A stretch of DNA of 64,000 nt, from positions 1-64,000 of the forward strand of contig DAIDIP010000016.1 of assembly GCA_027451745.1 (NCBI GenBank), given 5' to 3'. The notes beneath the pieces were generated by a model. That model was not told where the DNA came from. It did no database searches and worked only from the letters and a program-made list of their open reading frames with translations. The translations under genes and the position numbers were made by a program. The first letter of the stretch is position 1. Each line of letters starts with the position of its first letter. Below are positions 1 through 64,000 of the stretch, in pieces. This DNA is from Candidatus Melainabacteria bacterium. GTDB lineage: Bacteria > Cyanobacteriota > Vampirovibrionia > Obscuribacterales > Obscuribacteraceae.

Positions 1-106
1 TAAAATATCAAAATGGTTTTCCAGAACCCACTGCCCAATTACCCGTTTTTAAAAAGCTATTTTGCAAGATGGACTAAATTAATCAGACCGGTGTCTGTAT
101 AAGCCA

Positions 107-1099
107 TTATTGATAGATAGTCGGCGTTTTCCATTCTTCATTATTCTGTATCGCTTTAGAATTTAAAAGTGCTTCCATATTTCTCGCCGATACTTCTATC
201 TTTTTACTCTCATCAGGCTGATTTAACTTTTTGAGTAAATTGGCATAGTTATGGCGGCAAGTAACTTCTTCTATGCTTGGCGAAAGTCCATAGCCTACTG
301 GCTCCTGCAATGCCTTTTTATAAAGGGCTTCTGCCTCTTTGTCTTTCCCTAGCCCAACATAAATATCTGCTAAAAGCCCTGATACTTCACAGACCTCTCT
401 TGCATTGTTACTTTTAACAGTCATAAATTTTTCAAATAGCTTTTGTGCTTTTTCAGTTTTACCAAGACGCAAAGATAATTTTCCAACCGTAGCCAATTGT
501 TCACTTATATCCGCATTTGGATATACTTCTTCAGTTAAATTTAAAGCCTTAGTATCCAAATCTTCTGCTTTTGCTAATTTTTCTTCTTGAACATAGTGAT
601 TTGCCAATGTTCGCATCGGAACAAAAACTGCTTGCCAGTATTTTTGCTTATTTTCAGAAGCCCCTGTCTTTTCTCCTTGTTCTAAAACTTTGAGCAAAAT
701 TTCTTCTGCTTCTTTATGCTTTCCTTCTCCATCGTATATTTCCGCTAACAAACATTGGTACTCAGGCTTGTCCGAAATTAATATAGCTAAATCACATAAT
801 TCTTGAGCCTTCTCATATCTTTCTCTTCTTCTATACATATCAGCTAAAGTTACAAGCTCACCCGGCATGCTGTTTGGCGCTGTACTTGGCGCAGCATTAT
901 ATTTTGGCGGATTCATATCATGTTGTTTCGCTTCGCTCTTTGCTTTGGCCAACCACTCATCCGAATGAACAAAATCGCTATCTTTGCAAGCTGCACGTGC
1001 ATTTTCCATATACCTATACCAGTCTGGCTCGCTATGATTTCGAGCACAGCTGCCTAATGCAACTACTATCAAAAAAGATGAAAGATAAAACTTTGGCAT
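107..1099 (-). CDS. TPR-repeat lipoprotein
   Basis: 330-residue exported protein. The N-terminus is a short hydrophobic segment ending in the lipobox LGSC (Cys18), so it is probably lipid-anchored. From about residue 80 to 310 it is built of tetratricopeptide-like helical pairs, with recurring A-LY-KAL and KAEEI-type motifs, which mediate protein-protein contacts. There is no catalytic motif, so a specific job cannot be given. It ends 22 bases from the start of the upstream acyl-CoA dehydrogenase on the same strand and may be co-transcribed. A second TPR lipoprotein of similar length lies at 6179-7093. The lipoprotein and TPR calls are confident; the role is unknown. Confidence 0.8.
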   Translation of the reverse strand: MPKFYLSSFLIVVALGSCARNHSEPDWYRYMENARAACKDSDFVHSDEWLAKAKSEAKQHDMNPPKYNAAPSTAPNSMPGELVTLADMYRRRERYEKAQELCDLAILISDKPEYQCLLAEIYDGEGKHKEAEEILLKVLEQGEKTGASENKQKYWQAVFVPMRTLANHYVQEEKLAKAEDLDTKALNLTEEVYPNADISEQLATVGKLSLRLGKTEKAQKLFEKFMTVKSNNAREVCEVSGLLADIYVGLGKDKEAEALYKKALQEPVGYGLSPSIEEVTCRHNYANLLKKLNQPDESKKIEVSARNMEALLNSKAIQNNEEWKTPTIYQ

Positions 1100-1121
1100 G
1101 TAAATATCCTATTTTTGTATT

Positions 1122-2300
1122 CTAAAGTCCCATTTGTCGCGCTATAAGTAATCTTTGAATTTCTGAAGTCCCTTCGCCAATTTCACAAAGTTTGGCATCA
1201 CGTAAATATCTCTCAGCCGGAAAATCTTCTATATAACCATAGCCGCCATGTATTTGCACACACAAATTGCATACTCTAGAAGCAACTTCTGAAGCAAATA
1301 GTTTTGCTTGTGAGCCTTCCATAGTCACTCTTTTATGATTGTCCTTCAACCAAGCAGTATGGTAAATAAGCAAACGTGCTGCTTGAATTTGTGTCGCCAT
1401 ATCAGCCAAATAACCTTGAATCAACTGAAATTTACCAATTGGTTGACCAAACGCTTCTCTTTGCTTTGCATAAGTAAGAGCCGCTTCAAAAGCGGCTTGT
1501 CCAATACCCAATGCCAAAGCACCAATAGAGATTCGTCCTCCTTCCAACGTCATAAGTGCCTGTTTATAGCCTTCGCCGACCGCTCCTAAAATATTCTCTT
1601 TGGGTATTTTACAGTTTTCAAAAGTTAGGCTGGCTGTAGGTGAGCCCTTCATGCCAAGTTTCTTTTCTACTTTACTAACATAAAATCCCGGTGTTCCTTT
1701 TTCAACAATAAACGAAGAGATTCCTTTTTTTCCTAAGTTTCGATCGGTCATAGCCATAATGATCGCTACATCAGCATGAGTAGCATTGGTAATAAATTGT
1801 TTTGTACCATTTAGAACCCACTTATCACCATCCAGATTGGCGGTAGTCTTTTGCGCCGCTGCATCCGATCCAGTTCCAGGCTCAGTTAAAGCCCAACAAC
1901 CTAAATACTCACCACTGGTCAGTTTTGGTAAATATTTTTTCTTTTGCTCTTCTGTACCAAACAAATAAATGGGATTACTGCCTAATGAAACATGGGCCGC
2001 ATAGCTTAGCCCTGTTGATCCACACGCCCGACCAATTTCCTCCACAGCTATTGCATAACTGCGATAATCAGCCCCCGCTCCACCATATTCTGCGCCTATC
2101 GGCAAACCCAATAAATCTAATTTACCTAAAGCTTTAAATGTTTCAGCTGGAAATTTGGCCTGTCTATCAACTTCAGCGGCTTTCGGCGCAATTTCTTTCT
2201 CAGCAAAATCGCGCACCATATCCCTAACAGCCTTATGTTCTTCGCTTAAAAACTCATCATAAGAATGCAAATCACTAGCAATATAGTTCTGCATTATCAA
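1122..2300 (-). CDS. Acyl-CoA dehydrogenase
   Basis: 392 residues, the usual length for a short/branched-chain acyl-CoA dehydrogenase: FAD-dependent alpha,beta-desaturation of acyl-CoA thioesters in the cytoplasm, with electrons passed to electron-transfer flavoprotein. Visible signatures are the flavin/substrate loop WALTEPGTGSDA near residue 135, the QIHGGYGYIEDFPAER region and the C-terminal IGEGTSEIQR, in which Glu376 sits at the catalytic-base position. The protein is full length with no interruption. No other beta-oxidation or branched-chain amino acid genes are nearby, so the substrate cannot be told from context. Whether it is butyryl-, isovaleryl- or glutaryl-type is open. Confidence 0.9.
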   Translation of the reverse strand: MIMQNYIASDLHSYDEFLSEEHKAVRDMVRDFAEKEIAPKAAEVDRQAKFPAETFKALGKLDLLGLPIGAEYGGAGADYRSYAIAVEEIGRACGSTGLSYAAHVSLGSNPIYLFGTEEQKKKYLPKLTSGEYLGCWALTEPGTGSDAAAQKTTANLDGDKWVLNGTKQFITNATHADVAIIMAMTDRNLGKKGISSFIVEKGTPGFYVSKVEKKLGMKGSPTASLTFENCKIPKENILGAVGEGYKQALMTLEGGRISIGALALGIGQAAFEAALTYAKQREAFGQPIGKFQLIQGYLADMATQIQAARLLIYHTAWLKDNHKRVTMEGSQAKLFASEVASRVCNLCVQIHGGYGYIEDFPAERYLRDAKLCEIGEGTSEIQRLLIARQMGL

Positions 2301-2354
2301 TAATCTCCCTTGTTTTTATCAATACTTATTACACTAAAGCCCAAGCCTGCTGAG

Positions 2355-3485
2355 CTAAGACTTTTGCCTCGCAAAAAATTTTTCTATTTCTGTAACTATG
2401 CGCTTAGAGGACAATCCATCTCCATATGGATTGTCCTTAGAGATCATTTTCTTATATTCTTCCTTGTCCTTTAGCAAGAGTCGTGTCACTTTCACTATAT
2501 TATCCTGATCAATACCTATTAGCCGAGCTGCCCCGCTCGCCACGGCTTCTGGTCTTTCTGTATTGGTTCGCATCACTAGAACCGGTTTCTTTAATGTGGG
2601 GGCTTCTTCTTGTACACCACCTGAATCTGTAAGAATTAAATAAGCGTTTTGCATAGCATAAACAAATGGCACATAATCAAGTGGCTCAACCAAAAACATG
2701 CGCTCATGTCCAGCAAAAATCGGTTCCACTGATTCTCGTACAATTGGATTTTTATGAATAGGGTAAAGGATTTGCACATCAGGAAATTCATCAGCAATTC
2801 TGCGTAATGCCTTAGCAATATCTCCAATACCTGCACCCCAATTCTCTCGGCGATGCGCTGTAACAAGAATCACTCTGTATTTTTCAAAATCTATTCCTGC
2901 ATATAATTTCTTATCGATAGATATATTTTTTATACGTTCCGCTGTGTCTAATAAAGCATCAATAACAGTATTACCTGTTAAGAATACATTTTCTTCAATT
3001 CCCTCGTTCATCAAATTATCAACCGCTATTTTGGTAGGCGCAAAATGTAAGGTGGCTATACGAGCCGTTTGTCGTCTCGCCATTTCTTCAGGAAAAGGAT
3101 TATAGCGATCATTTGTTCTTAATCCTGCCTCAATATGACCTACTGGAATTTTCTGATAAAAAGCTGCCAACGAAGTGGCCATAACAGTAGCGGTGTCACC
3201 TTGAACCAGTACAAGATCCGGTTTTATTTTACTGAGAAGAGTGTCCATTTCTTGCAAAACGGCAGCAGTAAGTTGTGCTAAAGACTGTCCTGGTCTCATA
3301 AGATTTAGGTCATGGTCAGGTTTAATAGAAAACCAATTAAGCATTTGATCAAGCATTTCTCGATGCTGAGCCGTTAAAACAATAATTGGCTCCAAAGTTG
3401 ATGAGGATTTCAAGACCCGAGCAACCGGAGCTAGTTTTACAGCCTCTGGTCTTGTACCAAATACACACATGATGCGCTTTTTCAT
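2355..3485 (-). CDS. wecB: UDP-N-acetylglucosamine 2-epimerase (non-hydrolysing)
   Basis: Interconverts UDP-GlcNAc and UDP-ManNAc for cell-surface polysaccharide synthesis. The protein opens with the family's N-terminal VFGTRPEAVKLAPV, followed by VQGDTATVMA, the GHIEAGLRT motif and the late TDSGGVQEEAP motif that binds the nucleotide. Length from the chosen start is 376 residues, typical of the family. I chose ATG at 3485 (MKKR) because homologues begin just before the GTRPEA motif; an in-frame ATG at 3506 would add seven residues and has an AAGG about 14 bases upstream. It faces away from the gene at 3628. It fits the neighbouring sugar-epimerase and glycosyltransferase genes as surface glycan machinery. 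Confidence 0.9.
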   Translation of the reverse strand: MKKRIMCVFGTRPEAVKLAPVARVLKSSSTLEPIIVLTAQHREMLDQMLNWFSIKPDHDLNLMRPGQSLAQLTAAVLQEMDTLLSKIKPDLVLVQGDTATVMATSLAAFYQKIPVGHIEAGLRTNDRYNPFPEEMARRQTARIATLHFAPTKIAVDNLMNEGIEENVFLTGNTVIDALLDTAERIKNISIDKKLYAGIDFEKYRVILVTAHRRENWGAGIGDIAKALRRIADEFPDVQILYPIHKNPIVRESVEPIFAGHERMFLVEPLDYVPFVYAMQNAYLILTDSGGVQEEAPTLKKPVLVMRTNTERPEAVASGAARLIGIDQDNIVKVTRLLLKDKEEYKKMISKDNPYGDGLSSKRIVTEIEKFFARQKS

Positions 3486-3627
3486 TCTTGCGATTCTACC
3501 AAACATTTTCTATAGAAAAAACCTTTTTTGCAGTCAACTAAGAAGCAGTCATTTGCTAGACTCGAGCAAAATAGAATAAAATGAGACAATAAAGCGTCCA
3601 GTAGCGCAAAATGAAAAGAGGCACCTC

Positions 3628-4239
3628 TTGGACATAATTATCGAAGGCATTTTAACCAAAGAAGAGGGAATGAGTGATTTGCTCGAAACAATCATTCATC
3701 TTAAAACCGTACCTAATGCTTTATTGCGCATTTCTTCTAAAGAAGAGCACCTAAAGGGACGAATAGGTTTTGGTCCTGGCGGTTATGTTTTAGGCGGCTG
3801 CATCGACGATACAGGGGAGCTCGGTTATACGGCTATAAAAAAGCTATTAAGCATCCGCTCTGGAAATTATGCTGTTTTGGATACAGGGCGCGACCACCCT
3901 CCAGAAATCAATCAAACGTTATGGATTAAAGGGGAAAAAATTCTCGAAATCTGGCCTAATCTGCCTGAAACACCAGAGCCCCTTCTTGATGTCAACAGCA
4001 ACCTGTTGTCCGCGCTTCAAAGTCCTATATCCCCTAAGATAACCACAAGCGATAGAGAACAAAGCATATCGCGAGTTAGGTTTACTGCTATCGAGGTGGA
4101 GAAAAAAAATCCTCATCGCAAAAGGAATCTGTCCATATTGCTATCAACCATTGTCATCATGTTATTAGTTTTACTAGTAGTAGTTATTTTTAGCGACAAA
4201 ATTATTACTTCCTTTCAAAAATTCTGGCTCAATTGGTAG
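3628..4239 (+). CDS. DUF4388-like protein with C-terminal membrane anchor
   Basis: 203 residues, starting at TTG with AGAGG six bases upstream (3617-3621). Residues 1-90 resemble the DUF4388/PATAN-type regulatory domain, with a short hydrophobic start (IIEGILT), a helix, then a glycine-rich GRIGFGPGGYVLGG segment and a helical pair ending in GNYAVLD; this match is from pattern only. A polar linker (about 95-155) with a basic stretch KNPHRKR precedes one strong transmembrane helix near residues 165-190, with a short tail after it. It is probably a cytoplasmic sensor or adaptor tethered to the inner membrane. The function is unknown. It is divergent from wecB. Confidence 0.6.
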   Translation: MDIIIEGILTKEEGMSDLLETIIHLKTVPNALLRISSKEEHLKGRIGFGPGGYVLGGCIDDTGELGYTAIKKLLSIRSGNYAVLDTGRDHPPEINQTLWIKGEKILEIWPNLPETPEPLLDVNSNLLSALQSPISPKITTSDREQSISRVRFTAIEVEKKNPHRKRNLSILLSTIVIMLLVLLVVVIFSDKIITSFQKFWLNW

Positions 4240-4281
4240 TCCCAACATAAACTCTCATTTCTAAAAATAACAGGTAAATTT

Positions 4282-4476
4282 ATGCAAACATCGCAAATTG
4301 CCGAATTAACAAAAAAAGAAATGCCCGACTTGTTCTTTCTAAAAGCAAAGACTCATCATGCTTGGCTCGATCGACCAGTTTCCGATTGGCTTTGCAATAT
4401 TGGCTATGGTGATCCTTTCAAACTTCACCCACGCGGACCCCGCTTTGATTTTCATAAAATAGCAAAAGTTGTGTAA
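4282..4476 (+). CDS. Small hypothetical protein (64 aa)
   Basis: Short reading frame starting at ATG with CAGGT about eight bases upstream, 42 bases after the DUF4388-like gene. The composition looks like real protein: an amphipathic start, a central HHAWLDRPVSDWL segment and an aromatic/basic end (GPRFDFHKIAKVV). There is no signal peptide or membrane segment. I do not recognise a family. It could be a cytoplasmic partner of the preceding gene, or an orphan. Lack of a known domain and the small size make this uncertain. Confidence 0.45.
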   Translation: MQTSQIAELTKKEMPDLFFLKAKTHHAWLDRPVSDWLCNIGYGDPFKLHPRGPRFDFHKIAKVV

Positions 4477-4509
4477 ATACTCATTACTCCTTTTCTTACT
4501 TGAGAACCA

Positions 4510-4754
4510 ATGTGCAATTTATTAAACACAATCTACAAATTATTTTTAAAAGTCGCCAACCTAACACAAATCCTGCTTTTACTTATAATCCGTATAAATT
4601 GGGGATGGCTATTCTTTGTCACAGGAAAAGGGAAGCTTGTTAATCACAACAATGTGGTTTCCTTAAATTGCTGAATCTTTTTAGCAATCAAGTTGCTTTT
4701 CTACATGCAGATCTTTTTTCTTTTTGTTTCGGGGGGGGGTTCCTTTTCTTGTGA
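4510..4754 (+). pseudogene. DoxX-family remnant (frameshifted, truncated)
   Basis: Reading from ATG at 4510 gives 54 codons whose middle (LLLLIIRINWGWLFFVTGKGKL) follows the DoxX N-terminal pattern: first membrane helix, aromatic G-FF-TG turn, then GKL. The frame closes at TGA 4672. Moving to the frame that begins at 4650 continues with FLKLLNLFS...GGGFLFL, in the order expected for the next DoxX helix and its glycine pair, until TGA at 4752. The rest of the DoxX fold is absent. One frameshift near 4650 plus loss of the C-terminal half explains the arrangement. This fills most of the 324-base gap between 4476 and 4801. The call rests on pattern recognition over a short stretch. Confidence 0.45.
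4731..4739. repeat. G9 homopolymer tract
   Basis: Nine consecutive G on the + strand, in the second frame of the DoxX remnant and 61 bases upstream of the GT87 gene start at 4801. Such tracts are slippage-prone, so the length could vary between cells or be a sequencing error. Confidence 0.9.
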
Positions 4755-4800
4755 CTACTTGCTATAAAAAATAAATTGCAAAAACAATGAGAACTATAAG

Positions 4801-6168
4801 ATGAAAATTAACATTCCAAGCCCGCTTCATCAAATCACGCTTGAAAAATTTAGATCTTTATTAGTCTGTTTTATTCTATGCGCATATCTGATATTCAGTT
4901 TAGCCATTACACACGTGTTTGGCAACCGTCTTCTTAAACAAGTCGTTAATGGTTTTATATACGTTAGACCAATTGCTATGTCCGGCGTATCCGATATCTC
5001 CGACTTTACGCTCATTTATGCCAGCGGATTACTCAATTGGCAAAGGTTTACTAAGTACCATGACATTGATATTTACGATCCCTTTTTACTTACCCAAAAC
5101 GTTACCCGTGCTATAGCCCCCATGCATCCGATAGAAATTTATTCTATCCAGTATCCTCCAATGCTCTTTTTGCTCACAACACCCTTGGCACAACTAAACT
5201 TATACAACGCATGGCTATTGTGGTCTATCGGCACAAGCTTTTGTGTTGCAATAACGCTCTTTGTTCTTATTTGCAATTTTATCAAGGAGAGACCTTATCT
5301 TTTAGTGAGCGTTGTTCCTTGTTTTGGAAATATTCCCTTTTTGCATAATTTTATAATAGGACAAAGCACGCCTATTGAGTTAGCGGTAATAGCTATTTCT
5401 TTTAAGCTTATGCTAAATAGCTCGTATTTCTGGGCGGGTTTTGTTGCAGGAGCATCTCTCTTTAAAATTCAGTTCGCGCCCATTATTCTCATTCCAGGAA
5501 TCTGTGTTGGTAAATCAAAATTTTTATATGGCTGTATCCTGATGGCTCTTATAGAAGCAATGCTATCAATCTATACCGTAGGCTGGGGAAATGTTCTTAA
5601 TTTCGTCAAAGCCAATTACCTATGCGAAGTAGCTCGCAGCTATATTGGATTAAATGACATTTGGTCTATGTCAAACTTTCGCAGCATCTTAGCTGGATTA
5701 CCATGGACTATTCCAAACATCACTTTAATATCTAGTGCAGCTTATATTATCGTTTGTCTTATCTCTTTTGTGCTCTGGCTTAGAGTTTATCCAAAGCTGA
5801 AAAAAATAAGCAATTATGCTTTTGAACTAATTGCTTCAGTGACTATCACTCTACAAGTTATTTTTTCGATGCATCTCTACTATTACGACTACATACTAAT
5901 GAGTATCCCTGCAATCTGGCTATATTTATGGAGCACAATCAATGACACAAATTATTCCGGCGCCCTGAAGCTTATCAGATTTTTTATTACTATTTTAGTG
6001 ATCCTATTACCTTTAATATCTTGGTTAAGCTCTCTCACGACGCTCAGCGAAAGCACCTTGCTTCTAAATGCGCTTCGTCCTTTTTTAGCCTGCGGTGCTC
6101 TTGTCTGTTTAACGGCCCTGGCAATTATTCTACAGCTTAAGAATACAAAAAATCTTCATTCTCTCTGA
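4801..6168 (+). CDS. GT87 (DUF2029)-type membrane glycosyltransferase
   Basis: 455 residues with around ten hydrophobic helices. GT-C-fold features are visible: an SDF motif in the first extracytoplasmic loop (near residue 65), where an acidic residue is expected to be catalytic, the YPPM motif near 125, a GQS turn before a long helix, and a K-x-Q motif (FKIQFAP) near 225. GT87 enzymes transfer a sugar, in characterised cases mannose, from a polyprenyl-phosphate carrier on the outer face of the membrane. The acceptor is unknown. It lies ten bases upstream of a TPR lipoprotein gene and is probably co-transcribed. It is one of four such proteins in this window and the most divergent. Confidence 0.75.
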   Translation: MKINIPSPLHQITLEKFRSLLVCFILCAYLIFSLAITHVFGNRLLKQVVNGFIYVRPIAMSGVSDISDFTLIYASGLLNWQRFTKYHDIDIYDPFLLTQNVTRAIAPMHPIEIYSIQYPPMLFLLTTPLAQLNLYNAWLLWSIGTSFCVAITLFVLICNFIKERPYLLVSVVPCFGNIPFLHNFIIGQSTPIELAVIAISFKLMLNSSYFWAGFVAGASLFKIQFAPIILIPGICVGKSKFLYGCILMALIEAMLSIYTVGWGNVLNFVKANYLCEVARSYIGLNDIWSMSNFRSILAGLPWTIPNITLISSAAYIIVCLISFVLWLRVYPKLKKISNYAFELIASVTITLQVIFSMHLYYYDYILMSIPAIWLYLWSTINDTNYSGALKLIRFFITILVILLPLISWLSSLTTLSESTLLLNALRPFLACGALVCLTALAIILQLKNTKNLHSL

Positions 6169-6178
6169 AATCTAAAAA

Positions 6179-7093
6179 ATGACTTTCCTTAAGACAGCCT
6201 ATTTTCGAATTACTTATTTAGTAGCAATAACAGCTGCACTCACAAGCTGTTGCATCACTGAACCTAAAATAGATTCACTTTTAAGACAGGCAGAAAGTGC
6301 CAAAAATATAAACGAATTTACTAAAGCGGAAAATATTCTTTTAGAAATACCGACGTTAAGTGATCAGAGTAAAAAATTTCAGTTCTTACAATTAGCAGCT
6401 CTTATGCAGCTAGCAACCTGCTATTTAGCAGACAGCAAATATGCTGAGGCAATAGCGGTTTGCAATAAAGCTTTGCTGCTCTGTGAACAACTATATGGAC
6501 CAAACGACAACTTAAAAACTAGCATTTTATTTACCCTGGCTTCTGCTCAAGAAGGAATGCAGCAATATGATCAAGCAATATCTACATACAATTCTATAAT
6601 TGCTTTAGTTAAAAAACTTCCTGGTAATAATGAGGCAAAAGAGTTTTTGCCATTAATTAGATGCGGGGATATCGAATACAGGAAACAACATTGGACAACA
6701 GCAATTAAATTTTACGAGTTAGCTAACCACATCCAACCTCTATCTTCACCAACCGATCATCTTATGAATTTACGGCTTGCACTCACTTACATGGCTTTGG
6801 GTCAGAATGATAAAGCAGATAAATGTTTTAGAAATTGTACGCTGGCTTCATATCCTATGGAAGCTTCTTTTGGACACATAATGCATTGGTATGCCAAATT
6901 TCTCAGAAAGGTAAAAAGAAATGATGAAGCAAATACCATTGAAAACCTGGCTGAGAAATGGGATAGACAGCACAGGGCTTTTAAAAAATGGCTAGCCGAG
7001 CGAGAAGTCTCTCCAAACTCAAGGTTTCATTTGACCGGGAAATACGTTGCTGCCGACCTCAATATGCTAGATGAATATTCAAAATACAAGTGA
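6179..7093 (+). CDS. TPR-repeat lipoprotein
   Basis: 304 residues with an N-terminal hydrophobic stretch ending in the lipobox LTSC (Cys24), then tetratricopeptide-like helices from about 30 to 250 (ATCYLADSKYAEAI, ASAQEGMQQYDQAI, ALTYMALGQNDKAD). It is probably anchored in a membrane facing the periplasm and acts as a scaffold. It starts ten bases after the GT87 gene, suggesting one transcription unit and a possible role in assembling surface-glycan machinery (inference). The C-terminal 50 residues are basic and not TPR-like. It resembles the lipoprotein at 107-1099 in plan but is not obviously a close copy. Confidence 0.75.
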   Translation: MTFLKTAYFRITYLVAITAALTSCCITEPKIDSLLRQAESAKNINEFTKAENILLEIPTLSDQSKKFQFLQLAALMQLATCYLADSKYAEAIAVCNKALLLCEQLYGPNDNLKTSILFTLASAQEGMQQYDQAISTYNSIIALVKKLPGNNEAKEFLPLIRCGDIEYRKQHWTTAIKFYELANHIQPLSSPTDHLMNLRLALTYMALGQNDKADKCFRNCTLASYPMEASFGHIMHWYAKFLRKVKRNDEANTIENLAEKWDRQHRAFKKWLAEREVSPNSRFHLTGKYVAADLNMLDEYSKYK

Positions 7094-7170
7094 TACCATT
7101 CCACTAAGCTCCTAAAATTCCAAATTCAAGATAATATAAGGGGGATCGATAACCAAACGACATAATTAGT

Positions 7171-8241
7171 TCACGCTGAATTTTGCGATTTAGAACAGAC
7201 AGGGGTTCCTTCTACTTTGCGCTTAAGCAATCCGCCTTTTTTCAGGATTTCTATTACTTGCTCAGTGGTCCTATTGGCACGATACCATTTCACAGTCTCA
7301 GATAATCCTTCGCGTAAGGTGTATTTTGGCTTCCAGCCCATCAGTTCTTTAGCTCTAGAATTATCCGCTACACGATTCATAGGACCAGTCGGCATATCAA
7401 GTCGCTTATTAATCTTAGGCTTATAATCAAACATTTCCACTACCATATTTACAGCATCTATTACACGAATACGTTCGGTGGTGCCTAAATTAACTGCGGT
7501 ACCGTCATCTATATACTCTGCCGCTAAAATAGTGCCTTCAACAATATCTTGCACATAAGTCCAGTTGCGAATTTGTTCACCATTCCCCCATACTTCAAAT
7601 GGATCTTGGTGTATAAAGGCCCTGGCTATCATGGCAATAATTGCGTGATCTTCTTTAGCACGCGGACCATATACAGTGAAATATCTACAGCTAGCTGCTT
7701 TCATTCCAAATTCACGATAATAAGATTGAAGCGTAAGCTCTGCCATAAGTTTAGCCCAACCGTACATGTTATCTGCATCATATGGCGGTCCAACTTGCTC
7801 TTCGGTTAAATACATTTCTTTAGCAATGTCGGCTTGAATGTAATTAGGGTAGACACAACCTGAAGAGGCAAATACTACTTTATCCACTTTAGCTTTTGCC
7901 GCTTCCCAAAAAACAATACCATCTAGAAACAAGTTAGATGCAGGACCAGCTTGACATTTTTCAACATAACCACGTCCACCGTGATCGGCTGCCAAATGAA
8001 AAACCAATTCGATATCTCTCATAGCATTTCGACAAATACCGGGCTCGCGAAGATCAGCACTAATCACTTCCAGAGATTCACTTTTCAAATGGGGTAATAA
8101 ATTCTCAGTTATGCCGCTACTCAAATCATCTACTACTCTAACAAGAGCCCCACGGGCTATAAGTGCTTCTACCAAATGAGACCCTATAAACGAGGTGCCC
8201 CCCGTTACTAGAACACGCTTTTGCTCCCAGTTAAAACTCAT
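7171..8241 (-). CDS. NAD-dependent sugar epimerase/dehydratase (copy 1)
   Basis: Extended short-chain dehydrogenase/reductase acting on a nucleotide sugar. The Rossmann dinucleotide motif is TGGTSFIG near the start, the catalytic pair appears as YGWAK, and there is a C-terminal substrate-binding NRVADNSRAKELMGWKP. I chose ATG at 8241 (MSFNW), which has GGGGGGCAC just upstream; an in-frame TTG at 8256 is possible. It is closely similar along its whole length to the next gene (8276-9322), so the pair is a tandem duplication. It probably makes or remodels a sugar for surface polysaccharide together with the nucleotidyltransferase at 9446. The exact reaction (4-epimerase, GDP-mannose 3,5-epimerase-like or dehydratase) cannot be fixed from sequence. 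Confidence 0.85.
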   Translation of the reverse strand: MSFNWEQKRVLVTGGTSFIGSHLVEALIARGALVRVVDDLSSGITENLLPHLKSESLEVISADLREPGICRNAMRDIELVFHLAADHGGRGYVEKCQAGPASNLFLDGIVFWEAAKAKVDKVVFASSGCVYPNYIQADIAKEMYLTEEQVGPPYDADNMYGWAKLMAELTLQSYYREFGMKAASCRYFTVYGPRAKEDHAIIAMIARAFIHQDPFEVWGNGEQIRNWTYVQDIVEGTILAAEYIDDGTAVNLGTTERIRVIDAVNMVVEMFDYKPKINKRLDMPTGPMNRVADNSRAKELMGWKPKYTLREGLSETVKWYRANRTTEQVIEILKKGGLLKRKVEGTPVCSKSQNSA

Positions 8242-8275
8242 TTTCGTGCCCCCCAAAAATTACTTGCTGAAAACT

Positions 8276-9322
8276 TCACCTCTGCGTAGCAAGTTCCGCT
8301 TTCCGTGAATTAAGCAAACCTCCACTGGCAAGCATTTTTTTAACTTGCTCAAGATCCTTGTTATCCATGTACCATTCAATAGTAGGTACTAACCCTTGTC
8401 TAAGCGTAAATTTGGGTTCCCATCCAATCAATTTTTTGGCTTTTGAATTATCTGCGATACGATTTACCGGTCCTACCGGCATATTTAGTAATTTAGCAAT
8501 TTTAGGTTTATAGTTAAACATTTCAATAACCATATTTGCTGCATCTATTACACGTAACCGCTCAGTAGTGCCTATATTAACTACTGAACCATCATCAACT
8601 TTTTCTGCGGCCAATATTGTCCCGTCCACTATGTCTTGGACATAAGTCCAATTACGTAATTGTTCGCCATCTCCCCATATCTCGAATGGATCTTGTTTTA
8701 CAAAAGCCTTGGCTATCATGGCCATTATCGACAAGTCTTCCTTAGCACGAGGCCCATACACTATAAAATAGCGACAACAAGCTGCCTTGAATCCTAGATC
8801 ATGACAATAAGCTTTAAGCGTCATTTCACCCATAAGTTTTGCCCAACCGTACATGTTATCTGCATCATAAGGAGGTCCAACTTGATCTTCAGTTAAATAC
8901 ATTTTCTTAGTAACATCAGTTTGTATGTGGTTAGGATAAACACAGCCAGAAGAAGAAAAAACCACTTTATCCACTTTGGCTCGTACCGCTTCCCAAAAAA
9001 CTATTCCATCCAAAAATAAGTTAGAGGCTGGCCCGGCCTGACATAAATCAACATAAGCACGCCCACCATGATCAGCAGCCAAATGAAATACTATTTGCAT
9101 ACCTTTCATGGCTTCTCTAGCCACCCCTGGTTCGCGCAAATCCGCTTTAATTATCTCTACATTCTCTAAATGTGCTTTGAGATTTTCCATTGAGCCCGTA
9201 GTAAAATCATCCACAATTCTAATCTTTGCACCACGAGCTAAAAGTGACTCCACTAAATGTGAACCAATGCAAGATGCACCGCCAGTAACTAGAACCTTTT
9301 TGCCACCCCAGTCAAAACTCAT
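8276..9322 (-). CDS. NAD-dependent sugar epimerase/dehydratase (copy 2)
   Basis: Paralogue of the downstream gene with the same order of motifs: TGGASCIG dinucleotide loop, long shared DNMYGWAKLM segment with the catalytic Tyr and Lys, and C-terminal IGWEPKFTLR. The start at 9322 (MSFDW) has GGAGGG with seven-base spacing; an ATG two codons earlier would be too close to it. It lies 34 bases upstream of copy 1 and belongs to the same minus-strand operon as the nucleotidyltransferase. Two retained copies suggest either consecutive steps or related substrates (inference). It has one notable change in the glycine loop, with Cys in place of the Phe of copy 1. Confidence 0.85.
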   Translation of the reverse strand: MSFDWGGKKVLVTGGASCIGSHLVESLLARGAKIRIVDDFTTGSMENLKAHLENVEIIKADLREPGVAREAMKGMQIVFHLAADHGGRAYVDLCQAGPASNLFLDGIVFWEAVRAKVDKVVFSSSGCVYPNHIQTDVTKKMYLTEDQVGPPYDADNMYGWAKLMGEMTLKAYCHDLGFKAACCRYFIVYGPRAKEDLSIMAMIAKAFVKQDPFEIWGDGEQLRNWTYVQDIVDGTILAAEKVDDGSVVNIGTTERLRVIDAANMVIEMFNYKPKIAKLLNMPVGPVNRIADNSKAKKLIGWEPKFTLRQGLVPTIEWYMDNKDLEQVKKMLASGGLLNSRKAELATQR

Positions 9323-9445
9323 TTTCATTCCCTCCGCTAAGCATCATAATTTATACGCCATCAAAACAGGTTTATCTAGGCCCAGCATTTTCACCAAGTA
9401 GTCTTCTGATCAGAGTAACAAAAATAGTCTCTGATTGATACCTGG

Positions 9446-10174
9446 CTAAGCCAATTGTGCTAAAACTGGCTCATCTTGCTTGAGTTCCTCCAAATCTTTA
9501 ATAGTATCAACAGTGCGCCAAAAGCCCTCAAACTTATAAGCATGTAATTGTTTGTTTGCTGCCAGGCTTGGAAATAAAATCTCCTCATGGTCACCTTTGT
9601 CAGGGAAAGCAGAGAACATTGATCCATCAATTAAATATATTCCGGCATTTATCCAGTAAGGAAGCGTCGGTTTTTCTCTAAATCGAACTGCCAGATCATT
9701 TGCATCTATTTCTACAATGCCATATGGGCTATGTAGTGGTACAGTCACTATAGTAACCTTTGCCTGCGAAGCTTTGTGGTTAGCAAAGAGATCAGAAAGT
9801 GCAAGCCTGGTTATTAAGTCACCATTAATAACCAGCACAGGAGAATTTCGGTCGTCAAGCTGTTGACTTGCTAATTTAATCCCCCCCCCTCTGCCTAATG
9901 CTTCTTTTTCTATAGCATAAGCAATATCAATACCTACATCCTCACCCCTCCCAAAGTATTGAGAAATGACCTCATGTTTATAGCTGCAAGCAATAATAGC
10001 CCGTTTAAATCCACATTCTCTCAACCAGCGTAAGCTGTAATATAAAATTGGGCGTCCAAGTACTTCTACCATTGGTTTTGGACGATCATAAGTAAGTGGA
10101 CGTAGTCTTTCACCGCGCCCACCGGCAAGTATTATTGCCTGATTGCAATATGTTTTCATTTGATTATCAACCAT
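9446..10174 (-). CDS. Sugar-phosphate nucleotidyltransferase
   Basis: Forms an NDP-sugar from a sugar-1-phosphate and NTP. The signature AIILAGGRGERLRPLT with the KPM lysine is at the N-terminus, followed by VINGDLI (metal-binding Asp) and WINAGIYLI; the end FEGFWRTVDTIKDLEE is typical of glucose-/mannose-1-phosphate type enzymes. About 240 residues means it is the catalytic domain only, without a left-handed beta-helix. The start is uncertain: ATG at 10174 or 10159 and TTG at 10183 are all in frame, none with a strong ribosome site. A C9 tract at 9881-9889 encodes the glycines of LGRGGGIKLA, where slippage would abolish the protein. It heads the operon with the two epimerases. Confidence 0.85.
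   Translation of the reverse strand: MVDNQMKTYCNQAIILAGGRGERLRPLTYDRPKPMVEVLGRPILYYSLRWLRECGFKRAIIACSYKHEVISQYFGRGEDVGIDIAYAIEKEALGRGGGIKLASQQLDDRNSPVLVINGDLITRLALSDLFANHKASQAKVTIVTVPLHSPYGIVEIDANDLAVRFREKPTLPYWINAGIYLIDGSMFSAFPDKGDHEEILFPSLAANKQLHAYKFEGFWRTVDTIKDLEELKQDEPVLAQLA
9881..9889. repeat. C9/G9 homopolymer inside the nucleotidyltransferase gene
   Basis: Nine consecutive C on the + strand, which is G9 in the coding strand. It encodes the GGG of the conserved GRGGGIK loop. The reading frame is open at this length; gain or loss of one base would truncate the enzyme. Confidence 0.9.
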
Positions 10175-10293
10175 AAGAGCCAAAGTAATTTTTCAAAACA
10201 AGCCAAAAACCTAGTAAGTTGATTTTAAATAAGACCAGCAACTAGTACTTTATACCCATACATTTTGATTTCTACAATGTTATTATTAATATA

Positions 10294-11094
10294 TTGCCTC
10301 ACAAATTTAAGTTAAGGACAGTCTCATCTTTGACTAATAGCATATTCCGATCCGCATCAGTAATTTTGCCAGTCATGGATGAAACCATTTCGCTAACTAA
10401 AACTGTTGAAATAGTTCTTCGAGACTGCTCATCTGACATCCATGAATTCATAATAGCAGTTGGCGATCGTACACTCCCTGCAAGTATGGCAACCATTGAA
10501 GAATTAAAACAACGTTTTCCCAACCTGATTACTGTCCACCATCAGAAATTACCCTTTGCTGGGGGAGCCATACGAGAAGCCTTTGCTTTAGCTCGTGGCA
10601 GCCATACAATACTTTTAGCTAGCGATCTTGAAACAGATCCCAACGACACCTATAAACTAATAGCCGAAGCAAAAAAATACCCCGAAGCAATAGTCGCTAC
10701 TTCACGTTGGTTGCAAGCAAATAGTTTTAATGGTTATAACCAAATTAAATTATTTGCAAACTGGATTTTCCAGAAGTTTTTTTCTACCCTCTATGGCGTA
10801 ACTCTTACCGATATGACTTTCGGATATCGCTTGTTCCCGACCAAATTAATTCAAGCTATAAACTGGGAAGAGGTGCGACACCCATTTTTCTTCGAAACTA
10901 TTATTAAACCTATCCGGTTAGGCATCCAGGTTATTGAAGTACCTACAACCTGGGGCGCAAGAATTGAAGGAGAATCGCATAATAGCTTTTTTCGCAATTT
11001 TGAATATTTTCCGATCGGCTTTAAAGTAAGATTCGCTCAGGCGAATTCACTACTCAAACCAAATATCGATCCAAAAAAAATCACACATAACTAG
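10294..11094 (+). CDS. Family 2 glycosyltransferase
   Basis: 266 residues with a GT-A fold pattern: SVILPVMDET at the nucleotide-binding start, GAIREAFALARG near residue 90, then LLASDLETDP at the metal/nucleotide position, and TDMTFGYRLFP in the acceptor region. It is probably a cytoplasmic glycosyltransferase of the polyprenol-phosphate or polysaccharide type. The start is uncertain: TTG 10294 has no ribosome site, while TTG 10330 has AAGGA 11 bases upstream and would give 254 residues. It is transcribed divergently from the nucleotidyltransferase operon and precedes the STELLO-like gene on the same strand. The substrate is unknown. Confidence 0.8.
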   Translation: MPHKFKLRTVSSLTNSIFRSASVILPVMDETISLTKTVEIVLRDCSSDIHEFIIAVGDRTLPASMATIEELKQRFPNLITVHHQKLPFAGGAIREAFALARGSHTILLASDLETDPNDTYKLIAEAKKYPEAIVATSRWLQANSFNGYNQIKLFANWIFQKFFSTLYGVTLTDMTFGYRLFPTKLIQAINWEEVRHPFFFETIIKPIRLGIQVIEVPTTWGARIEGESHNSFFRNFEYFPIGFKVRFAQANSLLKPNIDPKKITHN

Positions 11095-11114
11095 TTTTAT
11101 GATGAGCTGTTAGA

Positions 11115-11120
11115 TATAAT
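11115..11120 (+). promoter_or_regulatory. Candidate -10 box (TATAAT)
   Basis: Exact consensus hexamer in the short gap between the GT2 and STELLO-like genes, 28 bases before the ATG at 11149. No convincing -35 hexamer was seen, so it may be an internal promoter or chance. Confidence 0.35.
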
Positions 11121-11148
11121 AACTGCTCCAATATATACAAGAGGCAGA

Positions 11149-12063
11149 ATGAAACAAGTTATAGTAACAACCACCATTAACCCTCCAACTGAAGCCATAG
11201 AAAAATTTGACGCCATGCTTGATTGGCATTTGATTGTTATTGGCGATTTAAAAACACCAGAAGATTACAAATTGAAGCGTGGCACATATTATGCTCCGCA
11301 AGAACAAGAAAAATTCGACAAAGATCTTTCTGATGCAATTGGCTGGAATTGTATTCAACGTCGCAATATAGGCTTATTGCTCGCTTATGAAATGGGGGCT
11401 GATATTGTCGCAACCGTTGATGATGACAATGTCCCATTGGATGGCTGGGGTGAAAATCTTTTAGTCGGAAAGGATGTTCAAGTTAATTTTTACGAAACAG
11501 ATCTTCCGGCTTTTGATCCAATTGGTGCCACCAATTACAGTGCGCTCTGGCATCGGGGCTATCCTCTGCAACTATTAGCCAAGCGTAATTATACTCGCAA
11601 ATCCACCAGAACTATTCATGTCGATATACAGGCCGATTTCTGGAATGGTGACCCAGATATTGATGCTATTTGTCGAATGGAACACGCTCCTGAATGTTGC
11701 TTTGATCCTTCTTTGTTTCCTATCGCTTCAAACAAATTAGCTCCTTTTGATTCGCAGAATACTTTTCTTAAGCGCTCTGTTTTAAAAGACTATTTTTTAA
11801 CACCTTTCATCGGTCGCATGGATGACATTTGGGCATCTTATTATGCTCAAGCAAAAAATCATAAAGTCATTTTTGCTAAAGCTTCTGTTTATCAAAACCG
11901 TAATGTACACGACCTTGTCAAAGACATGCGCAACGAGTATCTAGGTTACGAAAAGAATCTTCAACTGGTTAGCGATCTAGTTACTGAGCCTGAGTCTCTT
12001 AAGTCTTATTTACCAGAACAGGCTAATCGCGCCTGGGAACTCTATCGTCGATATTTCAAATAA
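11149..12063 (+). CDS. STELLO/DUF288-like glycosyltransferase
   Basis: 304 residues, soluble. The layout matches the STELLO (DUF288) glycosyltransferase pattern: an N-terminal VTTTINPPTEAI, then DWHLIVIGDLKTP, the RRNIG motif near residue 71 and the metal-binding TVDDDN at 90-94, with a FDSQNTFLKRSV segment and GRMDDIWASY later. The family is best known from plant Golgi proteins; bacterial members are mostly uncharacterised. It is likely to transfer a sugar from an NDP donor. The ATG start has AGAGG five to six bases upstream. It is next to GT2 and NDP-sugar genes, consistent with surface-glycan assembly. Family placement is by motif reading. Confidence 0.7.
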   Translation: MKQVIVTTTINPPTEAIEKFDAMLDWHLIVIGDLKTPEDYKLKRGTYYAPQEQEKFDKDLSDAIGWNCIQRRNIGLLLAYEMGADIVATVDDDNVPLDGWGENLLVGKDVQVNFYETDLPAFDPIGATNYSALWHRGYPLQLLAKRNYTRKSTRTIHVDIQADFWNGDPDIDAICRMEHAPECCFDPSLFPIASNKLAPFDSQNTFLKRSVLKDYFLTPFIGRMDDIWASYYAQAKNHKVIFAKASVYQNRNVHDLVKDMRNEYLGYEKNLQLVSDLVTEPESLKSYLPEQANRAWELYRRYFK

Positions 12064-12138
12064 TCCCCTTTCTCACACCGGAATCACAGAAATAAAGTTA
12101 TTCTAAAAAGTTAAAAACCAATTTGCTCAGTCGTTCAA

Positions 12139-12159
12139 GCTGATGCACAGTGCATCAGC
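12139..12159. promoter_or_regulatory. 21-bp palindrome in intergenic region
   Basis: Perfect inverted repeat with ten-base arms, GCTGATGCAC and GTGCATCAGC, around a single central A at 12149. No T tract follows, so it is unlikely to be a terminator; the form suits binding of a dimeric regulator. The 306-base gap 12064-12369 otherwise holds only a possible 12-codon reading frame (ATG at 12328, with AGGAGA upstream) that ends just before the next gene. Confidence 0.55.
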
Positions 12160-12369
12160 CTTTGCCATCGCCAATCTTATTTTCTATCTTTTTCCTTAAT
12201 CATGCTCTTGTTTAGTCTATGAACCACATGGGTATGGCAAATATGTCGTCTCTCTCATCTCTCACTCTAAAGGGTTACTGCTTCTGGAAGACAAAAATCA
12301 CCTTGTATATAGGAGAAATCCAGACGTATGATAAAAGCAGGAACTAAATATTCGGGGGCTTGTTAGCAA

Positions 12370-13125
12370 ATGATCAGTAACAACACGGCATTAGCAAACA
12401 GTGATTATCAAATGAATGAAAAAATCAAAGAAGAAATCGAGATAAGCACCGCTAAGCCAGCACCAGTCAATAAAAAACTTTCTGAATCACGATTGAGGCT
12501 AGCGACTATACAAAGCCTTGCTACTCTCGTAGAAGCTGAAGTCACTTTAAAAGAAGCTATCAAAGGAGCTGCTCGGACTTTTACAATAGCTGATCAAATT
12601 GCTTGTACTAATTGTGTCAACCTTAAGCCGGTAAATCGTTTGCAATGTCAAAATTGCAAAGGTTTAGGCTATCAAAAGGCTGAGCGTCAGGTAGAAATTA
12701 CTCTCCAGCCAGGATTATTAGAAGGGCAAGAAATTCGCTATTCTAGTATGGGTGCAGCTGACATTCGCTCTGGTAAAAATGGCGACCTCATTGTAAAAAT
12801 TAAAATCACTGAACACCCTTATCTAAAAATAGAAGGTAAAAATATCACTTGCACTCTGCCGACTTCTCTTTACGAAGCCGTACTCGGGGCTGAAATTGAA
12901 ATTCCTACCGCTACAGGTAAAGTGGTTATGAAAATACAACCTTTAACTCAGCCTGGGCGCGTATACCGATTAAAAGGCTTGGGACTTGCAGGAGGAGATC
13001 AACTTGTCACAATTGATGTGTTAATGCCCCAAGTATTAACTAAGGAACAAGTCGAACTCTTCCAAAAAATCAAAGAAAAAGCAGGCGACTCCGATCCACG
13101 TGGCGCCCTAATTTTGTCCCATTAA
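12370..13125 (+). CDS. DnaJ-like protein lacking the J domain
   Basis: 251 residues corresponding to the substrate-binding half of DnaJ/Hsp40. After about 50 residues of low-complexity N-terminus comes VEAEVTLKEAIKGAARTFTI (start of C-terminal domain I), then two CxxC pairs (Cys79, 82, 93, 96), the second followed by the KGLGY glycine motif; a normal zinc domain has four pairs. Residues 105-235 form the two beta-barrel segments (ITLQPGLLEGQEIRYSSMG; DLIVKIKITEHPYLKIEG). No J domain or HPD is present, so it should not stimulate DnaK ATPase by itself. It could bind clients or partner a separate J protein. It is not followed by dnaK or grpE. Confidence 0.8.
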   Translation: MISNNTALANSDYQMNEKIKEEIEISTAKPAPVNKKLSESRLRLATIQSLATLVEAEVTLKEAIKGAARTFTIADQIACTNCVNLKPVNRLQCQNCKGLGYQKAERQVEITLQPGLLEGQEIRYSSMGAADIRSGKNGDLIVKIKITEHPYLKIEGKNITCTLPTSLYEAVLGAEIEIPTATGKVVMKIQPLTQPGRVYRLKGLGLAGGDQLVTIDVLMPQVLTKEQVELFQKIKEKAGDSDPRGALILSH

Positions 13126-13139
13126 TATCCACTTTTAAC

Positions 13140-13562
13140 TTAGAGTTTCTCCAAAACTTCTTTTGCTTTTTCAGCGTCAGCCTCATTCTGAAAGCCAAAA
13201 CAAGCCAAAAAGTTTTGCTTTACTCCTTGACAGACTGCATAGCGCAAATTTATACCAGCCTGCGAAATAGCTTTGGCCATATCATACGCCAAGCCCGGTC
13301 TATCTTCTCCTTCTATTATCAAACAAACTATATCGGTAATCTCATGCAAGCCTGCTTCTTTAGCACACACCTTGCCCTTTTCATCTGCAACTGGGAAAAT
13401 CTCCACCGAACCCTTTTGTTTATCCTTTGTCTGTGACCAGCCAGTAACAATCTGGAGATTCTGTCCTGCCTTAGCAAAAGGCTCTAATGATTGAGCAAAT
13501 GTGCCAGGCTTATCGTCTATTTCTGCCCGCCACATATGTCCTTTGCTTATTTTCAATCGCAT
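13140..13562 (-). CDS. Tandem ACT-domain protein
   Basis: 140 residues containing two ACT-like modules: residues 9-60 (WRAEIDDKPGTFAQSLEPFAKAG, with the D-PG turn) and 75-138 (VCLIIEGEDRPGLAYDMAKAISQAGINL). ACT modules bind amino acids or related small ligands and act as regulatory domains. There is no attached enzyme, so it is a free-standing sensor, similar in plan to small ACT proteins of unknown role. It converges with the DnaJ-like gene, leaving 14 bases between them. ATG is preceded by AGGAG in the coding strand. The ligand is unknown. Confidence 0.75.
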   Translation of the reverse strand: MRLKISKGHMWRAEIDDKPGTFAQSLEPFAKAGQNLQIVTGWSQTKDKQKGSVEIFPVADEKGKVCAKEAGLHEITDIVCLIIEGEDRPGLAYDMAKAISQAGINLRYAVCQGVKQNFLACFGFQNEADAEKAKEVLEKL

Positions 13563-13686
13563 TTCAACTCCTTATTCTTCAATTTAGCCGCCTAATTTTA
13601 CTGTAATAGTATTTTTGGCAATAACTCAAACAATTAACTACTCAGCAGTCAACGATTAATGTTGAGACATTATGAACATTTATAAC

Positions 13687-13705
13687 AATGAAAACGGTTT
13701 TCATT
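13687..13705. promoter_or_regulatory. Fur-family-like operator palindrome
   Basis: Perfect 19-base palindrome, AATGAAAACGGTTTTCATT, centred on G13696. The size, the ATGAAAA/TTTTCAT arms and the location 131 bases upstream of a TonB-dependent receptor match the plan of Fur/Zur boxes. Which metal regulator it would bind cannot be decided from sequence. Confidence 0.6.
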
Positions 13706-13835
13706 TTTCAAACGCTTGTCATTACCAGAGAATATATCCAGCAAGCAAATTTGCCCAAATAATCACCAAGGAGAGTTGTCCCATTTCTTGGGCTTTGCCA
13801 TGCTCACTCTATCCATTCAAATTTCCTAAATTCTC

Positions 13836-16553
13836 ATGAATCACTACAACACCCCATTAGCGCTTTTGGTATGTTTCTTGCTTTACCCAAAAGCCTCGGG
13901 GAGTGTTTTACCTAACAACCTAGATACTTTATATTATTCACCTATCAAACTAGATCATAGTCAAAATAATCCTAGCTTAATTGCTCAAACGTCTGCCACC
14001 ATATACGGCACTGTTCAACCCATAAACTTGGGACAAATTCGTGGTCAAGTACTTGAGCTTTTGACGAATCAACCTTTGGTCAATGCTCGCATCGTTCTTA
14101 CAAACGCAAATGAAGAGCATAAGCGCTACCATACTTCGAGTTCTACAAATGGCTATTATGCATTCAATAATATTGAACCAGGACATTACGTAGTTACTGT
14201 AGCAGCTACTGAAAAACTTTCTGAAACTCGTCATGTCACTGTTATTGCAGGTCAAACTGAACAATTAGATTTCACATTGGAAGAGCTAGAAGGTACTGAT
14301 GTTCTACGTATCACAGGCAAAAGGACTTTAATTCATCCCCATAATATTGGCAGTGAAACTAATATAGATCATACAATCATTCAGCAATATCACTCGGGAG
14401 ACAGCCTACAGCAATTAATAAAAAGTACTCCTGGGGTAATGAACGACACTTATGGCAATATTATTACTCGTGGGGAACATAATTCAATTAACTATGAGCT
14501 CGATGGCGTCGTTCTGCCAGAGGCAGCCGGTGTCTTACAACAAAGTCAATTTGTAAGTCCTAGATCATTACAATCAATGAAAGTTGATATAGGTGGCTAT
14601 CAAGCAGAAGATGGCGGCGGGCCATTAGGCGCTGTTGTTCACATGAAGTCTCTGCCCATTCAAGCTCAACCATATTTTGTCGGCGGACAACAATTAGGCA
14701 GTCCTATAGCTGGCAGTTTTTGGTACAGCGGTAGCACAGCATTCAGTCAAAATCCAGACAGCAAATTATATAAGCTGCGGCTAGAATCGTCAGGCGCTGT
14801 AAATGGCACATCTTGGGGCAATTCGCCCCCTGTAAAAGCCTATGTGAATAATAATCGAGCCCAGATAAACCTACTCACCAAATTAGAATACCTAATAAGC
14901 GAAAGAGACAAAGTGAATCTCACCCTGGGCATAAATGAATCTTTCTTACGCGTTCCCACGTCGCGCACTTCAGCCAATGCAGGCGTAAATGAGCATGAAC
15001 ATGATGCTCAGGATTATCTGATACTCAATTACAAACATAAATTTGCTCGATTTTTTGACGAAGCGAATTTGCACATAGTAAACGCCTTTTACTATCAAAA
15101 CTTCCATAGTCACAATGTATTTGATCCCACCCCAGTTATAAATGGTGGTCAGCCTTTGCAATCTATTGCTCCTAACGCTCTGCGTTTTGATTATGCTTTT
15201 TCTGCTCAGGGTGATATTACAAAAATTCTATTGAAGACTCATTTTCTTAAAGCCGGGTTTTTAAGCGAGTATCGTCCTACTTGTACTGATTTTAGCGCCA
15301 CTTATTATAATAATGACCCAAACAGCACTACTGCCCCGTACGGAGCAATTATTAGCCCATTCACCAGCTCTGCCGCTGTAGGTCCGCAATTCACTGCTGC
15401 TATGGGACGAGTACATTCATCTCGTTATTTACAAAGCGCTTATTTTCAAGATAGTTGGCGCCCAACAACCGGTGTTTTAAAACGCTTAACTTTAGACACC
15501 GGTGTGCGAGCCGACGTTTATCATGGCGTGATTGGCAATACGCTGCCCGTCGCCGCCGCTATAGCCACCATCCCTGGTGCCAGCCCCTTTAATATTCAGC
15601 CTTTCCTTACTCAAAGGGTAACCGATGCTCAGGCTAGTGGTCGTTTTGGCGCATCGTTTGTTCTCACCAAAACAACTGTTTTGCGTGCTTCCTACTCAGA
15701 TTTATTTGTCCCACCTCCGGTTGATATGTTTTCCACCCCGCCCGATGTCAGCCAGGGGTTTATCAATGGTGTTTTTTATGGTCTTCCAAATGGAATTTAT
15801 AATGGCACTATAAGACCTATGCGCGCTACACGCGGAAGACTAGTCGACATCAGCCTGGAACAGCAGCTTGGCTCTCGATTTGTTACCCGAACAAATCTTT
15901 TTTATAAAACTTTAAAAAACTATGGTGACTCGGGGGTAATTGGCAATTCCACTCTCTATAATCGCCAGAGCGTAGATAGCCAAGAAGCATACGGGGTTGA
16001 AACCCGCATAGATCTTAAGCCTGGCAAAGAAGGAGCTGGTTTTTATGGATTTGTTTCTAATACCATTGCTGTGGCATATTTGCGAGGTTCAAAGCAAGTC
16101 AATGGCGGCATTTACGATATTCAGGACACGCCCATTCAAGATAGATATCCGGATCACGACCGCCGTATTTCACTCGTAGCTGCATTAGGCTATAAAACAA
16201 AAAGAAATTTCTGGGCGCTTGCTGATATGCAATTTATGACCGGCTTACAAAACAATACTAATATTGCTATGTTTTACGCCTACCCATTGCGCACCCAAAA
16301 TATTATTCTCTTCAACCTAAGCACTGGCTGTAAAACGCCACAGAAATGGAAGCAAAAATATCCGTTATTACCTGATGCTTTGGATATTCGCATACAGAAT
16401 TTACTTGATGCAAGAGCTGCAACTAATGCTGGTAGTCCATTTCAAGGCACACGTTTTCTTCTACCTTTCCGTTTTTTAATTGGTTGTAATTGGACTTTTG
16501 GAAAGGAGCCCGGCCAAATAGCCAATTCCAGACCTACAACAAGATTGAACTAG
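13836..16553 (+). CDS. TonB-dependent receptor-like outer-membrane protein
   Basis: 905 residues. After a signal-like N-terminus there is a carboxypeptidase-regulatory (CarboxypepD_reg) module, about residues 66-150, starting GQIRGQVLELLTNQPLVNARI, then a plug domain (about 165-280: LIKSTPGVM, ITRGEHNSINYELDGV, QAEDGGGPLGAVVHM) and a long C-terminal region with the alternating aromatic pattern of a beta-barrel, including the SARYLQSAYFQDSW-type strand at 525-545. It lacks a clear TonB box. It probably imports or exports a large or scarce ligand across the outer membrane. It sits behind the palindrome at 13687 and is followed after 40 bases by a TonB C-domain gene, so metal-linked uptake is plausible (inference). 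Confidence 0.85.
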   Translation: MNHYNTPLALLVCFLLYPKASGSVLPNNLDTLYYSPIKLDHSQNNPSLIAQTSATIYGTVQPINLGQIRGQVLELLTNQPLVNARIVLTNANEEHKRYHTSSSTNGYYAFNNIEPGHYVVTVAATEKLSETRHVTVIAGQTEQLDFTLEELEGTDVLRITGKRTLIHPHNIGSETNIDHTIIQQYHSGDSLQQLIKSTPGVMNDTYGNIITRGEHNSINYELDGVVLPEAAGVLQQSQFVSPRSLQSMKVDIGGYQAEDGGGPLGAVVHMKSLPIQAQPYFVGGQQLGSPIAGSFWYSGSTAFSQNPDSKLYKLRLESSGAVNGTSWGNSPPVKAYVNNNRAQINLLTKLEYLISERDKVNLTLGINESFLRVPTSRTSANAGVNEHEHDAQDYLILNYKHKFARFFDEANLHIVNAFYYQNFHSHNVFDPTPVINGGQPLQSIAPNALRFDYAFSAQGDITKILLKTHFLKAGFLSEYRPTCTDFSATYYNNDPNSTTAPYGAIISPFTSSAAVGPQFTAAMGRVHSSRYLQSAYFQDSWRPTTGVLKRLTLDTGVRADVYHGVIGNTLPVAAAIATIPGASPFNIQPFLTQRVTDAQASGRFGASFVLTKTTVLRASYSDLFVPPPVDMFSTPPDVSQGFINGVFYGLPNGIYNGTIRPMRATRGRLVDISLEQQLGSRFVTRTNLFYKTLKNYGDSGVIGNSTLYNRQSVDSQEAYGVETRIDLKPGKEGAGFYGFVSNTIAVAYLRGSKQVNGGIYDIQDTPIQDRYPDHDRRISLVAALGYKTKRNFWALADMQFMTGLQNNTNIAMFYAYPLRTQNIILFNLSTGCKTPQKWKQKYPLLPDALDIRIQNLLDARAATNAGSPFQGTRFLLPFRFLIGCNWTFGKEPGQIANSRPTTRLN

Positions 16554-16593
16554 GGTTTATGATAAGCGTATTTCCTTGGAGCATTATTCATAA

Positions 16594-16980
16594 ATGATTA
16601 TCAAAACGCAGCGTGCCAATATTTGCTATTGCTTAACCGGCATCGCCTTGTTATTCAATTCATCAACTGCTTTTGCAACAACATTGACTTTGGGTGCTGA
16701 GTACTCAAGCAATTACAAAATTGCTCAGCCAGTTTATAGCCCGGAACCAGAAATCTCTGCGGACTTGCACGAACAATGTTTTAAGTCGTGCTGTATAGCT
16801 AAATTTCTAGTAAAGGCTGATGGCAAAACCTCAGTTGTTTTAGTGAGCTCTTCTGGTTCTCCGGAAGTCGATGATATGGCTCTTGCAACATTAAAACGAT
16901 GGAAATTTAAACCAGCTACTCTCGATGGTAAGCCTGTTGATTCATCACGCAAAATAAAAATTGAGTTTGAAGTTGAATAA
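16594..16980 (+). CDS. Exported TonB C-terminal-domain protein
   Basis: 128 residues with a cleavable-looking signal peptide (about 1-29, ending SSTAFA) and a TonB C-terminal domain at 55-128, with VLVSSSGSPEVDDMALATLKRWKFKPATLDGKPV showing the characteristic RW-F-PA-DGKPV end. Normal TonB has an uncleaved N-terminal anchor and a long Pro-rich spacer that crosses the periplasm; both are missing. Four cysteines (EQCFKSCC region plus one earlier) may form disulfides. It probably contacts the receptor encoded 40 bases upstream, either as an accessory or a decoy of TonB. It could equally be a free periplasmic adaptor. Confidence 0.75.
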   Translation: MIIKTQRANICYCLTGIALLFNSSTAFATTLTLGAEYSSNYKIAQPVYSPEPEISADLHEQCFKSCCIAKFLVKADGKTSVVLVSSSGSPEVDDMALATLKRWKFKPATLDGKPVDSSRKIKIEFEVE

Positions 16981-16993
16981 AGTCAACTCACAG

Positions 16994-18064
16994 CTACTTA
17001 AAGCAATCCCAATATTGATCAAATTGCTTTCTCAATAATTGCAATCGTGACTCTAGTTCTTCTGGCGCTTGATCAGCTGTAATTGACTCTTCTTCTTCGA
17101 TCTGAGAAGGAGCTTTTGCTAATGCATTCAAAGTTGCCACAACAGACTCAGCCAATGCTTCGGTATGATACCCACCTTCCAAGAAGCATGCTGTTTTTAT
17201 ATCGAGTGCTTGAGACAATTTCTGTAAACGACCAGCCAGCATACCAAAACCTTGTGTGGTGACATTTTGATTGCTCATATAATCACTTTGATGCGCATCG
17301 TAACCCGCTGAAACAAGAATAATATCCGGCTTATACTCATGACTCACCGGTTCAATAATAGAATCCCAAGCCCGCAAATGACCTTGATCTCCAGTGCCAG
17401 GGGGAAGAGGAATATTTAAATTAAAACCTTTACCTTCGCCAACTCCGACTTCATCCAGCCAACCGGTTTCATACGGCCAATGCGGATATTGGTGCATCGA
17501 AATAAAGAATATACCTGGATCATCATAAAAAATATCCTGAGTACCATTGCCATGATGAACATCCCAATCAATGATCAATACCCTTTTATGCCCTAAATGT
17601 TTGCGAGCATAATTAGCGGCTATAGCAATATTGTTAAAAATACAAAAGCCCATTTGTCTCTGTGACATAGCGTGATGCCCAGGGGGACGCACAGCAACAA
17701 AAGAGCTAGAAATATCGTCTTTAGCAAGGGTGTCTATAGCTGTCATGCTGGCGCCGGCTGCTAGTTTGGCTACTTCAAAAGTTTGCTGACTCATGAAAGT
17801 ATCGCTATCCAGCTGAATAAGCTTATTTTCATTTCTAGCCCGTTTCGCCGCCTCTTCTATCTGTTCTATGTAAGATGGGCTATGTACTATAGACAAATCA
17901 TTTTCACTGGCCGCACAAGGTGTGGTATTTATAAGCAGTGAACCTATGCCGGACTTCGCAACGGCTCTGTCAATAGCAGCAAGCCTTTCTGGCTTTTCTG
18001 GATGCATGGTAGGATTTTCATGCAAGCGAAAAGTATTGCGATGTACAAAAGAAATAAATCCCAT
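16994..18064 (-). CDS. Histone deacetylase-family hydrolase (AcuC/acetylpolyamine type)
   Basis: Zinc-dependent amidohydrolase of the arginase/deacetylase superfamily. Catalytic features are present: RPPGHHA with the tandem His, DWDVHHGNGT with the metal-binding Asp and His, and SAGYDAH with the second Asp, followed by LEGGYH carrying the C-terminal Tyr. From the chosen ATG at 18064 (MGFISFVHR) it is 356 residues, matching bacterial members that start just before HPEKPERL; an in-frame ATG at 18166 would add 34 residues with a hydrophobic stretch. Likely substrates are acetylated polyamines or protein lysines. It converges with the TonB-domain gene and is divergent from btpA. Confidence 0.88.
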   Translation of the reverse strand: MGFISFVHRNTFRLHENPTMHPEKPERLAAIDRAVAKSGIGSLLINTTPCAASENDLSIVHSPSYIEQIEEAAKRARNENKLIQLDSDTFMSQQTFEVAKLAAGASMTAIDTLAKDDISSSFVAVRPPGHHAMSQRQMGFCIFNNIAIAANYARKHLGHKRVLIIDWDVHHGNGTQDIFYDDPGIFFISMHQYPHWPYETGWLDEVGVGEGKGFNLNIPLPPGTGDQGHLRAWDSIIEPVSHEYKPDIILVSAGYDAHQSDYMSNQNVTTQGFGMLAGRLQKLSQALDIKTACFLEGGYHTEALAESVVATLNALAKAPSQIEEEESITADQAPEELESRLQLLRKQFDQYWDCFK

Positions 18065-18185
18065 GGTTTTATAATAATACAATCGCCCAAACAAATGTGG
18101 ACCAAGCACTGATGAGCAAATTACGATTTTCAACAGAGCCGAAGGAATTGAAGAAAGGGCGCTCATGATGAAAATGCAAACGAAT

Positions 18186-18277
18186 GTTAGAAAAGCGAAA
18201 GGCAGCGAGGAGCCGGCTCTAGCAAGAGCGTGGGCACACGCGTTGAGGCGAGAGACAAGTCCGGAGGAGCGCTTATA
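18186..18277 (+). repeat. Interspersed repeat, copy A
   Basis: Member of a GC-rich intergenic repeat family in this window. It carries the family core CGCGTTGAGGCGAG (about 18240-18253) and the 3' end GGAGCGC (18268-18274). It ends three bases before the btpA start codon, so GGAGGAG inside the repeat (18265-18271) is the likely ribosome-binding site of btpA. Confidence 0.65.
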
Positions 18278-18279
18278 AA

Positions 18280-19092
18280 ATGCTCAAAACATTATTTGGT
18301 ACTGACAAGCCCATTATAGGGGTCATCCATTTACTACCATTGCCCGGATCAGCTCGTTGGGATGGACAAATAGAACCCATTTGTGAGCGTGCTGAACAAG
18401 AAGCCATTGCTCTTACAACTGGGGGCGTGGACGGCATTATTGTTGAAAATTTTTTTGACTCCCCTTTCAAAAAAGACAAGCTCGATCCTATAACTATCAG
18501 CGCCTTTACTCTTGCTGTTAAACGTGTCATGTCTCTAACTAACAAACCTATTGGCATTAATTGTCTTCGCAATGATGGACTATCTGCCTTAGCTATAGCT
18601 GTTGCTACACAAGCACAATTTATTCGTGTGAATGTATTAACAGGCGTTATGGTGACAGATCAGGGTTTGATCGAAGGGATAGCCCACGAACTTTTGCTAT
18701 ATCGACATCATTTAGGAGCAAGCAAATCAGTAAAAATATTCGCTGATGTTTTAGTCAAACATGCATCTCCTTTAGGATTTTCGCCAAATATCAGCCTTGT
18801 TGCACAAGACACAAGAAACCGCGCTTTGGCTGACGCTCTCATAATTAGTGGGCACTCAACGGGCGAAGCGCCTCTTATAGAGGATCTTGAATGTGTCCGC
18901 CAAACTTTGCCCGATTGCCCCCTCTTAGCAGGAAGTGGCGTAGATAAAAACAATATTCAAGACATCCTCAATGTTGCCGATGGCGCCATTGTAGCCAGTT
19001 CTTTAAAAAGACAAGGAAATATAGAAAACCCCATTGATATTGAACGAGCTAGAGAATTGAAAAAAGCCCATCAAACCAAAGTCCATTTATAA
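18280..19092 (+). CDS. btpA: BtpA/SgcQ-family TIM-barrel protein
   Basis: 270 residues, single-domain beta/alpha-barrel. Family features are visible: GVIHLLPLPGS near the N-terminus, GGVDGIIVENFFDSPF at 47-62, IGINCLRNDGLSAL, and the phosphate-loop-like GSGVDKNNI near 222. In cyanobacteria BtpA is needed for stable photosystem I; other relatives (SgcQ) occur in sugar operons, and the biochemical activity is not firmly known. There are no photosystem genes here, so a sugar- or nucleotide-related role is equally likely. ATG at 18280 with GGAGGAG upstream contributed by the repeat. 76 bases separate it from the next gene, which may be transcribed with it. Confidence 0.85.
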   Translation: MLKTLFGTDKPIIGVIHLLPLPGSARWDGQIEPICERAEQEAIALTTGGVDGIIVENFFDSPFKKDKLDPITISAFTLAVKRVMSLTNKPIGINCLRNDGLSALAIAVATQAQFIRVNVLTGVMVTDQGLIEGIAHELLLYRHHLGASKSVKIFADVLVKHASPLGFSPNISLVAQDTRNRALADALIISGHSTGEAPLIEDLECVRQTLPDCPLLAGSGVDKNNIQDILNVADGAIVASSLKRQGNIENPIDIERARELKKAHQTKVHL

Positions 19093-19168
19093 TGAACTTA
19101 AAACAATGCTACGCTAATATTTAGTAAGTGTAATTAAGCTAAGTCATATAAGTATCTGCAGGTAATTT

Positions 19169-20305
19169 ATGAGCTCCAAACGTACTAGTCAACAATCCTC
19201 TTTAATATCTCTTTTCATCGCCACATCGCTAATTGCTTCAATACTCACCGGATGTGGTGGCGGTAAAAAACCTGCCAACACAAGTACGTCCACCACTACT
19301 ACTACCGTCACAACGGCTACAAATACTGCAGCAACAACCCCTACCTCAACAACAAGTCCGACTACTGCTCCCCAGAGCACCTCGACTATGAGCGCCGCTA
19401 CAACTACATTAAGTAGTGTTCCAGATGCTGAGCAGAACACACTTTCTCAAGAAATCAAAACATTTCTTTGGGGCTTTATTGATAAAACAGGCAATATTGT
19501 TATCAAGCCTCAATATGAAGATATCCGTCCTTTTTCAGAAGGATTAGCCGGAGTCAAAAAAGATGGATTATGGGGCTTTATAGATACCAAAGGCAATATG
19601 GTTATTCGTCCACATTATGACGACGTAACAAAATTCGTTAATGGCTTTGCTGCCGTCAGCCTCGGGGATCGCTGGGGATTTATAAATAAACAAGATAACC
19701 TTGTCGTCGGCACTCAATATAAAGAAGTAAGATCTTACTCAGAACACAAAGCAGCAGTTTTGCCAGACAAAACCTGGGGTTATATAGACGAGCGCAATAG
19801 CATGCTCATTAGCCCCAATTTCAATGATGCTGGTTCTTTCTCTGAAGACTTAGCACCAGTAAAGATCGATAAATACTGGGGATTCATTAATGAAAAAGGA
19901 AAGACCGTTATCAGTCCCTCATTTCTTAAGGCTTATTCTTTTAAAAATGCCCTGGCTGATGTCGTTGTAGAAGGAACCGATAAATCTCCCCCAAAAGACG
20001 CATTATTAGACAAAAGCGGCATTATTAATTATGTTGACTCCTTGCATGCACGAGAAAACTTTATTGAAGGTATGGCCATGTTTGAACGCCACAGCCACTG
20101 GGGATTCGTTGACGAATCAGGTAAAGTGGCAGTGAAACCCCACTATGATTCGGTCGAACCGTTTTCTGATGGGCTAGCTTGCGTACGTACCGGTATGAAA
20201 AAAGGCTATGTCGACAAAGAAGGAAATGTTGCAATTAAATTACAGTTCGATAATGCACGTTCATTTTCAGAAGGATATGCGGGTGTGCGTATCTCAGCCG
20301 AATAG
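19169..20305 (+). CDS. WG-repeat lipoprotein
   Basis: 378 residues. The signal ends in the lipobox LTGC (Cys29), followed by a Thr/Ser-rich linker (about 36-85) that looks like a flexible or glycosylated tether. From residue 95 to the end there are about seven WG/KWG repeats, each of the form WGFIDxxGNxVIxPxYDxxxxFSEGLAxV. WG repeats form beta-rich solenoids of unknown binding target and are exported in many bacteria. A strong hairpin terminator lies 118 bases downstream. The Thr-rich tether next to surface glycosylation genes is suggestive, but no substrate is proven. Confidence 0.85.
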   Translation: MSSKRTSQQSSLISLFIATSLIASILTGCGGGKKPANTSTSTTTTTVTTATNTAATTPTSTTSPTTAPQSTSTMSAATTTLSSVPDAEQNTLSQEIKTFLWGFIDKTGNIVIKPQYEDIRPFSEGLAGVKKDGLWGFIDTKGNMVIRPHYDDVTKFVNGFAAVSLGDRWGFINKQDNLVVGTQYKEVRSYSEHKAAVLPDKTWGYIDERNSMLISPNFNDAGSFSEDLAPVKIDKYWGFINEKGKTVISPSFLKAYSFKNALADVVVEGTDKSPPKDALLDKSGIINYVDSLHARENFIEGMAMFERHSHWGFVDESGKVAVKPHYDSVEPFSDGLACVRTGMKKGYVDKEGNVAIKLQFDNARSFSEGYAGVRISAE

Positions 20306-20422
20306 CGCTCTCCTTAACTACAATACCGATAACACACATCAAATTTAATCTTATGATATAAAAATTGGCGACTAGAAGACAAGTGCTGGGGTATATATTA
20401 GACAGTAAGGAATAGAAGTATT

Positions 20423-20462
20423 AGAGAATTGCGACACTCCTGGTTCGCAATTCTCTGTTTTT
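20423..20462 (+). terminator. Rho-independent terminator
   Basis: Perfect 12-bp stem (AGAGAATTGCGA at 20423-20434 with TCGCAATTCTCT at 20445-20456), ten-base loop, then GTTTTT. The T tract follows on the + strand, so it ends the WG-repeat transcript and also prevents read-through against the convergent M23 gene, whose stop codon it overlaps. Confidence 0.85.
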
Positions 20463-21147
20463 AAGGCGGCTTTATTTCATTACCACCTAAGGGCAAACCC
20501 TCATCAACCTTTTCTTTTTCTGTCGAACTAATTTCTACAGCTTTTTCTTTATGCTTTGCAATATTGGCTTGTTGCGTAGCCCTTACTCTGGCTGTTTTTA
20601 GTGCTAACACATATTTAGGCACTTCTCCAAGAAACGCCATTGGTTCAATATATTGCTTAGTATCTTCTTTAATGATCGTGTAGTGCACATGCACACCTGT
20701 TGAGCGTCCCGTAGTACCAGCAAACCCTAATACTTGTCCACGCTTAACCCATTGTCCAGGCACAACAGAATATGCATTCAAGTGTCCACAAATAGTGCGT
20801 ACATTTGGATAAGGATGGTAGACCTCAACAGCCACCCCTAATGCACCGCGCCAACCAACTCTAGTTACTATTCCATCTAATAAACAATAAACTCGATCAT
20901 TGAGATTGGCTCCCAAATCCACACCACTGTGAAAATCGCCTCTACCAGTAACAGGGTGAATACGGAAGCCCGCCTTAGAAGTGACAACACCAAGCCCAGC
21001 TGGTGTGTAGATCACGTCGTCACGCATAGGTGATATCTGTACAACTGGGCAAAAATAACCATGAAAGTTATTGCCTATTGCCATTTGGGCAGCAGGAAAC
21101 AATACTACAGTCACAATAATAAGTATTAGTATTTTCGACCTTAACAA
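20461..21147 (-). CDS. M23 (LytM-type) metallopeptidase, exported
   Basis: 228 residues with an N-terminal hydrophobic segment (5-24) that is a signal peptide or anchor. The zinc ligands of peptidase M23 are complete: HSGVD (His73, Asp77), and GVHVHY with His153 and His155; the GHL histidine is at 122. It should cut glycyl or other cross-bridge peptides in peptidoglycan in the periplasm. A charged Lys/Glu-rich tail of about 50 residues follows the domain. It begins at TTG 21147. Expression probably starts in the 250-base gap upstream (21148-21400), in which no further gene was seen. Confidence 0.85.
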   Translation of the reverse strand: MLRSKILILIIVTVVLFPAAQMAIGNNFHGYFCPVVQISPMRDDVIYTPAGLGVVTSKAGFRIHPVTGRGDFHSGVDLGANLNDRVYCLLDGIVTRVGWRGALGVAVEVYHPYPNVRTICGHLNAYSVVPGQWVKRGQVLGFAGTTGRSTGVHVHYTIIKEDTKQYIEPMAFLGEVPKYVLALKTARVRATQQANIAKHKEKAVEISSTEKEKVDEGLPLGGNEIKPP

Positions 21148-21400
21148 TCAGACACCAAGAGCGCGCTTTCTTTGCAGTTAATCAATAATAATCAGTATTT
21201 TATTACCTACTACTGTTTTGCGCTAATTTAATAGTTGTTGCTTCACCAACACTCAATCACACAACACAGGTCCTCTTTTGTATATTTAATTGACGCATTC
21301 GTGACTACATTTATTGGCTGCCTTTTTGTTTCAAATCGTCAGTACAAACTACTTCTCCATTTTTATTCTCGTTTTTTTCGAAGAAGATCCGTTATATCTC

Positions 21401-21580
21401 TTAAGCTATTTTAGCTAAGGCATTAAATGATAATTTCTGAGTGAGTCCCCAAGCAATCAAATAAATCATTGCGCCAATAGCCAAAGTAGATGTAATCCCT
21501 AACATTACTGAAGCAATAGCGGCAAGTGACCTGCAGACAAAGGATGGCAACAAATAGATGATTTGCCCTGTTGGGTTCAT
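21401..21580 (-). CDS. Small membrane protein (59 aa)
   Basis: Downstream of gatB on the same strand. From ATG 21580 it encodes one long hydrophobic region (about residues 10-45) with Arg and Gln-Lys at its ends, consistent with one or two membrane helices. An in-frame ATG at 21628 would overlap the gatB end. No ribosome-binding site is evident for either start and no family is recognised. It may be real but untranslated sequence cannot be ruled out. Confidence 0.35.
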   Translation of the reverse strand: MNPTGQIIYLLPSFVCRSLAAIASVMLGITSTLAIGAMIYLIAWGLTQKLSFNALAKIA

Positions 21581-21599
21581 CGTATTTAATATAAGCCAA

Positions 21600-23042
21600 C
21601 TAAACTTTAGCTTGCACCAACAATTCATCCAATAATTTATTGATGATTTGTGGATTAGCTTTTCCCTTAGTAGCTTTCATAATTTCGCCAAAGAAAAACT
21701 GTCTTACTTTTGTTTTTCCTTGTCTAAACTCTTCTACTTGCGAAGGATTGGCATCAAGAACTGCTGAGACAGCTTTGCGCAGATCGCCCTCATCACTAAC
21801 TTGAGCTAAGCCCAGATCCTTGATTATAGTAGCCACTTCAGATTTTTTAGCTAACAATTCTATAAGTACTTGCTTAGCCGCTGTTGAGCTTACTGCGCCG
21901 TCGTTAACGGCCCGTGATAAATCATACAGATTTTTCGGCGTCAACGCCAAATCAGCAAATTCCTTCTTCTCTTCTCTTAAATAAGCAAGAGTGGGTCCAA
22001 TTAGCCAATTGCTACAGTCTCTTGCTGAAGCACCAAGCTTCACGGCTTGATCGAATAAATCACTCATTTCTTTTGATTCTACAATAACAAACGCATCATC
22101 ATAGGATAATTTCAAATTATCCATATACCGTTGGCGTCGCACTTCTGGAAGTTCTGGCATTTCTTTAGACAACTCTGTTACCCAGGTTCTATCTATAACA
22201 AGAGGTACCAAATCTGGCTCTGGAAAATATCGATAATCATGTGCTTCTTCTTTTGAGCGCATCGGGTGGGTTTTACCATCGCTTTCGTTCCAAAGCCTTG
22301 TTTCTTGAACAACTTCTTTTCCACTATCGAGAATAGTTGTTTGTCTTTCAATTTCATACTGAATAGCTCTTTGCACAGCTCTGAAACTATTCAGGTTCTT
22401 AATCTCAGCCCTTGTCCCCAATTTGGTTGCACCTACTGGGCGAATAGAAACGTTAGCATCACAGCGGAAACTACCTTCTTCCAAATTGCCATCACAAACA
22501 TCGATATAGCGTAAAATATTGCGCAATTCTGTTAAATAAAGGCGGGCTTCTTCGGGAGACCCAATATCTGGTTCGCTAACTATTTCTAAAAGAGGTACGC
22601 CGCCCCGATTATAATCCACTAAGCTGTAGTCTGACCCATGCAATCCAGCCGCACCGGCATGGACAAGCTTGCCAGCATCTTCTTCCATATGAGCACGATG
22701 TATGCGGATCTTTCTATTTCTAATCGTTATATGTCCACCACGACAAATCGGTTCATCATATTGAGATATTTGATAACCTTTTGGCAAATCTGGATAAAAA
22801 TAATTTTTTCTGTCAAATTTAGTGGTAGCACTTATAGTGCACTCTAGAGCTAATCCTACTTTTATCGCACAAGCCACCATTGCCTTGTTTACAACAGGCA
22901 ATACACCAGGCATACCAACACATACTGGACAAACTTGCGTATTGGGCTGCGCCCCAAATTCTGTTGGACATCCACAAAAAGCTTTCGTTTTTGTTTTCAG
23001 ATGGGCATGCACCTCAAGCCCTATAACTGGTTCGTATTCCAT
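21600..23042 (-). CDS. gatB: Asp-tRNA(Asn)/Glu-tRNA(Gln) amidotransferase subunit B
   Basis: 480 residues, full length. GatB uses ATP and ammonia channelled from GatA to amidate mischarged Glu-tRNA(Gln) or Asp-tRNA(Asn). The start EYEPVIGLEVHAHLKT, the CGCP...CPVCVGMPG zinc cysteines, DYNRGGVPLLEIVSEPD, and the C-terminal GatB/YqeY-type helical tail (NPQIINKLLDELL) are all present. gatA and gatC are not in the window. It lies 14 bases after mlaD and is probably translated from the same mRNA as the MCE transporter, an unusual combination. Confidence 0.95.
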   Translation of the reverse strand: MEYEPVIGLEVHAHLKTKTKAFCGCPTEFGAQPNTQVCPVCVGMPGVLPVVNKAMVACAIKVGLALECTISATTKFDRKNYFYPDLPKGYQISQYDEPICRGGHITIRNRKIRIHRAHMEEDAGKLVHAGAAGLHGSDYSLVDYNRGGVPLLEIVSEPDIGSPEEARLYLTELRNILRYIDVCDGNLEEGSFRCDANVSIRPVGATKLGTRAEIKNLNSFRAVQRAIQYEIERQTTILDSGKEVVQETRLWNESDGKTHPMRSKEEAHDYRYFPEPDLVPLVIDRTWVTELSKEMPELPEVRRQRYMDNLKLSYDDAFVIVESKEMSDLFDQAVKLGASARDCSNWLIGPTLAYLREEKKEFADLALTPKNLYDLSRAVNDGAVSSTAAKQVLIELLAKKSEVATIIKDLGLAQVSDEGDLRKAVSAVLDANPSQVEEFRQGKTKVRQFFFGEIMKATKGKANPQIINKLLDELLVQAKV

Positions 23043-23056
23043 AATTGCCTCAACTG

Positions 23057-24418
23057 CTATTTGATTTCACCGTGCATTTGCATTGGTGTATCAGGTCCCG
23101 ACTTATCTAAACTATTCACATTGGGTTCAGCCACTTCACTTTCCGTGCTTGTCACTGATTTCTTTGTTTCTTTCTTATCATTCTGCTTTATACTCGTTTC
23201 TTTGGTTTTTTTCTTTTCTGTAACTGACGTATCGCTATTTTTTTCAGAGCTTTCAACAGTGGTACCAAACATCATATGTAGTAGTGGATGTTTTTTACCA
23301 ATTAATAAATTGATTCTTTGCGCCATTTTGCTTACTTGTGCCGAAGCGGTTCGCAAATCAGCCATTGTTTCTTGCGCATCAGTAATAAAATTAGGATTAG
23401 ACAATACTTCATTAGCTTTAGACATAGCGTCTTTGGCATTTGTCATAGCTTCTTTCAGATCACTTCGCAATCCTTTATCATCAGCTATTTGTCTAACCAC
23501 TTGCATTGATTGATTTATGTTTTCGGTAGCATTAGTCAATTTATTAAGCATACCCGACATATCACCACGCATATCTTTATCGGAGAGTGTTCTGTTTAAT
23601 TCATGTACAGCTTCCTGCACTTTGGTGGCGGTCTCTTTTGCTAGACGTACAGTTTCTTTGACATTTGAATTAAAGCTTGGTTCATCTACTAATTTATTGA
23701 GTTTGTGTCCGGTATTTTGCCACTCATTAGCCATGCTGGATATATTTTGTAAGGTTGATTTGCCTTGAGTAAAAAAGCCTTTTGCACTAACTGCCCCTTG
23801 TCTAAGATCGACTGTTGCATCTGATAGTCGATCCATATTTTGGTTAAACTTAGCTGCAGCCTCTTTAATATTACTCATTGCTGCACCAGAATCTCGCGCA
23901 GCACTAGTTAATCCTTCTCTAGCTTTTATATCGGCAAAACAATCACTGAAATGACTGAAATTAGCAGCAATTCGATTGACATACAATTCAACCCTAACTG
24001 GATCTTGTCCGACTACAACACTGTCAGGTTCAATTGGGGGGGGTACTGGCTCATCAGGATTTTGTTTTGGCAGTGTAATCTCAATATATTTAGCACCTAC
24101 CAACCCTAGAGTTTGAATAGTGATCATCGAACCTTGAGGGATAGTTGTATTTTCGGCGGGAATTCGCAGCCAGCATAAAACTTGCCCCTTACCTTTCAAC
24201 TCTATTTTTTCAACTGTACCAACACGCACCCCATTCAATTGCACAGGAGCGTTTTTAGTTAGACCGGCTATATCATGAAATTTGACCATAAAGTGCTGAG
24301 GGGGACGCAACGAAAAATCTTTAAGCCAAGACCAGCCCCAAAAAAGAATGATGAGAGCAATGACTGTGAATAGTCCAACTCTATATTCGTAATTTGCGCT
24401 ACTTGTACGTTCTATCAC
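23057..24418 (-). CDS. mlaD: MCE/MlaD-family lipid-transport protein
   Basis: 453 residues. One N-terminal membrane helix (about 14-32) is followed by a single MCE domain (about 42-120: FHDIAGLTKNAPVQLNGVRVGTV, GLVGAKYIEI), then a long helical, probably coiled-coil region (140-370) rich in repeated helices, and a low-complexity charged tail (Lys/Glu/Ser). MlaD-type rings carry phospholipids between membranes. It is longer than E. coli MlaD (183 residues), more like the needle-forming or plastid TGD2/actinobacterial plan. Eight consecutive G on the + strand (24036-24043) encode the Pro-Pro-Pro linker. It is third in the mlaE-mlaF-mlaD order. Confidence 0.85.
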   Translation of the reverse strand: MIERTSSANYEYRVGLFTVIALIILFWGWSWLKDFSLRPPQHFMVKFHDIAGLTKNAPVQLNGVRVGTVEKIELKGKGQVLCWLRIPAENTTIPQGSMITIQTLGLVGAKYIEITLPKQNPDEPVPPPIEPDSVVVGQDPVRVELYVNRIAANFSHFSDCFADIKAREGLTSAARDSGAAMSNIKEAAAKFNQNMDRLSDATVDLRQGAVSAKGFFTQGKSTLQNISSMANEWQNTGHKLNKLVDEPSFNSNVKETVRLAKETATKVQEAVHELNRTLSDKDMRGDMSGMLNKLTNATENINQSMQVVRQIADDKGLRSDLKEAMTNAKDAMSKANEVLSNPNFITDAQETMADLRTASAQVSKMAQRINLLIGKKHPLLHMMFGTTVESSEKNSDTSVTEKKKTKETSIKQNDKKETKKSVTSTESEVAEPNVNSLDKSGPDTPMQMHGEIK

Positions 24419-24440
24419 TAACTATCCCCTTCCCGGTCCT

Positions 24441-25202
24441 CTAGACTTCAATTCCATTGCTAAGCATAGGTCCTTCGCGTGTAGCATGGGCAAATTGCTT
24501 CATATACGGGTTTTCACTTGTAAGCGCTTCATCAGCACTACCCTCCCATTGTATATGGCCTGCATGCAATAGAATAATGCGATCAGTTGTGCGCCGCCAA
24601 GTAGAAAATTGGTGTGTGACAACTATTGAAGCAGGAATGAACTGTTTAGCCATATCAATCATATAATCTTCTATCACTGTTGACATCACCGGATCTAGTC
24701 CAGTAGTCGGTTCATCATAAAGAATAATCTTAGGATCATTTGTAACCGCTCTAGCAAAGCTTGTCCGCTTTTGTTGTCCTCCTGATAATTGGGCAGGGAA
24801 AGAATAAATATAATCAGAAAGACCAACTAGTTTAAGTTTTTCAACAATAATTTTTTCTTCTTCAGCTCGCTTCAACTTTCGCGCTCTTAAGGCAAGTGCT
24901 AGATTTTCTCGTACAGTCAATGAATTAAGTAGAGCTGACCCTTGAAAAACAAGTCCCAATTCTTTGCTATGAACAATAACCTCACCACTATCAGGTTTTA
25001 ATAGTCCGCATAACAATTTCAAAATTGTCGACTTCCCACACCCTGAAGGACCAATAATTCCTAAAGTTTCGCCAGCATGAACTTTAAAACTTATATCTTC
25101 AATGATGCGTCTGCTGTTGAAGCTTTTACTAAGGTTTTTAACCTCTATCATCAGCTCGCCGGCAGTTGCTTTACGTTCAGGTATATTAGTCTTTCGTCTC
25201 AT
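24441..25202 (-). CDS. mlaF: ABC-transporter ATPase of MCE system
   Basis: 253 residues. Walker A GPSGCGKS, Q-loop VFQG, signature LSGGQQKR, Walker B IILYDEPT and the H-loop VVTHQF are all intact, so it hydrolyses ATP to drive lipid movement by the MlaE permease. MlaF-type features are the GLDPVMSTVIEDYM stretch after Walker B. Its ATG follows the mlaE stop codon directly (no gap). An alternative start at 25151 (MIEVKNL) would remove a 17-residue basic N-terminus; the coupling to mlaE favours 25202. Confidence 0.92.
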   Translation of the reverse strand: MRRKTNIPERKATAGELMIEVKNLSKSFNSRRIIEDISFKVHAGETLGIIGPSGCGKSTILKLLCGLLKPDSGEVIVHSKELGLVFQGSALLNSLTVRENLALALRARKLKRAEEEKIIVEKLKLVGLSDYIYSFPAQLSGGQQKRTSFARAVTNDPKIILYDEPTTGLDPVMSTVIEDYMIDMAKQFIPASIVVTHQFSTWRRTTDRIILLHAGHIQWEGSADEALTSENPYMKQFAHATREGPMLSNGIEV

Positions 25203-26021
25203 TTATCTAGGCGCATAGGTTAGGGACGTCACAATATAATTGACAATAAAAATAACAGTCATTGTCCAAACAATAGTACGAGTTGTAGCCAAGCCCACAT
25301 CTTCAGCCCCGCCTCGCGTGTGCAATCCGATTGCACAAGAAAAAATGATTACAATCGTGGCATTAAGTAGCGACTTTTCAAAATGTACCGTAAAATCTCG
25401 GTCCAAAATTGTTTGCTTTACCGAATCTAAAAATGTTGCCGGAGGCACATTAGCCGCGCTATGGGCAATCATAATTCCGGCTAATAAACCAATGAACATA
25501 GCATAAATAGACAACACAGGCATCATCATCAAACCAGCCAAATATCTTGGCACAACCAAGAATTGCACCGGATCAATTCTCATTACTTTTAAAGCATCAA
25601 TTTGTTCAGTAATCATCATTGTCGTTAGCTCAGCAGCAATAGCAGAACCAACCCGTCCAGCCACAATAACGCCGGCAGTGATTGGCCCTATTTCTCTAAT
25701 TAAAGCCAAAGAGACGACGCCACCAATGGCAGTATCACCACCAAACAATACTAATTCGCGGGCTATTTGTAATGACATGGCAAAACCGACGAAAAGCGCA
25801 GTTACACTGACAACCACAAAAGATTTAACGCCTATCATATAAGACTGGCGAAATGTTTCGTGCCAATCTATCTCACCTTTAATTATGTAGTAAAGTGTTT
25901 GGAAGAATAGCAGTATGCACTGACCAATTAATTCCACTCCCTGCCCAAACTGCTTTTCGACAAAGGCAAGTGGGGACAAACTAATTTTTGCTAGCGACTT
26001 ACTGGTAGATGAAAACGTCAT
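25203..26021 (-). CDS. mlaE: MCE-system permease (MlaE/YrbE)
   Basis: 272 residues with about five or six membrane helices. The MlaE hallmark is GPITAGVIVAGRVGSAIAAELTTM, followed by EQIDALKVM, both conserved in this family and needed to couple to the ATPase. It forms the inner-membrane part of a phospholipid transporter with MlaF and MlaD. It is first in the operon; its promoter must lie in the 44-base gap before the divergent M50 gene or within that gene. No MlaA, MlaB or MlaC homologue is present in the window. Confidence 0.92.
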   Translation of the reverse strand: MTFSSTSKSLAKISLSPLAFVEKQFGQGVELIGQCILLFFQTLYYIIKGEIDWHETFRQSYMIGVKSFVVVSVTALFVGFAMSLQIARELVLFGGDTAIGGVVSLALIREIGPITAGVIVAGRVGSAIAAELTTMMITEQIDALKVMRIDPVQFLVVPRYLAGLMMMPVLSIYAMFIGLLAGIMIAHSAANVPPATFLDSVKQTILDRDFTVHFEKSLLNATIVIIFSCAIGLHTRGGAEDVGLATTRTIVWTMTVIFIVNYIVTSLTYAPR

Positions 26022-26065
26022 TGTATTATTGTAGAAGCTCTAGCCCTTGAATTCAGGGATTCTAA

Positions 26066-27007
26066 ATGGCTTTAAAGAAAGATAAATCAAACAAAAAAAC
26101 AATTTTAAGCAGCCTGGGGGTTTTGGGCATCATATTGCTCAAAGGAAAAGCTTATCTATTTGCAGCTTGGAAAGCTTTGGCGTTCGTAAAAATGGGTTCT
26201 TTTCTTAGTCCTTTAATTACCATTGGTGTTTACACCATGTTATTTGGTTTCCCCTATGCCATAGCTGTTTTTATTTTGCTGCTAACTCATGAAATGGGGC
26301 ATTGGATTTGGATGAAAGCGCTCGGACTAGAGCCCAAGTTACCTATCTTCATCCCAGGCATTGGCGCCTATGTTGCTATGACCAAATTACCTCCTGACGA
26401 AGCAACGCACGCTTGGGTTGCCATAGCAGGACCTCTCGTTGGTGGCGTCACAAGTGCTCTGTTGTTTTGGTTTGGAGTTAATTTCAGTAACGGTTGGCTT
26501 ATGGCCGCTGGAAGCACTGGCTTTTTTCTTAATTTATTCCAGTTAATTCCGGCAAAACCTTTTGACGGAGGTTTTATCATCCATGCAATATATAAGTGGC
26601 TTCTAATCCCGGGGACTGCACTCTTGTGTGTCTTGACATTTATTTTTCATTCAATTTTGCTTCTTTTTATATCGATCATTTCTTGTGTTTCTCTGTTTAA
26701 ACTTCTAACAAAAAAAGATACTCAACCAAATCAGGCTATTATTGAAAATACTAACAACCTCATAGTCGATACTTCATCATCTGGACATTTTGATCTCACT
26801 GATCAACCAAAAGTCACAACCAGGACTATTCCATCTGCAGTTAATCATATGCCATTGAACACAACCAACGAATTATTCCAGACACCTGCTACAGTGCCTC
26901 AAAGGATAATAATCGCCTTAGCATATTTTGGGCTTGTTGGCATATTGGCATATTTGTATTGGCTCTCAAGCAACGAGTTGATAGTTTTCACTCCGCACCA
27001 CCGTTAG
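26066..27007 (+). CDS. Site-2-protease-like M50 metallopeptidase
   Basis: 313 residues with several membrane helices. The HEMGHW zinc motif (near residue 80) and the NLFQLIPAKPFDGG motif (near 160), which supplies the third Asp ligand, mark an active intramembrane M50 protease. There is no PDZ domain. Residues 215-285 are a polar linker, then a final helix near 285-305. It probably cleaves a membrane-bound regulator or signal peptide remnants. Six bases later begins mqnD, so the two are likely co-transcribed although a functional connection is not obvious. Confidence 0.85.
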   Translation: MALKKDKSNKKTILSSLGVLGIILLKGKAYLFAAWKALAFVKMGSFLSPLITIGVYTMLFGFPYAIAVFILLLTHEMGHWIWMKALGLEPKLPIFIPGIGAYVAMTKLPPDEATHAWVAIAGPLVGGVTSALLFWFGVNFSNGWLMAAGSTGFFLNLFQLIPAKPFDGGFIIHAIYKWLLIPGTALLCVLTFIFHSILLLFISIISCVSLFKLLTKKDTQPNQAIIENTNNLIVDTSSSGHFDLTDQPKVTTRTIPSAVNHMPLNTTNELFQTPATVPQRIIIALAYFGLVGILAYLYWLSSNELIVFTPHHR

Positions 27008-27013
27008 TACCAA

Positions 27014-27871
27014 ATGCCTAGCAAAATACCTCAAATTACCATAGCCCATACTCCTGATGCTGACGATGCCTTTATGTTCTATGCATTGACTACCGGACTA
27101 ATAAAGCCGCGTGGATTTGCTATAAAACACATTTTAACCAGTATACAAGAGCTCAATGATGCTGCCTTAATCGGAAAATACGAAATGTCGGCACTTTCTT
27201 TTGCTGCTTACCCACAGGTTAGTGATCGTTATTTGCTTATGGATTGTGGAGCATGTATGGGTTACAAATTCGGACCCCTAGTTGTTGCAAAAAAACGCTT
27301 TACCGAAAAACAACTTATCAAAAAAACAATTGCTGTCCCAGGCTTCCTAACCACTTCATACTGGTTGTTGAAAATGTTTTGTCCGGCCGCAAAAATGGTC
27401 GTCATTCCCTCAAAAGACATTTTAAAAACAATTAGCGACGGTATAGTCGATGCCGGATTAATAATTGACGGCAATCAAATGACTTACAAAAAAAATGGAC
27501 TACATAAAATAGTTGATTTAGGAGCTTGGTGGTTTGAACAAACGAAATTACCACTGCCTTTGGGCGGAAATATAGTTCGAAAAGATTTGCCCGAAAAAAC
27601 GATTCTTCAACTAACTAATTTGTTTAGAAAATCCATCCGCTATGCTATGAACAATCGTGAAGAAGCGGTTAAATATGCCATGCGCTATGCTCAAAATATG
27701 TCTGAAAAGCAAGCTCTCAAATTTATCGGGCGCTACGTTAATGAATTCACTCTTGATTATGGTGAAGAGGGTCATCAGGCCTTAAAAGAATTGTTTACTC
27801 GCGCCGCTTACGTAGGTATTTTTAAAGCCAATAAAAACGTTTCACCACCAAAGAGAAAATCTTCCCGTTAG
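27014..27871 (+). CDS. mqnD: MqnD-like menaquinone-pathway protein (VitK2_biosynth family)
   Basis: 285 residues, periplasmic-binding-protein type II fold without a signal peptide. The N-terminal ITIAHTPDADDAFMFYAL is the family's substrate-binding start, and ALSFAAYP, GACMGYKFGPLVVAK and IPGFLTTSYW-like segments follow. MqnD releases 1,4-dihydroxy-6-naphthoate in the futalosine route to menaquinone. MqnA and MqnD share this fold; the DADDAF motif points to MqnD or a close relative of unknown substrate. No other futalosine genes are present. It overlaps the 3' end of the convergent slt gene by four bases. Confidence 0.7.
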   Translation: MPSKIPQITIAHTPDADDAFMFYALTTGLIKPRGFAIKHILTSIQELNDAALIGKYEMSALSFAAYPQVSDRYLLMDCGACMGYKFGPLVVAKKRFTEKQLIKKTIAVPGFLTTSYWLLKMFCPAAKMVVIPSKDILKTISDGIVDAGLIIDGNQMTYKKNGLHKIVDLGAWWFEQTKLPLPLGGNIVRKDLPEKTILQLTNLFRKSIRYAMNNREEAVKYAMRYAQNMSEKQALKFIGRYVNEFTLDYGEEGHQALKELFTRAAYVGIFKANKNVSPPKRKSSR

Positions 27872-30138
27872 TTTTTAACATTTATTGTATAGATTTCCCT
27901 GTAGAGCCAATAGCTGCTAAATACTTTTCTTATATAGTCGCGTGTTTCACGGTAGGGAAAATCTTCCACAAAATAATCAGGATCACCAAGCACAAAATTT
28001 TCTTTATCTGTGACCTTGCTTTTCACTGCGTTTGCGCCAGCATTATACGAAGCAACTGCTAAAAGCATATTACCGTGAAAATTGCTCACTAAATTAGCCA
28101 GGTATGCGCTACCCAATCTCGTATTCAAATACGGTTGAAACAAGTCCTTGTTTGACTGAATATTTAAACCTAGACTTTTCGCCAAGCCTGTGGCCGTAGA
28201 GGGCATCAGCTGACATAGTCCCAAAGCCTTGGACTGGCTTACAGCAAATGAATTATAGCGAGACTCTTCGCGAATCAGGGCGTGCATTATAAAAGGATCT
28301 GTCAAACTTGTACCCCGGCAGAGGCCTTTGATTGATTCGTCATATAGAAGCGGAAAGGAGTATTGCCAAAGAGGTGTTTTAGAAGGCCTATCTATTAAAT
28401 TTTGAGAGCGCTCTTTTTCTCGCAAACATTCAAAAGCCATGTTTATAGCTAGCAGAGGCTGCGCTGTTTTGCCCAAAAGCCATGATTTTATTTCGGGGTC
28501 GATATTATTACTATCCAATAAAGCTTCAGAATATTGTTTCAAATAAATCAATACATAAAGTGTGTCAAGTTTTTTCGCTCTCAATTGCTGTAAAGCACTT
28601 TCAGGATAAGGCCAATCCCAGTTTTGTTGCCCTAATTCAATAGGCCTTTGCAATACAAAATAGTCATCTTTGCCAATGCGTCCTATTACATTCAGACGTT
28701 TTCTAGATCTTTGCCCATAATAATCGTTTCCATAGAACTCAATTGCCTTTTGATAATCAGCGAGTGCTTGCTCCTTATTTCTAAGCATTTCAGAAATTTT
28801 TCCTGCCCAGAATAAGAACCTACTAGCCAATTTCGATTGATTATATTTTTTGGCTGCGACTCGGCAAAGGTTTGCCACATTTTGTAAGGTCACACCTTTA
28901 CTTGATTTAAATTTGCTCCAAACCAATCGCCATTGCGCCTCTGGCGCATAAACAGATTGAGGATAACGAGCAAGCAATTGTTGATAGTCATTTAAAGCTT
29001 TTATAAGAGGTTCTCTTATAGCAATTTGCCACAGCACAGCATCCTGGCGACCAATTTTTGCACCACGCAATTTATTCCAAAAGATAATTGCTTCGTCTCT
29101 ACTGAGCTCATTACTCAACAATTCCGCTATCGGCAAGCAGTGTGCATCATTTGCATTTTTTACTGCCGCTTTAAGCAAAAATTCTTCTGCTGCTTTCGTT
29201 TGTCCAAGTTTGAGCAAACACTGAGCCACATCTAATAAATGTTTATCTGTTCCTGCTTTTCGCCAATAGCGCAATGATTGTTCCAACATACTATTAACAA
29301 AATAAGCATTCGCTAACACAGCAAATTCATTAGCTGTGAAAGTTGCCCTATGCTGTTTTTCAAGACTGGTTAGCTTCGCTAGAATATCTTTGCTAAAGCG
29401 CCCATCGGGACATAATTGCAGATACTCCCAATAATATCTAAAACTCTGCTTTATTTGAGTTTTATCAGCAGCATTCATTGTGGCCAAATAATACCCAGCA
29501 GCCAATGCATAGTCAGTATTTGGAAAATTCGATCTAATTTGGTTGAGGATCTCCGCTGCTTTGCTTAATTCATTGGTTCTCAAATATGATTGAGCCAAAG
29601 CATAATTCACAGCCGCTTTATCAAGCGTACCATTTTCATTCAATTTCTCGTTGAGCATTTGGCGCAATAATTTTTCTTCGCCACCAAGGGCTGCTGTTTC
29701 TATTAAATGCCAGAAACTTTTATCTTTAAGCGGTGCATATATTTTGGATGCGCTATAAAGTACGATGGTTTGTTTGTATTTCTGCTGGCGTACCTGAGGA
29801 TTGCCATTATTTTGTCCAGACATCAAATCGTCCTGATAAATCCGCGCTAACATATACGCAGCTTGGGCGTTTTCTTCTTTATTTACATTTACTTGTCCAA
29901 GAAAATGCTCGAGCACCGCTCCCTTTTGCCAATCGTTGAGATTATCGTAAACCCCAAGTAGCTGGTCAAAGCGAACATGACTACCACTTAACTCTGTTGG
30001 CAAGGAGGATAAATACCGCTCTTCAAAAAATTTGCTTTGCAGAAGCTCTTTCTGCTGTGCGCATCCTGTACATACATACAAGATAACCAAAGCTACAATC
30101 AACTGACACCTGCGGACAAATTCCTCTAATGAATGCAT
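27868..30138 (-). CDS. Soluble-type lytic transglycosylase, lipoprotein
   Basis: 756 residues, the length of Slt70-type enzymes. The signal ends in a lipobox CTGC (Cys26). Residues 60-560 are TPR-like helical repeats forming the ring of Slt; the catalytic domain occupies roughly 610-745, with IREESRYN containing the catalytic Glu (about residue 624), GLCQLMPSTA and SYNAGANAV motifs typical of GH23. It cuts the MurNAc-GlcNAc bond in peptidoglycan with 1,6-anhydro product. It is tail-to-tail with mqnD. Unlike E. coli Slt70 it is apparently membrane-anchored. Confidence 0.9.
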   Translation of the reverse strand: MHSLEEFVRRCQLIVALVILYVCTGCAQQKELLQSKFFEERYLSSLPTELSGSHVRFDQLLGVYDNLNDWQKGAVLEHFLGQVNVNKEENAQAAYMLARIYQDDLMSGQNNGNPQVRQQKYKQTIVLYSASKIYAPLKDKSFWHLIETAALGGEEKLLRQMLNEKLNENGTLDKAAVNYALAQSYLRTNELSKAAEILNQIRSNFPNTDYALAAGYYLATMNAADKTQIKQSFRYYWEYLQLCPDGRFSKDILAKLTSLEKQHRATFTANEFAVLANAYFVNSMLEQSLRYWRKAGTDKHLLDVAQCLLKLGQTKAAEEFLLKAAVKNANDAHCLPIAELLSNELSRDEAIIFWNKLRGAKIGRQDAVLWQIAIREPLIKALNDYQQLLARYPQSVYAPEAQWRLVWSKFKSSKGVTLQNVANLCRVAAKKYNQSKLASRFLFWAGKISEMLRNKEQALADYQKAIEFYGNDYYGQRSRKRLNVIGRIGKDDYFVLQRPIELGQQNWDWPYPESALQQLRAKKLDTLYVLIYLKQYSEALLDSNNIDPEIKSWLLGKTAQPLLAINMAFECLREKERSQNLIDRPSKTPLWQYSFPLLYDESIKGLCRGTSLTDPFIMHALIREESRYNSFAVSQSKALGLCQLMPSTATGLAKSLGLNIQSNKDLFQPYLNTRLGSAYLANLVSNFHGNMLLAVASYNAGANAVKSKVTDKENFVLGDPDYFVEDFPYRETRDYIRKVFSSYWLYREIYTINVKN

Positions 30139-30318
30139 AGACTCGATTTATGTTCCTATTTTTGTTAGATTTCCATGGCCGCAGGGCTAATTGTGTTTAA
30201 TTCTTCAGCAATCATGCGTTACGCAATACCTTTTTTCGCCAGTAATTAACTATAACTATCTGAATTAAGTAAGCACCTAGCCCTTGATTTGTAAATCAGG
30301 ATATGGGGAAACATTCAA

Positions 30319-31920
30319 ATGATCCAAGAACAATTGTCTAAAAACACTCCTTCTCAACTCACTACTGCCGACACTATAGCCATACTTGACTTTGGCGCCC
30401 AATATTCACAACTCATTGCCAGAAGAGTAAGAGAGCTTGACACTTATTCTGAACTTTTACCTTATAACACAACTGCAAAAAAGCTACGTGAAATGAACGT
30501 AAAAGGGATAATTCTGTCCGGCGGTCCAAACAGTGTGTACGATCCTAACGCGCCACAATTAGATCCTGAAATATGGAAACTTGGCGTGCCAGTTCTTGGC
30601 ATATGTTACGGCATGCAATTAATGGCCCGCGATCTCGAAGGACAAGTTGAACCAGCTCAGGTAAGAGAATACGGCAAAGCCCCTTTGACAATCGTCCATC
30701 ATGGAAAACTATTTGCCAATCTAGAAGCCGTCATCCAAAGCTGGATGAGCCATGGTGACAGCGTTTCTACTTTGCCACCCGGTTTTTGTATCATTGGCAG
30801 CACTACAATAACCCCTGTCGCTGCAATTGCTGACGAAGAGCGCAATTTTTATGGCGTCCAATTCCACCCGGAAGTAGTCCATACTCATGGTGGACAACAC
30901 ATACTTCGTAACTTTGTTGTCGATATTTGCGGTAGCAAACAAAACTGGACAATGAAAGAATTCATTGACGAAGCTATAGCCGAAGTTCGTAAAAAAGCTG
31001 GCGACAAAAGAGTGTTGCTAGCACTTTCTGGCGGCGTGGACAGCTCAACTCTGGCTTTCTTATTACACAAAGCCATAGGCGATAAGCTTACCTGTATGTT
31101 CATCGATCAAGGTTTCATGAGAAAAAATGAGCCTGAATGGTTGGTCGAAACTTTTGAACGCGATTTTAAAATTCATGTTCATTATGTAAAAGCAAGAGAT
31201 CGCTTTATTTCCAAATTAGCAGGTATTACCGATCCAGAACAAAAACGTAAAACTATTGGTGCTGAATTTATAAGAGTGTTCGAAGAAGAGTCAAGAAGAC
31301 TCGGGCCATTTGATTATTTAGCCCAAGGTACTTTGTACCCAGACGTCATAGAATCTGCCGGTACACAAATTGATCCAAAAACCGGTGAAAGAGTGGCTGT
31401 TAAAATCAAATCTCACCATAATGTCGGTGGATTGCCGGACGATTTAAAATTCAAACTCATTGAACCATTTGCTAAATTATTTAAAGACGAAGTCCGCCGT
31501 GTGGCCAGAGAACTTGACGTTCCAGAAGGCATCCGTGAAAGACATCCATTTCCTGGTCCTGGCTTATCCATTCGTGTATTAGGAGAAGTAACCAAAGAAA
31601 GACTAAAGGTATTGCGCGAGGCTGATTGGATCATCCGCGAAGAAATTAAAGCTCATGGCCTTTATAGAAAAATATGGCAAGTATTTGGCGTATTATTACC
31701 AACTAAATCAGTAGGTGTGATGGGCGATCAACGCACCTATCAAAATCAAATTGTCATTCGAGCAGTAACCTCAGAAGACGGTATGACTGCTGATTGGGCC
31801 CGCTTACCATTTGATCTATTAGAGAAAATCTCTTCTCGCATAGTAAATGAAGTTGCTGGCATCAATCGCGTCGTCTACGACATCACCTCCAAACCCCCAG
31901 CCACCATAGAATGGGAGTGA
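30319..31920 (+). CDS. guaA: GMP synthase (glutamine-hydrolysing)
   Basis: 533 residues, full length. The N-terminal class I glutaminase has GICYGMQLM with the catalytic Cys (about residue 96) and the HPE triad (FHPEVVH); the ATP-pyrophosphatase module has LSGGVDSS; the C-terminal dimerisation domain ends in PPATIEWE, as in most GuaA proteins. It converts XMP to GMP. ATG is preceded by GGGGA about ten bases upstream. The gene is monocistronic, and repeat copy B begins directly after the stop codon. Confidence 0.97.
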
Positions 31921-32009
31921 AGCGAAGGACGACCATTTTTCGGCATCCGCAGCGTAACGTAGATACGCGCGTTGAGGCGAGGCACGAAGCCGAAGCAGCG
32001 CCTATAATT
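31921..32009 (+). repeat. Interspersed repeat, copy B
   Basis: Starts directly after the guaA stop codon. It contains ATACGCGCGTTGAGGCGAGG (31963-31982) and the 3' end GCCGAAGCAGCGC, identical to copies E and F in that part. The T-rich TATAATTT at its 3' end leads straight into the tRNA-Gly fragment. Confidence 0.75.
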
Positions 32010-32049
32010 TCCCAAGCTATAAGTTGCGAGTTCGAGACTCCTCACCCGC
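32004..32049 (+). pseudogene. 3' fragment of tRNA-Gly(CCC)
   Basis: From the anticodon loop TTCCCAA (32008-32014... to 32019) through variable region, T-arm GAGTTCGAGACTC and the acceptor half CACCCGC (32043-32049), the bases follow the 3' half of bacterial tRNA-Gly with anticodon CCC in the right order and spacing. The matching 5' acceptor GCGGGTG and the D-arm are missing; the repeat occupies that place. T-stem pairing is partly lost. No CCA is encoded. The pattern suggests a tRNA half left by an integration or recombination event. It is not a functional tRNA. Confidence 0.5.
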
Positions 32050-32634
32050 TTTGTTTTCAGACATTTGACCATACGGCAAGTAAGGCATAGGTAACGGTTT
32101 TAGCTTCTTGAATAGTTGAAACGTATTGCCACCATGAGCAGTAAATCAAATAATCATCAACCAAACGATTGCCGTTTGTCCGCTTCCTGATAGACAAACA
32201 GCAATCTATATTACCACCAGCCGGCTCTCCATCGCACTTGTTCGGTAACTGCTTATAATTCTATCCTTCAAACAATTTAAAGCAAAATAAAAAGCACTAA
32301 GCAATGTCCAGTTTATCCTTGGTAATGCAATCAGTCGCCCAATTATTTTGGAATTGTTTTGATCTTGGAAAGCAATTCTTTCCCACGACTCACACAGCGA
32401 CACGGGCAGTCCCACACAACAGGAGGAAATTTACGAGATAATTCTAAAATTCAGATAGTTGACAAATACTAAAATTGTTTTGCAACAATTTAAAAGTTGG
32501 CAGCTTATGTTTTTACTCAGTCACCCCCTGTGGTATCAGCATAGGCAAGTGAGATTTTGGGGAAAATTATCAGTTAGCGAAATTAGTGTAGATTAGTTGT
32601 CAGTCAGATAAACTCATAATAATATTTTCGAGAT
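32050..32634. other. Gene-free left flank of island
   Basis: 585 bases without a supported gene. Short reading frames here on both strands have no ribosome sites or recognisable composition. The stretch contains the hairpin at 32167-32206 and AT-rich sequence before the HipA-like gene (a likely promoter region, with GGCAGCTTATG-type patches but no clear -35/-10 pair). Confidence 0.5.
32167..32206. repeat. Imperfect inverted repeat (14-bp arms)
   Basis: GATTGCCGTTTGTC (32167-32180) and GACAAACAGCAATC (32193-32206) pair with one G-U-type mismatch around a 12-base loop. No T tract follows on either strand, so it is not a simple terminator. It may be a recombination or RNA-structure element at the edge of the island. 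Confidence 0.5.
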
Positions 32635-33399
32635 TTGACAAGCAATTTTAAAATGGCACCTAATAAGTTTTACCGAATAGCTAGAATAACAAAACCTGTC
32701 GGAAAGGGAGCCACAGGAAGCGTGTTTGTTGATCTTAGTGCCATAGCCAAAACAAACCAGATTGTTCCGTATTGTGTTCCCAACGAGTACATTGCAGCCA
32801 AGCTAGGTGATTTTATAGGATTACCAGTACCACCGGCTGGATTAATTGCTCAGTCATCTACCAGTGAAATCTGGTTTTGTTCCTTGGATTTTAATTTTAC
32901 GGGTAATAGTTTGCCGCCTATCGATGATGAGAAGTGCATTAAGCTGTTGCCAAGGGAGTCAACAGGAGTTATATTATTTGATGTGTTGATTGGCAATCCA
33001 GATCGGCACAGGGAAAATATATCTCTCGACGACAGTTCCCAACCGGCGCGTCTATCATTATTCGATCACAGCCATGCACTCTTAGGGGATACCGCCGGGG
33101 AAGCTACTGCCAGGTTAGTTTCGATAAAAAGCACTCTAGGCATCTCAGGACACTGCCTTTTGGGTAAAATACAAACAGGTGATTATCTTCAATACTGGGT
33201 TAATAAAATAACTGAGATTCCAGACTTTTTTATAGATGACATTTGTAAAGAAGTAGAAGGCTTAGGGGCAAATTCGAAAGAACTTGATGAAGTCAAAACA
33301 TTTTTAAAAAACCGTCGAGACAATTTCATACAACTACTTAATCATCACCAAATTGAGTTTTCGGGGATAAAACAATGGCCAATCTTAAAGAACCAATGA
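32635..33399 (+). CDS. HipA_2-type kinase-like protein
   Basis: 254 residues. Kinase-fold signs typical of HipA-like proteins are a GKGATGSVFVD nucleotide loop near residue 22, the catalytic loop NPDRHREN (121-128) and LSLFDHSHAL (140-149) with the metal-binding Asp144. It is shorter than classical HipA and matches the HipA_2 family. No HipB antitoxin is next to it. The start is uncertain: TTG 32635 or ATG 32653, both with weak ribosome sites. The end overlaps the DUF3037 gene by 25 bases, so the two are translationally coupled. HipA_2 and DUF3037 occur as neighbours in many genomes; their role is not established. Confidence 0.75.
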   Translation: MTSNFKMAPNKFYRIARITKPVGKGATGSVFVDLSAIAKTNQIVPYCVPNEYIAAKLGDFIGLPVPPAGLIAQSSTSEIWFCSLDFNFTGNSLPPIDDEKCIKLLPRESTGVILFDVLIGNPDRHRENISLDDSSQPARLSLFDHSHALLGDTAGEATARLVSIKSTLGISGHCLLGKIQTGDYLQYWVNKITEIPDFFIDDICKEVEGLGANSKELDEVKTFLKNRRDNFIQLLNHHQIEFSGIKQWPILKNQ

Positions 33400-34268
33400 C
33401 ACCCAGATATTTATTAGCTAAATACATCCCAGACATGGCTAGATATGAGCCAAAAAATATTGGTGTTATCGTTTGGTCACCTTACGGCATTAAATGCCGC
33501 TTTCTGGCAGAAAAACCACTTAACCCCAGCAATATAGATGGGCGCAGTATACCTCCATTCGTCACCAATTCTTACGCTTATAGACAATGGATTACCTTTT
33601 GGACCAAGGAAGCCAGTAAATCGGTTATAGAACCAGTATGTGGCGGAGAGCCTGTTTCATCGAGTAGTCCGCACATGATGGATGTGTTAAGACAAACGAG
33701 TAAAGATAATTTCGTTTTAGAAGAGGGTGGTTATCTTCTGGACGCTATCGGGCAAGAGGATATTCAACATTTTGTTGATTACTTATTTGATACTCTTGTA
33801 AATCAGTCCGAGCCAGAGGAACCTAAAGATCCAACCCTAAATGAAATATCGGAAGATGTTATCGCAAAGTCAAACATCCGCTCTACTCCCTATTTCCATG
33901 ACGATTACCCGTTAAAATTGGAGATAGACAGCGTTGAAGATATAGCAAAATTTAGTCATGTCTACCAAAACGGCAAAGTAAGCGTTGTACAAAAGATAGC
34001 CATATCAAAGCTATTGGATAAGAACGTTCATAGCGCTGCCTGGCAATTTGAAAAAGTACGAGAAGCTAAGTTGGTTAAAAAGACCGAGGACATGCTGGCA
34101 CTCATTTATGCCACACCTGAGCAACAAGCCGATACTCGAACCAATCAATTATTGCGTGTTCTTGGATCTGTCGCGCCAGTAATAAATCTCTATACCCAAC
34201 GAGAAGACTTTGAACACTGGTTAAGGGCACTCTATAAAATGAGTCAAAAAGGAAAACAGCGTAGCTAA
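33375..34268 (+). CDS. DUF3037-family protein
   Basis: 297 residues, soluble. The N-terminus (PRYLLAKYIPDMARYEPKNIGVIVWSP) matches DUF3037, whose members start with a Y-hydrophobic-VPD-R-E-NIGVV pattern; the rest is mostly helical and has no motif I recognise. Its ATG sits inside the HipA_2 gene with GGGAT about eight bases upstream, so production in step with the kinase is likely. It may be a substrate, partner or regulator of HipA_2 (inference from conserved pairing). Confidence 0.7.
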   Translation: MANLKEPMTPRYLLAKYIPDMARYEPKNIGVIVWSPYGIKCRFLAEKPLNPSNIDGRSIPPFVTNSYAYRQWITFWTKEASKSVIEPVCGGEPVSSSSPHMMDVLRQTSKDNFVLEEGGYLLDAIGQEDIQHFVDYLFDTLVNQSEPEEPKDPTLNEISEDVIAKSNIRSTPYFHDDYPLKLEIDSVEDIAKFSHVYQNGKVSVVQKIAISKLLDKNVHSAAWQFEKVREAKLVKKTEDMLALIYATPEQQADTRTNQLLRVLGSVAPVINLYTQREDFEHWLRALYKMSQKGKQRS

Positions 34269-34374
34269 GCCACTTCCTATGAAATTCAAATTGGCGAGTT
34301 AACTTAAGAGAACCTTATATTATGGTACAAAAAACGGCATATCGTACCCTTCACCATTTTGATATTAAACCGTA

Positions 34375-35112
34375 ATGGATAAACATTGGATCATTTCTGA
34401 AATTAGACGTACCGCCTCAGAAAATGATGGTGTCCCTTTAGGAGTTAAGAAGTTCCAAAAAATTACTGGTATCAGTACAAATAGGTTTTTGGGTAAGTAT
34501 TGGCGCACCTGGGCGGAAGCCTTGAATGAGGCGGGTTTTTCGGAAAATAAATTCAATACTGGCCGTGACATAGATTTTTTGCTAGTTTGCTTAGCAAAAC
34601 TGACGCGAACTTTGCGCAGATTTCCCGCAGCAGTAGATATAAAGCTAGCGAGAAGAGATGACAGTGCATTTCCTTCGGTCGATAGTTTTGATCGCCGCTT
34701 GGGTACACAATCCAGAAAAATTGGGCTCATCAAAAAATACGTCACCGAGCATGAAGAATATGCTGACATTCTTGAGCTCCTACCGCAAGGTAAAAATGCG
34801 GGAGATACTTTTGATCAATACCCAGATACAAATGTGAAAACGAAAGATGGCTTCGTGTATCTAGGAATGTTGAAGATTGATACCAAGAAACGCTATAAAA
34901 TTGGCAAGACTAACTTTGTAGAACGAAGACATTCAGAACTATCGTTTCAGCTCCCAGAAAAATTAGAGCTGGTCCACTACATTAGAACTGATGACATGAC
35001 CGGAATTGAGTCATATTGGCATAAACGCTTTGCTGATAAGAATACCAATGGTGAATGGTTCGACTTGTCGAGTGATGAAGTACGTGCTTTTAAGCTCAGA
35101 AAGTTTATGTAA
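34375..35112 (+). CDS. GIY-YIG (T5orf172/MUG113) protein with HNH-associated repeats
   Basis: 245 residues. The N-terminal 130 residues contain two helical modules like the HNH/homing-endonuclease-associated repeats (FLGKYWRTWAEALNEAGF; SVDSFDRRLG). The C-terminal half (about 158-240) is a GIY-YIG nuclease-like domain: GFVYLG, RYKIGKT, VERRH and the catalytic-type Glu in GIESYWHKRF, ending GEWFDLS. Such proteins are linked to mobile DNA and phage. It starts at ATG 34375, 106 bases after DUF3037, and is probably part of the same island. DNA-binding or cleavage is inferred from the fold. Confidence 0.75.
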   Translation: MDKHWIISEIRRTASENDGVPLGVKKFQKITGISTNRFLGKYWRTWAEALNEAGFSENKFNTGRDIDFLLVCLAKLTRTLRRFPAAVDIKLARRDDSAFPSVDSFDRRLGTQSRKIGLIKKYVTEHEEYADILELLPQGKNAGDTFDQYPDTNVKTKDGFVYLGMLKIDTKKRYKIGKTNFVERRHSELSFQLPEKLELVHYIRTDDMTGIESYWHKRFADKNTNGEWFDLSSDEVRAFKLRKFM

Positions 35113-35250
35113 TGCCCGGCTTCCGATTTCGGAAAAAATCAATCCATGCCATTAAAACCACCAGGATCTCCATATCGCCAGAACCTGCACCAATAGCGCA
35201 TTTTATAACATAGAGAAACCTTGGGAAAAACTCAGAAAATACTGGTGTAA

Positions 35251-36543
35251 TTATTTCACTGGCTTTAATTCTTTTATAATCCGTTGCACTTCTAACACCA
35301 AACGAATATAAAACCAGATCAATATTGTTATCAGTATTGGCGAAGCAATGTTTTTTATATTATTGAATCCAAAAACAATTAAGTACAAATCAATAAATAA
35401 CCAAGTCGCTACCAGGTCTCTAATTAGCTTCTTATTTGCATTAAAAATCGGGCTGCCAAAAATTAGCATTCCGCCTATTACTAAAACACTTAGATCATAA
35501 AAGAGCAGATGTCTAGATACCATCGGTAAAACAAAAATTCCCAAAACAAAGGGAACTACAATCTTATTTTTATTATCAGCGCCTTTGGCTAATTGTTTGC
35601 AAATAAACAAAGCATGAATCGCAATAATCATAACAAGCAAATAGACCGCGATTTGTAGAACCGCTTTATGGTCAGCAGGTAGTCTTTCTAATACTGCCAT
35701 AGGCCAAGAACTCACCATATAACTTCCTTTGGTGTAAAGATAATCTTCCAGTATTGCTCCTTGCATCAAAGAGGAGATCCAATTCTGGCATATCGAAGGG
35801 CCCAAACAAAAAATATTGCCTAGCAGCAAACCAACCATGCCAATGATAAAACCAATAATATTGATCCAATGCTTGGTCATCAGTTGATAAGCGATCAATA
35901 ACAATACAACAGGCAAAAATTGCGGCTTAAGAAAAATAAGCGACCATGCGAGTCCTCCTGCAAATGGATGTCCTTTCATCAACATGAAATATCCTGCCGA
36001 TAAAGGTAAAAGAACAAAAACCAAATCTAATTGTCCAGCAAAAAAGTGCTGAAAAATAGGAGCATACAAAAGACTCATACAAAAATAAGTGTTCCATCTT
36101 TGCTTAATTGTACTGGCAATAAATACACAAGATAATAAAAGGGCGAAGATAGAAAGCATTTGCCAAAAGATATATGCAGCATGCGGCGACAAACAACTAA
36201 GTGGTTGAGTAGCAAATGCTACCAGAGGTGGATACAAGAAAATTGTTCTAGCACACTGAGGCATATGAGGTAATTGCTTGTGAGCATAGTCATTAAAGGG
36301 CGACGTTGTTGCGCTTGGCTCTAAATACAATTCACTTGCTTTGCCATCTTTAACCATACTGCCAGCTATATAAATAGATCCAGAAAAATCGGTAGCATGA
36401 ATATTGTCGGGACTAGTTATAGCCGCATATATCAAGAAGAGTAGGACTAAAAATGCCAGGCTCCTCGATAAAAAATCTATTGTCGACAAACGTTTTGGCT
36501 GAGCTGTCGCAAGACTTTCATTATTTTTATTCTCTGACATCAT
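35251..36543 (-). CDS. GT87-type membrane glycosyltransferase
   Basis: 430 residues, about ten membrane helices. GT-C signs: TDFSGS near residue 53 with the loop Asp, FLYPPLV near 107, a GQLD turn, and the LKPQF motif near 210. It should use a lipid-linked sugar on the outer face of the membrane. It shares about the same plan with the adjacent upstream gene, and both seem to derive from a duplication (FLYPP, GQ-DLV-VLLPLS-GYF and LKPQF recur). It is last in the minus-strand operon that starts at 39967. ATG is 14 bases from the preceding stop. Confidence 0.78.
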   Translation of the reverse strand: MMSENKNNESLATAQPKRLSTIDFLSRSLAFLVLLFLIYAAITSPDNIHATDFSGSIYIAGSMVKDGKASELYLEPSATTSPFNDYAHKQLPHMPQCARTIFLYPPLVAFATQPLSCLSPHAAYIFWQMLSIFALLLSCVFIASTIKQRWNTYFCMSLLYAPIFQHFFAGQLDLVFVLLPLSAGYFMLMKGHPFAGGLAWSLIFLKPQFLPVVLLLIAYQLMTKHWINIIGFIIGMVGLLLGNIFCLGPSICQNWISSLMQGAILEDYLYTKGSYMVSSWPMAVLERLPADHKAVLQIAVYLLVMIIAIHALFICKQLAKGADNKNKIVVPFVLGIFVLPMVSRHLLFYDLSVLVIGGMLIFGSPIFNANKKLIRDLVATWLFIDLYLIVFGFNNIKNIASPILITILIWFYIRLVLEVQRIIKELKPVK

Positions 36544-36557
36544 GCTTTTCCTGTTAT

Positions 36558-37880
36558 TCAGCCAGCCAAAGACGTTTCTGAGTGATTAGCAAGTTCTTGT
36601 CTGTATTTTTTCACAGTAATAAAAACGCGAATATAAATCCACACTAATAACGCTATCAAGATTCTTGACTGGATAGATGCTGACTTCATAGAAATAAAAC
36701 CTATCATATACAAATCCATCAATATCCAAGCAATAAAAACGTCTGTTATCAACCTTTTATTGGCTCGCAAACTTTTTACGCCAAAAATAAGCATGCCCGC
36801 AAGAGCAAATACACCTAAATCATAAAAAAGTAAATATCGAGCAACAATCGGTAAAATAGCAATTCCTAAAATAAGAATCAAAGGAGCTACACTTTCTTCA
36901 TCTGTTTTTGCCGTTCTAATCAATTGTCTGCATAGAAAGAGGGCCTGCACAAAAAGAACAGTCCCAAAAAAATATACTAATGTGTGCAAAACTGGTTTAA
37001 ACTCAAACGAACTTTGTTCAAAAAGCTTCATCGGTAAAGAGCTAACTAAGTATCTAGAGGCAGGATAAATATTATCTGATAAGACTACATGAGCTCGTAA
37101 AAGCATAAACCATGCCGTTGCAATTTTTGGTCCGAAACAAAAAATGTTGATCACAGCACTTGAAAAAATTCCGATAGTAAAACCATAAAGTGCCTTTAGC
37201 CTTCCTGATATCGCATAGGAACCAATAAAAAGAAAAATGACTGGAAAAAATTGTGGTTTCAGTGACAGTATCGACCAGACTAAACCTGCCAATATTGCCT
37301 TCTTTCTTTGAAAAAGAAAATATCCAAAGGACAACGGTAAAAGAACCATAACTAAATCCATTTGTCCTTCGAAAAGCAAATGAAACACAGGTCCAAAAAG
37401 AATGCTCAAAAAAAAGAACGAGTCCCAGTGCTTATTAGTCGTTTTGGATATGAAAATTGTTGAAAGCAAAAGAGCGAATACACAAAAGCTCTGCCAAATT
37501 ACAAAAGCTGTGCGCAATGGGAAACAAGCGAAGAATTTTGCCATTAAAGCTATAAACGGTGGATAAAGAAAAGCAGTAGTGCTTGTCACAGGCATAAGTT
37601 CCAAGCACCTATGCGTATATAGATTAAAGGCAGAATTATCAAAATTGTTCTTACTCGGGTTGAGATAAAGTTCAGTAACTTTACCATCTTCAACCATACG
37701 TCCTGCGCTATAAGTAACATTCGCAAAATCCGTCTTCCATAATTGACCAGAGAAATTGATTGACGCATAAGCTAAAAACGCCAAAAGCAAAATGGATAAT
37801 ATACGTGTGAAAAAAAATAATTTTCGAGCCGCAAAACTATTTGCTAATTCAGAAAATCCAATTTTCGACATATGCTTCAT
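36558..37880 (-). CDS. GT87-type membrane glycosyltransferase
   Basis: 440 residues, paralogue of the next gene downstream. Motifs are TDFANV (loop Asp), FLYPPFI, GQMDLVMVLLPLSFGYF and LKPQFFPV, in the order seen in GT87 proteins. Two tandem enzymes could add two successive sugars or act on different acceptors. The N-terminal 20 residues are cytoplasmic and mildly basic. It is 30 bases downstream of the DUF362 gene in the operon. Donor (polyprenyl-phosphate sugar) is inferred from the family, not seen. Confidence 0.78.
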   Translation of the reverse strand: MKHMSKIGFSELANSFAARKLFFFTRILSILLLAFLAYASINFSGQLWKTDFANVTYSAGRMVEDGKVTELYLNPSKNNFDNSAFNLYTHRCLELMPVTSTTAFLYPPFIALMAKFFACFPLRTAFVIWQSFCVFALLLSTIFISKTTNKHWDSFFFLSILFGPVFHLLFEGQMDLVMVLLPLSFGYFLFQRKKAILAGLVWSILSLKPQFFPVIFLFIGSYAISGRLKALYGFTIGIFSSAVINIFCFGPKIATAWFMLLRAHVVLSDNIYPASRYLVSSLPMKLFEQSSFEFKPVLHTLVYFFGTVLFVQALFLCRQLIRTAKTDEESVAPLILILGIAILPIVARYLLFYDLGVFALAGMLIFGVKSLRANKRLITDVFIAWILMDLYMIGFISMKSASIQSRILIALLVWIYIRVFITVKKYRQELANHSETSLAG

Positions 37881-37910
37881 CTTTTTTTACACGTTTGTAG
37901 CACAAGTCTA

Positions 37911-38984
37911 CTAACTCGCACCAGACTGTGATTGATTGCTCAACAGTTTATCTGAAAGTTTTCTATCTTTTAAATATGTAACTGGCCTTTTGAAGTCACT
38001 TACTACATCCTTAATATTAGCGCCCACTATCTTGATTTCAGAAGGATCAACATTACCTATTACTTGCCCAGCTACTCTAATGTAATCAAGCTCACTTAGG
38101 TCATATCCCATTATTCTGGCGCAAACCGCATCCACAGCTGCTGGATCACTACCGGCAATAATCAAACCCATTTCTTTGGCTGTACCATTAATCGGTCCAT
38201 CTCCTTCCATCGCCGTTATTGCATCCACTATGGATAAGCGAGTGGGAACAAGTCGATTTATATCAAGAATGCAATGAGGTATTCCAGCAAAATGTAAGAA
38301 GTTCTTTGGAAAACCGTACTTGCGCCCAGGGAAAAGGCCAAATAAATTTTTCATTGCGCAAGTCATGCCTACCCAGTGATGTGTTTTCATCTTTGGTACA
38401 CTCACTACGGCATCAGCCTCTACTATTGTTTTAGGTAGTATAAAGTGGTCGACATTGGCAAAACTATGCTCTATAGGCACCTCGACAGAATCATCTAAGT
38501 TGAGATCTATAAAAGGCAGGCCCATTTCTTTACAAATCTGCCCTATGCCCGTCGTTGCAAGAATTTGCTCAGTATCTCGCATATGTCCAGGTCCCTCAGC
38601 AATAATTATTTTTCTTGCACCTAAATAATCCACAACTTGAGCAGCTGCCCTCAATACTTCTGGACGAGTTGTTATCGGTGCATTAATCGGACACTCAACC
38701 ATATTAGGCTTCAATACGACAGTTTTGCCTTTAAAATCTCCGACTTTTAGCTCACTCATTTTGTCTTTGATAATGCCAAATAAATCATCCTCATAAGATT
38801 TTGCTTTTAAAATACCTACTGTAGAAGGCGCTGCTAGACGATTAAGTTTTTGATGAGCGCTTGGTTCAGGTAGTTTTGTTAACAAAGGTGTGGGGAGCGC
38901 AGCACACCCTGCTAAAGCAACCGATGCCAAAGATGCTTTGAGAAATGATCTGCGCTCTATTTGATCTTTATCTGATTCAGACAA
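37911..38984 (-). CDS. Tat-exported DUF362 protein
   Basis: 357 residues. The N-terminus carries a twin-arginine signal (RRSFLK) and then LAGC, which could be a lipobox for a Tat-exported lipoprotein. The rest is the DUF362 domain: VVLKPNMVECP, KMKTHHWVGMTCAMKNLFG and IVDAITAMEGDGP. DUF362 proteins are often linked to iron-sulphur clusters or cofactors, but no activity is agreed. Export by Tat suggests folding, perhaps with a cofactor, in the cytoplasm. It is in an operon between the terpene-cyclase-fold gene (11 bases upstream) and the GT87 pair. Confidence 0.82.
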   Translation of the reverse strand: MSESDKDQIERRSFLKASLASVALAGCAALPTPLLTKLPEPSAHQKLNRLAAPSTVGILKAKSYEDDLFGIIKDKMSELKVGDFKGKTVVLKPNMVECPINAPITTRPEVLRAAAQVVDYLGARKIIIAEGPGHMRDTEQILATTGIGQICKEMGLPFIDLNLDDSVEVPIEHSFANVDHFILPKTIVEADAVVSVPKMKTHHWVGMTCAMKNLFGLFPGRKYGFPKNFLHFAGIPHCILDINRLVPTRLSIVDAITAMEGDGPINGTAKEMGLIIAGSDPAAVDAVCARIMGYDLSELDYIRVAGQVIGNVDPSEIKIVGANIKDVVSDFKRPVTYLKDRKLSDKLLSNQSQSGAS

Positions 38985-38995
38985 AATACTTCCTC

Positions 38996-39967
38996 TTATA
39001 TAACTTTGTTATTAGCGTTCGATTTTATTGGTCTTAACGGATTAACGTCATTAACAGTGTTCATAGCCAACAAAGACAGCGCTGTAACGAAATAATTAGT
39101 ACCAAAACTTCCATCTGCATTTTGTAAGGTTAGCAACTGCTTTAAATGTAGATCGCAATCATAACCGTGAGCATTTAATGCTAAAACGGTCCAAGCAAGT
39201 GACATACTAGAATGATTGTTCTCTTCAATTTTGCTTAGATACTTGAGAGCATCTCTGACTCTATTATCTAATGGTTTATCAGGAAGAGCTAACAATGCCT
39301 CTGCTGTAGTAACTCTGTAAGGTGGATAAAAAGTCCCCAGAGAATAAAAACTACCATGATTCCAGCCGCCTCCTCTACAGGCATGATCGAGCAAGAATTT
39401 ATTAGCATGAAAAACTGCTGAAGAAGAAATTTCATCGTTTATTACAATTGGTATCTTGAGCGCCATTAAGCAATAAGATGTCGGCTCAATCCAGTTATAA
39501 CAATCAGGATCCCAGGGCCATCCCCTCGCATAATGCAGTCCTGTAGCTCCTTTTGATAAAAGAAGCAGCAGCCTGGCTACTGGAGATAAGAAATCAACAC
39601 GCATCGACAATAAATAATGAATAGCATTCGTAAGTCCTCTTTCTATATCTTGCGCTCTTTTCCCGGACTGCGGCTGATAATAATCAACGATCCGCAACGC
39701 AAGGACAGCAGGTCCGCTTGTCCAGTCAGATGTACCAAGACCTGGGCCAGTCGACCAGCCACCGTCAATATTTTGATTTTTTAATAGATAATCTATGACC
39801 GCTTCAATTGATGAGACGCCACTGCTTGCCAAAGCAATTAATGCCCAGGCCGTAGCTTCGGTAGAAGGAGACTGTTCAGCTGAAAATAAATACGAACAAA
39901 AACCCTTAGCTAAATCAGCTTTGAGAAAGTCTTGGGTTTTAAATAACTGCTCTGCGTTATTGACCAC
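38996..39967 (-). CDS. Terpene-cyclase/prenyltransferase-fold protein
   Basis: 323 residues. It shows repeated alpha-helical units with QW-like motifs, QNIDGGWS near residue 65 and LQNADGSFG near 290, typical of the alpha/alpha-barrel of squalene-hopene cyclases and prenyltransferase beta subunits. It is about half the length of a full squalene-hopene cyclase (about 630) and the DXDD catalytic motif is not visible, so it may be one barrel only and not a cyclase. Start codon GTG. It heads the operon with DUF362 and two GT87 genes. A possible role is handling the polyprenyl lipid donor or a terpenoid-like ligand (inference). Confidence 0.7.
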   Translation of the reverse strand: MVNNAEQLFKTQDFLKADLAKGFCSYLFSAEQSPSTEATAWALIALASSGVSSIEAVIDYLLKNQNIDGGWSTGPGLGTSDWTSGPAVLALRIVDYYQPQSGKRAQDIERGLTNAIHYLLSMRVDFLSPVARLLLLLSKGATGLHYARGWPWDPDCYNWIEPTSYCLMALKIPIVINDEISSSAVFHANKFLLDHACRGGGWNHGSFYSLGTFYPPYRVTTAEALLALPDKPLDNRVRDALKYLSKIEENNHSSMSLAWTVLALNAHGYDCDLHLKQLLTLQNADGSFGTNYFVTALSLLAMNTVNDVNPLRPIKSNANNKVI

Positions 39968-40034
39968 GAATTACTTCTATTAGTTACTAATCGAACTTCT
40001 GATAATCAAAATATTCTATAATGATCCGACTTAA

Positions 40035-40235
40035 TTAAGATCCTTCTGAAACCATAGACGTCATTGCCGATCCAAGATACGAAAATGTTTGGCTAATAGA
40101 ATCTTTAAGTGTTCCGGCAAGTACTGAAACAATCAAAACACACATCAAAGCCACAAACGCCAGCACAGCCGTGTATTCTGTAAGCCCCTGTCCTGATTCA
40201 TCTTCTATAAAAAGCTTCAGCAAATGAGCTGACAT
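40035..40235 (-). CDS. flp: Flp-family pilin
   Basis: 66 residues. It has the Flp prepilin plan: short basic leader, SGQGLTEY containing the Gly cleavage site and Glu at +5, then one hydrophobic helix of about 22 residues. The start at ATG 40235 has AGGG about eight bases upstream. It is divergent from the main tad cluster and paralogous to the pilin at 40889, the two sharing the DESGQG-TEY-AVLAFVA core. It is processed by the prepilin peptidase at 47774 and assembled by TadA/B/C. Confidence 0.88.
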   Translation of the reverse strand: MSAHLLKLFIEDESGQGLTEYTAVLAFVALMCVLIVSVLAGTLKDSISQTFSYLGSAMTSMVSEGS

Positions 40236-40888
40236 GATGGACACCCTGAAATAGGCGTGCTAAATAACTATTTTTCGGATCTCAAGACCCGTGTTGTTGA
40301 TCAAGAACTAGTAAGTATTCGGTGCTGCGAATTTTAAACGCCGTCTTGATATGAAGATCAAGCTAATTCCACTTTACGTCTTCTATAGCGTTAGGGTATT
40401 ATAATTTAATTATTAATCTTAAAGATAGAGTTCGACTCCTGTATTAAGTTCTCATAACTTCATTCAAAAATAAAAATCTTTAGCCACTGGCAGCTTGATG
40501 TCTGGCATGAAAAAATATTAGGCCCTTTTTAAGTTTCTTTTATTTTATAAAGTGCCGCCAAATAATACATTGCAGACTCGGCCAAGCCTCTTACTTGTGT
40601 AAGACAAAAATTAAAATTCGCTTTTACCTCTTGGCGGTTCTTGCTCAGCACAGTACTATAAAAACAGTAGCCTGATTCCATTGTTCAAATTTGGTCAATA
40701 ACGCTTTCCAAATAAGACATGGAAATTAGATACGCAAAAGGTAATTAAATTTTTTGTCCTATTATATTTACTATTAATTGAATAGAAAAATTACCGCTTT
40801 GACTCGTTCAATATTATGCGTCTTCTGATCAGGTTTTATTACTAACTTCATGAGTTGGTTTTTGTTTGTCTTAGCTAAGGAGGATACT
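40236..40888. other. Long intergenic region between two flp genes
   Basis: 653 bases with no supported gene. It is AT-rich and must hold the divergent promoters of both pilin genes. The pair CTTGAT...ATCAAG near 40350-40370 could form a small hairpin. TATAAT-like patches occur around 40399. No riboswitch or known RNA was recognised. Confidence 0.5.
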
Positions 40889-41083
40889 ATGTCTAATTTA
40901 CTAAAACGCTTTGTTGCCGACGAGTCGGGGCAAGGTATTACAGAATACGGTGCTGTACTGGCATTCGTAGCTATCTTAGTAGCCCTGGTTGTGTCATTAC
41001 TTTCAGGTACACTGAAAAACTCAGTCAGTCAATGTTTCTCAAGTCTGGCAAGCAGCATGACTGCCTTGGTAGCTGCATCATAA
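40889..41083 (+). CDS. flp: Flp-family pilin (main tad locus)
   Basis: 64 residues. An excellent ribosome site AAGGAGG (40877-40883) five bases before ATG fixes the start at 40889, not the earlier ATG at 40850. DESGQGITEYGAVLAF is the Flp processing region, with cleavage after Gly and a Tyr after Glu, followed by one membrane helix and a Ser-rich end. It makes the fibre of the Tad pilus. A strong hairpin terminator follows 38 bases later, consistent with high expression from its own transcript. Confidence 0.92.
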   Translation: MSNLLKRFVADESGQGITEYGAVLAFVAILVALVVSLLSGTLKNSVSQCFSSLASSMTALVAAS

Positions 41084-41120
41084 TATTTGCTAAGTTACCG
41101 ATCTTTCAACAATGTGATGG

Positions 41121-41155
41121 TGATAAGGGAAGGGAAACCTTCCCTTATCATTTAT
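41121..41155 (+). terminator. Rho-independent terminator after flp
   Basis: Perfect 13-bp stem (TGATAAGGGAAGG at 41121-41133 with CCTTCCCTTATCA at 41138-41150) closed by a GAAA tetraloop and followed by TTTATT. It ends flp transcription and may let some polymerase through to cpaB 230 bases downstream. Confidence 0.88.
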
Positions 41156-41382
41156 TGGACTTATAAATATTGATGCGAATAAAAATTGTCCAAGCGTGGC
41201 AAGAAACTATCGGCAGCTATCATTAAATTTGCCAAGAATCATTCCATTTGATAGATCAAATTGCTTTGATCACTGATCTGGCTGCATAATGGGAATGATA
41301 TAAGCAGCATATGTTCTAATCTTAGTAATTCAAGGTCCAAAATGTTTAGTAAATCAAATAATCGAGAAAAGGGGGAAGCGTA

Positions 41383-42339
41383 ATGAATCCATTACGGGCT
41401 CTGGTGTTACAACTATCCAGAATACCAATCGCTTTGTTGTTGGTAATTATTGTCGTCATTGCCGGCGTAATTGCCATAGGTGTAACTGGAATTATTTCCG
41501 AATCACAAAAAACTTATGAGGCTCGCAAAGCTGAACTAGAACAAAAGGCTAATGCCAAGGGCAAAGTCGTATACACAGTACACGACATTGCAGAAGGTCA
41601 GCCCATTCCTGGTGACGCCCTTGAAGAGCGTGAAATCGAGCAGAGCAAAATCCCTCAAGATGCTATTACTTCTGCCAGTTTAGCCACTGGAAGAATTGCT
41701 AAATACGGTATCTTGGCAGGACAAATTGTTTCTCAACACGATTTAGCCCCTCAAGGAATATCGCTTGGTTTTGAGTCCAAACTTAAAGAAGGCATGCGGG
41801 CTATTACTTTTGGTGTTGATAACAATTCTGGCGTAGCTGGATTTATCACTCCTGACAGCCATGTAGATATTATTTCAATGGTTGGTACAGCCGGTGATAC
41901 AAAAGCTTCTCCGATATTATCAGACGTAGAAGTTATTGCAGTAGGTACTACATATCAAAAGAGTCCTGGACAATCGGCTGCAATGCCTTCCAGTTCAATA
42001 ACAGTCTGTGTATCTCCTGAAGATGCTAACAAGCTAATTAAAGCAATTAGCGCTAGCAAACTTTATCTGACACTGAGGAATGACAAAGATCATACTCCAG
42101 TAGCCACAGTGGATGTAACATCCCTGTTCGGTGGTTCTGGCGGAGGATCTGGCGGAAAAGACGACCTGGCTGCTCTACCACCACCAAATTCGTTGCCACC
42201 ACCCCCACTACCAGGCGGTGACGTAGGCGGCGACCTGCCAGGAGCATTAGCTCCAGCGGCCCCACCACCTCCTCCTTTACATGAAGTTGAGATTTGGTCT
42301 GGTTCGAAGAAAGATGTGGTTTCCGTACCCACAAACTAA
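41383..42339 (+). CDS. cpaB: Flp pilus assembly protein CpaB/RcpC
   Basis: 318 residues. One N-terminal membrane helix (about 14-36) is followed by an SAF-type domain (VVYTVHDIAEGQPIPGDALEERE, about 63-125) and the RcpC module up to about 235. The C-terminal 80 residues are rich in Gly and Pro, with runs of Pro, and should be a flexible, surface or wall-spanning part. CpaB stabilises the pilus channel with the secretin in the Tad system. No secretin gene is in the window. Confidence 0.88.
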   Translation: MNPLRALVLQLSRIPIALLLVIIVVIAGVIAIGVTGIISESQKTYEARKAELEQKANAKGKVVYTVHDIAEGQPIPGDALEEREIEQSKIPQDAITSASLATGRIAKYGILAGQIVSQHDLAPQGISLGFESKLKEGMRAITFGVDNNSGVAGFITPDSHVDIISMVGTAGDTKASPILSDVEVIAVGTTYQKSPGQSAAMPSSSITVCVSPEDANKLIKAISASKLYLTLRNDKDHTPVATVDVTSLFGGSGGGSGGKDDLAALPPPNSLPPPPLPGGDVGGDLPGALAPAAPPPPPLHEVEIWSGSKKDVVSVPTN

Positions 42340-42435
42340 AGTAATAGCCCTTTAGTGAACGCAGGGAAGGATTCATCTCCATTCGGCTGGGTACAAAATT
42401 AATAGTTGGCTTAGCGGAGGCTTGGATTTTAAAGC

Positions 42436-43614
42436 ATGAAACTGACTACATTATTAGTTTGTGATGCTGGTTTGGACAAACGACAAACTATTGAAGACTT
42501 GATTCACAGTCAACCTTCTTTAGCCCTCGTAAGCACTGTTTCAGGAAGCATGGCACGAGAACAAATAGGCAGCTTACACCCTAAGCTTGTCTGGATTGAG
42601 CTTAGCCCAGCGCCTGTACGGGGCTTATCCTTACTGGCCGAATTGAGAGAAACCTTTCCTGATGTTTACTTCTTTGTAAGTTACGAAGTTCCGGACCCTG
42701 AGTTGATTCGAACAGCCTATCGTTTAGGCGCTTCAGACTTTCTTGATGCTGAACGTTGGCGAACAGATTTACCAGCTGCAGTTCAGAGTATCCAACTTAA
42801 ACATCAAAGTGAATCAATATCTACAGCTGCTGGTAAAGTGATTGCTACATTTAGTCCTACTGGTGGCATTGGTGTCACTACTATCTGTACAAATTTAGCT
42901 GGTTATTTGGGCAAATATGGTGAAACTTGCATTGTAGATTTAGATTTGCAATTCGGCATGATTTCACAATATCTCAATCTAGAACCCTCTTTTAGCTTAA
43001 GTACAATTGACTTTTCGCATACTAACTTCGATGCCACATATCTGAGAAATTTGATGACCAGATATGATGAGAAATTGAGCATCTTAGCTGCTCCACTTGA
43101 TCTAGAAGATATTGGTGATATTTATGCAGCTCAAGTACAAGAAATTTTGTACACAGCCAAGCAAGAATTTCGCTTCACTTTAGTTGATCTGCCAAAAAAT
43201 CTGCTTGATGAAAGAGCTATTGCTACCTTGGATTTAGCCGATGAAGTATTAGTCATTACTGAATACAACTGGGCAGCAATTGTAAATGCTAGAAAATGCT
43301 TAGATACATTCAAGGCGCATTACAATCAAGAAAAGTTGCTTCTCGTGATTAATCGTTCAGAATGGCAACCGCAAGACGTTTTAAGCGAATGTCGCGCCAG
43401 TTTAAACTATCCTATTTTCCATGAAATCCCCAATGACGTTAAAACCGCCAAATGGGCAAATAATCAAGGACAAATTGCCCCTCCGAAATCAGACTTGGGA
43501 AAATCACTTAATTCCCTCGCTAGAAGATTAGGCGGTGGCGAACAGTTAATGATCACACAAAAAGACACTGAAACATCTCAAGGTTTCAAGTTGCCTGCGT
43601 TTTTCAAACGTTAG
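42436..43614 (+). CDS. tadZ: Flp pilus localisation protein TadZ/CpaE
   Basis: 392 residues. Residues 1-125 are a pseudo-receiver domain (acceptor position has Glu55 in place of Asp), followed by a ParA/MinD-like ATPase (about 135-375): TGGIGVTTI replaces the usual KGGxGKTT so both canonical lysines are missing, a known trait of many TadZ proteins; VDLDLQFG and VDLPK supply the A' and B regions. It marks the pole or site where the Tad pilus is built. ATG 42436 follows cpaB after 96 bases. Followed by two copies of the interspersed repeat. Confidence 0.88.
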   Translation: MKLTTLLVCDAGLDKRQTIEDLIHSQPSLALVSTVSGSMAREQIGSLHPKLVWIELSPAPVRGLSLLAELRETFPDVYFFVSYEVPDPELIRTAYRLGASDFLDAERWRTDLPAAVQSIQLKHQSESISTAAGKVIATFSPTGGIGVTTICTNLAGYLGKYGETCIVDLDLQFGMISQYLNLEPSFSLSTIDFSHTNFDATYLRNLMTRYDEKLSILAAPLDLEDIGDIYAAQVQEILYTAKQEFRFTLVDLPKNLLDERAIATLDLADEVLVITEYNWAAIVNARKCLDTFKAHYNQEKLLLVINRSEWQPQDVLSECRASLNYPIFHEIPNDVKTAKWANNQGQIAPPKSDLGKSLNSLARRLGGGEQLMITQKDTETSQGFKLPAFFKR

Positions 43615-43645
43615 TGGGTGCATAATAGATGAAGGACCAAGAAAT

Positions 43646-43757
43646 GAGATTTAGCAAAACACGGATGGCGAGCAAAGCCTGAACATCCGCTGTGAGACGT
43701 GGATACGCGCGTCGAGCCAAGGATTAAAAAGGCGAGGCAGCGCAAAAACCAAGGAAG
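43646..43757 (+). repeat. Interspersed repeat, copy C
   Basis: Divergent copy in the 256-base gap between tadZ and tadA. It shares the 5' AATGAGAT-TTAGC, GATACGCGCG and the 3' AGGCGAGGCAGCGC with the family. It lies in the same orientation as the pilus genes. Confidence 0.6.
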
Positions 43758-43767
43758 GAATAATAAG

Positions 43768-43862
43768 TGAGACAAGGATGCTGGTGAGGCATCCGCAGGT
43801 GAACGAAGAAGGGTACGCGCGTACGAGCTGAAGGAACTGAAGCGAGGCAGCGCTACAAGAGG
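43768..43862 (+). repeat. Interspersed repeat, copy D
   Basis: Second, adjacent copy before tadA. It has the perfect palindrome GTACGCGCGTAC at 43813-43824 and ends in GAAGCGAGGCAGCGCT. The AAGAGGATA ribosome region of tadA follows directly. Confidence 0.6.
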
Positions 43863-43870
43863 ATAAGCAC

Positions 43871-45508
43871 ATGGGCGACGAGAGAAAAGATCAAAATCTA
43901 CCAGCAAGACCAGCCTCCTCACTGATGGGACAATTGGTGAGACAAAGACAGGGTGCCGATGTTGTTCCTTCGCAAGGACAACAAACCGGGATCGCTGGAC
44001 AACAAGGTTCTACTGGTATGGGAAGTAAAACCGCTGCCCCGCCGCCCGGACAAAGCGGCATGCAACGTCCTGGTGGTCCAGCAACAGGGGTTGCCGGTGG
44101 GAATCGTCCTGGAGCAGCTGTTGAACCAACATCTGGTCCCACACGCGCAGAAATTGAACGCATTGATTCTAAAGAAGATGGTGGCTATGGACATGGTGGT
44201 GCTTCTGAAAATGCTGCTGTAGCTGGGGACCTGGGAGCAAAGTTTTCTGCTAATCAAGGACTTATCCGTGAGCGAGAAAAATTTATTATTGATCAATTGA
44301 GACGTGAGCTTGATACATCTCGTTTAACCAATATATCTGAAGATACTCAAGCTCAAGTAAGAGCTCGTATTCGGGAAATCGTCAACTCTGATCCTGCTCC
44401 TTTGACTATGATGGAAAAGGGTATTCTTTTGCAGAATGTACTTGATGAAGTATTCGGGTTCGGTCCTCTTGGTCCGCTTCTTCGCGATCCAAGCATAGGT
44501 GATATTTGTGTCAATGGTGTAAGCAATATATATGTTGAACGTCATGGGCGCTTAGAAAAAACAGGCGTTGCTTTTGAAAATGAGAAACACTTACGACAAA
44601 CAATAGACAAAATTATTCAACCACTAGGAAGAAGATTGGATGATAACTCGCCAATGGTGGATGCTCGTCTTCCAAACGGTTCACGTGTTAATGCCACAAT
44701 TCCGCCTGTGACTATTGATGGTCCTACCATCACCATCCGATGTTTCGGTGCTAATGCTATGTCGCTTGGTCAATTGGTCGAAAAAGGCGCCATGTCAGTG
44801 CAAATGGCTGAGGTGCTCAAATCATGTGTTAAAGGACGTATTAATTTAATTATTTCTGGAGGTACAGGTTCTGGCAAAACCACTTTGCTCAACGCCTTAT
44901 CTTCACACATAAATCCAAGAGAAAGAATTATCACTATCGAAGACGCGGCTGAATTACGCTTGCAACACGATCACTGGGTACGCATGGAAACAAGGCCTGC
45001 CAATACTGAAGGGAAGGGACAAATTACACAGCGTATGCTTGTTATCAACACACTTCGTATGCGACCAGACCGAATCATCATGGGGGAATGCCGTGGTGAA
45101 GAAGCATTTGATATGTTACAGGCCATGAATACAGGTCACTCAGGTTCAATGACCACAATTCACGCCAACTCTCCTCGTGACTGTACAAAACGTCTTGAGA
45201 ATATGATTTTGATGGGTGGTCTGGATATGCCAGCCAAAGCAGCACGCGAGTTAATCGCTTCAGCTATTCAAGTCATTGTACAAATCAAACGTCTAGAAGA
45301 CGGAACAAGAAGAGTTACCGAAGTATCTGAAATAACTGGGATGGAAGGAGAAACAATAGCAATTAGTACGCTATTCCATTTAGAAAGAGAGGGACGCGAC
45401 GCCCGTGGATTTTTCAAATGTCGTCACGTTGGCTCCGGCTTACCGCCTAAGTTTCTTGAGCAATTAGAACAAGAATCTATACCATTCAAACTCGAATGGT
45501 TGAGGTAA
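43871..45508 (+). CDS. tadA: Flp pilus assembly ATPase TadA/CpaF
   Basis: 545 residues. After a Gly/Gln/Pro-rich disordered N-terminus of about 125 residues, longer than usual, come the secretion-ATPase domains: [19 protein letters not shown], Walker [13 protein letters not shown], the Asp and His boxes ([23 protein letters not shown]) and [14 protein letters not shown]. It drives assembly of Flp pilin from the inner membrane. ATG 43871 has AAGAGG about eight bases upstream. Part of one operon with tadB and tadC. Confidence 0.95.
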
Positions 45509-45530
45509 CCAACAAAACAATAGTTAAATT

Positions 45531-46463
45531 ATGGATACAGTAGGCATATCAATATTCGTCACAATACTTCTGCTTGGGGTAGTAGCAGTCATTGCCGCTC
45601 GTCGCCCATGGGCAGATGATCTAATTCGCCTCGACAAACACAAAAAGGCGATGCGATCAAAATATCATGAAGAAGACGAAGTAAGCATATTCCTTACCCA
45701 ACGTACTAATTATCTAGCCCAAAAACTTGCTCAAGCAGGTTTAGAAGCCAAGTACGATCAAATGAAAGTACAATGGATAGGCGCAACAATCGTAAGCGGA
45801 ATTATCTTCGCTGTTATTGCTTATATGAATATGCCAGAACTAGCAGTCTTAGGCTTCATTTTTGGCTTGGTTCTCGGTGCTGGTGGTTTCGTTGGTTACA
45901 TTGGACATCTTGCACATCTTCGACAACAGAAAGTTACCGAACAATTGCCTCAAGTACTTGAGACGATGGTAAGCTCGTTAAGAGCAGGTTCGCCAGTTAT
46001 AGAAGTGTTTAAAGTATTAGCAGAAACTGCTGTTGATCCAATCCGATCTGAATTTAAGCGTGGTCTTGTTTCACTTCAGCTTGGAAAACCTTTTAGAGAA
46101 GTAATGGGAGAAATGGCTGTACGCATCCATACCCCCGATTTCCGTTTACTCACTGCCGCTATTTTTATAAGTCAAGACGTAGGTGGTAACTTAGCAGAAG
46201 TTGTTGCAACAATTGCTGAGGCTATTCGTGAACGCTTCAAATTGCGCGACTATATGAATGCCTTAACTGCTCAAGGAAAAATGACTGCTCTATTCATCGG
46301 TTCGTTACCTTATGGTATTACCTTCCTCACTTATTTAATTTCACCAGGGTATATTGTTCCGTTCCTTAATCACCCTATAGCACGTATCGTTCTATTTGCG
46401 CTCATCATCTGGGAAAGTATAGGCGCGTGGATCCTCATTAAAATGACCACTTTCGATGTGTAG
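45531..46463 (+). CDS. tadB: Flp pilus assembly protein TadB
   Basis: 310 residues. N-terminal helix, a cytoplasmic portion, two central helices and the T2SS-F (GspF-like) domain (EQLPQVLETMVSSLRAGSPVIEVFKVLAE, VGGNLAEVVATIAEAIRER). TadB is one of the two inner-membrane platform proteins that transmit TadA's work to pilin. It follows tadA after 22 bases. Confidence 0.92.
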   Translation: MDTVGISIFVTILLLGVVAVIAARRPWADDLIRLDKHKKAMRSKYHEEDEVSIFLTQRTNYLAQKLAQAGLEAKYDQMKVQWIGATIVSGIIFAVIAYMNMPELAVLGFIFGLVLGAGGFVGYIGHLAHLRQQKVTEQLPQVLETMVSSLRAGSPVIEVFKVLAETAVDPIRSEFKRGLVSLQLGKPFREVMGEMAVRIHTPDFRLLTAAIFISQDVGGNLAEVVATIAEAIRERFKLRDYMNALTAQGKMTALFIGSLPYGITFLTYLISPGYIVPFLNHPIARIVLFALIIWESIGAWILIKMTTFDV

Positions 46464-46475
46464 GAGTATTTAATC

Positions 46476-47408
46476 TTGGGCTCATCTTTTTTTGTTGGCT
46501 TGTTAACTTTTCTTGGTGTTGCCGGTTTCGGTCTTCTGTTAATGCGCCCAGTTTTTGCTCAGTACGTTGATTCTTACGCTGTCCGGGTTCGTCCTCGCAA
46601 AGCAGTTGAAGACACTGCCGCCGAAAAGCCGCATGATTCCGCTCTTTTAAAATTAATGCGTACGGCTGGTGAGCTGGTACTGAGCTTAATGCCAGCCTTA
46701 GCCGATCGACGAACTGTGCAACTTCTGACAGAAGCAAATTATCGCACACCTGCTCACTTAGCAATTTTCATAGGCATTAAATCCAGCGTAGTTGCCATAG
46801 TCGTATTCTTAGGAATTATGACTGCAGCTGGTAATCCGATGATGTTATTCATGTGCATTCCTGCTGCAGGATTTGGTTGGTTTATGCCCAACTTCTTCCT
46901 CAGCGGACGAGTCAAGAAAAGACAAGACGAGATTCTCAAAGAATTACCCACTATGATCGATTTGATGATCGTTTGTGCTCAAGCAGGTTTAGGCTTATTA
47001 ATGGCAGTAGATAAAGTGTCTAAGGAAACAAAAGACTCTTGTCCAATATTATCGGCTGAGCTGGAGCAATTAATTAATGACATCAAAATATTTGCCAAAT
47101 CTGTCCCCATCGCTTTAAGAGAAATGGGAGAACGCTGCGGTGTAGGCGAATTGATTAGTATGGCGAGCGCGCTTGTTGCAGCTGAAGCGAAGGGTGCTGA
47201 TATGAGCTATCCTTTGCGTCAACAAGGTGAGGCCTTGCGTGAACGTTTAAAACGGAAGAAAGAAGAAGAAGCGGCCAAAGTACCTGTCAAAATGATTCCT
47301 GTCATCATGGTATTTGTTATGCCTTTGATTATGGCGCCAATGTTAGGTCCAGCCGTAATTACAGTGGTCCAAGCATTGGGACCAGTCATGGGTAATGGCG
47401 GCAAATAA
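46476..47408 (+). CDS. tadC: Flp pilus assembly protein TadC
   Basis: 310 residues, starting at TTG with GGAG ten bases upstream. It has several helices plus the T2SS-F domain (LKELPTMIDLMIVCAQAGLGLLMAVDK, IALREMGERCGVGELISMASALVAAE). It is the partner platform protein of TadB. It follows tadB by 12 bases and is followed by the DUF192 gene after six bases. Confidence 0.9.
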   Translation: MGSSFFVGLLTFLGVAGFGLLLMRPVFAQYVDSYAVRVRPRKAVEDTAAEKPHDSALLKLMRTAGELVLSLMPALADRRTVQLLTEANYRTPAHLAIFIGIKSSVVAIVVFLGIMTAAGNPMMLFMCIPAAGFGWFMPNFFLSGRVKKRQDEILKELPTMIDLMIVCAQAGLGLLMAVDKVSKETKDSCPILSAELEQLINDIKIFAKSVPIALREMGERCGVGELISMASALVAAEAKGADMSYPLRQQGEALRERLKRKKEEEAAKVPVKMIPVIMVFVMPLIMAPMLGPAVITVVQALGPVMGNGGK

Positions 47409-47414
47409 CCAGGA

Positions 47415-47777
47415 TTGTCTATTTTAAAAGCCACAAATACTAACAGTAATCAAACGCTAGCAGCAAACGTTAGGCTAGCAAACAGTTTCTTTAGTAGACT
47501 AAAAGGGCTTTTGTTTACTAGTTCTTTGCCAGCTGGTGAGGGGCTTTGGCTCAAACCTTGTTCGTCCATTCATTCTTTCGGCATGTCCTATTCCATTGAT
47601 GCCATTTTCTTAGATAAACAAAATATCGTGGTTGGGCTTTTACATACTTTTGCACCAGGAAAAATATCTTCTATTTACAAAGCCCACAGTTGCCTCGAAT
47701 TACCACCTGGAACAATTCGCGCCACCAACACAACTATTGGTGACCAATTACTTATAGAAAATGCAAACAAAATTTAG
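47415..47777 (+). CDS. DUF192 protein
   Basis: 120 residues. It contains the DUF192 signature: FFSRLKGLLF, LWLKPCSSIHSFGMSYSIDAIFLD and a valine/glycine-rich end (LELPPGTIRATNT). The domain is a small beta-barrel of unknown function, often exported, but no signal peptide is visible here. Starts at TTG 47415; the ribosome site is weak, so the true start may be further upstream by coupling to tadC. Its last four bases overlap the convergent prepilin peptidase gene. Confidence 0.75.
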   Translation: MSILKATNTNSNQTLAANVRLANSFFSRLKGLLFTSSLPAGEGLWLKPCSSIHSFGMSYSIDAIFLDKQNIVVGLLHTFAPGKISSIYKAHSCLELPPGTIRATNTTIGDQLLIENANKI

Positions 47778-48346
47778 GGCAATCCCAAAAATGCCAATGT
47801 TTGTTTTTGATAAAAGATAGTCATTGTTGTTGCGGCCAAAATAGCAATGCTAATCGGTATTGGTGCTTTTCGCTGCTCTTTCAATTTAGTTGTATCAATA
47901 GTAAGCCCTTTAATATCGCCTTCAAAAATCATAGTTGATACCACTACACCTACCTGCTTCCAAGGAATTTTGGTGGCTAATATCACACAAGACATTATGC
48001 CAAAGAAAAAACAAAAATAGAGAATAGTTACTAACGCACTCTTCGGTCCTAAAAACGATCCAACAACAGCCAAAAGCTTGGCATCTCCCATACCAATCCC
48101 GCCAACTTGAGCACCAGGACCCATAGGCAAATTACCAAGAAAAACTACAACTAGGGCAGCAATAAACCAACCGGCACACGCCAACAAAACTCCATGCCAA
48201 TCCGAAACAATATAGTTTAAAACAACACCGCATATAGCAGCTGGAAAAGTAAGTACATTTGGGATTTTAGTGGTCCGCCAATCGATTACTACTGCAACCA
48301 TAATCAGCATCAAAAGCAAAGCATGATTGAATAAAATTATGTCCAC
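47774..48346 (-). CDS. tadV: Prepilin peptidase (TadV/CpaA, A24 family)
   Basis: 190 residues, six or so membrane helices. The catalytic aspartates are in IDWRTTKIPN (Asp22) and GIGMGDAKLL (Asp88), the GxGD motif of A24 peptidases. It lacks the N-methylation domain, as TadV does, so it only cuts. It processes the Flp prepilins at 40035 and 40889. It is transcribed opposite to the tad operon, overlapping the DUF192 stop by four bases. Confidence 0.9.
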   Translation of the reverse strand: MDIILFNHALLLMLIMVAVVIDWRTTKIPNVLTFPAAICGVVLNYIVSDWHGVLLACAGWFIAALVVVFLGNLPMGPGAQVGGIGMGDAKLLAVVGSFLGPKSALVTILYFCFFFGIMSCVILATKIPWKQVGVVVSTMIFEGDIKGLTIDTTKLKEQRKAPIPISIAILAATTMTIFYQKQTLAFLGLP

Positions 48347-48388
48347 TTTTCTGTACTAATCTCCATATCGGTTACTACTTTATACCCT

Positions 48389-48766
48389 TTAGGACAATGC
48401 AATCATTTCAATTTCTATCAATGCATCTTTCGGCAGACGTGCCACTTGTATAGTAGAACGCGCCGGCTTATGGTTAGGGAAATATTCCCCATAAATTCTG
48501 TTCATCGTCTCAAAATCACCAAGATCTTTGAGAAAGACTGTTGTTTTCAGAGCCTTATCAAGACTGCTGCCTACAGATTGTAGAACAGCTGAAAGATTAT
48601 TCAGAGCCTGCTTGGTTTGTTGCTCAATGTCACCACCAATAAATTTATTACTTTGTGGATCAATAGCTACTTGTCCAGAACAAAAAATAAGACCATTAGC
48701 CAAGAGTGCTTGCGAATATGGTCCCACTACATTTGGTGCTTTATCGGTTGTAATTGTTTGAATCAT
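48389..48766 (-). CDS. ridA: RidA/YjgF-family deaminase
   Basis: 125 residues, the normal size. GPYSQALLANGLIFCSGQV, the middle QTKQALNNL and the active-site ARSTIQVARLP with its Arg are present. RidA hydrolyses 2-aminoacrylate and related imines, protecting PLP enzymes. ATG is preceded by GGGG. It lies 42 bases upstream of the prepilin peptidase on the same strand and may be co-transcribed. Confidence 0.92.
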   Translation of the reverse strand: MIQTITTDKAPNVVGPYSQALLANGLIFCSGQVAIDPQSNKFIGGDIEQQTKQALNNLSAVLQSVGSSLDKALKTTVFLKDLGDFETMNRIYGEYFPNHKPARSTIQVARLPKDALIEIEMIALS

Positions 48767-48820
48767 AAAATTCCCCAGAAATTCATCCTAAGATTATAGC
48801 TGGGAAATTTTCAAACTGAC

Positions 48821-49474
48821 CTAACGAGCACCAGATTTGGTCATCATAATACCTGGTGAATTAATATTGACCTGTGAAGGGGCTGGCATTTTGCTACCGT
48901 GCCCAGTTGTCAGTGACTTGTTATTGATACCGACTATGCCTGCATTTATACTGTCAGCTTCCGAGAATCCATTCATCGGTGGCCATGAATTTGTTCCTTC
49001 GTCTCCATAAATATGTGATGCAGCACCACCAGCATTACGCACAAAGCTGTCTAAAGTAGTCGGCGGCAAACCATTTACCACCCCATTCAACTTTCCAGGT
49101 AAACCAATACCACCTGGACCAGTAAATTTATCAAGCGTGCTAAATTGAGCAGGCGCTAAAGCACCGCGACCTAATTGTGATGGGAAACCTATTTGTTGAG
49201 AAACAGGATATCTGCTACCAACATATCCATTCTGATTATATATAGCTGGAGTTTGATTCGGATTCATCGCATTCGGTACACCGACATATGGATAACCAGG
49301 AGTAAGATTTTGCCGTCCTGCGTCTCCTACTCCTGCTGATTGCATAGGGTTTTGATTTTGGCTCAAAGTTCCCAGATCCCAACCTTGACTCAATGCATCA
49401 GCAGCCTTAGCATCAGGATTAAAAATACTATTTACGCCTATTAAAACCATAGTCAATATAAGTAATTTTTTCAT
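48821..49474 (-). CDS. Secreted Asn/Gly/Pro-rich protein of unknown function (217 aa)
   Basis: 217 residues: signal peptide (1-24, ending AKA) then a low-complexity mature part rich in Gly, Pro, Asn, Ser and Tyr, with no recognised domain. Repeated turns such as PGGIGLPGKLNG and PGYPYVGVPN suggest an extended or fibrous surface protein. Its ATG overlaps the stop of the upstream gene (ATGA), so the two are translationally coupled. It may be an extracellular-matrix or pilus-associated protein, only because of neighbouring tad genes. No homologue recognised. Confidence 0.65.
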   Translation of the reverse strand: MKKLLILTMVLIGVNSIFNPDAKAADALSQGWDLGTLSQNQNPMQSAGVGDAGRQNLTPGYPYVGVPNAMNPNQTPAIYNQNGYVGSRYPVSQQIGFPSQLGRGALAPAQFSTLDKFTGPGGIGLPGKLNGVVNGLPPTTLDSFVRNAGGAASHIYGDEGTNSWPPMNGFSEADSINAGIVGINNKSLTTGHGSKMPAPSQVNINSPGIMMTKSGAR

Positions 49475-50226
49475 CTTCGTTGTCCTGCGGCTACGTTTAT
49501 TTCTACAGATCCTAATGAAGTCGGGGGTAAAAGACCTGGTCCTAATACACCAAGCGGTGTTGAATTTATAGTATTAGGAATCATATTTCGCACATTTGGA
49601 GCGACAAAATTATTATAGACACCTTGGTAAATAGCCGGCACTGGACTCTTATCAAAACCATAATTTAAATGTTCAAAATGTCCTTTGCCAGAAGGTAGTG
49701 CTGTGTAACCGCTGGAACTGCCAGGAAGCCCATTGTCTCTCATATATGTTGCCTGCAGTCCCATTGTTGTTGGTGGCAATGACGTGTTAGTTGGATTCAT
49801 TCCGGCCATATACGGGTTTACCTGCCCAGGCTGAAGCTGTGGTGATTGGCTGTACATTTGCGTTGGCTGACTATTATTCAGCTTATAATTTTCCTGACCA
49901 CTACGTGAATAAATCTCCATTCCTGCAACTGTATTTTGCTGAGTTATAGGCAATAAGTCAGCTGGGTTCCCTCCAGCTGCGGGATTAGAATTAGGGGTGT
50001 AATTGAAGTCGTCAAAACTTACATTTGTGCGCGCCTTTTGACCAACCCCAGGCGCATATCCCTGTCCAGAGGACAAGTTTGGATTGGTATTAGGACCAAA
50101 ATCAAATTTTGTCTGATTTGCTAAAGCTGGACTAATTGCCAAGAAAGTTACAACTCCAGAAAAGAAAATGGCCCTTCGGTATAAAGAGCTGCCGCACGTC
50201 GGAATAGTTTGTGTGAAATTGAGCAT
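49471..50226 (-). CDS. Secreted Asn/Pro/Gln-rich protein of unknown function (251 aa)
   Basis: 251 residues. A long N-terminal region with a hydrophobic stretch (about 18-37, ending SPALA) looks like a signal peptide with a long n-region. The rest is Pro/Asn/Gln/Gly-rich and disordered in appearance, with repeated TPNSNP-, SQSPQLQPG- and PTNTSLPPTT-type turns. It resembles its downstream partner in composition (the ends share INVAAGQRR / INSPGIMMTK) but is not a clear duplicate. Probably a co-secreted pair. No domain recognised. Confidence 0.65.
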   Translation of the reverse strand: MLNFTQTIPTCGSSLYRRAIFFSGVVTFLAISPALANQTKFDFGPNTNPNLSSGQGYAPGVGQKARTNVSFDDFNYTPNSNPAAGGNPADLLPITQQNTVAGMEIYSRSGQENYKLNNSQPTQMYSQSPQLQPGQVNPYMAGMNPTNTSLPPTTMGLQATYMRDNGLPGSSSGYTALPSGKGHFEHLNYGFDKSPVPAIYQGVYNNFVAPNVRNMIPNTINSTPLGVLGPGLLPPTSLGSVEINVAAGQRR

Positions 50227-50412
50227 TAATACTTACTGTAGTAATTGTGAAAGAATAAATTACATGCCCAGATCATTAAAAAACGTCTGAAATCTATTAA
50301 TTTAGCCTGAAAGATTAAGCACCCTTGTGGGAAAATCGTACTCCACGCCCAGGGGCTTGTCAACAACATTTTAATCTAGGTAAAAGCTCCTAAAGCGCAT
50401 TTCACAGGCATT

Positions 50413-51414
50413 ATGGCAACTTATTTAGGTATTGAGACTAGTTGTGACGAAACTGCTGCTTCTATAGTAGTAGATGGGCGGAATGTACTCTCTAATTGTC
50501 TAGTATCTCAAATTGAATTACATAGACAATTTGGCGGAGTCGTGCCAGAAATAGCGGCTCGCGAACATTTAGAATCTATCAATGAAATAATTGATCGCAG
50601 TCTCAGACAAGCCGGTATTAGTAATAAAGACATAGACGCGATTGCTTGCACGGCTGGACCTGGATTAGTTGGCACATTATTGGTTGGCTTTTCAGTAGCA
50701 ACATCCTTATCCTTTGCCTGGGAAAAGCCCTTGATTGCCGTTGATCACTTAACTGCCCACGTTTGTGCCAATTATCTAAACACCGATTTAGAACCCCCAT
50801 TTTTAGCCCTTTTAGTCAGCGGCGGACACAGTCAGCTTATGCATTTTACTGATTTTGTTGAGGCAAAAATAATTGGCCAAACAATCGACGATGCTGCCGG
50901 CGAAGCCTACGATAAAGTAGCCCGTTTGCTTGGGCTTCCTTATCCAGGCGGACCCGCTATTGATAAATTAGCCAAAAGTGGCGATAAAACAAGATTTCCA
51001 TTTCCACAAGCCACAGTTGACGGTTTTGATTTTAGTTTTAGTGGCGTCAAAACAGCAGTATTGCGTTGTTTAGAAAAACTTGAAAAACCTTGGCCTACAG
51101 AAGATCTAGCAGCTTCTTTTCAAGCAGCCGTCATAGGCGCTCTAGTAAAAAAAACTTTGCAAGCTCAAAAATACACCAATGCTCCTAAAATAGTTCTGGC
51201 AGGTGGTGTGGCAGCTAACTCCTACTTAAAAGAACAAATGCTGTCCCTTTCTCCTGTCCCAGTAATATTTCCTGTCCCAGAATTTTGTACAGACAACGCT
51301 GCCATGGTAGCATCGGCTGCCCATTTCAAACAATTGAAAGAAGGTGCTAGTTGTATTGCCAAATCAGATGCCGGTTTAACTGTGTATTCACGCAGACATT
51401 CTGATAAAAGCTGA
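50413..51414 (+). CDS. tsaD: tRNA threonylcarbamoyladenosine synthase subunit TsaD
   Basis: 333 residues, full length. It catalyses t6A formation at position 37 of ANN-decoding tRNAs with TsaB and TsaE. ETSCDETAASIV at the start, metal-binding HLTAH (about 111-115), VSGGHSQL, and DAAGEAYDKVARLLGL are all present. It stands alone, as tsaB and tsaE are not in the window. Confidence 0.95.
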   Translation: MATYLGIETSCDETAASIVVDGRNVLSNCLVSQIELHRQFGGVVPEIAAREHLESINEIIDRSLRQAGISNKDIDAIACTAGPGLVGTLLVGFSVATSLSFAWEKPLIAVDHLTAHVCANYLNTDLEPPFLALLVSGGHSQLMHFTDFVEAKIIGQTIDDAAGEAYDKVARLLGLPYPGGPAIDKLAKSGDKTRFPFPQATVDGFDFSFSGVKTAVLRCLEKLEKPWPTEDLAASFQAAVIGALVKKTLQAQKYTNAPKIVLAGGVAANSYLKEQMLSLSPVPVIFPVPEFCTDNAAMVASAAHFKQLKEGASCIAKSDAGLTVYSRRHSDKS

Positions 51415-51551
51415 GGACTAAGTGCAAACACATTGTTTCACAACTACCAAACTATGTTGTCAGCATATTTTCGATGTCTGTTATTGCTGTCACCACAAGA
51501 GTTTCAGATATATGCATAGCATTTAATCTGTATACTTATGAACAATCTTTT

Positions 51552-51666
51552 TATAATTCGTTTTGCATGCTAGGATTTACCAATCGATATAGGTAACCCT
51601 GGTACCCTGATTTTTTCAACGGGAGGCTTCCTAGATAGCGTCAGCGCTATCTGAAGTAGTGTATTT
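51552..51666 (+). promoter_or_regulatory. Promoter and structured 5' leader of zinc-ribbon gene
   Basis: TATAAT at 51552-51557, then about 100 bases before ATG 51667. The leader contains CTAGGA (51570-51575) complementary to TCCTAG (51629-51634), and a separate hairpin AGATAGCG-TCAG-CGCTATCT at 51633-51652, which ends 14 bases before the start codon. The two pairings share bases and so exclude each other. No known riboswitch pattern was recognised. Confidence 0.45.
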
Positions 51667-52002
51667 ATGCCATTCGAGAATAAGGACCTTATTTGTCGTG
51701 ATTGCCAGAAAGTATTTGTATTTTCAGCCGGTGAACAAGAGTTTTTTAGCTCTAAAGGTTTGGTTAATGAACCAAAGCGCTGTGCCAATTGTCGTATTCT
51801 AATGCGAGTACAAAGAAATGGCGACGATCCCAAGCAAACTGCAGAAGTCAATTGCGCCGAATGTGGATCGCCAACACGAGTACCCTTTCAACCTAAGGGG
51901 TATAGGCCTGTTTATTGCAGCGCCTGCTTCAGAGTGAAAAAGGTGGCTCTAGAAATGGATGCCATCAGTAAAGAAAGTCAAATAGCAATGATGCAGCCTT
52001 GA
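51667..52002 (+). CDS. Double zinc-ribbon protein
   Basis: 111 residues. Two four-cysteine zinc ribbons are visible: C10/C13/C39/C42 and C63/C66/C84/C87. The first matches the zf-trcl/CxxCx-type 'probable zinc-ribbon' (CRDC-KVFVFSAGEQEFF...KRCANCR) and the second the CxxC-x17-CxxC-SSSS type. Such small proteins bind metal and perhaps nucleic acid or protein; the role is unknown. ATG starts the gene, with a dedicated promoter/leader and a strong terminator at 52057, so it is its own transcription unit. Confidence 0.8.
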   Translation: MPFENKDLICRDCQKVFVFSAGEQEFFSSKGLVNEPKRCANCRILMRVQRNGDDPKQTAEVNCAECGSPTRVPFQPKGYRPVYCSACFRVKKVALEMDAISKESQIAMMQP

Positions 52003-52056
52003 TGATACAAAAGCTCTCAGCACAGATTTTTGTACCAGCAATAGTTCTTTGATTCT

Positions 52057-52086
52057 CAAGCAGGTTATCTGCTTGCTTAATTTTTT
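52057..52086 (+). terminator. Rho-independent terminator
   Basis: Seven-bp stem (CAAGCAG at 52057-52063, CTGCTTG at 52069-52075), five-base loop GTTAT, then CTTAATTTTTT. It ends the zinc-ribbon gene. A TATAAT at 52172-52177 is the likely -10 for the next gene. Confidence 0.8.
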
Positions 52087-52223
52087 GTCCGATTTATACA
52101 ATATTACTGATACTGTGGCGTCAAGTTTTGACTTAATTAGACGTCAATATTCGTTTAGGGCTTTAGTCTCGTATAATATTTTTGAGTACGTTAGTTTTTG
52201 GAAATTTTCTCTCAGCATAAATC

Positions 52224-52685
52224 ATGACAGACACAACCAAGTCACCTATTAGTTCCTGCCCCAGCTGCGGACGTCCAACTCCAGCAGGCACTCGATGTAT
52301 ATACTGTTCTACATTGAACGATCTGGATTTACAAAATCTTCAATTAGAGCAAATACGTCCATCAGAAACAGATTTGCAAGAAGAAGGTATCCCGCGCTCA
52401 GTGGTAGTGGTCGAAAAGACTGGACAAAAAATACCCTTGAGAAGTATGAAAATGAAAATCGGACGCGATCCTTCTAATCAACTTGTCGTTCAAGAAGACA
52501 CTTATGCTTCCCGCCATCATGCTTGGATTACTTATGAAGATGGTGATTTTTGGATCGAAGATTTGGGCTCTACAAATGGCACTTTGTTAAATGGACATCC
52601 AGTTGTAAGAAGACAACGGCTGTCTGGAGGCGATAAAATTAGAGTTGGGCACACAGAGCTCACTTTTCAAATCGAAAATAACTGA
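52224..52685 (+). CDS. Zinc-ribbon/FHA-domain protein
   Basis: 153 residues. Residues 11-29 contain a CPSC...CIYC zinc ribbon; residues 60-150 are a forkhead-associated domain with the phosphothreonine-binding motifs GR (GRDPSNQL), SRHH and the STNGT loop followed by a hydrophobic end. FHA domains read phospho-Thr, so this protein probably recruits a phosphorylated partner of a Ser/Thr kinase pathway; no kinase gene is adjacent. It sits upstream of the J-like gene (45 bases). Confidence 0.9.
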   Translation: MTDTTKSPISSCPSCGRPTPAGTRCIYCSTLNDLDLQNLQLEQIRPSETDLQEEGIPRSVVVVEKTGQKIPLRSMKMKIGRDPSNQLVVQEDTYASRHHAWITYEDGDFWIEDLGSTNGTLLNGHPVVRRQRLSGGDKIRVGHTELTFQIENN

Positions 52686-52730
52686 AGAGAAAAGATGGGC
52701 AAGGCTCTAAGATGAGGTTCTACTTGCGCC

Positions 52731-53510
52731 ATGGCTGATGTGGGCACCAGTCCTAACCGTATTGAATTAGAAAGTCAGATTCTGTGCGCATCTTTGCGTC
52801 AGAGTTGGGCTCAGTTGGATGTTTATGGAGTGATAGTAGTAGCAAAGCAACTTTGTCAGCTCTTTCCTGACTTAATTCCTCCGCTATCTGACCATGCAGC
52901 CAAAGCCCCTTTAAACTTATACAGCTTTTTTGGCGTACCCTGCGATGCTTCTCAAGAAATAGTAGTTAGTTCTTATTTTCAGAGAATCACTAATTTCTTG
53001 CAGAAAAACAATACTTATGAAAAAGCCAATATCTATAGGATGCTACTCGACGCTGGCTATATCTTACGCAAGCCACGACTAAGGCTGAGTCACGATTTAA
53101 TTGTAGTCAGAAACTGGTTGCTAGAGCAAAATGCAATTCCAATGGACGGCACAATAGAATTCATAGAAACCATTGTGCCTCAACCAGTGGTCGAGGTCGT
53201 TCCTATCGAATTGCCTCAATTAGTCAATTTGATGCAACAAGCACAAATTATCGGTCCAGCAGAAGTGTTAGCGCTCACCAATCAAACCAAGCTTGCTCCA
53301 GAAATCCCTGTCGAAGAATTGATATTGAGTGCAGGCTATGTAACTGACAGCGAATTAAAATCTCTCCAATTAGCTGAATATCTTTTTCAGCAAGGCAAGA
53401 TCACTATGCCTCAATTCATGGTCGCTATGTACGATGAAAGAACAAGAGGAATCCGCATGGCTGAATCTTTACAAAGCCGAGGCTGGTTAGATGTTGAAGG
53501 AAAACCATGA
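52731..53510 (+). CDS. Degenerate J-domain protein with GspE-N-like C-terminus
   Basis: 259 residues. Residues 63-125 read as a J-domain pattern (NLYSFFGVPCDASQEIVVSSYFQRI... LLDAGYILRKPRLRLSHDL), matching helix I and helices III-IV, but the essential HPD between helices II and III is absent. Residues 170-255 have short helical repeats (AEVLALTNQTKLAP; LAEYLFQQGKITMPQFMVAMYDERTRG) like the N-terminal domain of GspE/MshE ATPases. It could be a membrane-independent adaptor. The gene overlaps the FtsB-like gene by four bases (ATGA). Both domain readings are by eye. Confidence 0.55.
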   Translation: MADVGTSPNRIELESQILCASLRQSWAQLDVYGVIVVAKQLCQLFPDLIPPLSDHAAKAPLNLYSFFGVPCDASQEIVVSSYFQRITNFLQKNNTYEKANIYRMLLDAGYILRKPRLRLSHDLIVVRNWLLEQNAIPMDGTIEFIETIVPQPVVEVVPIELPQLVNLMQQAQIIGPAEVLALTNQTKLAPEIPVEELILSAGYVTDSELKSLQLAEYLFQQGKITMPQFMVAMYDERTRGIRMAESLQSRGWLDVEGKP

Positions 53511-53788
53511 CCCGAGAACGATTTTTAAAAGAAATTTTTATCATGGCAATTATTTGTTTTGCCACTTTCCACGCTGTAAAGTCTATTTATGGCAGCATAC
53601 AAAGACAGATCTTCTTGCATGGGCAGATGCAAGCTCTAAAAAACAATCAAAAACAAGCCATAGAGATAAATAAAGATCTGCAAGGAGGCTTAACTAGTTA
53701 CAACTCAAAAGCTGGTTTAGAGCGCTTAGCTAGAGAAAGATTAAATCTTGCCGGGAAGGATGAAGTTTTAGTTCGCATAGGAAAATAA
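53507..53788 (+). CDS. FtsB/DivIC-like septum protein
   Basis: 93 residues. One N-terminal membrane helix (about 9-28), then a coiled coil (30-65) and a C-terminal LERLARERLNLAGKDEVLV, typical of FtsB/DivIC, which join FtsL and FtsQ at the septum. ATG overlaps the upstream stop codon (ATGA). It is the last gene of the FHA/J-like/FtsB set, so that set may be linked to cell division (inference). Confidence 0.8.
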   Translation: MTRERFLKEIFIMAIICFATFHAVKSIYGSIQRQIFLHGQMQALKNNQKQAIEINKDLQGGLTSYNSKAGLERLARERLNLAGKDEVLVRIGK

Positions 53789-53834
53789 AATGTCGCTAGG
53801 AAACAATTTAATAATTACCGCAACTAAGAATATT

Positions 53835-53868
53835 AAAAAATAGGCGAGCCAAGATTTTGACTCGCCTA
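53835..53868 (-). terminator. Rho-independent terminator, minus strand
   Basis: Stem TAGGCGAG (53841-53848) with CTCGCCTA (53861-53868), 12-base loop. Read on the minus strand, the stem is followed by a six-T run. It ends the small secreted-protein gene at 53907 and lies in the gap between two convergent genes. Confidence 0.75.
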
Positions 53869-53906
53869 AAAACGTTCAGGTTCGGAGATTGAGCTAATTA
53901 ATATGG

Positions 53907-54131
53907 TTAGCGAACAATTGCTCTAGATAACCAAAAACTGCGAATTTGCCTGTACATTGACAATGCTTTGGTTGGCATTGCCGAATGTGCTTGTACGGCA
54001 ACGACTTTAGGCGTTACTGGCACTGATGTAGGACCAAGAACAATTGGTCCGCTGGCAAAACTGGATGACGCACCTAACCCCAAAGCACCTGCGATGACTG
54101 CGGCCAGGAAAAGACTCTTTTTAGTAACCAT
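53907..54131 (-). CDS. Small secreted protein (74 aa)
   Basis: Start at ATG 54131 supported by GGAGG 11 bases upstream; the longer reading frame starts at 54164. A clear signal peptide (residues 1-26, ending SSFA) is followed by 48 residues with a Pro/Val-rich stretch (GPTSVPVTPKVVAV) and a basic end. No family recognised. It is monocistronic, with its own terminator at 53835, so it may be abundant, but its role is unknown. Confidence 0.65.
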   Translation of the reverse strand: MVTKKSLFLAAVIAGALGLGASSSFASGPIVLGPTSVPVTPKVVAVQAHSAMPTKALSMYRQIRSFWLSRAIVR

Positions 54132-54294
54132 GCTTGAATTTACCTCCGAACTATCTGTTGCCAAATCAACTGGCTGCTCTTATGCAAGTAAAGTATGATA
54201 TTACCAGCGCTTGACACAATCTTGACAATATAATAGCACGAAGCAGCAAAAGGTAAAGCGTAGAAATATAAAATTATCTCTTTAGGAAGTAGCT

Positions 54295-55332
54295 TTGTAC
54301 GATTTTTTGCTTATTTTGATTCTCGCCGCTCTGGGTTTATTGGCTCATGTTGCCAAAACCAGACGTTGGTTAGAATGGATTTTAAGATCAGTTATCGTCC
54401 TTATTGCCCTTTTAGAAGGGCTTTCAGTATTTAGCACTAGCGCTGAACTGCTCATGAATCCATGGACTAATGCCGTCCTTACTTGGACAATGGTGACCAC
54501 GCTAGCCTCACTACTTATGCCTGTAAGAAAAGTATTTTCTTTGCTTTTTAGTGGCATAGACTTGTTGTTCAGCGGTCAGCTTTTTGTCCCTCTAATCAAA
54601 AAGAACATTAGAGTTATTGAACATTTCCAGCAATACAAAGTCTTTGTCCCCTCGTCTATTCCACATCTTATAGCTCTATTCATTTATATCAGTACAATTG
54701 CCTATCTACTTTTATGTATCGATCTAGAAGCTTTCAAAATGCCCTATATGCCGCTACCTATTCCACTTGTGCTTGGACAACTACTCTCATATAACGGTAT
54801 AGGATTGATAATTCTTTCTTTCTGTGGTGTAGGCATATTCATAAGCCGTCCATTTAAAATTGCTTCCCAACGTCTGGCTTTAGTCAAGCCAAGTAAAAAA
54901 CAAATTGGTATAGGGCTACTGCTCATAGCAGGCAGTTTCTTATATGACTATCTTTGGTCTTTATACACCCATGGCTTGCCTGATCAAGATCTAGCCACCA
55001 AACTCTCTTACTATAATTCAGGTACTTTTGCTGTCGCTGGTGGCTTCACACCATCTGTGATTTTAGCGCTGGCAACAGCTTTGTGCGCAGGCATTGGCGA
55101 AGAAACATTAATTAGAGGAGCCCTCCAGCCGGCATTTGGTATTGTGCCAGCCGCAGTATTGCATGGTATGCTGCATGGACAATTTGCTCATGCACCAATT
55201 TTTATAATACAAGTAGCTCTTTGGTCCACATTCATGGGCATAGTCAAACGCTATACTAATACCACTACAACAATTATTGGACACGCTGGGTTCAATTTCG
55301 TCAGCACATTTTTGTTCGCGTTCAATCCTTAA
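54295..55332 (+). CDS. CPBP-family intramembrane metalloprotease
   Basis: 345 residues, about eight membrane helices. The CPBP (Abi/Rce1) active-site motifs are near the C-terminus: EETLIRGALQPAFG with two Glu and an Arg, HGMLHGQF with the catalytic histidines, and HAGFNFVSTF at the end. TTG start with AGGAAG six bases upstream. Members cleave membrane substrates, such as prenylated proteins or bacteriocin-related peptides; the substrate here is unknown. The end of the gene (AATCCTTAA) is duplicated in the repeat that follows. Confidence 0.85.
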   Translation: MYDFLLILILAALGLLAHVAKTRRWLEWILRSVIVLIALLEGLSVFSTSAELLMNPWTNAVLTWTMVTTLASLLMPVRKVFSLLFSGIDLLFSGQLFVPLIKKNIRVIEHFQQYKVFVPSSIPHLIALFIYISTIAYLLLCIDLEAFKMPYMPLPIPLVLGQLLSYNGIGLIILSFCGVGIFISRPFKIASQRLALVKPSKKQIGIGLLLIAGSFLYDYLWSLYTHGLPDQDLATKLSYYNSGTFAVAGGFTPSVILALATALCAGIGEETLIRGALQPAFGIVPAAVLHGMLHGQFAHAPIFIIQVALWSTFMGIVKRYTNTTTTIIGHAGFNFVSTFLFAFNP

Positions 55333-55333
55333 A

Positions 55334-55434
55334 TTAGCGCTGCTTCGGCTCGGTCCCCTCGCCTCATACGCGCGTATCTACGCTTCACTTCGCATGCCTC
55401 GCATTTTTCGGCACGCTCGTTACGCTATATCTCA
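55334..55434 (-). repeat. Interspersed repeat, copy E
   Basis: Reads 5'-to-3' on the minus strand: AATGAGATATAGC start, palindrome ATACGCGCGTAT (55366-55377) and GCCGAAGCAGCGC end. 45 bases beginning in the last codons of the CPBP gene (55324-55368) recur at 55439-55483 with one mismatch, making a direct duplication with copy F. Confidence 0.75.
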
Positions 55435-55439
55435 TTTTA

Positions 55440-55524
55440 ATCCTTAAATTAGCGCTGCTTCGGCTCGGTCCCCTCACCTCATAAGCGCGCGCTTTACGGC
55501 ATTTCGCTTCCGCCGCTTCACCAT
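55440..55524 (-). repeat. Interspersed repeat, copy F
   Basis: Second copy in the same minus orientation, 115 bases from copy E, sharing the GAGCCGAAGCAGCGCTAATTT end. The 5' part is more divergent. It ends close to the mazF-like stop codon, so both E and F lie downstream of that gene in its transcription direction. Confidence 0.7.
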
Positions 55525-55548
55525 CAATGATTTTACTCTTTTGAAAAG

Positions 55549-55914
55549 CTATTTCAATGACAGCACTAACTTAAGCGCCAGATCAATTTCTTCCAGCTTG
55601 CTAGCTGACACAACTCCTGCGCACTTGATTTTACCTGTTTTGGGATCTGCAAATCTTTTTTGGTCCAAAGATCGCAATTGAAAACAAAGAAATACAGTAT
55701 CTTTTGGCAGTCCGCTTTCTTTCGCCTTGACCAAGACATTGGTTGGATACGAGCGAGTAATATTAGCAGCATCTGTGCCTACTACAACGCTTATCACCAA
55801 AGGCAATGAGTTAATAACATCATCTGAAACAATTAAAACAGGACGCTTTCCCGCTTGTTCTCGCCCTTGTACTGGATCAAGAGAGACAAAATATATTTCT
55901 CCACGTTTGATCAT
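55549..55914 (-). CDS. MazF/PemK-type endoribonuclease toxin
   Basis: 121 residues. It has the PemK/MazF fold pattern: KRGEIYFVSLDPVQGREQAGKRPVLIVSDD at the N-terminus, then VVVGT and a late KTDAANITRS-like loop; the GREQAGKRPVLIV segment carries the RPVLI family motif. The protein should cut single-stranded mRNA at specific short sequences. It starts within the antitoxin stop (ATGA), so it is translationally coupled. The three interspersed-repeat features E and F lie just downstream. Confidence 0.85.
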   Translation of the reverse strand: MIKRGEIYFVSLDPVQGREQAGKRPVLIVSDDVINSLPLVISVVVGTDAANITRSYPTNVLVKAKESGLPKDTVFLCFQLRSLDQKRFADPKTGKIKCAGVVSASKLEEIDLALKLVLSLK

Positions 55915-56189
55915 TTCCCTTTGCGTAGCCCATCCATTTCTGTTCCAAGAAAATCTTTATTGATAGCGGCACATTCGCGCAAAATCTCCGGATCATTGCC
56001 CATTGCCAACATGCTATTTTCGAATTCTTTTCTTTTTTTATTATTCACATATTCCTGTAAAGCGATGGTAACCAATTTATTCAAGTTAGTTGCTTCGTTT
56101 TTATTGCTCACTGTGCATGCTTCTTCAACAAGATTACTTGGAAGTACAAAACTTCTTCTTATAGTTTTAGCAGCTACCTTTTTAGACAT
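55911..56189 (-). CDS. Antitoxin of MazEF-type module
   Basis: 92 residues from ATG 56189 (GTG 56201 also in frame). The N-terminus IRRSFVLPSNLVEEA with a following NEATNLNKLVTIALQEYV resembles a ribbon-helix-helix DNA-binding domain, and the acidic C-terminal 35 residues would wrap the toxin. It lies upstream of and overlaps the mazF-like gene. It should repress its own promoter at 56203-56244. Confidence 0.8.
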   Translation of the reverse strand: MSKKVAAKTIRRSFVLPSNLVEEACTVSNKNEATNLNKLVTIALQEYVNNKKRKEFENSMLAMGNDPEILRECAAINKDFLGTEMDGLRKGK

Positions 56190-56202
56190 TTTTATCACCA
56201 CT

Positions 56203-56244
56203 TTAGTAACACTAATTATAACACAATTATTGACATGTTTTCAA
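56203..56244 (-). promoter_or_regulatory. MazEF-type promoter with operator-like palindrome
   Basis: On the minus strand: -35 TTGAAA (56244-56239), 18-base spacer, -10 TATAAT (56220-56215). The small palindrome TTAGT-AAC-ACTAA (56203-56215) overlaps the -10 box and is a fair antitoxin operator site. Transcription would start about 20 bases before the antitoxin ATG. Confidence 0.6.
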
Positions 56245-56320
56245 TCCTTACTATCTGCAATAAGTTTCTCAACAAAGAACTTGAACGCGCTATAATTTTC
56301 CGCGGTGAGGAGAAAATAAA

Positions 56321-58033
56321 GTGACGTTTAAAGACAATTTTTCCGCTTTATTAGCGTTAGCACTATCTCTTCAAATATTTACTGCGCCGCCTGTCAAAGC
56401 TCAAAACAATACAGTGCTAGCAGCTCTGCAAAAAGAATTGGATCGTTCTTTAACAAGACTCAAAGCAATCAAAGAAACACCTGTTTACTTTCTTGGCTAC
56501 AGACTGTATGACATCGAGTCACTTAACCTGTCATCTCAGTATGGTGCTATAAATGTTGATGCTCAACCAAAACATAGTCGTGTTTTGGACATAGATCTAA
56601 GAGTAGGCTCCCCGCAGTTAGATAATACACATAGGCTAAGAGATGATCCGCTTGGTTCTTCAACATCATCCCAAACATCAGTATTTATTCCTATTGAAAA
56701 TGACGAATTGGCTCTCCGTACTGCTATCTGGATACGGACCGAAAACGCCTTCAAAAATGCTCAGAAGCGCTACATCCTAGTAAAAGCAAATCAGGATCTT
56801 CAAGCCGAGGAAGAAGATAATTCAGCAGACTTTTCTCTTGAAAAACCCACCACATACACTGGAGAAAGCAAATCATTTTCTGTAGACAAAAAGGCTTGGG
56901 AATCTAAATTAAGACGGCTTTCTTCAATTTATAAAAACAATCCTCATGTTCTGCATTCTCACGTCGACTTTAGTGTCACTAAAACCCATCGTTATCTTAT
57001 AAATAGCGAAGGAAGTAAAGTTGAGGATGAAAATATACACTACCATCTGTCAACCACTGCCGAAGTAATTGCCAATGACGGTATGAGACTATGGCTATAT
57101 GACGGTGCAGAAGCAAAAACCGCAGAAGAATTACCAACCGAAGAACAATTTTCTCAAACAATACACAAGTTGGCTGATTCTTTAGAACAGCTGCGAACAG
57201 CACCATTAGCAGAACCATATACAGGACCGGCAATTTTAAATTCAAAAGCGGCGGGTGTATACTTCCACGAGACTTTAGGACATAGAGTGGAAGGAGCCCG
57301 TCAAAAAGATATGGATGATGGTCGCACCTTTGCCAAAAAACTAGGACAACGAATACTGCCTACTTTTATTTCTGTAGTCGATGATCCCACAACAGAGCAA
57401 CTAAAGTCCGGGCACTTAAACGGCTCATACAAGATTGATGATGAAGGCATACCTGCTCAAAAAGTGACTGTCGTGGACCATGGAATACTCAAAACCTTTT
57501 TAACTGGACGATCACCTGTCATCGGCTGCCCTAATTCTAACGGACATGGAAGATCCTCCCCTGCATATGCACCAATTGCCAGACAAGGCAATTTAATGGT
57601 TATTGCTGATAAAAGCATCCCATACACAGATTTGCGATCAGCATTAATAACTGAAGCAAAAAATCAGGATAAACCATACGGTCTAATTTTCGAACAAATT
57701 GCTGGTGGATTCACTTTCACCCAAACAGCAACACCACAAACTTTTAAATTATTACCTCTCTTGGTTAGGCGTGTGTATGTCGATGGCCGTCCTGATGAAC
57801 TTATCCGTGGCGTGGACTTGGTTGGCACTCCGCTATCATCTTTAGAAAATATTATTTCCGCAGGTGACGATATCGACACGTTCAATGGTACATGCGGAGC
57901 ACCGTCTGGATGGGTCCCCGTTTCAGCAACCGCTCCAAGTTTACTAATCAAAACTATTGAAGTAGAAAGAAAGGCTAATACGCAACAAAAATTGCCTGTC
58001 TTACCCGCACCCATTACTGAGAGCAAAAAATAA
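56321..58033 (+). CDS. Exported TldD-type metallopeptidase
   Basis: 570 residues. A signal peptide (1-27, ending PVKA) precedes a PmbA/TldD architecture: N-terminal domain, then HETLGHRVEG (residues 316-321 HExxxH), and the late NGTCGAPSGWVPV segment with a conserved Cys that is likely the third metal ligand. TldD is usually cytoplasmic and works with TldE to process peptides such as microcin or to degrade CcdA; this one is exported. GTG start with GAGGAG nine bases upstream and TATAAT at 56291-56296. Four bases downstream begins a paralogue. Confidence 0.8.
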   Translation: MTFKDNFSALLALALSLQIFTAPPVKAQNNTVLAALQKELDRSLTRLKAIKETPVYFLGYRLYDIESLNLSSQYGAINVDAQPKHSRVLDIDLRVGSPQLDNTHRLRDDPLGSSTSSQTSVFIPIENDELALRTAIWIRTENAFKNAQKRYILVKANQDLQAEEEDNSADFSLEKPTTYTGESKSFSVDKKAWESKLRRLSSIYKNNPHVLHSHVDFSVTKTHRYLINSEGSKVEDENIHYHLSTTAEVIANDGMRLWLYDGAEAKTAEELPTEEQFSQTIHKLADSLEQLRTAPLAEPYTGPAILNSKAAGVYFHETLGHRVEGARQKDMDDGRTFAKKLGQRILPTFISVVDDPTTEQLKSGHLNGSYKIDDEGIPAQKVTVVDHGILKTFLTGRSPVIGCPNSNGHGRSSPAYAPIARQGNLMVIADKSIPYTDLRSALITEAKNQDKPYGLIFEQIAGGFTFTQTATPQTFKLLPLLVRRVYVDGRPDELIRGVDLVGTPLSSLENIISAGDDIDTFNGTCGAPSGWVPVSATAPSLLIKTIEVERKANTQQKLPVLPAPITESKK

Positions 58034-58037
58034 GAGC

Positions 58038-59819
58038 ATGCAAAAAACATTTTCTTTCAAAATCAGCATAAGTAAAACAATTAAAAGTGCTCTACAGTTT
58101 TTCAGCGGTTTTGCCTTGCTGCTTAGTTTAATTAGTCCAGCATTAGCTGACAATCAAGACATAGTAATGCAAGCTATGCAAGACGAAATGACGCGTTCCA
58201 TGGATCGTCTCAAATTAAATGGACATAGTGGTCCTTACTTTATCTCCTATACAGTTACTGAATACGATACTCTGCGACTTGCTGCTTCATGTGGCGCCCT
58301 AACAGACAATTCTCGTAGCCGATGGCGCGGTCTAAAAGTTGATGTACGAGAAGGTGATTATCATATAGATAGTTCACATTTTGCACCTCGTCAAGCTGCT
58401 AGTTATGCCACTGCACTAGCAAGCAATTTGGGCAGTCCAGTGACAGCAGACAATAATTATGATGCTCTTCGTTATTCACTCTGGCTAAGAACTGATGCTG
58501 CCTATAAAGCTGCAATAAAAAACTTACAGGCCAAAAAAAATTATCTTGAGCAAAACAACGTTGCAGAGCGCCCAGATGATTTTTCTAAAGAAACACCAAC
58601 TGTTTCTATAGAAAAACCCCTTAAATTGACAATTGATTCTAACCATTGGCAATCGGTAATTAAATCAATATCAAATGTTTTTAGAAATTATCCTGCTATT
58701 CAACGCTCAGTTGTAACATTAACTGCTAGCGACGTCACCGACTGGATGGTAAATAGCGAAGGCAGTCGAATTCGCAAAAGCGAGAATCAATATCTTCTAC
58801 TTGTTCTAGCCAGCATACAAGCAGATGATGGTATGCAATTAGCAGATAGCCGTGTATTTTGCGCCAACTTTGAAAGCGATTTGCCAAAACAAGATGAGAT
58901 TATTCGTGCAGTAAAAGAAATGAATGATAATCTCATAGACTTGAAGTCAGCACATTTAGCAACAGAATATTGTGGTCCTCTGTTGCTTGAAGATCAGTCT
59001 GCTGCTGAGTTTATTAATCAAACACTGCGTCACAATCTTAGCCATGCTGAAGAAACTCTAGTCGGCGCCGACAACTCTCTTTCTGGAAGACGTAGTCAAT
59101 TAAAGGATCTAATTGGGCAGTCGATTTTACCTTCTTTTATAACTATTATTGATGATCCAATTACTGAAAAATTCGGTGGACAGTCGATAGTAGGTGGTCA
59201 TAAAATAGATGATGACGGAGTACCAGGACAAAAAATTGTCTTAGTCGACAAAGGTATTCTCAAAACATTTTGTACTAGCCGCACACCAACGCTTTTCACT
59301 AAAAATAGCAATGGACATTCTCTCAATGGCATTGGTGAAGCAAGCATTTTATATATCAATTCAGACAATCAACTAAACTCCAAGCAGCTGAAAGAAAAGC
59401 TCATTGAAATGGGTAAAAAAGCTGGTTTAAAGTCAGTAATGATTGCTCGTCGGATTTCCACTTACGATTCTGGTTTATTTAACCCTGGTTCTTTAATTGC
59501 CGATGCAAGAGCTAACGGTGGCAGTTCAGGACTTTTTGTCCGATCACCACTTTTACTCTATTCTGTATCTGTAGACGATGGGCACGAAGAATTAGTAAGA
59601 GGGGCTCAGTTTGGACCCATCTCAATGCGTGTTTTTAGAGACATTGCCTGTACAGGAAATGAGCCCAAACCTTGGTTTACTCTTTCTCTTGAACCAAGCG
59701 GACTAGCTTATTACCATTTAGTTACCCCGTCTCTTTTGCTTGGTGAAGTCGAATTGCATCAACCAGGCAAAGAAACAGACAAGCTGCCTATTATGTCTAG
59801 CCCGCTCAGTGAAAAATAA
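58038..59819 (+). CDS. Exported TldE-like paralogue without the HExxxH motif
   Basis: 593 residues, similar to the upstream gene over the whole length (for example the motifs YRLYDIESL/YTVTEYDTLRL, DDPTTEQL/DDPITEKF and GSYKIDDEGIPAQK/GGHKIDDDGVPGQK). In place of HETLGH it reads NQTLRH (residues 327-332), so the first His and the catalytic Glu are lost while the second His remains; each change needs only one base. TldD/TldE pairs have exactly one active subunit, so this is probably a secreted heterodimer with the upstream protein. The signal peptide (1-38, ending ALA) is present. Gap of four bases. Confidence 0.8.
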   Translation: MQKTFSFKISISKTIKSALQFFSGFALLLSLISPALADNQDIVMQAMQDEMTRSMDRLKLNGHSGPYFISYTVTEYDTLRLAASCGALTDNSRSRWRGLKVDVREGDYHIDSSHFAPRQAASYATALASNLGSPVTADNNYDALRYSLWLRTDAAYKAAIKNLQAKKNYLEQNNVAERPDDFSKETPTVSIEKPLKLTIDSNHWQSVIKSISNVFRNYPAIQRSVVTLTASDVTDWMVNSEGSRIRKSENQYLLLVLASIQADDGMQLADSRVFCANFESDLPKQDEIIRAVKEMNDNLIDLKSAHLATEYCGPLLLEDQSAAEFINQTLRHNLSHAEETLVGADNSLSGRRSQLKDLIGQSILPSFITIIDDPITEKFGGQSIVGGHKIDDDGVPGQKIVLVDKGILKTFCTSRTPTLFTKNSNGHSLNGIGEASILYINSDNQLNSKQLKEKLIEMGKKAGLKSVMIARRISTYDSGLFNPGSLIADARANGGSSGLFVRSPLLLYSVSVDDGHEELVRGAQFGPISMRVFRDIACTGNEPKPWFTLSLEPSGLAYYHLVTPSLLLGEVELHQPGKETDKLPIMSSPLSEK

Positions 59820-59821
59820 GC

Positions 59822-60523
59822 TTAGTCAAAAAAGCGATACCAAATTAATGCCCAGATAGCAACAATCCCGTCTCGCCAGGTAATTTTTTTACCTTCCGAA
59901 TAATCACGCCCGAAATAAGAAATAGGCAACTCATAAAATCGTACTTTCTGTTTGAGCATTTTGGCAGTAATTTCTGGTTCAAAATCAAATCTGTTAGATT
60001 GTATATTGATCTTCTTAAAACAATCTGCTCTAAAGACCTTATAACAAGTTTCCATATCAGTAATTGTGCTGTCATACAGTATATTGGTAAGCAAGCTAAG
60101 AAATTTGTTTCCCAGCAAATGTTTAAATTTAAAAGCGCGCGTAAGCTTTCCACCAGAAAGTCGAGAGCCATAAACAACGTCTGCTTTCCCTTGCATTATC
60201 GGCATCAACAAACCAACATATTCGCTTGGATCATATTCAAGATCAGCATCCTGAATCAAAATAATGTCGCCTGTTGCCATTTGCTGACCTGTTCTTAATG
60301 CCGCCCCTTTGCCCATATTCTTTTCATGGAAAGCCACTTTGGCATTAAACTTGGTCATATCCAGTTCTTGCAAAATTTTTCGAGTGCCATCAGTAGATGC
60401 ATCATCAACTATTATCAATTCTTTTTCTAAGCCATTCGTATTAGCTCGAATAACTTGCTCAAGAATAGTGCCAATTGTAGCCTTCTCATTGAATACCGGT
60501 ATTAGAATTGACAGCTTTTTCAT
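59822..60523 (-). CDS. DPM1-like family 2 glycosyltransferase
   Basis: 233 residues. Catalytic features: [10 protein letters not shown] at the start, [18 protein letters not shown] with the metal-binding Asp residues, and YGSRLSGG. This pattern fits polyprenyl/dolichol-phosphate mannose or glucose synthases, which attach one sugar to polyprenyl phosphate. The start at ATG 60523 has AAGGAG seven bases upstream; a longer reading frame begins at 60595. It overlaps the GT87 gene stop by four bases (ATGA), so it and the GT87 enzyme are co-expressed. Confidence 0.88.
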
Positions 60524-61719
60524 TCTGCACTCCTTGATACAAAAGTGAGGCGTGTCATAATCGCCAAAGTCAAAATAAGCAATTCTATGAACCAAATATT
60601 GATCTGTCCACCTTTCAATAAATAGTCATAGTGAATATAAATCGATAAAGGAACCATAAAGAGCATACCGCCAAAAGTAATCAACGTTTTAAAAATCAGG
60701 GTAAAGCGAGAACCCATATTAGTAAAAATAGCAACTACCGTTGGAACTAGTAATAGTAAATCGTAAACATGACAATGGATAGAGAAAATAAGCGCCATCG
60801 GTATAATCAGTAGAGTACTTAACAAAATATTGTGCTCATTGTCTTTGTACTTATACCCATAAAAATAAGAAATACCTATTACGCTAGCGAACACTACACT
60901 GCAAAGGTAGAGTATTTGTTTTGAATATTCAGGAAGAACTCTAAGCAGTTGCCCTCTGAGGGTTGGCATTAATTCTGCGCGCATATACTCAGTACTTTCT
61001 GGTAAGCGCAAAAGAGCAAAATAGTTTAAAAAACCTTCTTTGCCTATCAATATATATGCTATTAAAGTCAAAGCAATCGCCACACTAAAAAACACAATAA
61101 TAGGACGCCAACGTTTCACGCCCGCCAAATAAGCCAAAAATGGCAAAACACATTGAGGCTTGCATATCATTAATGACAATAAAAGTCCTGCTTTAATATC
61201 TTGCCTTTGCTGCAATAAATACAAAGACCCCAAAAACACAATCAGTAAGATGGGTGCCAGTTGGTCAATACGTAACGACTCATAAACCATTTCAGAAAGA
61301 CATAAACCTGCTATCAAATAACATGTCTTTTTATAATCAAGGTAAAAAATTCGCTTTAAAATTACTGTTGCCGCAATCAAACAAACAATCAATAAGCATT
61401 TCCACAAATAAAAAGCAATTGTTGGACTAAATAGTCCTAGGGGACTAAACAATACTAAACCCTGCGGTGGGATATATATAGGCACAAAACGTTCACCCAT
61501 ATTAGAAAACATTTGATGTTGCAGAGCACTTAAAGCCGCTACTAGATAGCTGTCGGCTCCGTTGCCTGCCAGAATCATTTTTGCCGGCGCATAATATTCT
61601 GGAAAATCACTTATGCTGATAAAAGCATTGTGTCCAAGCCAAATCAAATAAAACAAAATAAGCACAGCAGCTACAGCAATACTTGTACTAATCAATCTCT
61701 CTAATTTTTTAGTAAACAA
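60520..61719 (-). CDS. GT87-type membrane glycosyltransferase
   Basis: 399 residues with about ten membrane helices. [15 protein letters not shown] (loop Asp near residue 38), [23 protein letters not shown] and CKPQCVLPF (K-x-Q) follow the GT87 order. The donor is likely the lipid-linked sugar made by the overlapping DPM1-like enzyme, which makes this the clearest donor-transferase pair in the window. The acceptor (protein, glycolipid or pilin) is unknown. It follows the FtsH-like gene after 32 bases on the minus strand. Confidence 0.8.
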
Positions 61720-61751
61720 ATCAATGCCTGCTTTGCGAATTTCCTGCTATC

Positions 61752-64000
61752 TCAATCTTTTTTCTCTTCTTTGTCTTTTGATTGGTTTTGCTCGTTGGAA
61801 TCAGTTTTTCCATCCCTGGATTTATCGCTTTTACCATTCTTTTTGTCTGGTCCACCCAACCCTTTTATGGCATCAAGATTTACAGTGATCGTTTTTCCTA
61901 CTAGTCTTTTTTCAGCGAGAACAAGCATTTCTTTTTCTATGTCAATCTCGGATCTATGTGGTTCAAGAATTTTAGCAATATCACGAAAATACAAAGTTTC
62001 TTTTTCCAAAAGTGCTTCGGCCAAATTTTTGAGTTTTTCTTTGTGAGCTTGCAATAAACCACGCACACTTTCCAAACAGTCATTCACAAGTTTTTTAATC
62101 TCTAACTCTATTTCTCGAGCTGTTTCTGATGAAACATCAAATTTATGATCGCTATAAACCTCTGTATAAGCTCTGTCCACATTGAATTTAAAAGAACCCA
62201 TTCCCCATTCTCTAATCATTCTCCGTGCCACGCTGGCTACGTGATTTAAGTCCGAACATGGACCAGAGCTAGTTGTATTGCAGAACATCTCTTCAGCTAC
62301 ATAGCCACCTAAAGAAACTTCCATGCGTACCATATATTCTTCTTTAGTAATATGCATGTAGTCTTCTTTCATCACAGGCCACATATAGCCAAGTGCGTAA
62401 CCACTTGGCACAATTGTCAAAACCTGAATGCGATCTTTCTGATTACAAAAATAAGAGACTATTGCATGCCCTGCCTCATGATAAGCAGTTTCAATTAATT
62501 CCTTACTCAAAATATTTCCGGCATAAGACATACCAAACTCCACCCTTTGAATTGCTTGAATAAGATCAGCTTGTCTTACTTTAGGTCTTCCATCTCTTAC
62601 AGCAATCAATCCGGCCTCATTAGCAATATTAGCCAGATCCGCTCCAGCTTTATAAACTGTCATTCTTGCAACATCTAAAGCACTGACACTCTCTTCGCAA
62701 GGAATATCCTTTAAGTGTGCCTTTATAATCGCTTCTCTACCTTCCAAATTAGGCAATGGGATATCAATACGTCTATCAAAACGTCCCGGACGTAATAAGG
62801 CACTATCAAGCATATTGACATTATTTGTTGCGCCTATGGTCAATACTTTGTGCTTACCAAAACCATCCATTTCGCTTAGCAATTGATTCAAAGTTTTATT
62901 TGAATCTTGGACAGCGCCACCACCTCGCTCAATACCACGCTGACTGCCAACTGCATCTATCTCATCAATAAAAACAATACAAGGTTTGCCGCTGCGTCTA
63001 GCCTGTTCATACACAGCTTTAACACGGTTAGCACCCACTCCTGCCCACATTGATTGAAAATCTCCACCAGACAATGCAAAGAAAGGAACCCCGGCTTCAT
63101 TAGCAATAGCTTTTGCCAACATTGTTTTGCCAGTACCAGGTGGTCCCACAAGCAATAATCCTTTAGGAGCCTTAAGCCCACTTTCTTCTACTTTATCAGC
63201 ATGCTTTAATAAAGCAACAACTTCAGCTGCCTCCGCCCTAGCAGAATCCATTCCTTTCACATCATCCAGTTTCACATCAATATCTGGCACACGAGATAAA
63301 TTCATGCCAGCCATGTTTAACTTATGTCCAGCAGTGACAGATATGCGTTGAGTAGCTAATTCTAGATCTTCTTGTTCAACATGCTTGCTTCCGCGTCTTA
63401 CCGCTAAAATAGCGCTTTCATTTACTGAAGCAGCAATATCAGCGCCAGAAAAATTAACTGAAGTTTTGGCAAGCTTTTCTAAATCTGGCTCTGAAGCAAG
63501 TTTGATATCTTTCAAATATTTTTGAAAAATCTTCTTTCTTCCATCAGCATCTGGCAAGCCAATATAAATTTTGCGGTCAAATCTACCTGAACGCATAAAG
63601 GCAGGATCAAGTTTGTCTTCTACATTGGTTGCCCCAATTGTAATAACATTGCTTCGCCCTAAACCATCCAACTCAACCAATAATTGGTTTAAGGCACTAG
63701 TTCTATCGCTACCTGTTGCAGTTACTGTTCCACTTATTGAATCAATCTCATCAATAAATATAATCGCAGCCGGACTTTTACGTGCTTGCGTATACAAGCC
63801 TCTTATCCGCTCTGCCCCTTCACCAGCAAACATGCTGACAAAATAACTTCCAGACAATCCATAGAAAGGTACCCCAGCTTCATTAGCTATTGCTTTAGCT
63901 AACATAGTTTTACCTACCCCAGGCGGTCCTATTAGCAAAATGCCTTTAGGAATTTTTGCACCAATACGTCTTAATTCATCACCATGTCGAAGAAAGTCTA
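61752..64000 (-). CDS. FtsH-like protease with two AAA modules (partial)
   Basis: The N-terminus is beyond the right edge; the frame is open to base 64000, adding about 20 residues (GDELRRIGAKIPKGILL) before the first Walker A. Order: AAA-1 with GPPGVGKT and FIDEIDSISG; AAA-2 with LLLVGPPGTGKT (about 63123-63147) and FIDEIDAVGSQRG; then the M41 peptidase with HEAGH (62466-62480) and GPCSDLN supplying the third zinc-ligand Asp; a Lys/Asp-rich tail. Normal FtsH has one AAA module. Both modules look FtsH-like, so this is a duplication or fusion. It degrades membrane or soluble proteins with ATP. No membrane helix is visible in the portion present. Confidence 0.85.
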   Translation of the reverse strand, partial: DFLRHGDELRRIGAKIPKGILLIGPPGVGKTMLAKAIANEAGVPFYGLSGSYFVSMFAGEGAERIRGLYTQARKSPAAIIFIDEIDSISGTVTATGSDRTSALNQLLVELDGLGRSNVITIGATNVEDKLDPAFMRSGRFDRKIYIGLPDADGRKKIFQKYLKDIKLASEPDLEKLAKTSVNFSGADIAASVNESAILAVRRGSKHVEQEDLELATQRISVTAGHKLNMAGMNLSRVPDIDVKLDDVKGMDSARAEAAEVVALLKHADKVEESGLKAPKGLLLVGPPGTGKTMLAKAIANEAGVPFFALSGGDFQSMWAGVGANRVKAVYEQARRSGKPCIVFIDEIDAVGSQRGIERGGGAVQDSNKTLNQLLSEMDGFGKHKVLTIGATNNVNMLDSALLRPGRFDRRIDIPLPNLEGREAIIKAHLKDIPCEESVSALDVARMTVYKAGADLANIANEAGLIAVRDGRPKVRQADLIQAIQRVEFGMSYAGNILSKELIETAYHEAGHAIVSYFCNQKDRIQVLTIVPSGYALGYMWPVMKEDYMHITKEEYMVRMEVSLGGYVAEEMFCNTTSSGPCSDLNHVASVARRMIREWGMGSFKFNVDRAYTEVYSDHKFDVSSETAREIELEIKKLVNDCLESVRGLLQAHKEKLKNLAEALLEKETLYFRDIAKILEPHRSEIDIEKEMLVLAEKRLVGKTITVNLDAIKGLGGPDKKNGKSDKSRDGKTDSNEQNQSKDKEEKKD

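Follow-up and report, generated by a model that had tools for sequence, protein, structure and literature searches.

A dispersed structured repeat as the probable source of the btpA Shine-Dalgarno sequence in a Candidatus Melainabacteria genome

Copy A and the start of btpA

The start codon of btpA adjoins one copy (copy A) of a dispersed repeat, which raises the question of whether the repeat provides the ribosome-binding site of the gene and whether other copies do the same for their neighbours. The window (the whole stretch of DNA analysed, 64,000 nt) represents contig C16 of a 3.0-Mb genome in 76 contigs. The congener used for comparison is one genome, G001, which is 71% complete. Repeat copies were found with two models. 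R1 is a sequence-only model from 11 copies, copy A included; R2 is a covariance model that was built, together with alignment A3, on 51 of 68 listed stretches, with copies A and B among the 17 excluded. The features at btpA are as follows.

18170..18279, + strand: repeat copy A, extending right up to the btpA ATG (R2 match 18175-18278; 86% identity to the copy on contig C24)
18238..18272, + strand: copy A, right arm, with A.C in place of G-C as its outermost pair (alignment, pair counts)
18263..18269, + strand: GGAGGAG, probable btpA Shine-Dalgarno (SD) sequence (sequence; GGAG unpaired probability 0.84)
18280..19092, + strand: btpA (Pfam BtpA, E 1.7e-90; start as in the congener)

The btpA reading frame is genuine, and its start codon agrees with the congener start, MLKNLFGTDKP. 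In the databases, BtpA has its best relatives in records under the labels Candidatus Obscuribacterales or Melainabacteria, apart from a few labelled otherwise, and this genome is a member of the Candidatus Obscuribacterales group. The gene order hdac-btpA-WG protein is common to this genome and the congener, and copy A is placed here in the divergent spacer between hdac and btpA. The repeat proposed by an earlier, sequence-only reading is real: R2 recovers copy A, which was absent from its training set, at 58.6 bits (E 9.0e-12), and the copy on contig C24 is 86% identical to it over 110 nt. C24, which belongs to the training set, scores 98.5 bits with the same model. The differences between the two copies are denser in one block, picked after looking (6/21 vs. 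9/90, p 0.036). Copy A also contains a 34-codon ORF (18174-18278), the TAA of which ends one base before the btpA ATG.

According to the sequence-only reading, GGAGGAG occupied 18265-18271 in a repeat that stopped three bases short of the start, leaving about eight bases between motif and ATG. The motif is present in the repeat, but at 18263-18269; it is followed by CGCTTATAAA and then by the ATG at 18280, so that 10 bases separate motif and start codon, and the repeat match ends at 18278, one base before the ATG. The 3′ GCGC of copy A is situated 7 nt before the ATG. The pairing of the btpA SD to the anti-SD (16S tail GGATCACCTCCTTTCT) was calculated as −9.5 kcal/mol, second among the 46 scored window genes of at least 200 aa; stretches 60-45 nt upstream average −1.5. 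GGAGGAG is the only SD in range of the btpA start. An SD 4-mer was found in just 20 of the 46 window genes, and btpA may therefore not need one. The GGAG of copy A is predicted to be largely unpaired. The interpretation of copy A as an ordinary stable hairpin was dropped, as its minimum free energy is no better than that of shuffles (z 0.09). The TATAAA just before the btpA ATG was likewise rejected as a −10 box, since transcription would begin within the gene.

In the congener, there is no repeat in the btpA leader, whose SD score is 0.3 kcal/mol; its AAGGA is too far upstream, and no SD was found in range. None of the 24 relatives with loci carries the element at btpA. Thirteen of them have an SD 4-mer at −20 to −5 of the gene, the best scoring −7.8, weaker than that of copy A; the leaders are unrelated and not conserved, and none of these 4-mers sits in a conserved leader, which would have spoken against the repeat as the source of the btpA SD. 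With the only SD in range lying in the repeat, and the repeat missing from the congener and the 24 relatives, we consider it likely, as the sequence-only reading had put forward, that the GGAGGAG of copy A supplies the Shine-Dalgarno sequence of btpA.

Structure and distribution of the repeat

The repeat is a two-armed structured element of about 105 nt with strong covariation. Both arms are hairpins, and the internal loops are purine-rich and of GNA/GNA type. In the left arm short helices alternate with GNA/GNA-like loops, and in the right arm GCGC...GCGC encloses an inner GCC/GGC helix. Prior to the first covariation count, 20 of 78 dereplicated copies were excluded by hand as partial or odd. 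In alignment A3 (51 copies), paired cells make up 88.4%. Two-sided changes occur in 15 of the 18 pairs and in 107 cells, the shuffled mean for the latter being 34.9; none of 500 shuffles reached the observed values, and slid controls were far lower. Alignment A4, comprising 54 copies from other genera, gave 96.4% paired cells and 175 cells changed on both sides (45.3 in shuffles), values that lean towards the model to which A4 was fitted; for one of five measures, 5/500 shuffles reached the observed value. Among mispairs on the strand shown, G.U exceeds A.C (31 vs. 20 in A3, two pairs omitted; 44 vs. 4 in A4), which gives weak support to folding of the element on this strand.

R1 produced 60 matches in this genome and 106 in the congener (E up to 1), and R2 61 and at least 80, respectively, with up to 80 candidates scored in each genome. 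Among 50 family genomes, the present one and the congener included, R2 matched in 23, representing 14 of 24 genera, and had no match in 27 (E 0.001, stricter filters). The copies from these two genomes come mostly from R1-listed matches, and those from other genera are high-scoring only (54 matches in 45 loci). The family is an old, dispersed and structured one in Candidatus Obscuribacterales. No Rfam 15 family matched at the gathering score (0 matches in the window), and an Rfam search with E up to 5 at five element-bearing loci returned, above the cut-off, just tRNAs beside the element. Some copies neighbour tRNA genes: by eye, the copy at locus L006 is followed by a tRNA-like sequence, and the copy at L264 has an Rfam tRNA on either side. 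A literature search, with most subscription journals outside its range, found no published description of the element. The remaining copies in the window and the features next to them are listed below.

31902..32007, + strand: repeat copy B, after guaA (R2; three-unit array at this site in the congener)
43639..43749, + strand: repeat, first of two before the TadA-like gene (R2)
43752..43859, + strand: repeat copy D, the nearer of the two to the TadA-like gene (R2)
43857..43862, + strand: AAGAGG, SD of the TadA-like gene, beyond the 3′ GCGC of the repeat
43871..45508, + strand: TadA-like ATPase gene (best NCBIfam TIGR03819, 342.8 bits, below the cut-off of 373.15)
55331..55440, − strand: repeat copy between convergent genes (R2)
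55446..55556, − strand: repeat copy in tandem with the preceding one (R2)

Directly after copy B, positions 32010-32049 resemble the 3′ half of a tRNA, ending GTTCGAGACTCCTCACCCGC; across the window, ARAGORN predicts no complete tRNA. Two neighbouring minus-strand ORFs, probably related genes, share a 300-nt direct repeat at 72% identity (7283-7582 and 8370-8669). The congener has many loci with tandem arrays of two to five near-identical units of about 110 nt, the sequence of which differs between loci, a pattern that suggests local duplication. Examples with three to five units each are L193 (1591-2027), L198 (972-1528) and L200 (1000-1443).

Signs of mobility were sought in several ways. 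No inverted-repeat pair is present in the window (seed 12, length at least 40). A fixed TTA target duplication was discarded, as no constant TTA was seen on the left flank in 44 and 96 single copies. Mobilisation by a RAYT, as in the REP/REPIN class (20-40 bp palindromes with a GTAG or CGTC tag at one end), was also dropped: at E 0.001 no Y1 transposase (PF01797) was found in either this genome or the 71% complete congener, the control being positive in 5 of 14 known genomes.

Position of the element and leaders of other genes

For the family as a whole, 144 of 193 distinct copies were counted, being single or last in an array; 47 array-internal copies and two at contig ends were set aside, a partial cinA copy is outside these counts and starts were called by ORF length alone. 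To the right of the element, 90 copies have a co-oriented start, 47 have an opposing ORF that ends there and seven have no callable neighbour; the bias towards the orientation of the next gene is significant (90 vs. 47, p 3e-4). The 3′ GCGC is followed within 0-40 nt by 63 starts, 25 of them at 6-8 nt (p 6e-13 against a uniform null), distributed as 9/19 in this genome, 6/25 in the congener and 10/19 in other genera. Each of these 25 copies has an SD-like 4-mer among the final ten bases of its element, GGAG in 18 and GAGG in seven; in the seven with GAGG only, it is about 13 nt from the start. A separate SD 4-mer between element and start occurs in 18 of 25 cases with the start at 14-30 nt vs. 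none of 25 at 6-8 nt, a difference that is partly geometric, there being no room at 6-8 nt.

Copies before genes fall into two arrangements. Some lie 14-30 nt upstream, and most of these leave a separate SD between element and start; others lie 6-8 nt upstream, and their own GGAG or GAGG is the sole SD-like sequence. Copy D exemplifies a gene whose SD is separate from the element. The sequence-only reading was right that AAGAGG adjoins this repeat; the motif begins three bases past the 3′ GCGC, beside the structured core and outside it, so the SD of the TadA-like gene is not supplied by copy D. The orthologous gene of the congener also has repeat units upstream, with a different SD-like sequence, AAGGAT.

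A selfish or neutral intergenic repeat, surviving wherever no gene is broken, would also be expected to end near gene borders; the GGAGGAG of copy A would then be incidental, and btpA would start without an SD. Such an explanation accommodates the copies between convergent genes and in tandem arrays, as well as the opposing gene ends that come next in 47 of 144 copies (e.g., at L140, L138 and L142), ten of these ends having their stop codon precisely on the 3′ GCGC. GGAG was found in 45/45 sampled copies from other genera, with a nearby start or without one, and must be foremost structural there; the congener btpA, too, has no SD in range. We nevertheless regard this explanation as unlikely, because the clustering of start distances at 6-8 nt is seen in each of three separate sets and because GGAG is enriched before starts both in this genome (5/9 copies with a start at 6-10 nt vs. 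4/36 otherwise, p 0.009) and in the congener (6/9 vs. 10/45, p 0.014). It also leaves aside that copy A is the sole copy of its subtype with GGA: in 65 copies with a GUU-type right arm, the SD place reads GCA in 61, other letters in three and GGA in copy A.

An ATG at exactly +7 is seen in 17/144 single copies and 0/47 array-internal ones (p 0.014); for +6 to +8 the counts are 27/144 and 4/47, which is not significant (p 0.11). Where the element faces an opposing gene, its TTA reads TAA on the other strand and appears to provide the stop of that gene. Taken as position and sequence together, the wider pattern is well supported, as a pattern of sequence rather than of function.

Comparison with relatives provides pairs of leaders with and without the element. 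The ClpC-like gene (our own name, NCBIfam Clp-family matches staying below their cut-offs) is 97% identical to that of the congener over 499 aa. After a motif ending CACATTA, the leader measures 20 nt with GGGGA in the congener, 27 nt with GGGAGG in genome G018 and 40 nt with CGGAGG in genome G008. In the present genome, repeat sequence occupies the 156 nt after the same motif, its end reading GACGGAGCGATTATACA-ATG, and this repeat-derived leader runs into the start as GGAGCGATTATACA-ATG. Here the element fills the whole of the leader that bears the SD-like sequence in the three relatives. As at btpA, the only SD of the gene is inside the repeat and at working distance, which is the pattern of an exapted, repeat-borne ribosome-binding site. 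A motif upstream of the ClpC-like gene, perhaps a promoter, reads GATGTTAGAAT...ATCACATTA, with GGTGTTAGAAT in the congener; its conservation extends over four genomes from three genera (L312, L313, L314 and L316).

The rpmD genes of the two genomes are 71% identical, and in this case the element is in the congener. The gene of the present genome has a 28-nt spacer with AAAAGG 11 nt from the ATG. In the congener, the leader AAAGAGG is 118 nt from the ATG and the element is located between them; ending GACGGAGCGTTTATTGAA, it adjoins the ATG and carries GGAG. TTTATT is found on both sides of the element at this locus (by eye). The der gene has an element in this genome, but the pair says little, as the congener, which lacks the element there, has a 12-nt spacer with no evident SD. 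No sufD orthologue was found in the 71% complete congener. The ClpC-like gene, rpmD and the copies at 6-8 nt suggest that, as supposed in the sequence-only reading, the repeat may provide ribosome-binding sites to genes other than btpA.

Origin of the btpA leader and its wider meaning

Several known repeats resemble this element in part. The TAACTGA heptamer repeats of marine Beggiatoaceae, the nearest idea found in the literature, are described as dispersed and intergenic. Most of them stand at most several nucleotides ahead of a start codon, the genes behind them have unrelated functions, and translational regulation was suggested for them (PMC4679880). They share with the present element its dispersal and its position near the starts of unrelated genes, but they are 7-nt direct repeats at the SD place with little SD character, whereas here an element of about 105 nt is structured and contains an SD-like GGAG (PMC4679880). 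ERIC/IRU is likewise a small structured intergenic repeat, with a reported orientation-dependent effect on the neighbouring transcript; that effect concerns mRNA stability via an RNase E site, the relevant passages mention no supply of a ribosome-binding site and the sequences were compared through Rfam only (PMC2229807). The small interspersed BOX and RUP repeats of Streptococcus pneumoniae are comparable as well. BOX elements can add start codons or ORFs, but the ORFs so formed are described as being without good SD candidates, whereas here the starts are those of known genes and the SD is in the repeat (PMC3049150). Prokaryotic MITEs, too, are short, noncoding, multi-copy and intergenic. 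They may differ in their ends, as the copies here gave no clear sign of a target duplication and no inverted-repeat pair of 40 nt or more was seen in the window; the MITE review contains none of the terms ribosome, start codon, Shine or RBS (PMC10969869). SDs borne by a repeat for neighbouring genes are not described in the ERIC, MITE and BOX passages.

For btpA we propose that a copy of the repeat arrived, or was already present, before the gene. This copy has the GUU-type right arm, in which the SD place normally reads GCA. Changes at the SD place and loss of the outermost pair, where A has replaced G to give A.C, would have produced a strong and mostly unpaired SD; the strand next to the ATG would thereby have become GGAGGAG and come to serve as the btpA Shine-Dalgarno. 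The view of GGAGGAG as plain family sequence was abandoned, since it departs from the GUU/GCA subtype, and for the same reason the btpA ribosome-binding site would be an exaptation of a repeat copy, not the original role of the repeat. As the only GGA among 65 copies of its subtype, the SD of copy A probably arose after the arrival of the copy. Repeat first and SD later is the simplest reading of the order of events. Computation gives the structure, the positions and the comparisons with and without the element; ribosome use of element-borne SDs is inferred, and for btpA it is likely.

A broader claim would be that the element is a lineage-wide portable translation-initiation leader, copies of which replace the host 5′ leader when they reach a start codon, the ClpC-like gene being the example; this we hold to be distinctly unlikely. 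A dedicated cis-regulatory leader, thermometer-like or protein-bound, whose arms control SD access in downstream genes, is very improbable. It would fit the covarying structure, the SD within the right arm and the orientation bias towards the next gene, but one copy in three is directed at an opposing gene, near-identical units are found in arrays, the downstream genes have no evident common function and the fold of copy A is no better than shuffles. An all-against-all BLAST of 73 downstream proteins revealed four related pairs, two of them close pairs of this genome and the congener, and the idea of a kept regulator of one gene set was dropped on this ground. Initiation of btpA by coupling to the 34-codon ORF of copy A is scarcely credible, for although that ORF is open and ends TTA-TAA at 18278, one base before the ATG, its frame is lost through a one-base indel in the nearest copy, C24.

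If the portable leader were nevertheless true, der, hemW, sufD, glmS, cinA and btpA would share one folded, SD-bearing leader, and a single factor or condition could control these genes together. Apart from this, the element constitutes a covarying structured family that Rfam does not match, in a lineage of cyanobacterial relatives most of which are uncultured. Exaptation of a repeat copy, the reading preferred for btpA, has natural pairs with and without the element between this genome and its congener at the ClpC-like gene, rpmD, btpA and, less clearly, der, and in these pairs a dispersed repeat appears to have replaced the ribosome-binding site of a core gene.

Follow-up and report, generated by a model that had tools for sequence, protein, structure and literature searches.

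Classical HipBA acts in antibiotic tolerance, and the target of classical HipA and HipT is an aminoacyl-tRNA synthetase. A HipA-family kinase can also be paired with a DUF3037-type protein. One such pair, DS-6 (HipAD) of E. coli, was validated as anti-phage by DefensePredictor (PMC13092281; Brenes & Laub 2025 cited there), and its defence is abolished by mutation of a catalytic kinase residue, while its partner is predicted to bind both the kinase and DNA (PMC13092281). In a second system, Retron-Sda1, the HipA/DUF3037 pair (PDC-M66) needs neither the retron RT nor the ncRNA to defend against Bas51; deleting the kinase leads to the loss of Bas51 defence and deleting DUF3037 is toxic (PMC12548924).

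Here we describe a divergent pair in a 64,000-nucleotide stretch of DNA (hereafter the window) from a 3.0 Mb genome of Vampirovibrionia, a lineage that is probably a non-photosynthetic relative of the cyanobacteria. The three genes of the cassette put forward by the original prediction are real open reading frames on the + strand: ORF1 (32635-33399), a HipA-family Ser/Thr kinase of 254 aa; ORF2 (33375-34268), a DUF3037-like partner of 297 aa; and ORF3 (34375-35112), a 245-aa protein described by its Pfam domains as HNH-repeat and GIY-YIG (T5orf172/MUG113). The 25-base overlap reported between ORF1 and ORF2 holds only from the first ATG of ORF2 (33375). The second ATG (33396), which overlaps the kinase stop codon by 4 bases as ATGA, agrees with the start of the ORF2 relatives and coincides with the beginning of the family profile, and from these alignments it is most likely the true start, giving 290 aa. 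The kinase may likewise start at ATG 32653 in place of TTG 32635 (248 aa). As predicted, 106 bases separate ORF2 from ORF3 and no HipB-type gene is present beside the kinase, the neighbours having been checked by ORF list and Pfam. In composition, the cassette does not stand out.

ORF1 scores 25.3 bits against Pfam HipA_2 (E 1.1e-5), which is 1.7 bits under the 27-bit cut-off, so that the HipA_2 label originally given to it stands as a HipA-family assignment by alignment, profile and fold and not as a Pfam match. In hhalign profile comparison with HipAD-type kinases, E is 1.4e-8 for ORF1 alone and 2.7e-15 when the phage relatives are added, and HipT/HipA are the top solved structures for its low-confidence model (pLDDT 52; Foldseek E 4e-4). 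The PADLOC model PDC-M03A matches mainly the short catalytic core and was left out of the classification. The NPDRHREN and FDHSH motifs named earlier are both found in ORF1. Furthermore, in an alignment with 13 HipA-type kinases it keeps K39 (the beta-3 lysine), E51, D123 and N128 (DRHREN) and D144 (FDH), all of which are invariant across the nearer kinase set. Loss of the ATP-binding lysine is ruled out, the 12-residue spacing from K39 to E51 matching that of the Shinella and Photobacterium kinases. As judged from its sequence, ORF1 is probably an active kinase.

ORF2 has no Pfam DUF3037 match at E<=1 (PF11236 is absent genome-wide) and no match to any Pfam, NCBIfam or PADLOC model, PDC-M66B included; in PHROG, we found a weak match to phrog_5137 (E 0.009). 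The earlier DUF3037 label is motif recognition and not a database-level match, and the kinship that it implied is recovered through intermediates only. By blastp, ORF2 matches the gp40 protein of EMsquaredA, a Gordonia phage, with E 3e-14. A profile built through these phage intermediates aligns in register, from the N-terminus and across 197 columns, with the long-form DUF3037 partners found in plasmid HipA-DUF3037 pairs (E 2.3e-6; unrelated control pairs, E 0.72). The direct single-sequence comparison between ORF2 and long-form DUF3037 is weak (E 0.008). An N-terminal motif, E-P/F-x-N-I/V-G, is common to ORF2 and its relatives, and the C-terminal region aligns with the long-form partners; this region has no Pfam match to DUF1829 and its structure model is of low confidence. 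A fold search with the ORF2 model returned no significant PDB match, and its viral fold matches carry little weight at a pLDDT of 58. Through the chain of intermediates, which come from Nocardia, Jiangella, Gordonia temperate phages and an IMG/VR actinophage, ORF2 is homologous to the long-form DUF3037 proteins. Because ORF2 fails the Pfam DUF3037 test, we call the window pair HipAD-like and do not treat it as a formal member.

The original prediction also held that the two genes occur together in other genomes. We found DUF3037 in 8 genomes of a 292-genome phylum sample, and a HipA-type kinase adjoins it at all 8 cyanobacterial loci. Partners of the window type have a HipA-type kinase immediately upstream in 6/6 distinct loci, namely two distinct Gordonia phages, an IMG/VR actinophage, Jiangella anatolica, Nocardia camponoti and N. 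elegans (with L027 as another copy of the N. elegans locus); the Gordonia phages were found through the kinase and the other four loci by partner-only searches. Random DUF3037 neighbourhoods with neither HipA_2 nor mobile elements, set in advance as the outcome that would speak against the prediction, were checked for and are not what we saw at either set of loci. Long-form partners are furthermore found in 20 plasmid records, most of them annotated beside a 'HipA family kinase' and some of the plasmids being conjugative.

One clade of seven loci appears in both the kinase tree and the partner tree (support 100/99 and 97/94). The window and then Jiangella branch first in both, with long branches that leave the exact place of the window unsure. 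Relatives are few, and the window pair shares no more than ~20-25% identity with any of them; a search of 382 genomes of the class turned up its subfamily nowhere else. Scans of viral and genome contigs with ORF1 or ORF2 as single proteins gave no matches, nor did a scan with an alignment of ORF1 and the Gordonia kinases; partner relatives surfaced only by alignments that included the Gordonia partner proteins.

Relatives of the pair are located in the immunity regions of temperate phages, between repressor and integrase, on plasmids and beside AbiE genes; in N. camponoti, AbiE genes are followed by the kinase-partner pair. In the actinophages and the prophage (L021, L022, L023 and L026/L027), a repressor or small operon is followed by the HipA-type kinase, the DUF3037-like partner and an M78-like peptidase, with an adjoining integrase. 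This conserved arrangement is a candidate for a superinfection defence expressed by the lysogen. In Aeromonas caviae, a HipA_2-DUF3037 pair lies directly 3′ of a CI/S24-type repressor (L003, 4221-6574), in a record of 4.9 Mb that is filed as a plasmid.

Comparison with related genomes places the cassette in a larger insertion. The guaA and DUF362 genes, in the same order, are ~420 bp apart in a congener (G109) and ~750 bp apart in another member of the family (G036), while the window has ~6 kb extra between them (about 31.95-37.9 kb), made up of the cassette and two GT87 genes. Because G109 and G036 are without these ~6 kb at the same site, the block (31951-37910) is strain-variable. The mobile module proposed at first is accordingly retained as a variable block, and its extent is revised, the block being wider than the three-gene cassette and including the GT87 genes. 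No flanking repeats resembling element ends were seen around it, and we found no Rfam match in 31.8-35.3 kb, no reverse transcriptase among the flanking ORFs of 27.9-40 kb, and, in a scan of flanking genes, recognised none of phage or defence type. The tRNA-like stretch of 32020-32050 was considered as a possible integration scar and rejected, as it contains no tRNA, has no Rfam match and is unique in the genome.

Just after guaA lies a dispersed GC-rich repeat (31951-32005) with the core ACGCGCGTTGAGVCGAG, which has 10 exact copies in the genome against 0 for the reversed control; at the same place in G109, the repeat with this core forms tandem 111-bp units (L051, about 10205-10483). The guaA-DUF362 gap of G036 contains small pilin-like ORFs, and Flp/tad-type pilus genes are found in the window at 41383-46463 (RcpC/CpaB, CpaE-like, T2SSE and T2SSF).

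ORF1 and ORF2 probably encode a kinase toxin and its antitoxin and together make up a divergent anti-phage module of two genes, of the HipAD (DS-6, PDC-M66) kind, the toxin and antitoxin roles and the defence function being those that we infer from tested relatives. Under this model, phosphorylation of an essential target in the host by the HipA-fold kinase would halt growth or lead to abortive infection, and the DUF3037-like partner, translated from the overlapping ORF, would bind the kinase and restrain it until infection. The validated HipA-DUF3037 systems (PMC13092281, PMC12548924), the phage-immunity, plasmid and AbiE contexts and the variable block support the defence or mobile reading first proposed for the pair; the accompanying view that its role is not known is outdated, since the outline is known from the same tested relatives. 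Points against a HipAD-like reading are the low identity, the long branches, the Pfam and PDC-M66B failures, the low confidence of both structure models and the scanned flanking genes, in which no phage or defence functions were recognised.

Next to this two-gene reading, a three-gene defence system, with the GIY-YIG/HNH-repeat nuclease as the effector under the control of kinase and partner, is very improbable. It would fit the position of ORF3, which follows on the same strand with no + strand terminator-like site in the 106 bp between, and its GIY-YIG domain, which is well over the Pfam cut-off (MUG113 5.4e-16, T5orf172 8.6e-9). The GIY-YIG part of the label given to ORF3 is therefore correct, while HNH_repeat falls below the cut-off in ORF3 itself (17.6 vs 26 bits) and above it in a 39%-identical relative. 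This protein, the one full-length relative among the 30 relatives searched (G003, L029/L030), sits in a different island (L030, 6180-13001) that contains the GIY-YIG/HNH-repeat protein, an ImmA-type peptidase, an XRE regulator, a DUF6119 protein, a ResIII helicase and a serine recombinase and is a possible defence island. There it follows the XRE-ImmA-type regulator pair, in company with the helicase and the recombinase, but no HipA-type kinase adjoins it. Moreover, an ORF3-like protein is absent from every other kinase-partner locus examined, two-gene relatives are enough for defence (PMC13092281, PMC12548924) and the kinase is the effector in the tested members, all of which argues against the suggestion that the GIY-YIG protein plays this part. 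As for a homing endonuclease, ORF3 has the combination of such enzymes, a GIY-YIG domain with DNA-binding HNH repeats, but we saw no insertion within a gene, intron or intein: it stands on its own, with ORF2 on one side and a GT87 gene on the other. Given its absence from the other pair loci and the separate island that houses its full-length relative, ORF3 is probably independent island cargo and not a third component.

Two further explanations concern the pair itself. Classical HipBA acts in antibiotic tolerance, and the same kinase-antitoxin mechanism could have been selected here for its own maintenance, for stress tolerance or persistence, or for island stabilisation, and not for phage defence. 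The position of the pair in a block that varies between strains, near which no defence genes were recognised, and the plasmids that carry relatives, conjugative ones included, are compatible with such a role; we regard it as unlikely all the same, given that tested HipA-DUF3037 pairs protect against phage (PMC13092281, PMC12548924) and that the phage-borne relatives occupy the immunity region. Alternatively, the kinase and its partner might regulate lysogeny or host physiology, for example with a repressor as substrate, and the window copy might be an ancient prophage remnant. In its favour, Gordonia phage ZiggyZoo, the IMG/VR actinophage, the Nocardia elegans prophage and the Aeromonas element have a repressor-like gene directly before the kinase. 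In the window, however, neither a repressor or integrase nor a structural gene of a phage was recognised among the scanned flanking genes, and several plasmid copies are without an annotated adjoining repressor gene, so that we give this explanation hardly any weight.

Returning to the HipAD-like anti-phage module, a more far-reaching version of it would make the window and actinophage pairs a distinct, unrecognised HipA-DUF3037 branch that is missed by the Pfam and PADLOC partner models, that serves temperate phages as a superinfection defence in the immunity region, and that was captured by a non-photosynthetic cyanobacterial lineage with the GIY-YIG nuclease as an added effector. We put this forward as speculation with a slim chance of being right in full. 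HipA-DUF3037 defence probably does extend beyond the current models, as partners of 20-25% identity escape Pfam and PADLOC and such divergent partners still accompany the kinase in different phyla and in temperate phages. Alignment of the family provides a profile for finding further members, and the Gordonia phage pairs, whose host can be cultured, open the function to direct testing.

Compared with the described systems, ORF1 shares the HipA/HipT kinase fold with HipBA and HipBST, while the cassette differs from HipBA in having no HipB helix-turn-helix antitoxin beside the kinase and from HipBST in lacking the hipB-hipS-hipT three-gene set, with no HipS in the cassette. PDC-M66/Retron-Sda1 has the same two-gene arrangement, from which the window pair departs in having no adjoining reverse transcriptase and no PDC-M66B match for ORF2. 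With HipAD/DS-6, the pair has in common a HipA-family kinase with kept catalytic residues, a DUF3037-type protein and the absence of HipB, and with the plasmid HipA-DUF3037 pairs, taken as stand-ins for DS-6, it shares gene order, overlap and a partner of ~280 aa. It differs from these stand-ins in its ~20-25% identity, its different clade in both trees, the shortened beta2-beta3 region of its kinase and the failure of Pfam DUF3037 to detect ORF2. The Nocardia and Jiangella pairs and those of the Gordonia phages (EMsquaredA gp41-gp40, ZiggyZoo gp42-gp41) have Actinomycetota hosts and no GIY-YIG gene, the phage copies lying between the repressor region and the integrase; these pairs are the closest relatives of both window proteins, with the same gene order and in a well-supported clade.
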